Below the pieces are notes generated by a model. That model saw only the letters and a program-made list of their open reading frames with translations, was not told where the DNA came from and did not search any database. A DNA stretch of 29,855 nucleotides, taken from IMG/VR virus record IMGVR_UViG_3300027805_000059, positions 1-29,855 of that record; one strand, 5' to 3'. Positions 1-29,855 of this stretch are shown here, one piece after another (the stretch's first letter is position 1; each line of letters begins with the position of its first letter). The translations under genes and the position numbers were made by a program. Source of the stretch: a virus.

Positions 1-3000
1 AGCTTTTTCTGTTTGAATATCAATTTCAGAAGGAAATGCGTTCTTTAATATCTCGTTACTAATTGTTTCTCCAGTAGACAAATCTTTTAAAGCCGGAATA
101 TTTGCTCCATTAAATCCTACATCAAAATATCTAATTAAAGGATTTTGACCGGGTTTGTAAGAGAAGGGCATTGTTGACTTATATAGAGTATTAATAACAT
201 TATCTACATCTTTTGGTATAATAGCGACGTAAGAATTACCAATAACCTCATCCATAAATTCATCAATGCTTAAGTCCCCCTTGCCCATTATAACGCCTAG
301 TGCGAGTCTAGAAATATAAGACGTTGGAGGCGTATGTTCATATACCCAGTTTTTTGGGTCTTTGCTATAACCATTAGGGTCAGCTACATATCTTAGTTCA
401 GCGGCTACTTTTAATGGGGAAGCCATCGAACCGCCTAAGCTTTTGAATATTAACCCTAATTGCGTGTTAGTTATACTTCCGGCTTTGTACATACCTTGCA
501 AAGTCTCCATCATTGTTTTAAGATCCTCACGGGCTTTTTCTGAAATATCTTTTCTATCTTTATATTTTATGCTATCTAGATTACCGGTTTCTATAAAATT
601 AGCAATATCATCCGCTGATGTATCTTGAATAGCGGAGCTAATATCCATATTAACTTTTTCGCCTTTGTATGTTATTGTTTTGCCTTTGCCGGATTTAGCT
701 AAAGAAAAATCTTTATAGCCTTTTAAAAAAGCATTATAAAACCCTTCCTGAGTATTAAACATACTTTGCCCGGTTCCGTATGAAAACCCCCTACTAAATA
801 ACCTAGTAAATAATCGGTTAGCTGACGCTGCACTCATTTTATTTTCTTTATTTAGATAGCCCGCAAATGCTTTGCGGAAGGATACCATACTATCTTGCGC
901 TGCTTTCCTGTGCTTTCCAGATTTATACCATAATGAACTCACTGGTATGCCTAAAATTTTAGCATACGATTCCTCCTTAGAAAACGCTTCGAATACTCTT
1001 CTATTAGCATAATCTTCAAAGCTCTCGTCTTGTTTAGGTCCGTAGGCTACCGCTTTGCCTTTTTGACTTGAGTCTGAATAATAATTATATAAATTTCTTA
1101 CAGCGTTTATTATAGTAATTTTATCTTTTGCGTCAAAATCATCTTCAGGGTAATATTCATGGAATTTCAATTCTGGATCTTCCCCATTGGTTAGTGACTT
1201 TACATAATTCATGAATGCATTACCGTCAACACCTCTTATTTTAGATTTTACATCTTCAGGCAACTTATTAAGGTCAGCCATGGTCTCTCTAACGGGTTTA
1301 CTAAGCTTAACATTTCCTCTGTCTGAAGACACTTTAAATATAGTGGCAAAATTGTTTAACATCTCATAGCCTAATCTTTCTTGGTTTGTGGCTATAGCAT
1401 CAAAAATTGGACCTTCATTTGCTAAATCATTATTAATAATATCAAAAGCAAGTTCTTCAGCAATCGCTTTAGCCCATGATTCTTTTCTACCTCTAATAGG
1501 ATTTCCATCAGCTTCTAATAATTGTCCCAAATAATCTGCATCAGAAACATTATTAAAAACATTTGGCAAACGTCTTGATAATTCTGCTCCAGACGTACGT
1601 CCTGCATTATCTGTAGATACAGATTCACGATCTATTTTTTGACCTACCCAATCAGGATAGCTTACCCATTTGCCATCAATTTTCTTTTGAATAGCTTGTG
1701 GTATGCCTCCTTTACCGTCTAACCCCATTAACCATGTAGTAGTCATGTTTTCAAGTACATACCGCTTATGATCTAATGCCCATTTACGCAATACACCATC
1801 TTTTTTACCTCCCATTATAGTTTTAAGATCTATATCAAGCTGTTTACCCATTGCGTCTCTTATCTCCGAAATAATTGGCGTAACAGTTCGATTTAATGAC
1901 ACAGGAGCATCAATACGATTTTTCAATGTTCTTACAACAGTTAATATCTTATTTTCAGCTGTTTTAAGCTGCTCTGGAGTAAGTAATTTAGATTCTAATG
2001 CATTCTTATATGTAGGCTTCTCTTTGGCTGATTCTATAAAGCCTGAGTCTGCCGTTTCAGTAGCCATCAGTCCTTTTTCTTCAGTAGCATCTTTTTTAAA
2101 ATCCCTGTCTAATACTCTCCTTGAAGCGGTAATAGCTCTTACTGGCAAGTATTTATTAATATAAGCCGCCAATGGAGTCCCCTTTGTTGGGTCATATTTT
2201 TGGATTAAAGATAAAATTCCTCCGTCTCCAGTTTCTATTTCATCTGTTAATAGATCTATATCAAACCCGGGGGCATCACGTCTTTTATCTACAATCTTTT
2301 TAGTAATTGGAGAAAATAGTTTTATAATATCAAGTGCTCCCTCAACTCCTTTTTCATTATAGATCTGTTGTACTTTGTCAGATGATATTGATCCCTTAGA
2401 TTCATTTATTATTTCTTTTACATCAGTTTCATCATCTTTAACAACTTCTTTTTTCTTAACTTCAGGTTTTGCTTCTTCTTTTGGTTTAGCTTTATCAGCA
2501 GCTATTGCTTTTGCTAGATCGGCTTTTAATATTTTAGATCGGTTTTCATAGTCATCATAATCAAGATCATCATCATTATCGTATTGATCTTCTAGGTCTT
2601 CTATTTTTTTCTCAATAGCTAATACCTCTGCTGATTTTGAAAACGCGACACCCGAACCAACTGAAGCAATACCTTTAATTTTTTTACCAGATAAATCGCC
2701 GGCTTTTTTCGCTGCCGCCGATTCAGTAGCGGCTTCTATATCTTTAATAGTTAGGGTGCCATTAGCGATTTTTTTACCAAGTCCAACGACAAAATTAAAC
2801 ATATCAGCCTCTCCTTTAAAATCAAAGTCATACTGATCGCTAAATTCTTTTTGAACAAGCATACCAAATACACCAGCTAAACCACGTGCTTTACTAGCGT
2901 ATGTTATTTTTCCGCTAGATACTTCTTCTAAAAATCTGGCTATTACTTCATACGCAAGAAAGTCTCCTTTAGAGTCTTTTTCAGTGTTTGCTACAAGTCT

Positions 3001-6000
3001 GTCATAGACATTACGGTCTAATGCTTTAGCAGTCTTTAATAATTGCTTTGCTATTACAGCTTGTGCATCAGGCTTCTTTTCAAATATAATATCAAGAGCA
3101 TAATGGCCTACCTCATGCGTTCCAATTTCGGTACGTTGAGCTGCAAGCATAGCTTCCTTTACTATTACTTGGGTGCCCAATGCATTGAATCCGTCTGCAC
3201 CTTCTTTTAGTTCTGTTATAGCAATCGCTTTATTCATCTCTATCGAAGCTATATCTTCTTCAGATTCGGCTTTAGCGATTTCGGCATCGTATAAAGCCTC
3301 TGTAAAAGCAATAGCTTCTTTTTTATTATCAAATGCTTTTACGTTTGCCCCTTCAACCTTACTAACTTGTTCTATATTTTTATCAATTCTACCTTTTAAA
3401 AATATTTCGTAAGCTTCTTTAGTGATTTGGCTTTCCGTTGGCTCTCCATCAGTTTTTTTATCTACATTAGCTTTAGCTTGTGTAAATATTTGAGCGTATA
3501 ATTCTGGCTCATTTGTTTCCAATGCTTCTAAATCAGAAAGACCACTCATTAAATTTGAAGGTTTCACAACCTTATTCTTTGCATTTTGTAACTTTTCAAA
3601 TTTATTTCTTAAATCTTCTAATTTTTTTTCTTTTAATGTTTGTGGAATATCCTTATTGGCAAGGATTTCGTTAGCTTCATTTTGTAATTTAGCCTTCTGA
3701 GTTTCAATTGATATTACAGCTTTAGCTGCTCCAGCTCTTAGATTATTGCCAACAAGTGTTTCGTGAGCCTCTATTTCGGTGGCAATATTTTTTGACACCT
3801 CATCCATCGATTCTTTTATAATTTTTTTAGCGGCTGGAGTATCCGCCATTTGATAGTCCTTGCTTAAGCTAGCAAGTTCGGTCTGTAACTTCCTAATATT
3901 TTCTTTTTTGCCATAAGTAGCAAAAGTAGACATATATGCTCCTCTAATATGGGGTGCTCCGGCTAATGCGGTTCCCATTGCAAATCCAGAAAATGCAGCA
4001 TGATCAACATTTTGTAATACTGGATTTCCATCTATAATATTTTGCGTTATCTGAGTACCAGCTTCGCCTGCCGACTCTAATAATTGATCGGCAACAAATC
4101 CGGGGGTTTTGTTTTTAAAATAAGCTTTAAGACCATTGTCTATTAAACTTTCGCCGCCACTTTGAGACATAAAATTACTTTGAGCGCGTTTTAATATTGG
4201 AATAGTAGATATAGCTGAGAATCCAGCTTCGGCAGCTCCATAGGCCATAGAGGATAACCATATTTCCGTATCTGAATAATCTGCTTGTCCTTTGGCCACC
4301 TCTGATTGCATTTGTAACATTTTGTTACCAGTAGTTGAGGCCCCTATAAATGCTGTAGCCCCAGCTCCGCCTCCACTAGCAATAATACCTACTATTATTG
4401 GTATTTGTGTTGATACTTCTTGAGCCATAAACTTACCAAAGTTACCGACATCGCTAAACGCATCTTCAAATGTTACGTCTCTACCATAAGATTGTTTTAT
4501 GTTTTTCAAGAAGTCGGAGGCATCAATTACAGTTTTCTTTACAAACTCATCGGGGGTTTTGATACCCAATGCATTTGTAACCGCCCTTTGCAACCTGGTA
4601 TTTGTTTGATACGTTATATATGCAGTATCTAACACCAATTCAGCTGTGCCTACAGCTATATTTGCCATATACTTTTCACCTAGATCATAGTTTTTTGCCG
4701 CTGCTTCTGCGAATACTGCAGTTTTTTCTAATTTTGCTAAATTATTATTTTGAGCTTTAAATAGATCATCATTGACTAGCTCTTGAGCTAACCCCTTCTC
4801 TTTTAATGGTTCCCAAGCATTATACATCCACAACGGCACTATAGCACCATTCTTTAGTTGAACTCGTGTTGTGTCCGCTGTATTAGCATTTATATTAAGT
4901 TTTAATAAATTTTTTGCTATTGTTTTTTCGTCATCAGCTGTTAACGAAAACCCTTTCATTCCTTTGTCTAGCAAATCAAATGTATTTTTTACTGTGTCAG
5001 TATTAGCAATTGCTACATTAATTTCTACAGCTAATTTATTTTGTGTTTTTACTGCCTCGCTTTCTTCTGTAATAGAGCCCACCAACAATGTAGATTGCAT
5101 GGCTCTATCTTTCGATATTCCTTTATCTATTATTTGTGATCTTCTATCGTTTATTTCTTTTTTAGCAAGCATTTGTCTTACTACAGCTTTGCTCCGCTTA
5201 TCTAATTCATCTTTTGATATATTAGGGTTATCATACAATATTTTTCTAGCAGCTTGCTTTAATTCTTGCTGATAAGGCACTATTGTTTCAGTATAAACCG
5301 CATTTGGGTCTATTTCTTTTGCTATAGATAATGATTTAGGGTCTTTTACCGAACGCTGCACTGTTTTTTTATCAAATAGGTCTGGTGCATTATATTTATT
5401 TTCAATGCCCGCTATAACCTCCGGAGTTAACTCCTTGTCAACATATAAATTAGTAAGTTTAACTAATTTATTTTTCATATATTGATTTTTGCCTAAATCA
5501 ACGTTTTTTAAATTTTGGTCAAAAAAGTTTTTTAATATAGTTTTATTTTCGTTTAACTTAGATGATTTTTCGTCACTTCCTGTGTTCATAAAACTAATAT
5601 CAAATTGCATAGGTTTTGATTCAATGCGCTTATTTGTTTTAGGGTCAATATAAACGGCTTTTACCGCGTCAAATTGATTTGATATATCGGAGCGCCCAAA
5701 TAATGGAATAGCTGATATATTGGTTTCTTCAAAAGTTAACCCAGGAATACCCTGGTATAATGTACGCAAGTGATCAACCCCCTCCTCTTCTTCAGAGCTA
5801 AATAAACGGGATAAATCATCATCATCAGCCAATGTAGAAACCAAAAAGCTTCCTGGTTTTTTAAATGTTAATGACTCTATTTTTTTATCGTCTTCAGTAA
5901 TTTCTACTTTTGGTGCTGTTTTTTGTAAGCTTTTTAATTTAGTTTCAATACCCTGAAATGCATCACCAAACTTTTTATATGCGGCTTCCGTGTCTACTTC

Positions 6001-6309
6001 AACAATCCCTGTTTTAGTTTTTTTAAACGTTTTCTTTTTTGAAGAATACCCGGCGTCTTGGTCTGGCACATATCCGCCTTTTTCGGTAACGCCAGAAAAA
6101 CTTTTTGCCTTAGGCGCCTTGTATAACGCCTCAAGCCCTGCGTTACCAAATTTATCAAGCAAATTTGCCGTAGATCTTTCTTTTTGTTTTTTTACAGTTA
6201 ATCTTTTACTTTTTATAATGGCGCTAGCCGAGGTTTTTTGCTCGGCTGCCATTTTATTTATTTGATCTTCTGTATATGTTTGCCCAGAGGCGTCAATGTA
6301 TTCTAACAT
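1..6309 (-). CDS. Giant internal virion / ejection protein (C-terminus beyond window)
   Basis: An uninterrupted frame starts at ATG 6309-6307 and stays open to base 1, giving at least 2103 residues. It is the last gene of the tail/ejection block. Around residues 630-660 is a hydrophobic, Gly/Ala-rich stretch (IPIIVGIIASGGGAGA) that could insert in a membrane. At residues 1065-1069 is HEVGH, a zincin-type HExxH motif, with a possible third ligand Glu at about 1121 (YEVIARF). At about residues 1365-1400 is a segment (QKYDPTKGTPLAAYI, then a basic helix) that resembles sigma-70 region 2. Long Lys/Glu-rich helical regions lie between. Giant multidomain proteins of this type are carried in podovirus heads and injected (N4 virion RNA polymerase, crAss cargo proteins, polyvalent proteins). 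I see no RNA polymerase active-site motif in the visible part. The role as an injected virion protein is inferred from size, position and domains. Confidence 0.8.
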   Translation of the reverse strand, partial: MLEYIDASGQTYTEDQINKMAAEQKTSASAIIKSKRLTVKKQKERSTANLLDKFGNAGLEALYKAPKAKSFSGVTEKGGYVPDQDAGYSSKKKTFKKTKTGIVEVDTEAAYKKFGDAFQGIETKLKSLQKTAPKVEITEDDKKIESLTFKKPGSFLVSTLADDDDLSRLFSSEEEEGVDHLRTLYQGIPGLTFEETNISAIPLFGRSDISNQFDAVKAVYIDPKTNKRIESKPMQFDISFMNTGSDEKSSKLNENKTILKNFFDQNLKNVDLGKNQYMKNKLVKLTNLYVDKELTPEVIAGIENKYNAPDLFDKKTVQRSVKDPKSLSIAKEIDPNAVYTETIVPYQQELKQAARKILYDNPNISKDELDKRSKAVVRQMLAKKEINDRRSQIIDKGISKDRAMQSTLLVGSITEESEAVKTQNKLAVEINVAIANTDTVKNTFDLLDKGMKGFSLTADDEKTIAKNLLKLNINANTADTTRVQLKNGAIVPLWMYNAWEPLKEKGLAQELVNDDLFKAQNNNLAKLEKTAVFAEAAAKNYDLGEKYMANIAVGTAELVLDTAYITYQTNTRLQRAVTNALGIKTPDEFVKKTVIDASDFLKNIKQSYGRDVTFEDAFSDVGNFGKFMAQEVSTQIPIIVGIIASGGGAGATAFIGASTTGNKMLQMQSEVAKGQADYSDTEIWLSSMAYGAAEAGFSAISTIPILKRAQSNFMSQSGGESLIDNGLKAYFKNKTPGFVADQLLESAGEAGTQITQNIIDGNPVLQNVDHAAFSGFAMGTALAGAPHIRGAYMSTFATYGKKENIRKLQTELASLSKDYQMADTPAAKKIIKESMDEVSKNIATEIEAHETLVGNNLRAGAAKAVISIETQKAKLQNEANEILANKDIPQTLKEKKLEDLRNKFEKLQNAKNKVVKPSNLMSGLSDLEALETNEPELYAQIFTQAKANVDKKTDGEPTESQITKEAYEIFLKGRIDKNIEQVSKVEGANVKAFDNKKEAIAFTEALYDAEIAKAESEEDIASIEMNKAIAITELKEGADGFNALGTQVIVKEAMLAAQRTEIGTHEVGHYALDIIFEKKPDAQAVIAKQLLKTAKALDRNVYDRLVANTEKDSKGDFLAYEVIARFLEEVSSGKITYASKARGLAGVFGMLVQKEFSDQYDFDFKGEADMFNFVVGLGKKIANGTLTIKDIEAATESAAAKKAGDLSGKKIKGIASVGSGVAFSKSAEVLAIEKKIEDLEDQYDNDDDLDYDDYENRSKILKADLAKAIAADKAKPKEEAKPEVKKKEVVKDDETDVKEIINESKGSISSDKVQQIYNEKGVEGALDIIKLFSPITKKIVDKRRDAPGFDIDLLTDEIETGDGGILSLIQKYDPTKGTPLAAYINKYLPVRAITASRRVLDRDFKKDATEEKGLMATETADSGFIESAKEKPTYKNALESKLLTPEQLKTAENKILTVVRTLKNRIDAPVSLNRTVTPIISEIRDAMGKQLDIDLKTIMGGKKDGVLRKWALDHKRYVLENMTTTWLMGLDGKGGIPQAIQKKIDGKWVSYPDWVGQKIDRESVSTDNAGRTSGAELSRRLPNVFNNVSDADYLGQLLEADGNPIRGRKESWAKAIAEELAFDIINNDLANEGPIFDAIATNQERLGYEMLNNFATIFKVSSDRGNVKLSKPVRETMADLNKLPEDVKSKIRGVDGNAFMNYVKSLTNGEDPELKFHEYYPEDDFDAKDKITIINAVRNLYNYYSDSSQKGKAVAYGPKQDESFEDYANRRVFEAFSKEESYAKILGIPVSSLWYKSGKHRKAAQDSMVSFRKAFAGYLNKENKMSAASANRLFTRLFSRGFSYGTGQSMFNTQEGFYNAFLKGYKDFSLAKSGKGKTITYKGEKVNMDISSAIQDTSADDIANFIETGNLDSIKYKDRKDISEKAREDLKTMMETLQGMYKAGSITNTQLGLIFKSLGGSMASPLKVAAELRYVADPNGYSKDPKNWVYEHTPPTSYISRLALGVIMGKGDLSIDEFMDEVIGNSYVAIIPKDVDNVINTLYKSTMPFSYKPGQNPLIRYFDVGFNGANIPALKDLSTGETISNEILKNAFPSEIDIQTEKA

Positions 6310-6347
6310 AAACTGCTTGATTTAGTTTTTATTTTTTTACTAGTATA

Positions 6348-7808
6348 TTATTTTTTTACTTTAAATATTCCGGTTTTTAAATACTTAACAACGTCTGCCT
6401 TGCTGCCGGCTATTTTTTGCCCTTTATTATCACCAGCTGTTTGCACAATAAAGTCTTTTCCATCATGCATAACAGATCGGCCATTGTTTAAACCAAAATC
6501 ACCTCTGGTGCCAGCTTCTATGCTATAAAGATCCTGAATTGTTTTTTTGTCTTCTGCAGCTTTTTCTAATTGCGATCGTGTTGGCTCGTTTTTATTGCTC
6601 TCCCCTGTGTTTTTGTTTACTTTTTTTGCGTCTTTATCTAATATATAAATATCTGAGTCTATTTTTTGTACTACTTGTTCTTCTGGAACTTTTTTATCCA
6701 TCCAGTATTTTATATAAGCAGACTCAGCCTCTTCTCTTTCCCTTGGGTCAAGCACTTTATCGCTGTCTAGAGGATAAATACCTTGCTTCATTTTTTGTCT
6801 ATGGGGAATTATCAGATCATTGTAGTAATCGGATAATGTTGCATCGTCCATACCCGCTAATTGTGATCTTAAACGTGGGGTTAGTTCGCCTTGTATTTTT
6901 TCTTTATCAACTTCAGCATATAATGTTACAGCACCCGGTTGATTTGGTAATTCCACTTCACGATATATTACTTTTTTTGTAACTGGATCTACTTTTAAAA
7001 AATTAGAAGTTATCTCTTCAGTTGCTTGCGTGCCTTTCGATGGATCTTTAGGATCTATAGGTTCATTAATAAAAATATTAGTAGCCTGAGACTTTATAGC
7101 GTTTGTATTAGCTGTTGTATCCGGTAATATTTTAATACCATTAACGTTTTGTTCAGTCATCTTTTTTATGGAAGACGCGTAAAATCTTTCTACTTCTTCT
7201 CCTTTGTCATCTCTAACTATCCACACAAGATTTTTTGTACTCCCGTCTTCATAAACAGCCTCTTTACTTCCGGGTAATTTATTACTTAATATATTTAAAG
7301 CGCGGGTTGTTTTAGGAGGCATAGACGAGGCGAGCCCGCCTTCTGTACCTACTTCCTTAGACATGGCCTCTTGCAGGTCTCCGTACATTCCGCTTAGCCC
7401 CGCTAGACTGGCCCCAAAATCGCTATCTATGGTAGAATTAATGTCCGCCATCTCCTGCATGGCTTTTTGTCTTTCTTCTCCTTTTAATGTATTATTCAGT
7501 AATCCAGACTTTAACTCAACCGCTCTTTTTATTAAAGGTTCAAATGTTTTAGATAAATCTATCTTATCATTTGCAGATTTTAATTTATTAGCCGCGGTCA
7601 TTAAGGTAAATTCATATTGCTCAACCTCTTTTTTTATATTTTCATTTTCCTTTTTGCTTTCCTCTAACTTTTTAAGTTTTGCAGCTTGAACCTCTTGGTA
7701 TGTTTGTCCAAACTTTGCAACAGACCCAGCCAAAGATTCTTGTAAATTTCTAAGGTGCTGGCCGCTTTGTGTATCAACTATTATTTGAGGATTTTCGTAT
7801 GCTCCCAT
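6348..7808 (-). CDS. Putative internal virion/ejection protein, 486 aa
   Basis: A 486-residue soluble protein that starts MGAYENPQ and is mostly helical. Residues 40-120 are Lys/Glu-rich with coiled-coil character (KLKKLEESKKENENIKKEV). The second half has more beta and turn character, and the protein ends in a basic tail. There is no signal peptide or membrane segment. It lies between the Ala/Gln-rich 246-residue protein and the giant virion protein, with gaps of about 35-40 bases. In podoviruses this slot usually holds internal core or DNA-ejection proteins. I recognise no catalytic motif, so the assignment rests on position and general composition. Confidence 0.6.
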   Translation of the reverse strand: MGAYENPQIIVDTQSGQHLRNLQESLAGSVAKFGQTYQEVQAAKLKKLEESKKENENIKKEVEQYEFTLMTAANKLKSANDKIDLSKTFEPLIKRAVELKSGLLNNTLKGEERQKAMQEMADINSTIDSDFGASLAGLSGMYGDLQEAMSKEVGTEGGLASSMPPKTTRALNILSNKLPGSKEAVYEDGSTKNLVWIVRDDKGEEVERFYASSIKKMTEQNVNGIKILPDTTANTNAIKSQATNIFINEPIDPKDPSKGTQATEEITSNFLKVDPVTKKVIYREVELPNQPGAVTLYAEVDKEKIQGELTPRLRSQLAGMDDATLSDYYNDLIIPHRQKMKQGIYPLDSDKVLDPREREEAESAYIKYWMDKKVPEEQVVQKIDSDIYILDKDAKKVNKNTGESNKNEPTRSQLEKAAEDKKTIQDLYSIEAGTRGDFGLNNGRSVMHDGKDFIVQTAGDNKGQKIAGSKADVVKYLKTGIFKVKK

Positions 7809-7843
7809 ATACTATAATTTATTATTATTTATATTTGATTTTT

Positions 7844-8584
7844 CTAACCTGTTGATTTTGCATATCTAGCTGATCCAACAGCCTGCACAGAAGATCCAAC
7901 GCCACCAATCATTCCAGTGAGTGCTCCCATGTAATCTGCCCGAGCCTGCATTTCTTGCGCTTGTGCCTGTTGTTCCTTACCGGCAACCCTATTCATTTTA
8001 GCGACCTCACGGCTTTCTCTTGTGTCAAACATGAATTGCTTACCGGCCACTTCTGCAGTTTGAACCCGCTGAGCTTCAGACATTTGAATACCTTGTATTC
8101 TCTGGGCTTCAGACATTTTCATTTGTTGTAAATTTTGCTCTCCTTCGGCTCTTAACTTTTGGTTTTGGGCCTCTTGCTGTTCAATGTTAGCAGATATTTC
8201 TTTTTTACTTTGCAATGCGGCTTGAGCTAACGCTGTAGCTCCTCCGGCTCCCGCTCCTGTTTGTTGTAAAGTATCTAATGTATTAGCCAGCGATAAGTCT
8301 GCTTGCTCTGCCTGGAATTCAGCTGCTTTTGTAGCAACGCCGAGGCTAGCATAGGGATTTGATACCATGCCTGACAGATCTGATGCTAGAGAACTAATAT
8401 CTTTAACCCCCTCGTATGGGTTAATAATAGCTTGACGTGTTTTTTCTAATCTATCTAATTCTTTTGCTCTTGCTCTTGCAGCTCTTGCCGCGGCACGGCG
8501 AGCTCGATTAGCGCTACCCATGCCTATAAGGCCAGATGCAATTGCTGACGCTGCGCCGACGCAGCCAACTACTACCATTGACAT
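7844..8584 (-). CDS. Putative pore/ejection protein, Ala/Gln-rich, glycine-zipper ends
   Basis: This 246-residue protein has small-residue, weakly hydrophobic N- and C-terminal segments (VVVGCVGAASAIASGLIGMG at residues 4-23; GALTGMIGGVGSSVQAVGSA near the end). Between them is a long Ala/Gln/Glu/Arg-rich helix. The middle carries an 11-residue repeat containing SEAQR twice. A second ATG lies two codons downstream (MSMVV), so the start could be either. The layout, with membrane-active ends around an amphipathic helix, is like the small ejection proteins of podoviruses such as T7 gp14, but I see no clear sequence identity. It lies directly upstream of two larger putative ejection proteins, which fits an injection-channel role. 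Function is inferred. Confidence 0.55.
   Translation of the reverse strand: MSMVVVGCVGAASAIASGLIGMGSANRARRAAARAARARAKELDRLEKTRQAIINPYEGVKDISSLASDLSGMVSNPYASLGVATKAAEFQAEQADLSLANTLDTLQQTGAGAGGATALAQAALQSKKEISANIEQQEAQNQKLRAEGEQNLQQMKMSEAQRIQGIQMSEAQRVQTAEVAGKQFMFDTRESREVAKMNRVAGKEQQAQAQEMQARADYMGALTGMIGGVGSSVQAVGSARYAKSTG
8069..8118 (-). repeat. 33-bp direct repeat encoding the SEAQR repeat
   Basis: The 17-base stretch at 8069-8085 recurs at 8102-8118 with one mismatch, in frame with a period of 33 bases (11 residues). It encodes MKMSEAQRIQG followed by IQMSEAQRVQT within the helical core of the 246-residue ejection-type protein. Confidence 0.8.
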
Positions 8585-8587
8585 ATT

Positions 8588-9061
8588 TTATTCGTTTAAA
8601 AGTTTATATTCTTTGTATTCTTCATAAGACTCGCATGTTAACATATCTTCCAATGTTGCAATGTCCGTTATATTTTCAGGATTTGGATATACGTTAACGA
8701 AGACAGAATCTTCAACCGCATATATAACTCTTTTTGTGCCTTCTGGTGCATAAACATAACAGGGAGCTATATAATGATTAACCCCCTCATCTGTAGCAAC
8801 AGTTATCTCTCCTTCTAATAAAAACCAAGTATGTGATATTTTGTATAACTTACCAATTACGACACCAGTCTTTTTCATAAACATTTCCCGAATATATATA
8901 CCTTCAGAAAATGAATGTTTTAATGGGAACATATCAGAATTCCCCTTTGCTATTAATGGAGTATCCATTGCTAACATAGAGGATTCTAATTGTTCTACCT
9001 TGTTTATGAACTCGGCATTTATTAGCCGATGTTCCGAATTTAATTTAATTTGATTTTTCAT
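8588..9061 (-). CDS. Cupin-like domain protein
   Basis: A 157-residue protein whose residues about 50-135 read as a single cupin-type beta barrel. The order is GVVIGKLYKISH, then FLLEGEITVATDEG, then APCYVYAPEGTKRVIYA. This is the GxVxxGxxH...GxxxVxxxxG...PxGxxR pattern found in small cupin proteins of many tailed phages. The usual metal-binding HxH pair is not evident, so a structural or sugar/ligand-binding role is as likely as an enzymatic one. It sits inside the tail cluster, 6 bases after the 476-residue tail protein and 3 bases before the ejection protein, and is probably co-expressed with both. The fold call is from pattern only. Confidence 0.55.
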   Translation of the reverse strand: MKNQIKLNSEHRLINAEFINKVEQLESSMLAMDTPLIAKGNSDMFPLKHSFSEGIYIREMFMKKTGVVIGKLYKISHTWFLLEGEITVATDEGVNHYIAPCYVYAPEGTKRVIYAVEDSVFVNVYPNPENITDIATLEDMLTCESYEEYKEYKLLNE

Positions 9062-9067
9062 TTATAT

Positions 9068-10498
9068 TTAGTAACTTGATATTGAATATACCGAGCCTAC
9101 ACTCCAAAGTTCTTTTGGGCCACCAGGATTTGTTACAGAATCGGTTGACATTGTAACGGTCGCAAATCTACCTTTAATACCCGTCATTTGTTGCCCATAT
9201 ATTACTTCTTCACTTGCCGGTAAACTGTTGTTTGTTAAGTTAGCATAATACTTATTTTCTTTTCGGTCAAATCCATAATGGTATGTAACACCGCCATCTG
9301 TATAAATTCCGCCAATATAACTTGGTACTAATGCCGTTGTATCAGTTACCGAAATCCAAGTTCCAGGAGCGGATCCGGGATCAAATTTTTGAGCATCAGA
9401 TATAAAACTATTAACCTGCCAGCCGTTATCCCCTTCGTAGTTAACTGTTTTAAAGTTCTTGGCTATTGATGGATTTTCATTAAGTACAAATGTTATTGAC
9501 GAAGCCGTCGTTGTTCCATAAAATGACCCAACGGGGACATTTGGGCTATAGTGTTGCCATAGTCTTCCACTATTTAGTGAATATACTTTATTGCGGACAC
9601 TAAATAATTGAGATGGTTTAAAAGTAAAAAATCCCGTAAACCCGTTTACTAATTCATCAAAATTTGTTGTAGCGTAATATTGATCAGGGTTTGTTCTACC
9701 TGTTTGCAAAGATAATACATATTGTTTATTATGTATATCCCACCCGCCAATAACATATCCAGGACCAACATCCGGAGAAGCTGAACTTATAGAATTAAAA
9801 GCATCTCTAAAAAAATCAGACATTCCATTTTCTGAAATTTCTGTTAGCCCGTCTTGAGACAACCTAAGCACCGCATTACGGAATCTATCTGTAAAGTACT
9901 TTCTATATCCATATACTGCAAAACTTTGTGGATCTTGGCTAATGCCATAGTTTCCTGCATAAGCCTGTATGTCTCCAATAACAGCAAATGACGAGGTAAC
10001 TGTTCCCCCGCCTTCCGCTGAGTATATTGCATCCTTATCAATTAATGCCCTACTAACCTTGTCTTCTTGGAATATAATTAAGTTTGTATCTTCGGCATAC
10101 AGTTTTTGGATTGAACCATTGGCTGGATTTAAACTTTTTGTTATTTCTTCCCCAACTGAAAATTGATTAGTGTTATTTGTACCTGTTCTAGAGTTATATA
10201 CACCTGAATATATTAATGAATTTGATCGTATTGACGCTCCATTATCATCTTCAACTATATAAGCTTTTACCCCAAAATCAACGGTTGTATCATTATACCC
10301 ACCTTGTATTCTAGATTCTTCAATAAACCATTCTCTATCATTTTCATTTGCTATTAAATCAGGCACTGGGTAACCACCTATTTCTACCGGTATACCAAAC
10401 GACCCACCGTATACAGGCTCAAAGTCCGCAAGGTCTTCTGTTAATACTTTTTTTAATAGAAAAGTATTAAAATATTTAACTTCTATTGATGCTGCCAT
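9068..10498 (-). CDS. Tail nozzle ('muzzle')-type protein, C-terminal-half homologue
   Basis: A 476-residue beta-rich protein without a signal peptide or membrane segment. Residues about 225-385 contain a series I associate with the C-terminal part of crAss-like muzzle/tail-stabilisation proteins: a GMSDFFRDAF segment, IGGWDIHNKQYVLSLQ, VNGFTGFFTFKP, VYSLNSGRLWQH, and an FKTVNYEG stretch. The N-terminal part (EESRIQGGYND) also looks tail-structural. In related phages these segments would normally belong to one large polypeptide, with the N-terminal part seen here in the 1150-residue upstream protein. Here the two parts are separate genes divided by a hairpin. Its role as a structural component of the short tail is inferred from motif recognition and position. 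Confidence 0.65.
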   Translation of the reverse strand: MAASIEVKYFNTFLLKKVLTEDLADFEPVYGGSFGIPVEIGGYPVPDLIANENDREWFIEESRIQGGYNDTTVDFGVKAYIVEDDNGASIRSNSLIYSGVYNSRTGTNNTNQFSVGEEITKSLNPANGSIQKLYAEDTNLIIFQEDKVSRALIDKDAIYSAEGGGTVTSSFAVIGDIQAYAGNYGISQDPQSFAVYGYRKYFTDRFRNAVLRLSQDGLTEISENGMSDFFRDAFNSISSASPDVGPGYVIGGWDIHNKQYVLSLQTGRTNPDQYYATTNFDELVNGFTGFFTFKPSQLFSVRNKVYSLNSGRLWQHYSPNVPVGSFYGTTTASSITFVLNENPSIAKNFKTVNYEGDNGWQVNSFISDAQKFDPGSAPGTWISVTDTTALVPSYIGGIYTDGGVTYHYGFDRKENKYYANLTNNSLPASEEVIYGQQMTGIKGRFATVTMSTDSVTNPGGPKELWSVGSVYSISSY

Positions 10499-10527
10499 AT
10501 AATTATTATCACTTATTTATTGTATTA

Positions 10528-10566
10528 ATTACGGTAGTATAATGAATTTCACTATACTACCGTAAT
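10528..10566 (-). terminator. Perfect 14-bp hairpin, probable terminator
   Basis: The arms 10528-10541 (ATTACGGTAGTATA) and 10553-10566 are exact reverse complements around an 11-base loop. The hairpin lies 16 bases after the stop of the 1150-residue gene and 30 bases before the next start. The minus-strand 3' flank is A/T-rich but has no clean U-tract. It could be an intrinsic terminator or attenuator, or an RNA-processing or stability element. Confidence 0.6.
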
Positions 10567-10581
10567 ATTATTGTATATTCT

Positions 10582-13500
10582 TTAATTTATATACATTCCC
10601 CCTATTCCACCTTCGGTACCATCGTATGTAACAGCTATATCAAATGCCCATAAGCCTGGCCCGGTTAACTCTATTTCATCGATTGAGTAACCGCCTATTC
10701 CGTCGTTATAATCTGCGATTAATACAGGAAATGGCCCTCCAGGTCCAGTTATAGTTACTTGAGCTAACACCCTGTTTGGTCCCCATGGGAATGGAAATGC
10801 TCCAGCTCTTATAGTAGCAGTAACGCCATCAATAATATCTATTTCACCAATTGATGAAAAAACTCCAAAAGGCTCATCTCCGTTTGAAATTATACCGGGA
10901 CCGCCAGCAATTACTGTAGTAACAATACCATATTCCTCTGAAATATTTATAGTTACCGTTAATTCATCAAATAAACCTCCGGCATCTTCCAAACGTATAG
11001 TTACAACATAACTGCCTTCTACAACGTCCCCTCCTGGCTGAACTAATAATCCTGTTACTGGATCTATATAAAATTCTGGACTATAACTTGCTATTGACCA
11101 TGTTAAATCGTCTGTATCTTTAGTAGGATCGGCAGAGCCATTAACTCCTATAAACTGATGAATACCAACTTGACCTATAGGGAAATCATATACTATAGGA
11201 TTTACCAAAGGATCAGGATCTATAGTCGGGGCAACATTTTGCAAAGCCCCTGTCCTATTAAATGTAGTCGTTGTGGTAAGAGTCGTAACGGTTATAAAGA
11301 ATTTGTAAGTCTCCACATCTCCGGCATTAAAGCCATAATAAAAAAGATCTGTAGTAATTAAATTAAATGTAAAGCCTGGGCCTGTAGCAATTGCAAACCG
11401 CCCTACCACTGGATCTCCAAGCTCATCAAATACTTGTAAAGACAAATCCCCAATAGAAAAAAACATTGGGTTGCCTAATACGTCAGCAAAATAAAATCCT
11501 GTTACTGCGTTATCGCCTAACTCTGCGGATTCAAATAAATTGAATGACCATGCGTTTAATGAATAAGGTGCGTCCGTGTCTTCTACAATTGCTCGATTAA
11601 GATCATCTATTATACCTGATGTTGACGTTTCCCAATATATATCTAATCGTGAATCAACCGGGTCAGTTTCTAACACAGCTAATCTAGCTATAACTGGAGG
11701 CTCGTCAAGAATAGAAGGTAACCCATCTGTATTCCTACCTATCCTAGTTACCGTAGACATCCTACCGATTAATGGATTAGATATATTTTGGTAAAATTGA
11801 TAATACTCTTCTATTACCGGTGTAACGGTTGGAGAAGAATCAGGGAATAAAGAATTAAGCGTAGATATTGTGTTTACAAAAGCAAAAGTATTTCCAGGAT
11901 AAAATTGTTGATTTAAAAAGTTTTCTTCTAGTGGATCGTCTATATACAAATTATTAACTCTTGAATATAATCTTACACTACTTCTGTATTGCTCTTGCGT
12001 GCTGCTTACGTCGTTTAAATCTCGTGGCACCTTATTTATATTATCTCCAATAAGTACAAAATGAGATGTTTTATCAAGTTCTTTTTCAAAATCTACAGGA
12101 TAAGCAGCCATTACTCCTGGCAAGTACACATTGTAATAATCTTGTTCATTTTGTTTTACTACAATTTTGTATGAGTACCACCCTAATGGATTATAATCTG
12201 GCAATCCAGAGTTGCCTTGATATATACCAGGCCAATCTAATATGCCATTCCCGGATATTACTTCATTAAATAAAACTTTTAATGAATATCCAGGCCATTG
12301 GTTTATTATTTGCCCATTTTGTGGTATATTGGTGCCCGGCTCTTTTTCTCCAAAATACGGCACATACAATGAAGCAGCTCCGTAACTAGTAGGGCCTACG
12401 TCTGCAGGTATAACCGCATTTGAAAGTATAACCCCGGATTGACGCCCAAATTTATCGGATAATATTACACCAACCTCATAGTTTCTGTTTTGTTTTACAG
12501 AATGATTTGGATATTCTATTTTGCTTGTATAGTTTCTTTCAAGATTAAACTCAGCTTTGTTGTTACATACAACATTGTAGTTTAAGAATTTTGGATAACC
12601 TTGTTTATCTTGGTAATTACTGTAAACAACTCGATTACTAATTATTTCTTGACCCAAAGCCCTTACGGGGGTTTTATCATATACCCTAATTAAATCTCTT
12701 TCGGGCAATGTTTTAAATGGTTTTTTAGATTGATAATTATAAACATATACATCTGAAGCGCCTGCTTGCGCCGCTATTTCAGAAACGGGTATAATATCAA
12801 CAACTTGAACAGCTAGCCCGTCAGATTCTTTATACAGTATGTCTATCTCTGATATTTTGCATATAGATTCTAGCAGATTTCCAGGACATGGCAACTTTAT
12901 CTGCAAGTAAATATCATTTACTTTGTTATACATGAATGACACTACTGTGCTTCTAAATGCTGCTGTTTCATTATCAACTATTGGCTCTTGACTAGGAACA
13001 GGATTTTCTTCATATAAAAAATACCCGTCTTGTTTTGGTATAAATGCTATTTGCGTAAATGGAGCAAATATAGAATATTCGTTATCATCAAATCTAAACC
13101 TATAACTGAATCTAACAAATTTATCTTCTAAATAAGTCGGATCGCCTATAAAGTTAGGATTATAATATGGATTAGCATTAAATTTTATTTCTTGATTATC
13201 AGCTAAAGTTATATTAGTATCAACCTCTACTGTAAAGGTAATTGGATTATAATCAATTACTCTTACCTCCTGAGGAATACCAGTTCCTGAAACAATTTGC
13301 CCAATTTGCGGTTCAAATCCTGCTCCCGGGTCATCTATAATAAAAATACTTGCCGCGGTTATTGCCCCATTTACAATAGCGGTTGACCCAAACGGAGGTA
13401 AAAATTCGCTAGTAACATCATACATGGTTGTTTCATACTCGCCCGGAGCTTCTACACTTTCCGCATATAATTCAGGTGCATATACCGGACTAAGCTTAGC

Positions 13501-14034
13501 CACAGATATTTGATCCTCGTACGTATAATAAATAGGAATTGCTAAGCCGGTTGGATTAGCTCTATCAACATTTATTTTTCTAGGCTGATTTCTATTATCA
13601 GTCCAAAATAATAAGTTTTCCAAAAGATTTACACCTATTATCGGTGAGTTTTTTGAAAAATTTAAAAAAGCTCCTTCAACTAGTTTAACGTATGTATTTT
13701 GTAACACATTATATACGTAAATATAGTTTTTTGCCGTAGGCGAGTAATTAGGAGTTGATGTTGGGGATGTGTAATCAGTTAAAAACAAAAATACTCTATT
13801 ATTAGCGGTATCAACAAAATAGCCAATACAGTCTAGGTTGGCTGCCCCCGTTAAAACATTAAAGTCTACAACAAGCGCATTGCCTAATATAGTTTGTAAA
13901 GTACCAACATTTGAATTTTCACTCTTGCTTATTTGGAGGTTTATAGCATTACGATATTCATTTTCAGGTAAAAGCCTGTCATCAATATCTTTGTTCATTC
14001 TTCCTCCTGTAAAATTATTTGTAGTTTCTGCCAT
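10582..14034 (-). CDS. Large tail nozzle ('muzzle')-like protein with C-terminal cadherin-type domain
   Basis: An 1150-residue protein and the largest complete one in the window. Its N-terminus (NFTGGRMNKDIDDRLLPE, then EYRNAINL and SNVGTLQ) matches the start pattern I associate with the large tail structural protein of crAss-like and related environmental podoviruses. Residues about 1-800 are beta-rich. Residues about 933-1034 look like a cadherin/CADG-type Ig-like domain: an LTWSIA strand, FYIDPVTGLL, then EGSYVVTIRLEDAGG and a closing TVTINIS strand. The last ~116 residues are Gly/Pro/Ile-rich. The Ig-like tail could be an exposed adhesion module. The gene begins 6 bases after the upstream ring-type gene and is followed by a hairpin. 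The structural call is good, while the exact homologous role is inferred. Confidence 0.7.
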   Translation of the reverse strand: MAETTNNFTGGRMNKDIDDRLLPENEYRNAINLQISKSENSNVGTLQTILGNALVVDFNVLTGAANLDCIGYFVDTANNRVFLFLTDYTSPTSTPNYSPTAKNYIYVYNVLQNTYVKLVEGAFLNFSKNSPIIGVNLLENLLFWTDNRNQPRKINVDRANPTGLAIPIYYTYEDQISVAKLSPVYAPELYAESVEAPGEYETTMYDVTSEFLPPFGSTAIVNGAITAASIFIIDDPGAGFEPQIGQIVSGTGIPQEVRVIDYNPITFTVEVDTNITLADNQEIKFNANPYYNPNFIGDPTYLEDKFVRFSYRFRFDDNEYSIFAPFTQIAFIPKQDGYFLYEENPVPSQEPIVDNETAAFRSTVVSFMYNKVNDIYLQIKLPCPGNLLESICKISEIDILYKESDGLAVQVVDIIPVSEIAAQAGASDVYVYNYQSKKPFKTLPERDLIRVYDKTPVRALGQEIISNRVVYSNYQDKQGYPKFLNYNVVCNNKAEFNLERNYTSKIEYPNHSVKQNRNYEVGVILSDKFGRQSGVILSNAVIPADVGPTSYGAASLYVPYFGEKEPGTNIPQNGQIINQWPGYSLKVLFNEVISGNGILDWPGIYQGNSGLPDYNPLGWYSYKIVVKQNEQDYYNVYLPGVMAAYPVDFEKELDKTSHFVLIGDNINKVPRDLNDVSSTQEQYRSSVRLYSRVNNLYIDDPLEENFLNQQFYPGNTFAFVNTISTLNSLFPDSSPTVTPVIEEYYQFYQNISNPLIGRMSTVTRIGRNTDGLPSILDEPPVIARLAVLETDPVDSRLDIYWETSTSGIIDDLNRAIVEDTDAPYSLNAWSFNLFESAELGDNAVTGFYFADVLGNPMFFSIGDLSLQVFDELGDPVVGRFAIATGPGFTFNLITTDLFYYGFNAGDVETYKFFITVTTLTTTTTFNRTGALQNVAPTIDPDPLVNPIVYDFPIGQVGIHQFIGVNGSADPTKDTDDLTWSIASYSPEFYIDPVTGLLVQPGGDVVEGSYVVTIRLEDAGGLFDELTVTINISEEYGIVTTVIAGGPGIISNGDEPFGVFSSIGEIDIIDGVTATIRAGAFPFPWGPNRVLAQVTITGPGGPFPVLIADYNDGIGGYSIDEIELTGPGLWAFDIAVTYDGTEGGIGGMYIN

Positions 14035-14040
14035 TATATT

Positions 14041-15273
14041 TTAATGTTTTATCCATTTTGATTTGCCTCTCATTACCTGTACAATCTCATGTAACTTAAT
14101 ATTAGACAAACGTAATTTAGCATTTCTTAATTTAGCAAACTTTTCCTTATTAAATCTTTGCACAAGGTATTCTGGTGAATCTCTTCTGGTAGCAACGATA
14201 GCGTGTATAATATATGCATACATTGCGTCCTCCGCCATTTTTGGCACTCTTGTATCTAAGTCGTAAGCTAAGCCGTCAGATATATAATCTAATGTTATTA
14301 ATGCGTCACGTAAGTTGCTAGAAAAAGAAACTTTGCCTTCTCTATCATTTATTGTAAACCACCCATTTCCCTGGGAGTATTGTGGGTCAAGACCATATTG
14401 TCTACCAACTATCCCCCAGTTGTCATCGTCGTAATTATCATAATATACACCTTCATTTAAGCCTTCCCAGTTGGTTAAATACATACCATTTATTAAATCT
14501 GTATTGGCTACCCTCCATCTTTCTTCAATTATAGGATTCATTTCAATATTAGAGTTGAATTCATCTTGTATTTCGACTCCATAATTGTCCTGTAAAGGAG
14601 CTTCAGATGGATTAGATGTCAAGTTATTAGCTGGGTATATTGGATGCTTTACACCTTGCCTATCTACCCAGTACATGCCTACGTAGTTTACATAATCCTG
14701 CGGCAATACTACACTTAATGAATGAGGCACGTTTAATTCTTGAGACTTAATGCTTTTTAGTGTATCGTAACTAAATTCTTGCATTGCTCGTTTAGCGTGA
14801 AATATAACGTCAGTTCTTTTTACATCGGAGATTATTTTACCCGCGCCAACATAAGCAACCATAAAGTTATTTACTATATCTACCAATTTAGTGTACTGGT
14901 ATCCACCGTAATTTTCTTCTACAGTATTTCCATAAGCGTCTTTATTGCCATAATTACCACCTGTTAATAATTTTAATTGCACTACAATAAAACTATTTGC
15001 GGCAGGAGGAGAAATAAACTCTATGGTATTATCTATAACAGAATAACCACCTGTGAATTCTGTAAAAGTACCAGGAGCTCCGGTTAAGCTAGTATATAGT
15101 TTAAAATTATTTAAAGCATAATTTGCTGAACTTGGATTGCTAGCGTACCAAATTAAATCTGTGTTAAATGTTGTTGTAAAAGTGTCGTTTGTTCCATTTC
15201 CTCTAAAACTTTGAGCACCTTCGTAATATTGTCTGTTTGTTTCGGTTACTAAACCGCCATTCGGCATTGGCAT
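14041..15273 (-). CDS. Tail ring/tube (head-to-tail connector) protein, 410 aa
   Basis: A 410-residue protein with an N-terminal beta domain (residues ~15-110) and a helical region containing KRAMQEFSYDTLKSIKSQELNVP. A middle segment follows (VVLPQDYVNYVGMYWVDRQG, HPIYPANNLT). The C-terminal helical end runs VPKMAEDAMYAYIIHAI ... KLRNAKLRLSNIKLHEIVQVMRGKSKWIKH. This combination is one I recognise from a widespread structural protein of environmental short-tailed phages that occupies the ring/tail-tube position between capsid and nozzle genes. It follows the 248-residue gene by 5 bases, and a second in-frame ATG lies two codons downstream. The specific ring assignment is inferred from gene order. 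Confidence 0.65.
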   Translation of the reverse strand: MPMPNGGLVTETNRQYYEGAQSFRGNGTNDTFTTTFNTDLIWYASNPSSANYALNNFKLYTSLTGAPGTFTEFTGGYSVIDNTIEFISPPAANSFIVVQLKLLTGGNYGNKDAYGNTVEENYGGYQYTKLVDIVNNFMVAYVGAGKIISDVKRTDVIFHAKRAMQEFSYDTLKSIKSQELNVPHSLSVVLPQDYVNYVGMYWVDRQGVKHPIYPANNLTSNPSEAPLQDNYGVEIQDEFNSNIEMNPIIEERWRVANTDLINGMYLTNWEGLNEGVYYDNYDDDNWGIVGRQYGLDPQYSQGNGWFTINDREGKVSFSSNLRDALITLDYISDGLAYDLDTRVPKMAEDAMYAYIIHAIVATRRDSPEYLVQRFNKEKFAKLRNAKLRLSNIKLHEIVQVMRGKSKWIKH

Positions 15274-15278
15274 ATTAA

Positions 15279-16025
15279 TTAGTTTTTAGAGTTAATTTCT
15301 TCTGCTTGTGATTTTTGTGCTGCTATTTGTATGATCTCTGGATCTCTAATTATAACCCCAGCATACAATAATATTTTTGTAATAACATTTGTTTGTTCTG
15401 ATGGATCCAAGTCAAACTGAATAGAGTTTGCTGGCGAATATATGTAAGGCCCATTCGTCCAAGGGGCGCCTCCTGTTCCAGTATATCCCCATATAACCCC
15501 AAATGGATTTGGCTTTCTAATATATGAAACACTAATGTTATTCGTTATCTCTTTTGGATAAACATATATACGAGGCAATGTTGGCGTAGTACCAATGGTA
15601 GCCAATGTTGCATTTTCATATAAGTATATCGGGAATTGTTTTGACGGCTTTGTAAGCGGAGACAAATTAAGATATAATAATTGATCTTTTTGTACTCGCT
15701 CTACTTCAACCTCGTCTTTATATATTACAGTACCAAGCTTGTGTAGATTTGCCGGTACAACAAAATGGTCAACGCTAAACGTGCAGTTGCCAAATGTTTT
15801 GAATATAGACAATAGACTGTCTATGTTTTTTTGTCTGTCGGCATACTCCGTATTAGCTTGTGGAACTCTTAATTGTTGGTTTAAATCATCAAAATACGCT
15901 TCAAATATTTCCAATTGCACTTGAGTGGCTACTTTGTTAAACTCATCAGGAGTCATATATCCTCGTTGCTCCTTATTGAGGATTGATAATACTGTTTTGT
16001 AAACTGTATCTACGTTTATTGCCAT
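15279..16025 (-). CDS. Head-tail connector / ring-type protein, 248 aa
   Basis: A 248-residue protein. Its helical N-terminus (TVLSILNKEQRGYMTPDEFN, then KVATQVQLEIFEAYFDDLNQ) is followed by a beta-rich core with PANLHKLGTVIYKD and ISVSYIRKPNPFGVIWGY. The C-terminal helical segment (DPSEQTNVITKILLYAGVIIRDPEIIQIAAQK) is of the kind found in podovirus connector/adaptor proteins. It lies between the 294-residue virion protein and the 410-residue ring protein. This is the usual slot for the first connector ring attached to the portal. No enzymatic motif is seen. The structural role is well supported by context, but the exact position in the tail stack is not. Confidence 0.6.
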   Translation of the reverse strand: MAINVDTVYKTVLSILNKEQRGYMTPDEFNKVATQVQLEIFEAYFDDLNQQLRVPQANTEYADRQKNIDSLLSIFKTFGNCTFSVDHFVVPANLHKLGTVIYKDEVEVERVQKDQLLYLNLSPLTKPSKQFPIYLYENATLATIGTTPTLPRIYVYPKEITNNISVSYIRKPNPFGVIWGYTGTGGAPWTNGPYIYSPANSIQFDLDPSEQTNVITKILLYAGVIIRDPEIIQIAAQKSQAEEINSKN

Positions 16026-16049
16026 TTTATATGTGTTTTATTTATAGCA

Positions 16050-16075
16050 AATAAGCCACCTTACGATGGCTTATT
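16050..16075 (-). terminator. Perfect 9-bp hairpin between virion genes
   Basis: AATAAGCCA at 16050-16058 pairs exactly with 16067-16075 around an 8-base loop. It lies in the 64-base gap between the 294-residue and 248-residue genes. There is no U-tract on the minus strand, so it may only attenuate or mark a processing site. Confidence 0.45.
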
Positions 16076-16089
16076 ACTATAAGGTTCTA

Positions 16090-16974
16090 TTATTTTAATC
16101 TTTTTTGTATTGATTGGTAAATCTGTATACCTTCATCTGTTTTAAAGAATGCAGCCATAGCTGAGTATGGATTCTCATCAAACGGAACGGTCATAAGTTT
16201 TCTACCGTTGTCACCCCACGTGAATGTACGTTGATCTTGTGATAATACAATAATGCGGTGTTCTGCCGCAACAATAGCTGTATTCCTTAATTGTACGTTT
16301 TCATCGTTAGCTAACTCTAAAAATAAATTTGGATTTTTACGTGCCATCAATAATAAGTCTCTTCTAATTTCTTTTGAGCTCATTTTATTAACTCTTGACC
16401 CTACTTCAACTCGTAAGATACTTTCTGCATGATCAATATCCATTTCTAAAGCCATATTCAAAGCTTCTACTTCTAATTCTATTTCATCTAAATCCGTTTC
16501 AGCGTTAGCTATCGGGTTAAACTCATAGTATTTTTTATTTAAAGCTGGATGATATAGTGATAATAATTTTTGTAAATTTTGTTTTGTTTTTGGAACAGTT
16601 AAAACGCCATCTCTAAAAATAATGTGTCCTAAGGTAACTTGTCCTTTTTGTTCCTCAACTAATGGAGAGTTTTGATTTGTTGCATATCTTATTTCTCTTT
16701 GTTCTCCGGTGGTTTCATCAAACCATAATAATGGGTATCTTAAATTATGTCTACTATTTAATGTAAACGTAATAGGGACAGAGTTTCCTTTTAAATAATA
16801 GGTTCTATCCTTAATTTCCCATGTATCCTTTTTAGCAGTTTCTTTTTTTGCTGCCTTTGGTTGTTCAACGATTTCATCTTGTTCGTTTTCAATGAACATA
16901 TTTTCTGGTTGAACTAATGCCGCTTCCGCGAATTCTTTAACAGCTTTTGCTGTTGGTTTTTTTGTTGTTGCCAT
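16090..16974 (-). CDS. Conserved-looking virion protein next to the capsid gene, 294 aa
   Basis: A 294-residue protein that begins with a Lys/Ala/Thr-rich, probably disordered tail (residues 1-50). A beta domain follows (TYYLKGNSVPITFTLNSRH, then PLLWFDETTGEQREIRYATN), and then a helical domain (residues ~150-235; LVEEQKGQVTLGHIIFRDG precedes it). I recognise this arrangement from hypothetical structural proteins located directly after the capsid gene in environmental podoviruses. It could be a capsid auxiliary, head-completion or head-tail joining protein. It is separated from the capsid gene by a 134-base gap containing a hairpin array, so it may be expressed less than the capsid protein. 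No catalytic motif is seen. Confidence 0.5.
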   Translation of the reverse strand: MATTKKPTAKAVKEFAEAALVQPENMFIENEQDEIVEQPKAAKKETAKKDTWEIKDRTYYLKGNSVPITFTLNSRHNLRYPLLWFDETTGEQREIRYATNQNSPLVEEQKGQVTLGHIIFRDGVLTVPKTKQNLQKLLSLYHPALNKKYYEFNPIANAETDLDEIELEVEALNMALEMDIDHAESILRVEVGSRVNKMSSKEIRRDLLLMARKNPNLFLELANDENVQLRNTAIVAAEHRIIVLSQDQRTFTWGDNGRKLMTVPFDENPYSAMAAFFKTDEGIQIYQSIQKRLK

Positions 16975-17020
16975 ATATATAATATAATTAAATAATTTTG
17001 AAAGGTAATAAAATCAAATA

Positions 17021-17050
17021 ATTACTCTCGAAATAATTATCGAAGGTAAT
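17021..17050 (-). terminator. Second, imperfect hairpin of the array
   Basis: Arms 17021-17031 and 17040-17050 pair around an 8-base loop with one mismatch and one G-U pair. It is a degenerate copy of the hairpin at 17062-17091 and lies 41 bases further downstream in the transcript, so it may serve as a back-up terminator. Confidence 0.5.
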
Positions 17051-17061
17051 AAAAGCAAATA

Positions 17062-17091
17062 ATTACCCTCGAAGTTATCATCGAGGGTAAT
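17062..17091 (-). terminator. Probable terminator after the major capsid gene
   Basis: ATTACCCTCGA at 17062-17072 pairs perfectly (11 bp) with 17081-17091 around an 8-base loop. It starts 17 bases after the capsid stop codon. On the minus strand it is followed by a T-rich tract (TATTTGCTTTTATT), as expected for an intrinsic terminator behind a highly expressed capsid gene. Confidence 0.7.
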
Positions 17092-17108
17092 ATTTACTTA
17101 TTTTATGC

Positions 17109-18569
17109 TTATGCTGTAGCAGCAGTGAATAACACGAAGTTATTGGCTCCTTGAACAACTAAACATCTTTCTGATAAGAAGTGTACCTCCATTGCATCAA
17201 GATCAGAAGTGTAAGCACCACCAACAGATCCAGTGATCCAAGACTTCATTCTACGATCGTCAGCTTGTGAAGCTCTATAACGTACGTGTAAGAATGGACG
17301 TCTAATGTTACTACCTAAGATTTGATCATAAACAGTAGAAGTTCCAGCTGGCACTAAGATACCATCAATGCTTGATACTTCAACAGCTCCACGAGTTGAT
17401 GCGTCATTTAAGTATTTCCAATCTGTTTTATAGAAATCGTAAGAACCTCTACGGAATCCAGAGAAACCTAAGTTCAATGCCATTTCAGCAGAGTTTTCAA
17501 ATAAACCGTAAGCAACACCACCAGCGGCACCAGAAGATAAAGAAGCTAACATATCATCAAAATCTAAAGATGTTTGACGGTTTAAGAACAACATGTTTTC
17601 TTCGATAGCACCTTGAGTATCCAAGTTTTTAAGGATTTCATCAAAATCAACTAATCCAGAAGCAGCTGTAAACCCAGAAAGTACATTACCTCTTTCTTGA
17701 ACAGCAGCAAATAAACCTTGAGTTCCTTTGTAAGATACATCACCAGCGATATTTGCAACACCTGAACCAGCAGCGGCTAATTCACCCTCAACGATTGACA
17801 TTTCCAAATAATCTTCAAAACGTAAACGAGTTTCAGATTCTGCTTTCAAATACCATAAGAATCCACTAGCTCCGTCTTCTGTAGCAATTTCTACCCACCC
17901 GATTTGAGCAGTGTCAGATCCTGAAATACCATATTTTTCTTTAATGATAATTGGAGAGTTAGAATATTGAGTAAATGAAGGAGTAACTGATTTAATATCT
18001 TCGTCTCTTGTTCCTTTTTTGTATTCAGAACCATAAACAAAGATTTTTAAGTTAGTTGGTCCAACCATATCAACATCACCAGGAGAAGTCACATTCAAGT
18101 TAGCCTGAGTATAAGGAGCTACAGTAATCGTAGCTAATGTTCCAGCTAAATTGTTTGTGCTATCAAGTACTAATACTTTTAATTCAGTACCAGTTGTTGG
18201 ATTCATAATAACCAAAGTTTGGTTTTTAGAGATAACATTTTGAACGATAGGTCCTAATGAAGGATTATTATTCAATACAAATGTTAATGTAGTATTTGTT
18301 GCTCCTGTAACATCTGTATAAGCAATGTGTAATCTGTTTTGTTCAGACCATACTACTTGATCAGAAGTCATTGGCATCTCTGCTCCTACCATACGTAAGA
18401 ATCCAGATAAAGTTCTGTTCCCGTAACGCTCTACTTCAGCTTCGTAGATTTCTGGTAAATATTGCTGCGCGAAGTCATTGTCTCCGTTTGTAAAGTTTAA
18501 ATAGTTTGTCTCTAATGCTTGTTGCTTCTGAGAAGGTACTATTGACCCAAATTGTGGTGATAAAGCCAT
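17109..18569 (-). CDS. Major capsid protein
   Basis: A 486-residue protein lying directly after the scaffold-like gene and followed by a strong hairpin, which is the normal place and context for the major capsid protein. The N-terminal segment (PSQKQQALETNYLNFTNGDN, then QQYLPEIYEAEVERYG) and RTLSGFLRMVGAEMPMTSDQ resemble the N-arm region of crAss-like capsid proteins as I remember them. The length suits the HK97-fold capsids of that group. By eye its codon use is less extreme in A/T than its neighbours, consistent with high expression. The start is ATG 18569, preceded by an A/T-rich run with no Shine-Dalgarno sequence. No prohead protease gene is recognisable nearby, so any processing protease is unknown. 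Confidence 0.85.
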   Translation of the reverse strand: MALSPQFGSIVPSQKQQALETNYLNFTNGDNDFAQQYLPEIYEAEVERYGNRTLSGFLRMVGAEMPMTSDQVVWSEQNRLHIAYTDVTGATNTTLTFVLNNNPSLGPIVQNVISKNQTLVIMNPTTGTELKVLVLDSTNNLAGTLATITVAPYTQANLNVTSPGDVDMVGPTNLKIFVYGSEYKKGTRDEDIKSVTPSFTQYSNSPIIIKEKYGISGSDTAQIGWVEIATEDGASGFLWYLKAESETRLRFEDYLEMSIVEGELAAAGSGVANIAGDVSYKGTQGLFAAVQERGNVLSGFTAASGLVDFDEILKNLDTQGAIEENMLFLNRQTSLDFDDMLASLSSGAAGGVAYGLFENSAEMALNLGFSGFRRGSYDFYKTDWKYLNDASTRGAVEVSSIDGILVPAGTSTVYDQILGSNIRRPFLHVRYRASQADDRRMKSWITGSVGGAYTSDLDAMEVHFLSERCLVVQGANNFVLFTAATA

Positions 18570-18583
18570 AATTTTTTTAATTT

Positions 18584-19777
18584 TTAATTGTTAAATTTAT
18601 TTTTGATTTTTAATTTTGTAGAATCAACACCATTTATAGCTTTAACCTTAAAACCATTTACAAATATCTCTCCGCTTGCAGATTGCCTTGGAGTAGTCGA
18701 TATGTTATTTGATTTTGCGGTTATTTCCTTAATAGCGTCTGCTTTACCTTGCTCATAAAAATGGCTAGCTAAAACATCTACATTTTCCGCAGCATATATT
18801 GCTTTGTGATAACCTTTCAAATCTTTAACTTCCCCATTGTCGTCCAAGAACTTCTTAACTAAATTGGTAATATTTGATTGTTTATCTGCTACAACTTCTG
18901 GATTTTGAACACCGTATCTGAAATTTTTTTCCCCAACTTTGAAATCAAAACCTTTGAAATCCTGAGTAAAAAATTGTTTTGTATCGTTCTTAAATCTTGA
19001 ATGTTGAGTTTCAACAAATTCCTGCTCTTTTTGGTATCGATTGAAAAAGTCCAATGCCTTTTGTTGATCCTTATTTACGCTCGGTCGTAACTTTACTTCC
19101 TCGTAATATTTTGTTTTAAGATCTTCCAAAAAACCTTTTGCTTTTGCAACCTCTTCCTTAAACGCTAATTTCTTTTTACGGATTTCACGTTCATCGTCCT
19201 CGTCCTCGTCGTATGCAAATCGATCATCCATTAGAAAATCAATTTCATCTTCATTTAGATGAGGTCTAGTTTTTTTATAATATTCTTTTAATAATAATTC
19301 ATTATTAACATTAGAGTAATCAGCATTAAGTCGAACATAATCTTCTACTGTGCCACCTGTTTCTTCCATAAATGAAATCAACTTCTCAATGTTTTCTGGT
19401 AATTGCTTGCCGGTTGCCTCTGCTATATTGACGGCTTCTTGAGCTTCTTCAACTAATTCTTGCGCGCTCGCAGTAATTTCATCTTCTGAAACTTCCTGTA
19501 AAGCGTTTATTTGAATTACTTCTTCTTGCTGCGAGTCAATGTTTTGGGTAATGACTGTGGGTTCGGAGTTTCCTTCATCCACTTTCGGCAATTCCACTTT
19601 GGTGATTTCATTGCCCAACACGCTTTCATTTGTTGTTTGCTCTTGAATGGCATCTTCTTCTTTTTTAGGTGTTAAATCTACTTTCGTTACTACTCCTGGT
19701 TTATTCAACTTCTTAGGAGTGGTAGCTTTAGGTTTTTGCATTTTAAAACTACCTTCTTGTTTTACTTCTACTGACAT
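18584..19777 (-). CDS. Scaffold-like protein between portal and capsid genes
   Basis: A 397-residue, highly charged protein. Residues 1-110 are low-complexity and rich in Lys, Thr, Gln and Glu. A helical region follows with an acidic patch (FAYDEDEDDEREIRKKKLAF, about residues 188-207) and a Lys/Glu coiled-coil stretch to about residue 265. The C-terminal part is mixed. Composition, helicity and position between portal and major capsid protein are typical of capsid assembly scaffolds. I see no Ser/His/Asp protease signature. An N-terminal disordered arm plus a C-terminal capsid-binding domain would fit, but this is inference. Confidence 0.65.
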   Translation of the reverse strand: MSVEVKQEGSFKMQKPKATTPKKLNKPGVVTKVDLTPKKEEDAIQEQTTNESVLGNEITKVELPKVDEGNSEPTVITQNIDSQQEEVIQINALQEVSEDEITASAQELVEEAQEAVNIAEATGKQLPENIEKLISFMEETGGTVEDYVRLNADYSNVNNELLLKEYYKKTRPHLNEDEIDFLMDDRFAYDEDEDDEREIRKKKLAFKEEVAKAKGFLEDLKTKYYEEVKLRPSVNKDQQKALDFFNRYQKEQEFVETQHSRFKNDTKQFFTQDFKGFDFKVGEKNFRYGVQNPEVVADKQSNITNLVKKFLDDNGEVKDLKGYHKAIYAAENVDVLASHFYEQGKADAIKEITAKSNNISTTPRQSASGEIFVNGFKVKAINGVDSTKLKIKNKFNN

Positions 19778-19809
19778 AATATAATAATATAAAATTTGTT
19801 AATATTTTT

Positions 19810-22212
19810 TTACATAAGACCTAAGTCAAATTCATTCATACCGCTGTTTTCAAAATCCTTTGGCATAGTATTATTTTTTCTTTGCTCAATTAATTCTGAT
19901 TGTTGTGTAGCTTGTATTTTTGTTCTTTGATCTTTTCTATCTTCTGCTTGTTGTAATTTTTGATTAGCAATATCAACTTGTAGCTTTGCTAATTCAAAAT
20001 CATATTGGAATTGTTCCGCCATAAGTAGCTTCTTGATTTCCAATTCTTGCTGCATTCTTTGCATTTCAAATTGAGATTTTGACTGTAGCACCTGTATCTC
20101 TGTTTGCGCTATAGCTTCTCTTTTTTGAACCTCAGCCATTGCTGCAGCTTCTGATGCTTGCGCTTGAGATTCGCCTTGTGCCTTAATCATTGCTTGCTGA
20201 TTTGCTTGATCTCTTTCTTGCTTTTTCTTCTTTTTAAATTTTAAAGCTTGATTAGCTAAATCTATATTCGTTATTCTGTTTAAATCAATAACGTCTTCAA
20301 GATCTATATTTCCAGCTTGTAAGGCTATTTGTATATTTCTTTGGAATGCTGCTTTTTCTTCTTCCTCTGGCTCCAATTCAAGGAATATACCAAAGTCATG
20401 CAAATTAAGATTTTCAATTTCTCTTAACGTTTCTACATTAAATAAAGAAATACTTTCTATTAATGATTGTTTAGTTAATGGAAAATTAAGCGAATCCCCA
20501 ATTCGTAAAGAAACATTTTCGCACACTCTTAATGTTAAATACAAACTAGCATCTTTAATATGCCTAGTTGCTGTGTTTGAATTTGCAGCTGCCATTTTTT
20601 GTAATCCTACTAACGCGTCTGGATCTGGCGTACTTCCATCTCTTGCTTCATTTAATCCGGTGACATCTCGTATCATTTGTAAATAATACTGATAGGTGCC
20701 TATCAACGCTTGTATTTTAGCGTTGCCGTTAGATGTTTGTAATTCCTGGATTGGCACTTTGCCTTGGTTAAATCCACCGTCTTGTGACATAGATCTACCT
20801 ACAATACTACCTGTTTGGAAGTACATATTAAGAGCTTCCGCTGGATTGTAATTTGTACCATTACCTAAATCAACTTCAGCTAATCCATCTACGTCTACAA
20901 ATACACCGTCAGGAACCATTCTAGATAATACCTGTTGCAATTTAAGGTGCGTTAATTGAATCATATCAGCAAAAGTAGTAGTTCTACTTACCAATGACTC
21001 AATTCGTCCTTTATATATTCTTGGCGCACAAATGGTATAATTCATCTGTACTTTTGTGGTATCAGCAAATGGACGCGTCATATTTTCAGCCAATTTCCAT
21101 TCTAGCATTTTTTCATATCCAAGAATTTTTGCTCCTGTATATAATACTTCAATACTCCTAGACACCCTTTTGAAATTATCGTTTTCAGGTGGGTCAAAAC
21201 TATCGTCTTTTTCAATAGCTTTTTCCATACCTTGTTCGGTTTGCTTTATTTTAAATACTTGATTTGAATAAGTCTTGTATTCAAAATATAATACTTGAAC
21301 AGTTGTATTGTCATTACTTTGTCCAGGATAATTACGAATATAATTCATATCTCCCGGATATTTTTCAATCTCTTTTAATTCATCATCTGATAAATAAGGA
21401 AATTGTTTTTTTAATTCTTCTAAGCTTATGGCTTTTACTTCTCCAACATAGTATACATCTTCAAAGTTAGGGTCCTCAGTATAAGAATATACTAAATTTG
21501 CGGGATCTACATAATCAATAACTATACCATTAGCGGGATTCCACGATGTTTTGGCACACGCAATCCCAATAACCGCTAAATCATAATTAAGTCTTTTAGC
21601 AATATAATCATATTTATTAGTTGCTAAAACCTGGTTTATAACTTCTTCCTCAGCAATTTCAATTGATGGCTTGTAATCAAGCTGCAATCTCATTTCTAAT
21701 TCTTCTGTTGATTCAGGTAATTCGTCGGGGTTTGTAGTATTATATAAATTTACGCCAAGCTTACTATTTATTTGGTCAAGCAACTCGCGTGCCATCATAT
21801 CTCTAATAATACCAGCCGCATAATCTGTTTTTGCTTTTGTTGAAGCGGGATCTTGAGCATAAGCTTTTATGCTATAGCTCTTATTAGATATACCATTAAC
21901 AACAATGTCAACAAACTTTGGCAAGATAGGAATTGGTTTCCAATCTAAGTTTAAATAAGATAAATCACCGTTAATAGCTAACTCATCTTTGTATTTTTGT
22001 ATTGGTTGTTCACCTCTTGCGTAAAGTCTTAATCTGTGAAAGTTTTGCCAGTTTGATCCAAATCTATCATTACCTGCTCCACCAACACGATCTCCTCTAA
22101 ACCATTCGTTCTCGATAGCCCTACCTACAAGCGCTCCATATTCTAATGTCTGCTTTACGTAATCAGGTACTACCTGACTTGGGAAAGAACTATTACTGTT
22201 AGTATAAACCAT
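19810..22212 (-). CDS. Portal protein
   Basis: An 800-residue protein immediately after TerL (3-base gap), at the portal position. The size matches the large portals of crAss-like podoviruses. The N-terminal ~640 residues form a mixed alpha/beta body. It includes LPKFVDIVVNGISNKSY, the kind of clip/stem lead-in seen in portals. It also includes IRDVTGLNEARDGSTPDPDAL and QKMAAANSNTATRHI, which resemble the crown/wing transition of portal families in Bacteroidota phages. Residues about 658-780 form a long Gln/Glu/Lys/Ala coiled coil after a poly-Lys patch (KFKKKKKQER). This extended C-terminal barrel or tail would point into the capsid. It makes the ring that carries DNA and docks the terminase and the tail. 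Confidence 0.85.
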   Translation of the reverse strand: MVYTNSNSSFPSQVVPDYVKQTLEYGALVGRAIENEWFRGDRVGGAGNDRFGSNWQNFHRLRLYARGEQPIQKYKDELAINGDLSYLNLDWKPIPILPKFVDIVVNGISNKSYSIKAYAQDPASTKAKTDYAAGIIRDMMARELLDQINSKLGVNLYNTTNPDELPESTEELEMRLQLDYKPSIEIAEEEVINQVLATNKYDYIAKRLNYDLAVIGIACAKTSWNPANGIVIDYVDPANLVYSYTEDPNFEDVYYVGEVKAISLEELKKQFPYLSDDELKEIEKYPGDMNYIRNYPGQSNDNTTVQVLYFEYKTYSNQVFKIKQTEQGMEKAIEKDDSFDPPENDNFKRVSRSIEVLYTGAKILGYEKMLEWKLAENMTRPFADTTKVQMNYTICAPRIYKGRIESLVSRTTTFADMIQLTHLKLQQVLSRMVPDGVFVDVDGLAEVDLGNGTNYNPAEALNMYFQTGSIVGRSMSQDGGFNQGKVPIQELQTSNGNAKIQALIGTYQYYLQMIRDVTGLNEARDGSTPDPDALVGLQKMAAANSNTATRHIKDASLYLTLRVCENVSLRIGDSLNFPLTKQSLIESISLFNVETLREIENLNLHDFGIFLELEPEEEEKAAFQRNIQIALQAGNIDLEDVIDLNRITNIDLANQALKFKKKKKQERDQANQQAMIKAQGESQAQASEAAAMAEVQKREAIAQTEIQVLQSKSQFEMQRMQQELEIKKLLMAEQFQYDFELAKLQVDIANQKLQQAEDRKDQRTKIQATQQSELIEQRKNNTMPKDFENSGMNEFDLGLM

Positions 22213-22215
22213 TTA

Positions 22216-24435
22216 TTATATTATTTTTGAAGTATTGCCGTTGTTGTCATATTTTTTAAATTGTAAAGGTACACTTCTTTTCGCTGTTTCATAAACAGGC
22301 GAATATTTGTGTCTATTACATGCCATTATAGCTAGTCCTGAACTAATAGAAGCATCATGCTTCGTTCTGTCATTAATATTAAACCTAGCCCAGTCATTTA
22401 GTGTTCTTTGAAAATACATATCTCCATAGCCATCACCTTGTATTCCAACGTGATCTTCTATATATGTTTCAATAGCCGCCGCGTGAGCTTGTATAATGTC
22501 TTGCCCTGAGTTTGGTATGCCTCCAATTTCTTTTTCCGTTGGAGATAACTTATTCCAAGTCTTATCGGGTCTATTCATAGAAAAACCTCTGTATCCTCTG
22601 CGTTTAAAATAATATAGTAGTCTAGCTTTATTATTCTCTGCCAATATAGGCATACCGTAAAATACACAGGCCATTAAAACCTCTTCAAAAAATATCTCAG
22701 CTGTTTGTGGTCTAGCTATATATTCTAAGAAAAAATGGTTTATTGGAATGCTTTCCATTGAAAATTTTGTTAAACCGTGCAAAGCCCCATTGGACCCTCT
22801 AGTGTCAACAGTTCCCGATATATCGTAACTATCGCAACCAAAAGCTCCACAGTGCTCATTGCCAGGAAATTTAACCCCATCTTTTATTATTACGCGGTTT
22901 TGTAAGTATTTATCGGGAACCCAGCTAATTAAAAATCTACCATCTGGGTTTGGATAAAATATAACTTTTGAATCTTGTATGCCGTTTTCCCATTGAAAAC
23001 TACCTCTTGTTAATACGCTCGAGTTTCTAAGGTCATCGTTATAATCAATTTGTTCGTATATTTTAGTTAGGTTAAACAAAGATTGCTTTGCTTCATCTCT
23101 AAAAGCGTGTTGTTCTGTTCTTGGAAATTGACGGTAATATTCGTTTAGCGCGTCGGAATCTCCTTTTAAGCCTTCAACTTCATTTTGCCAGTGTTCAATT
23201 ACTCCTGTTTCAATCCAATTGCCATCAACGCCTTTTACCGGTTTTTGCGGAGTATCGAAGACAGGTAGGCCATAAGTATCAATGAATCCCTCGTACGACC
23301 ATTCCATAGGTATGAACAAACTATATAATCCTGAAGAAGTCTGTCCATTGCGGTTTCTTTTTGTAACATCCGAGTTGTAATAAAGTTTCTTAAAATTCTC
23401 TCCCCCTTTATCTAATGCATTTGAGGTTGACCCCATCATACACTTACCAATAACTCTGGATCCTAATCGTAAACAAGTTTTTGTAACCCGCCAGTTATTT
23501 AATATATTATCTGGGCGTTCCCATTTACCACTTTCATCATGTACTAATAACTTTAACTTTTCACCATCATAAGAGTTATCTCCTGTATTTTTCCAGTCAA
23601 TAGTTGTGTCTAATCCATCAAGCTCTTCAAGCTTTTCATTAGTGTCTAATTTTTTACGCGTAAGTTTTGAAGCGGGTATTCTATATGCTAATTCCGTTTT
23701 TGGTCTATCCATACCGTCTTGGATAGGTTTGAAAAAGAATGGGTAATTTATAGATATTGGTACTACTTTGTCTGTGAACATCTTTTTAGCATCTGCTCCT
23801 GACTTAGAAAGTATACCGTATCTGGAATCACTCGATATAGTTGCTTGATTAACTAATTCTGCAGAAGACATAAATGAAAAACCGGAACGTCTATTTTTTA
23901 AATAGGACATACCGTAACATCTACTATCTGCTTTACAAGCTTCCCAGAATATAAAAAACAATCTATTAGATTCTCTAAAATCTGGAGCACCAATATCTAT
24001 CTTACTCCATTGTAAGTACATATAGTGTGTACCTGTTATATAGGTAGGTTTCCCATTATTGTAAAATGAAAAACCTTCTTCTCTGCGTTTAAATTCTTGA
24101 TCAATGTAATCATACCAGCGTTCCTTAAAGGCATCTGGGTATTTATTCCAATCAAAAACATTTTTTATTTTTGATAATTCTTTTGGAATTTCTAATTGTT
24201 CCCAATATTGATCTTCCTGTTTGCTTGATCTTTTATGCACTCCTTCTATTAAAGGTAGTGCTATTCTAAGATTTTGTATTTCGTATATTTCGCCAATTTT
24301 ACCGGTCTTGCTTATAACAACAACGTCATGCTCTCTATCATAACCGTATTCCCATTTGTTGTGTCTATTTTTTTGTTTTATTATATTTGGCTTAATATAA
24401 TCGATAAGCTCTTTATATAAAGTTTGTTCGTACAT
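22216..24435 (-). CDS. terL: Terminase large subunit
   Basis: A 739-residue protein with an N-terminal ATPase and a C-terminal RNase H-like nuclease. A deviant Walker A-like loop is at residues 179-188 (LKNRRSGFSF). Walker B is at 296-301 (LLVHDE, Asp300/Glu301). A coupling motif (MMGSTS) lies at 333-338. The nuclease has candidate metal ligands Asp535 (FGCDSYD), Glu600 (ILAEN) and Asp694 (KHDASISSGLA). It packages DNA at the portal and cuts genome concatemers. The start ATG overlaps the stop of the upstream small gene (TAATG), indicating translational coupling, and the portal gene follows 3 bases later. The missing classic GxxxxGKS loop is known in several Bacteroidota phage terminases. Confidence 0.93.
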   Translation of the reverse strand: MYEQTLYKELIDYIKPNIIKQKNRHNKWEYGYDREHDVVVISKTGKIGEIYEIQNLRIALPLIEGVHKRSSKQEDQYWEQLEIPKELSKIKNVFDWNKYPDAFKERWYDYIDQEFKRREEGFSFYNNGKPTYITGTHYMYLQWSKIDIGAPDFRESNRLFFIFWEACKADSRCYGMSYLKNRRSGFSFMSSAELVNQATISSDSRYGILSKSGADAKKMFTDKVVPISINYPFFFKPIQDGMDRPKTELAYRIPASKLTRKKLDTNEKLEELDGLDTTIDWKNTGDNSYDGEKLKLLVHDESGKWERPDNILNNWRVTKTCLRLGSRVIGKCMMGSTSNALDKGGENFKKLYYNSDVTKRNRNGQTSSGLYSLFIPMEWSYEGFIDTYGLPVFDTPQKPVKGVDGNWIETGVIEHWQNEVEGLKGDSDALNEYYRQFPRTEQHAFRDEAKQSLFNLTKIYEQIDYNDDLRNSSVLTRGSFQWENGIQDSKVIFYPNPDGRFLISWVPDKYLQNRVIIKDGVKFPGNEHCGAFGCDSYDISGTVDTRGSNGALHGLTKFSMESIPINHFFLEYIARPQTAEIFFEEVLMACVFYGMPILAENNKARLLYYFKRRGYRGFSMNRPDKTWNKLSPTEKEIGGIPNSGQDIIQAHAAAIETYIEDHVGIQGDGYGDMYFQRTLNDWARFNINDRTKHDASISSGLAIMACNRHKYSPVYETAKRSVPLQFKKYDNNGNTSKII

Positions 24436-24707
24436 TACTTAGACCTCCCTTCTGCAAAACCTTTAAAAACTTTTGTTTCAGTTGTTTTTTCAGCGTCTTC
24501 TAGCATTTTTTCTTCTTCTTGTATTCTATTCAATATTTCAAGAGCATCAAAAATTGCTAATTTTTTAGTCGCTGCTGCGTTTTTTAATCTATCCGCAGAT
24601 ATATCGTCACCGCTATCTACAATTTTTTCTTCAGCAACTTTTATTAATTCCTCAACTGCTTTCTGCCCAGCTCGGATTATATTCAGCTTCGTCTCCTTTA
24701 TGTTCAT
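24435..24707 (-). CDS. Candidate terminase small subunit
   Basis: A 90-residue, almost entirely helical protein directly upstream of TerL, sharing a TAATG stop/start junction with it. The sequence (AVEELIKVAEEKIVDSG, then ISADRLKNAAATKKLAIFDALEILNRIQEEE) gives two or three amphipathic helices and an acidic C-terminal tail. Position and size fit a small terminase, but no helix-turn-helix is obvious. The first ATG (24707) lies 56 bases inside the end of the upstream GroES-like gene. This is a long overlap, so the true start may be further downstream at a non-ATG codon. A DNA-recognition function is inferred from context only. Confidence 0.5.
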   Translation of the reverse strand: MNIKETKLNIIRAGQKAVEELIKVAEEKIVDSGDDISADRLKNAAATKKLAIFDALEILNRIQEEEKMLEDAEKTTETKVFKGFAEGRSK

Positions 24708-25257
24708 ATTTAATTACAATATCATTAGATTTCATACAATATAATCTCTGATTGTCCACTATGAATTCAAATTCACCGTAAGGCTTGTATCCAACTAGGT
24801 CACCAGGATTGATTCCGAGCTCTTTTAAGGAGTCGTTTCCATATTTTAATACTCCAATACGTTTTCGCTCTTTATCAAGCTTAAATTGGTTAGTATTTTT
24901 TATTGGTTTAATAAAGCAACGGTCATTATAAGAATGCCATTCACCATCTTTATTATACAAATAAATTTGATCGGGAGCGCAAAAATATAGATCTTCTTTG
25001 AAATAAGATCTACTATTTTTTTGTTTGCCTCTAATGTCGTAAAAGCGTCTAAATACATTGTGATGTATTACAATAATATCGCCCGGCTTTATAGCTGTTT
25101 CAAAAGCTAACGGCACAGAAACCACTTCTGCTAATTTATTAACAGATTTAAAGCTTTCTATTTTGGTATTTATTATTAACGGTTTTCCGTTTACATCAAC
25201 AGTATTATTATATCTAGAGCCTACAGGTTTAACTATAAAATCAAATACAGCTGTCAT
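24652..25257 (-). CDS. Tandem GroES-like (co-chaperonin fold) protein
   Basis: A 201-residue protein that reads as two GroES-like domains. Domain 1 covers residues ~5-118: a first strand FDFIVKP, a flexible loop with GKPLIINT, AEVVSVP, then IKPGDIIVIHHNVFR, an insertion at ~72-92, and closing strands to RCFIKPI. Domain 2 covers ~112-186: CFIKPI, IGVLKYG, LGINPGDLVGYKPYG, FIVDNQRLYCMKSNDIVIKYE. Both follow the GroES order 'first strand - EVVAVG - VKxGDxVxF - I(D)...YxxxxxxDIL'. The strand FIKPI may serve both domains. Domain 2 has a very short mobile-loop region. It lies in the same operon as GroEL/GroES and overlaps the candidate small terminase. A co-chaperonin or capsid-folding role, as for T4 gp31, is plausible, and a purely structural use of the fold is possible. 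Confidence 0.65.
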   Translation of the reverse strand: MTAVFDFIVKPVGSRYNNTVDVNGKPLIINTKIESFKSVNKLAEVVSVPLAFETAIKPGDIIVIHHNVFRRFYDIRGKQKNSRSYFKEDLYFCAPDQIYLYNKDGEWHSYNDRCFIKPIKNTNQFKLDKERKRIGVLKYGNDSLKELGINPGDLVGYKPYGEFEFIVDNQRLYCMKSNDIVIKYEHKGDEAEYNPSWAESS

Positions 25258-25264
25258 ATTAATA

Positions 25265-25492
25265 TTAATATTCTAAATCGTATTCAACAGAAATTGCCAT
25301 ATTGGAATTAAATTTTTTCCAAGGCATTATCTCGTCTCCTTTACCTATGTATATATTATAAGAACTGTCCATAAAATCAAACAGTATGCAAGATATGCGA
25401 TGACCGCCATACACTTCCTGACCAACAGAATAGTGCATTGCGTCATCCTTATAATTTACGCCTATACTTATTTTTCTAATAACAGAATCCAT
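25265..25492 (-). CDS. Small protein of unknown function, 75 aa
   Basis: A 75-residue, probably beta-rich protein with no signal peptide, membrane segment or catalytic motif (IRKISIGVNYKDDAMHYSVG, then YNIYIGKGDEIMPWKKF). It starts 3 bases after the preceding 83-residue gene and ends 7 bases before the GroES-like gene, so it is tightly operonic. The open frame, compact spacing and ordered-looking composition support a real gene. I do not recognise a function. Confidence 0.6.
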   Translation of the reverse strand: MDSVIRKISIGVNYKDDAMHYSVGQEVYGGHRISCILFDFMDSSYNIYIGKGDEIMPWKKFNSNMAISVEYDLEY

Positions 25493-25495
25493 AAG

Positions 25496-25747
25496 TTAAG
25501 CTTTTACTACCTCTTGATCAATTTCTGTATATGATCCGTCTGATAAGTCAATATTAATTGCTCCGTATTGCTTTTCTAATTCAAGTTTAAATTCTTCGGA
25601 TTTTTTATTAACCTCTGCTACTTGATGTAATAAAGCATGTTTTTGTGTTTCTAGTGTCCCAATATTATATAATAATCCACCTAATTCTTTTTGGTGTTTT
25701 GTTATAATTTCTAACTCCTCTTTTGTAATTTGTTTTACTACTTCCAT
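25496..25747 (-). CDS. Small coiled-coil protein, 83 aa
   Basis: An 83-residue protein with one long coiled-coil helix over about residues 8-60 (TKEELEIITKHQKELGGLL, LETQKHALLHQVAEVNKKS). A short segment (YGAINIDLSDGSYTEID) follows. Small proteins of this helix-plus-GxIDL type recur among the small genes upstream of terminases in environmental tailed phages, but I know of no assigned role. It is the first gene after a 62-base A/T-rich gap (25748-25809), so a promoter could lie there, though I cannot identify one with confidence. Confidence 0.6.
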   Translation of the reverse strand: MEVVKQITKEELEIITKHQKELGGLLYNIGTLETQKHALLHQVAEVNKKSEEFKLELEKQYGAINIDLSDGSYTEIDQEVVKA

Positions 25748-25809
25748 GTGATTAAATTTAATTGTTAATTGTTGTTATAATAATGTTAAAAATATTTTAA
25801 TTTAGTTTT

Positions 25810-26076
25810 TTATCTATATAATATTATGCTAGAAACAGGTATATTAACAGCGCTTGTAACGCTAGTTACCATTATAGGCAAAAATGAGCCTTGATTTAAT
25901 CCAGAAAAAGTAGTGTCAGCGCTATTGCCTGCTAATCGAACAGTAATAGAAGCGGGGTCTCCACTGGTTGTAAAAGCACCAATAAAAACTGCCGATGGCT
26001 GTGACACTTCTTCAGGAAATGCACTTAATGTTTTTGATGTTACCGCAAAGTCTGGCTGATTTCCAAATTGTCCCAT
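25810..26076 (-). CDS. Probable small virion protein, 88 aa
   Basis: An 88-residue beta-rich protein starting MGQFGNQPDF, rich in Ser/Thr/Val and ending in SVNIPVSSIILYR-like strands. This 'GNQPDF' start followed by a compact beta domain with GSFLPIMV is one I associate with small virion-associated proteins in aquatic phages, possibly head decoration or tail accessory. It starts 2 bases after the 78-residue gene's stop and lacks any enzymatic motif. The structural role is inferred from composition and a remembered motif only. Confidence 0.5.
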   Translation of the reverse strand: MGQFGNQPDFAVTSKTLSAFPEEVSQPSAVFIGAFTTSGDPASITVRLAGNSADTTFSGLNQGSFLPIMVTSVTSAVNIPVSSIILYR

Positions 26077-26078
26077 AA

Positions 26079-26315
26079 TTATTTTTTAAATATTTTGTTA
26101 TATAAGCTTTGTTTTTTCATAGGTACTTCTAAAACAATATTACCAGGAAAAGTATAATCTTTCCCTGGTTTCATTAGTTTTTTATTACCTAAATTGTCAA
26201 TACCTAAAACATCAAACTCAACATTCTTCATTGTTATGTTACCGCTAGGTATTACATTATATGGTTTGTTTTTGTCTTTGCTATTTTTTTTATAGCCTGT
26301 TTTAGATATATTCAT
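26079..26315 (-). CDS. Small basic protein of unknown function, 78 aa
   Basis: A 78-residue protein, strongly basic at both ends (KTGYKKNSKDKNKP and QSLYNKIFKK), with a short beta core (NVIPSGNITMKNVEFDVLGI, then PGNIVLEVP). There is no signal peptide or membrane segment. It is packed between the 88- and 180-residue genes with 2-base gaps. Function is not recognised. The position among small virion-type genes suggests a structural or DNA-associated role. Confidence 0.5.
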   Translation of the reverse strand: MNISKTGYKKNSKDKNKPYNVIPSGNITMKNVEFDVLGIDNLGNKKLMKPGKDYTFPGNIVLEVPMKKQSLYNKIFKK

Positions 26316-26317
26316 AA

Positions 26318-26860
26318 TTATCTTGTGGCTTTCCCTAAATTGCGCATAGTTTCAATGTCCTTAGCATCCCATTTTTCTGGAGCCTTACCACCGCCCGACA
26401 AATTATAAAGCCTTGCGGAGCTGTTTCTTGAGCTCATTGTGTTAAGACTGTCTCTTTTGTATTCCTGATATAGTTTTTCGTTTGACAAAATTTTGCCCTT
26501 TAAGCTATTTTTATTTGCTTCTTTAATAAGCCGCCCATCCCCTCCAACTATTCTAGCGTTTGTACTTTTGCCTGTTGGCACTTTTTTATTATCGCTTTCA
26601 GCATCGCCTCCTAAAAATTTTTTTTCGTAAGGAGCAGCCTTTGCTACGTTAGTTTTAGGATCAATAATAATGCCGTCTTTTTTAAACGCTTCGGCCGTTC
26701 CTGCTTGTCCGATTTGGCTTTGCAATTTCTTTTTGCCTTTTTCGTATGCAAGAGTTAGATCAAATCCTTGTTTCATTGGCGATCCACTCATTAATACTGG
26801 TGGGATACCAGCTCCTGTTTTAGGCATCATCTGTCTGCCTGGTGATTGTTTGTAAGCCAT
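26318..26860 (-). CDS. Basic, probably disordered protein of unknown function, 180 aa
   Basis: A 180-residue Lys/Gly/Ser-rich protein beginning MAYKQSPGRQMMPKTGAG, then IPPVLMSGSPMKQG. Short N-terminal 'GIPxxLMSGSPMK' stretches of this kind appear in minor proteins of environmental phages. The rest is low-complexity and basic, with little predicted order and a short helical C-terminus (WDAKDIETMRNLGKATR). No catalytic motif is seen. It is followed directly by the 78-residue gene and may be a minor virion or internal protein. Confidence 0.45.
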   Translation of the reverse strand: MAYKQSPGRQMMPKTGAGIPPVLMSGSPMKQGFDLTLAYEKGKKKLQSQIGQAGTAEAFKKDGIIIDPKTNVAKAAPYEKKFLGGDAESDNKKVPTGKSTNARIVGGDGRLIKEANKNSLKGKILSNEKLYQEYKRDSLNTMSSRNSSARLYNLSGGGKAPEKWDAKDIETMRNLGKATR

Positions 26861-26869
26861 TTTTTTGTT

Positions 26870-27223
26870 TTAATTGTTTAGTTTTCTTTTGTAAATTAAT
26901 ATTCCAGGCACTTCTGAGACAATGTCTTCCGCCAAAGTATTTTCGTCTATAATAACAAACTTACCAATAGCTTTCCAATCGTTAGGTTTGTAATATGTTT
27001 CAATATACAAATTATTCTTGTTAAATTGATATGAAAGAATGTCTACTGCTTCGTTAGTTTCTTTTAAAATTATTGTTATTTTTAATTCTTTTTTGTTTAC
27101 TGTTTTAAACTCTACGGTATGGAATTCTGTTTCCCAAGTGCCTTCTAAAAACTTTTTATTCATTTTTTGAGCACTTGCTGTAAAACATAAAAATAATGCT
27201 AATAATAATACTAATTTTTTCAT
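26870..27223 (-). CDS. Secreted lipocalin-like protein
   Basis: A 117-residue protein with a clear Sec signal peptide: KK, a hydrophobic core LVLLLALFLCF, and a probable cleavage after TASA before QK. The ~98-residue mature part is beta-rich: FLEGTWETEF, then TVEFKTVNKKELKITIILK, then AIGKFVIIDENTLAED and PGILIYKRKL. The GTW start followed by a run of strands resembles small lipocalin-like domains common in Bacteroidota. Export signals are unusual among virion genes. It could act in the periplasm during infection (lysis, superinfection exclusion, envelope modification) or be a gene picked up from the host. Family assignment is tentative and the signal peptide is well supported. Confidence 0.6.
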   Translation of the reverse strand: MKKLVLLLALFLCFTASAQKMNKKFLEGTWETEFHTVEFKTVNKKELKITIILKETNEAVDILSYQFNKNNLYIETYYKPNDWKAIGKFVIIDENTLAEDIVSEVPGILIYKRKLNN

Positions 27224-27264
27224 AATAAATTAAATTAAGGTTATATTATTATTATTACACGTAT

Positions 27265-27579
27265 TTATTGCTTTTTATACGCTTCTACTTCCCAGGGCAA
27301 GTTTTTAGCGCCCTCATTCATTTTTGAACGGGGATATTTTTTACCTTTCCAATATACGTATTTCTCATCGTAATCTAAATCGCCTCTTTTCATTTGAGCA
27401 ACATGCACCATCTCATGCGAAATAGTTTTGTTCTTCTTTAATTCTAAAGGTGATATATCTTTGTTTACAAGTATTGTGCCGTTTGATTGCGCCATTCCAA
27501 GTATATTGTCGTCCATGTCCCTACTATATATTGGCGTATTGTGCATATTATAAGGAGGACCAGACATTTTAAATGCCAT
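27265..27579 (-). CDS. Mini-zincin metallopeptidase-like protein
   Basis: A 104-residue protein with HEMVH at residues 55-59, the HExxH zinc/catalytic motif, inside ISHEMVHVAQMKRGDLDYDE. A probable third zinc ligand (Glu97 or Glu99) lies in LPWEVEAYKK at the C-terminus. The pattern 'HExxHxxQ...G...YWKG..Y......LPWExEA' matches small zincin-like peptidases found in phages and mobile elements. No signal peptide is visible, so it acts in the cytoplasm or in the virion. Possible roles are processing of phage structural proteins, for which no other protease is recognisable here, or cleavage of a host factor. The motif is directly visible and the substrate is unknown. Confidence 0.75.
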   Translation of the reverse strand: MAFKMSGPPYNMHNTPIYSRDMDDNILGMAQSNGTILVNKDISPLELKKNKTISHEMVHVAQMKRGDLDYDEKYVYWKGKKYPRSKMNEGAKNLPWEVEAYKKQ

Positions 27580-27585
27580 ATTAAT

Positions 27586-27915
27586 TTAGCATTTTTTCAT
27601 TTTAGCCGCCGGTTTACCTTTGGTTGTGCCATATTTTTGCATAGGGGCAGGTGTTGTAACTGGCTTTGCAGCCGCTTTAGCTTTAGCCATATCTCCAAAC
27701 TTTCTTTTTTGCATAGGTGCAGGTGTTGTAGCTGGCTTTGTAGCAGGTGCAGGTTTAGTTGCAGCCGCTTTAGCTTCTTTTTTTGCAGCAACTTTAGCAG
27801 CTAAACCAGCCATTACTTTGCTCGCCGCACTTTTATTTGTATTAGCTACTATTTCTTTTGCTTTTGCTTTTAGACCCGCTTTTAGACTCTCTTTTTGTTT
27901 AACTGGTGTTTTCAT
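27586..27915 (-). CDS. Lys/Ala/Pro-rich histone-like basic protein with internal repeat
   Basis: A 109-residue protein dominated by Lys, Ala, Thr and Pro (KAGLKAKAKEIVAN, AAKVAAKKEAKAAATKP), with a strongly basic end (KPAAKMKKC). Two copies of a segment containing TTPAPMQK lie 24 residues apart. The composition is like histone H1 C-terminal tails or bacterial AlgP/Hc1-type DNA-binding proteins. It could bind DNA or RNA or act as a disordered virion protein, but low complexity makes homology unreliable. It ends 6 bases before the mini-zincin gene. An overlapping minus-frame reading (27597-27791) is a shadow of the repeat. Confidence 0.5.
   Translation of the reverse strand: MKTPVKQKESLKAGLKAKAKEIVANTNKSAASKVMAGLAAKVAAKKEAKAAATKPAPATKPATTPAPMQKRKFGDMAKAKAAAKPVTTPAPMQKYGTTKGKPAAKMKKC
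27634..27742 (-). repeat. 72-bp-period direct repeat within the basic protein gene
   Basis: The 37-base stretch 27634-27670 recurs at 27706-27742 with three mismatches. A shorter block (GCAGCCGCTTTAGCTT) also appears at about 27668 and 27761. The repeat keeps the reading frame and encodes the duplicated TTPAPMQK segment. Confidence 0.8.
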
Positions 27916-27926
27916 TTTTTTATATT

Positions 27927-28100
27927 TTAATTGTTGTCTTTATTTTTATTTTTATCTTCAAAGTGACTATATATTCTAATTGCAGTATAACCAATAGAAA
28001 GTATAAGAAGAATTATTTTTAATGCTGGTTCTAAATTTGTCATTGACAGAGATAGTGCTACTGCATTTAATCCATATAGTTTAATATCAGTTGCGCCCAT
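27927..28100 (-). CDS. 57-aa membrane protein, holin candidate
   Basis: A short frame starts at ATG 28100-28098, fused to the stop of the upstream gene as TAATG, and ends at TAA 27927. The 57 residues contain one strong hydrophobic helix at about 27-44 (ALKIILLILSIGYTAIRI) with a charged C-terminal tail (FEDKNKNKDNN). A weaker hydrophobic stretch (YGLNAVALSLSM) precedes it. Small proteins with one or two membrane helices and a charged tail are typical holins, and this layout recurs in the structural modules of Bacteroidota and marine phages. No endolysin is recognisable in the window, so the lysis role is inferred. The coupled start supports it being a gene. Confidence 0.6.
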   Translation of the reverse strand: MGATDIKLYGLNAVALSLSMTNLEPALKIILLILSIGYTAIRIYSHFEDKNKNKDNN

Positions 28101-28303
28101 TAAAGTTTACATTTCGCTCTCTGAGTAATTGGAGCAGAGTGATACATAGTGGGAGCCTTTTTAACTTCCATTCCATTTTTTCCATTGCTCGAACCTTGAC
28201 CCATTGGGAAACCAGTCATATCTAATGGACCGTCCCATAAAGCGTTAGCTCCTGTAATACCGTTATTTTCTATTCTTTTAACGGCGGGTGTTGTCTTTCT
28301 CAT
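28100..28303 (-). CDS. Small protein of unknown function, 67 aa
   Basis: A 67-residue basic protein, rich in Gly, Lys and Asn (RIENNGITGANALWDGPLDM, then MGQGSSNGKNGMEVKKAP), with no membrane segment or known motif. Its stop overlaps the start of the holin-like gene by one base, so the two are coupled. Function is not recognised, and its composition resembles other short disordered phage proteins of this operon. Confidence 0.5.
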   Translation of the reverse strand: MRKTTPAVKRIENNGITGANALWDGPLDMTGFPMGQGSSNGKNGMEVKKAPTMYHSAPITQRAKCKL

Positions 28304-28329
28304 ACCTTATCTTTATTATTAATTAATTT

Positions 28330-28590
28330 TTATACTGTTGGCCCCATTGCTCTATCAAACGAATTTTCCATAGGCACACCAAATGCACCAGTTATTGTAC
28401 TTTGCGCTTTTGGATTAAATGACACAGGAGCACCTGTGGGCTTAATCCCTGGATTGAACATTCTTGGATCTGATACTAACCCTGGTTGAGGCATAACTTT
28501 GCCGCTTAAACTAGCATTAGTTGTTGTTGCTGCAGCAGGCATTGCGCCCGTATTATTTGGTAACCCTTGTATTTGACTATCGTATCTCAT
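28330..28590 (-). CDS. Small Pro/Ala-rich protein of unknown function, 86 aa
   Basis: An 86-residue low-complexity protein rich in Pro, Ala, Thr and Gly (LPNNTGAMPAAATTTNASLS, then GAPVSFNPKAQSTITGAFG), likely disordered. Its start overlaps the stop of the putative winged-helix gene in an ATGA junction, which argues that it is translated. It may be a minor virion protein, but no family is recognised. Confidence 0.5.
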   Translation of the reverse strand: MRYDSQIQGLPNNTGAMPAAATTTNASLSGKVMPQPGLVSDPRMFNPGIKPTGAPVSFNPKAQSTITGAFGVPMENSFDRAMGPTV

Positions 28591-29033
28591 CTTGTTTTGT
28601 CTTTGTTTAAATTATTTATTGCTGAACGTAACACAATATCTGTGTATGTGTTATTTTTCATTATCTTATTGCTTCTTGCTGTTGTTGGAATATTTTCCTC
28701 TCCTAGCATAATACGGTACATTCTATGTATTAGTTGTTTGCACTTGAATGAAACTTTATATATGTTATACTTTTGGGTTGTACGGTTTCTATTTCTCCAT
28801 ACCACTATCCATCCTTCTTTTAACAAATTGTTCCAGCGCTTATTGTCCCAACTATATGCGTATGTACCTATCTTATAATCTTGCTTGGTAAAATATTCCA
28901 TGCAGTCAAAATATATTAATAATTCTAAATCAGCATCGGTAAGATCGTAATTTCTACAAGCCCATCTACGTATTAATCTATAATGTTTTAATAAGCCTAG
29001 ATCCTTTATATCACTAGCTTCTAATCTTCTCAT
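28587..29033 (-). CDS. Putative winged-helix-like protein upstream of the structural operon
   Basis: A 148-residue basic protein. The order (DADLELLIYFDCMEYFTKQDY, then WDNKRWNNLLKEGWIVVWRN, then QKYNIYKVSFKCKQLIHRMY) gives a helix, a helix and turn, a beta hairpin ('wing') and a C-terminal helix. This is the layout of MarR/PadR-type winged-helix DNA-binding domains. The same type of protein is common in environmental tailed phages, where I know it only as hypothetical. It is coupled by ATGA overlaps to both GroES (upstream) and the 86-residue gene (downstream). It could be a late-gene regulator or a DNA-recognition factor in packaging. The fold is inferred from the pattern. Confidence 0.45.
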   Translation of the reverse strand: MRRLEASDIKDLGLLKHYRLIRRWACRNYDLTDADLELLIYFDCMEYFTKQDYKIGTYAYSWDNKRWNNLLKEGWIVVWRNRNRTTQKYNIYKVSFKCKQLIHRMYRIMLGEENIPTTARSNKIMKNNTYTDIVLRSAINNLNKDKTR

Positions 29034-29290
29034 AGTACTATTACAACATCTTGCAACCTAATAACTTGATAATCTTGCCCTTCTAATTCAATTCCATGCC
29101 CTGCCGCTTTGTCATAATAAATAACATCCGCCTGCTTTAAACATTTAATATCATCACTTACAGAAACTACAACGGCCTCTTTATATCGAATATTTTCTTT
29201 GTCTTTTTCTTTTAATAATAATCCATTCTCTGTTTTTGATAACCCTTGCTTCTTAGGAAGGATCACAATATTATTACCTATTGCCTTCAT
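29030..29290 (-). CDS. groES: Co-chaperonin GroES
   Basis: An 86-residue GroES-type co-chaperonin that caps the GroEL folding chamber. The first strand is KAIGNNIVILP. The mobile-loop region (SKTENGLLLKEKDK) holds the hydrophobic GLLL that would bind GroEL, equivalent to GGIVL in E. coli GroES. It is followed by EAVVVSV, then ADVIYYDKAAGHGIELEGQDYQVIRLQDVVIVL-type core strands with the closing DVVIVL. Its length is near the bacterial norm of ~95. The start ATG lies inside the end of the GroEL gene (17-base overlap), so it is translationally coupled to it. The order groEL then groES is the reverse of the bacterial groES-groEL operon. Confidence 0.9.
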   Translation of the reverse strand: MKAIGNNIVILPKKQGLSKTENGLLLKEKDKENIRYKEAVVVSVSDDIKCLKQADVIYYDKAAGHGIELEGQDYQVIRLQDVVIVL

Positions 29291-29855
29291 TAACTCTTAA
29301 ATTATTAATTACACAATCAGTTGACAAAATGGTAATAGCTACGGAAGCGGCATTTCTTAATGCGCTTTTTGTAACGGATAATGGATCAATAATACCAGCA
29401 TCAATCATATTAACTAAATCTCCAGTTATTGCATTTAATCCAAAGCCATCTGGGCGATCAAAAACCCCAACAGGTATATCAATGCCAGCATTCGTTAATA
29501 TTGTCTTAAATGGAGCCTTAATAGCTTCTAACAGAGCAGACTCTCCTTTTGTTAATGCTTTAATTTTTCTAGACGCATCTAAAAGAGCAATTCCACCTCC
29601 TGGAACAATTCCTTCTTTAATAGCGGCTTTAGTTGCGCAAATAGCGTCTTCAACTCTATCTGCTTTTTCTTTTAACTCAATATCAGACCCCGCGCCAACC
29701 TTAACTACCGCTACTTTTGCTGATAATCTAGCTAATCTTTTTTCTAATCTGATTACTTCTCCAGGAGGTAATTTTTCATTTAATTGTTCTTTTATTACAT
29801 CAATTAAAGATTGAACCTCTTCTTTTATTTCACCCACATGGAGTATTGTTCCGGT
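29274..29855 (-). CDS. groL: Chaperonin GroEL, C-terminal part (5' end beyond window)
   Basis: The frame is open to the window edge and codes for 193 residues. An internal GTG at 29837 is not the start, because GroEL-like sequence (TGTILHVGEIK) continues upstream to the edge. Visible landmarks are RLARLSAKVAVVKVGAGSD, KADRVEDAICATKAA with the Asp equivalent to E. coli D398 (ATP hydrolysis), EGIVPGGGIALL, and NMIDAGIIDPLSVTKSALRN with the Asp equivalent to D495 in the nucleotide pocket. These belong to the intermediate and equatorial domains, so the ATPase appears intact in the visible part. The C-terminus ends NNLRVNEGNR, without the GGM-repeat tail of bacterial GroEL. It is the first visible gene of the operon and probably folds phage proteins in the host cytoplasm. 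Confidence 0.93.
   Translation of the reverse strand, partial: TGTILHVGEIKEEVQSLIDVIKEQLNEKLPPGEVIRLEKRLARLSAKVAVVKVGAGSDIELKEKADRVEDAICATKAAIKEGIVPGGGIALLDASRKIKALTKGESALLEAIKAPFKTILTNAGIDIPVGVFDRPDGFGLNAITGDLVNMIDAGIIDPLSVTKSALRNAASVAITILSTDCVINNLRVNEGNR

Follow-up and report, generated by a model that had tools for sequence, protein, structure and literature searches.

Gene organization of the locus

The window analysed here is a complete IMG/VR virus record, a linear fragment of 29,855 bp in which nearly all genes lie on the reverse strand (Table 1). Read from its right end, it carries a GroEL gene cut by the contig end, a GroES gene, a third gene designated ORF148, small genes, a putative second co-chaperonin gene designated ES2 and a 90-aa gene, which are followed by the genes for the terminase large subunit (TerL), the portal protein, a 397-aa protein, a probable capsid protein and tail-type proteins.

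Table 1. Features of the chaperonin locus and the adjoining packaging and structural genes (window coordinates)
Feature	Position	Strand	Match
Group I chaperonin GroEL, truncated by the contig end to its C-terminal 193 aa	29274..29855	-	Pfam PF00118; phrog_5725
GroES, single-domain co-chaperonin, 86 aa	29030..29290	-	Pfam PF00166
17-nt stretch shared by the groEL 3' and groES 5' ends	29274..29290	-	
ORF148, third gene of the overlapping cassette	28587..29033	-	phrog_17028 (unknown function)
ES2 (201 aa), putative second co-chaperonin of predicted tandem-Cpn10 (Cpn20-like) type	24652..25257	-	phrog_13932
90-aa gene between ES2 and TerL	24435-24707		
Terminase large subunit (TerL)	22216..24435	-	phrog_6681, E=8e-174
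Portal protein	19810..22212	-	phrog_6547, E=4e-151
Virion structural protein, probable major capsid protein	17109..18569	-	phrog_13704, E=1e-93

The window GroEL belongs to the Cpn60 family by its match to Pfam Cpn60_TCP1 (E=5.6e-23, profile positions 331-487 of 490), which scored 81.8 bits against a curated cut-off of 34.3, and it also matched the PHROG family annotated 'chaperonin groEL' (E=5e-44). The window GroES matched Pfam Cpn10 with E=2.4e-9 (37.5 versus 21.1 bits) and a set of cellular-type GroES proteins in hhalign with E=2e-15, and its AF2 model (pLDDT 85.7) matched Cpn10 structures in the PDB. The mobile-loop motif KTxxGLLL is conserved, and the roof-hairpin region is about 9 residues shorter than that of E. 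coli GroES; judged from sequence and model together, the protein is a Cpn10 fold with a hydrophobic mobile-loop motif.

For comparison, 80 IMG/VR relatives sharing 67-83% identity across the 193-aa fragment were retrieved, giving 81 loci together with the window. GroES lies adjacent to and downstream of GroEL in 81 of 81 loci, ORF148 follows GroES in all 81, and ES2, TerL and portal then come in constant order wherever the contig extends far enough (GroEL-GroES-ORF148-...-ES2-TerL-portal). The overlap of exactly 17 nt between groEL and groES and the passage of the pair into a structural operon, both described in the first-pass annotation, were borne out. In the 74 loci whose GroEL ORF is complete, the groEL-groES overlap is most often 17 nt (43 loci) and otherwise 23 nt (17 loci), 20 nt (7 loci), 4 nt (4 loci) or 1 nt (3 loci), and the overlap of GroES and ORF148 is 4 nt in 81 of 81 loci. 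When loci were fetched via ES2, the same cassette was found in all 25 family loci with a flank long enough to include it; the flanks of L233 and L240 ended before GroEL, and five phi19:3-type loci had no GroEL there.

ORF148 gave nothing significant in a Pfam search and is possibly a small DNA-binding protein. Its homologues adjoin the chaperonin genes in the Flavobacterium phage elemo (elemoB) and in ctfjg026, the Maribacter phage Panino has its homologue about 1 kb from them and encoded on the other strand, and GroEL-less phi18:3-type phages carry a weak homologue. Comparison of distance matrices supports the pairing of GroEL and GroES (partial r=0.47 given TerL, p about 0.0005), with ORF148 tracking GroEL more closely than GroES does (partial r=0.56 given TerL), and lends little to a GroES-ES2 complex, for which the correlation was only 0.19.

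Two of the small genes have features of their own. The gene at 27265-27579 encodes a small protein in which the stretch SHEMVHVAQ contains a HEXXH motif like that of zinc metalloproteases; its similarity to zinc metalloprotease families is weak and stays under the Pfam cut-offs. The neighbouring gene at 27586-27915 encodes a basic low-complexity protein rich in Lys, Ala and Pro within the late operon, and a similar protein is encoded far upstream of GroEL in the relative L002 (88-396).

ES2, a predicted tandem co-chaperonin

ES2, which was absent from the first-pass annotation, matched the PHROG family 'co-chaperonin GroES' with E=3e-23. The best PDB fold match of its AF2 model (pLDDT 88) was the Cpn20 chain 7ekq_R over the full length (E=1.6e-5), and the model also matched the 'Chaperonin cpn10' of phi18:3 (TM 0.76). 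At the sequence level, the C-terminal half is Cpn10-like when compared with cellular-type GroES (hhalign 89%, E=2e-6), and the N-terminal half is weakly so (hhalign probability 17%), its domain being assigned from the predicted fold. ES2 is thus predicted to be a tandem Cpn10 of the Cpn20-like type, with two GroES-like domains in one chain.

In whole-genome searches, single-domain GroES was scored from Pfam Cpn10 matches in short frames and ES2 from full-length PHROG matches. Both were found together in Calle, phi40:1, elemoB, Panino, ctfjg026 and seven IMG/VR records, as well as in phi18:3 and phi19:3, and every sampled genome with ES2 had a single-domain GroES; because these genomes are related, the co-occurrences are not independent events. 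The genome search detected no GroEL in phi18:3 or phi19:3, nor in two closely related phages of about 72 kb, and ES2 was not found in the whole genomes of Gundel or two crAss-like phages. The genes before TerL in the crAss-like phages phi14:2 and cr108_1, considered as ES2 homologues, were not supported as such.

In the window, a single gene separates ES2 from the downstream TerL, and in elemoB and Panino ES2 directly precedes TerL. This position could indicate that ES2 is a packaging or head component with a GroES-like fold and not a chaperonin lid, a reading to which the low hhalign probability of the N-terminal half would also conform, as would a Pfam search that missed the ES2 of elemoB, Panino and ctfjg026. 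We regard it as unlikely, although it retains some weight, because the C-terminal half matches cellular-type GroES, the fold match to Cpn20 extends over the whole length, and ES2 is always accompanied by single-domain GroES in the tested genomes. In addition, a role of ES2 as a virion protein was set aside since the phi40:1 homologue carries no virion-proteomics note, whereas the neighbouring structural genes have one.

With ES2 read as a tandem co-chaperonin, its regular occurrence alongside single-domain GroES suggests a possible mixed lid of the two proteins, which could serve the GroEL of either phage or host. The pair is kept in Pachyviridae phages that lack a GroEL, which suggests that GroES and ES2 can work with a host chaperonin. 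A more specific scheme, which we offer tentatively and with considerable doubt, is that single and tandem subunits form one lid (for example, one single and three tandem subunits giving seven domains), an arrangement otherwise known from chloroplasts, and that the pair is an old module which acts in Pachyviridae on the host's GroEL and which later either acquired a phage GroEL as partner or was parted from one. If true, the mixed lid would be a prokaryotic counterpart of the chloroplast Cpn10/Cpn20 system.

Integrity of the phage GroEL

The visible part of the window GroEL has D398, GGG414-416 and D495 (numbered as in E. coli), in agreement with the earlier description of the visible ATPase residues as intact. 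The same residues are invariant in 73 of 73 full-length relatives (514-523 aa), as are T30, G32, K51, D52, G53, D87, GDGTTT and S151; at the sequence level, the residues for ATP binding and hydrolysis are intact in the visible window part and in all of these relatives. The truncation of the window gene is due to the contig end only. An exact-match scan for a contig overlapping the right end of the window found none, and since the 5' half lies off the contig, intactness of the window groEL is judged from its relatives with 81-83% identity. The disruption of the 5' half that the first-pass annotation had raised as a possible counter-finding was not seen, the relatives having intact 5' halves. 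In one relative (L079), the GroEL ORF is shortened, yet it aligns over the full length at 99.8% in one frame; this gene appears to carry a single in-frame interruption, which may be a sequencing error. Median dN/dS values, taken from pairs with dS of 0.2-1.2, were 0.18 for GroEL, 0.34 for GroES, 0.23 for ES2 and 0.064 for TerL, indicating purifying selection on GroEL.

The salt bridges of the GroEL relatives also bear on function. The D83-K327 bridge is charge-swapped (K/R83 with D/E327) in 53 of 73 sequences with no same-charge pair, R197-E386 (as K197-D/E386) and D155-R395 are retained, and R58-E209 is mostly lost; the compensated and retained bridges are as expected for a working allosteric machine. 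The inter-ring contact segments around E434 and at S463, V464 and N467 are deleted or variable in the relatives, so a single-ring or weakly joined double-ring GroEL is possible.

These altered inter-ring segments could alternatively mean that the phage GroEL does not act as a folding machine but serves as a decoy or a scaffold, either moonlighting or associated with the virion. Consistent with such a role, the GroEL protein of phi38:1, a cultured relative from the same phage lineage, was detected in free-virion samples as well as in infected cells (PMC13288928). A decoy or scaffold is nevertheless improbable in view of the complete ATP site, the compensated salt bridges, the conserved GroES mobile loop and the strict pairing of GroEL with GroES, and the peptides in the virion samples may represent carry-over.

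Gene order and phylogeny

GroES was located upstream of GroEL in 47 of 47 cellular loci examined, sampled from Bacteroidota, Pseudomonadota, one Chloroflexi MAG and E. coli, which upholds the earlier statement that bacterial operons run groES then groEL, with the reverse order in the 81 family loci. A GroEL tree was constructed from 60 sequences by IQ-TREE under the LG+C20+F+G4 PMSF model. The window family forms one phage-only clade (support 100/98), and it is joined by elemoB, ctfjg026 and Panino with support 99/96; this larger clade contains exactly the sampled phages in which GroES comes after GroEL, with one small ORF between the two genes in Panino. The joining of elemo and the other phages could be partly artefactual because of very long branches and a bootstrap that had not fully converged. 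Calle, immuto, DAC19 and MT835992 have GroES upstream of GroEL and all fall outside the reversed-order clade. One clade of phage GroELs carries the reversed order as a fixed trait, which probably became fixed only once, order and phylogeny being confounded by shared descent.

Nesting of the window family with Bacteroidota, in a constrained clade that included the two phages placed there, DAC19 and LR756501, was rejected by the AU test (dlnL 73.6, p=0.0005). Although host-like genes do occur in phages, as in DAC19 and LR756501, and in canonical order, as in DAC19, immuto and MT835992, a recently captured host groEL that was reshuffled after acquisition is rejected under the tree model used and is extremely improbable for the window family, which is monophyletic and whose window fragment shares 37-42% identity with Bacteroidota GroELs, hardly more than with those of other bacteria. 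The phage-only clade, the AU rejection and the reversed order together support long evolution on the phage side, as the first-pass annotation had proposed in place of recent capture, and the window gene did not fall within one host genus. Its supporting argument from the C-terminus was weaker. The window GroEL ends in ...CVINNLRVNEGNR (last residues ...NNLRVNEGNR) and does lack the GGM-rich tail that is common in, and not strictly defining for, group I chaperonins, but the tail is also absent from several Bacteroidota GroELs (L123, L125 and L126-L129, ending in ...PPMDY or ...SPSDMEF), so its loss is not diagnostic and was rejected as evidence of a phage origin.

Several GroEL matches came from MAGs labelled Chloroflexi, Euryarchaeota, Rickettsiales, Aliivibrio and others (L088-L095). 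As host genes they were rejected, since most carry the same phage cassette, three of three MAGs checked hold a separate GroEL of ordinary cellular type, and the sequences fall inside the phage GroEL clade. They are most likely mis-binned phage contigs, and such phage GroELs in MAGs could mislead surveys of host genes.

Host, late-gene context and proposed function

The relatives of the window TerL belong to phages of Flavobacterium, Cellulophaga, Maribacter and Tenacibaculum, together with ctfjg026 (65% identity), and the nearest ones with a named host all infect Flavobacteriia. Because the TerL relatives infect such hosts, the host of the window virus is likely a member of the Bacteroidota of the flavobacterial type. 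In L002, genes read from their translations as tail-fibre, spanin-like and M15-endolysin-like precede GroEL, and packaging and structural genes follow it. GroEL thus sits among late genes, with which it is presumably co-transcribed. The detection of phi38:1 GroEL as a protein in infected cells and free-virion samples (PMC13288928) also counts in favour of a functional system.

Taken together, these features make it highly probable that the locus encodes a functional, long-established group I chaperonin of a Bacteroidota phage, in which GroEL and GroES form a late cassette of fixed reversed order that would fold late structural proteins and would include ES2. In the proposed mechanism, an ATP-driven GroEL and its own GroES would be made together from the overlapping late-gene cassette, and their folding chamber would act late in infection, most likely on abundant phage structural proteins. 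ES2 may serve as an alternative lid, may combine with GroES into a mixed lid of the chloroplast kind, or may serve the host GroEL. The analysis shows the make-up of the locus, its conservation, the purifying selection on it, its phylogeny and the co-occurrence of its genes, from which ATPase activity, the clients and the division of the lid role between GroES and ES2 are inferred; the probable major capsid protein is a candidate client. Given the place in the late operon, the earlier suggestion that the chaperonin folds capsid or tail proteins beyond the capacity of host GroEL is plausible. A whole GroEL-GroES machine would then be a fixed late-gene part in a widespread phage lineage, with at least 600 matches listed in the scans.

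Relation to known chaperonin systems

Marine et al. (ISME J, 2017) reportedly described divergent GroELs in the virioplankton and a link between the order of the subunit genes and the GroEL phylogeny. Phage T4 encodes only the lid, gp31, and relies on host GroEL. The window GroES, whose model matches gp31, is likewise a phage co-chaperonin of GroES fold, but the window phage differs in bringing GroEL as well. GroEL was reported in 36 environmental genomes of the phi38:1/phi40:1 group of marine Bacteroidetes phages (Nishimura et al. 2017, PMC5332604), where gene order and a tandem co-chaperonin are not discussed in the parts consulted. GroEL and GroES were reported in the Panino paper (PMC11590407), and the core proteins of Pervagoviridae include cpn10 (PMC8776804).

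The GroEL-GroES pair is therefore not new in kind, marine Bacteroidetes phage GroEL having been published in 2017 and the reversed order being present in cultured phages, with such pairs already in public records for the elemo phages (NC_062741) and ctfjg026 (MW202828). As in the window, GroES immediately follows GroEL in these phages, their GroELs belong to the same clade, and a second co-chaperonin lies upstream of the terminase; the elemo GroEL differs in being only about 39-41% identical, and the chaperonin cassette of the elemo phage is inverted relative to the structural genes. phi40:1 resembles the window in its ES2 homologue at the terminase, and Callevirus differs in that its GroES gene precedes GroEL and is separated from it by one gene.

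The two-lid set of GroES and ES2 is the less explored part. In chloroplasts, single and tandem subunits build rings of seven GroES-like domains (PMC5780408), and the phage set resembles Cpn20/Cpn10 in combining a predicted tandem Cpn10-like protein with a single-domain one. ES2 differs from Cpn20 in that its second domain has no obvious mobile-loop motif, and the ES2 profile gave no match to Cpn20 at the sequence level. Phages with GroEL and two lids (elemo, Panino, Callevirus) and those with two lids and no GroEL (phi18:3, phi19:3) offer a natural comparison, by which the clients and the need for a phage-borne GroEL are testable in cultured flavobacterial phages.

The chaperonins of jumbo phages (EL, OBP and PBS1/AR9-type) are also phage-encoded and group I-like, but they are only about 22-26% identical to the window family; that of OBP was purified as single rings (PMC5934643). 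In the crAss-like phages phi14:2 (L097, 3976-5448) and cr108_1 (L098, 5992-7476), GroELs of about 490 aa with no clear GroES, apart from one weak Cpn10 match in cr108_1, are encoded a few genes upstream of TerL.
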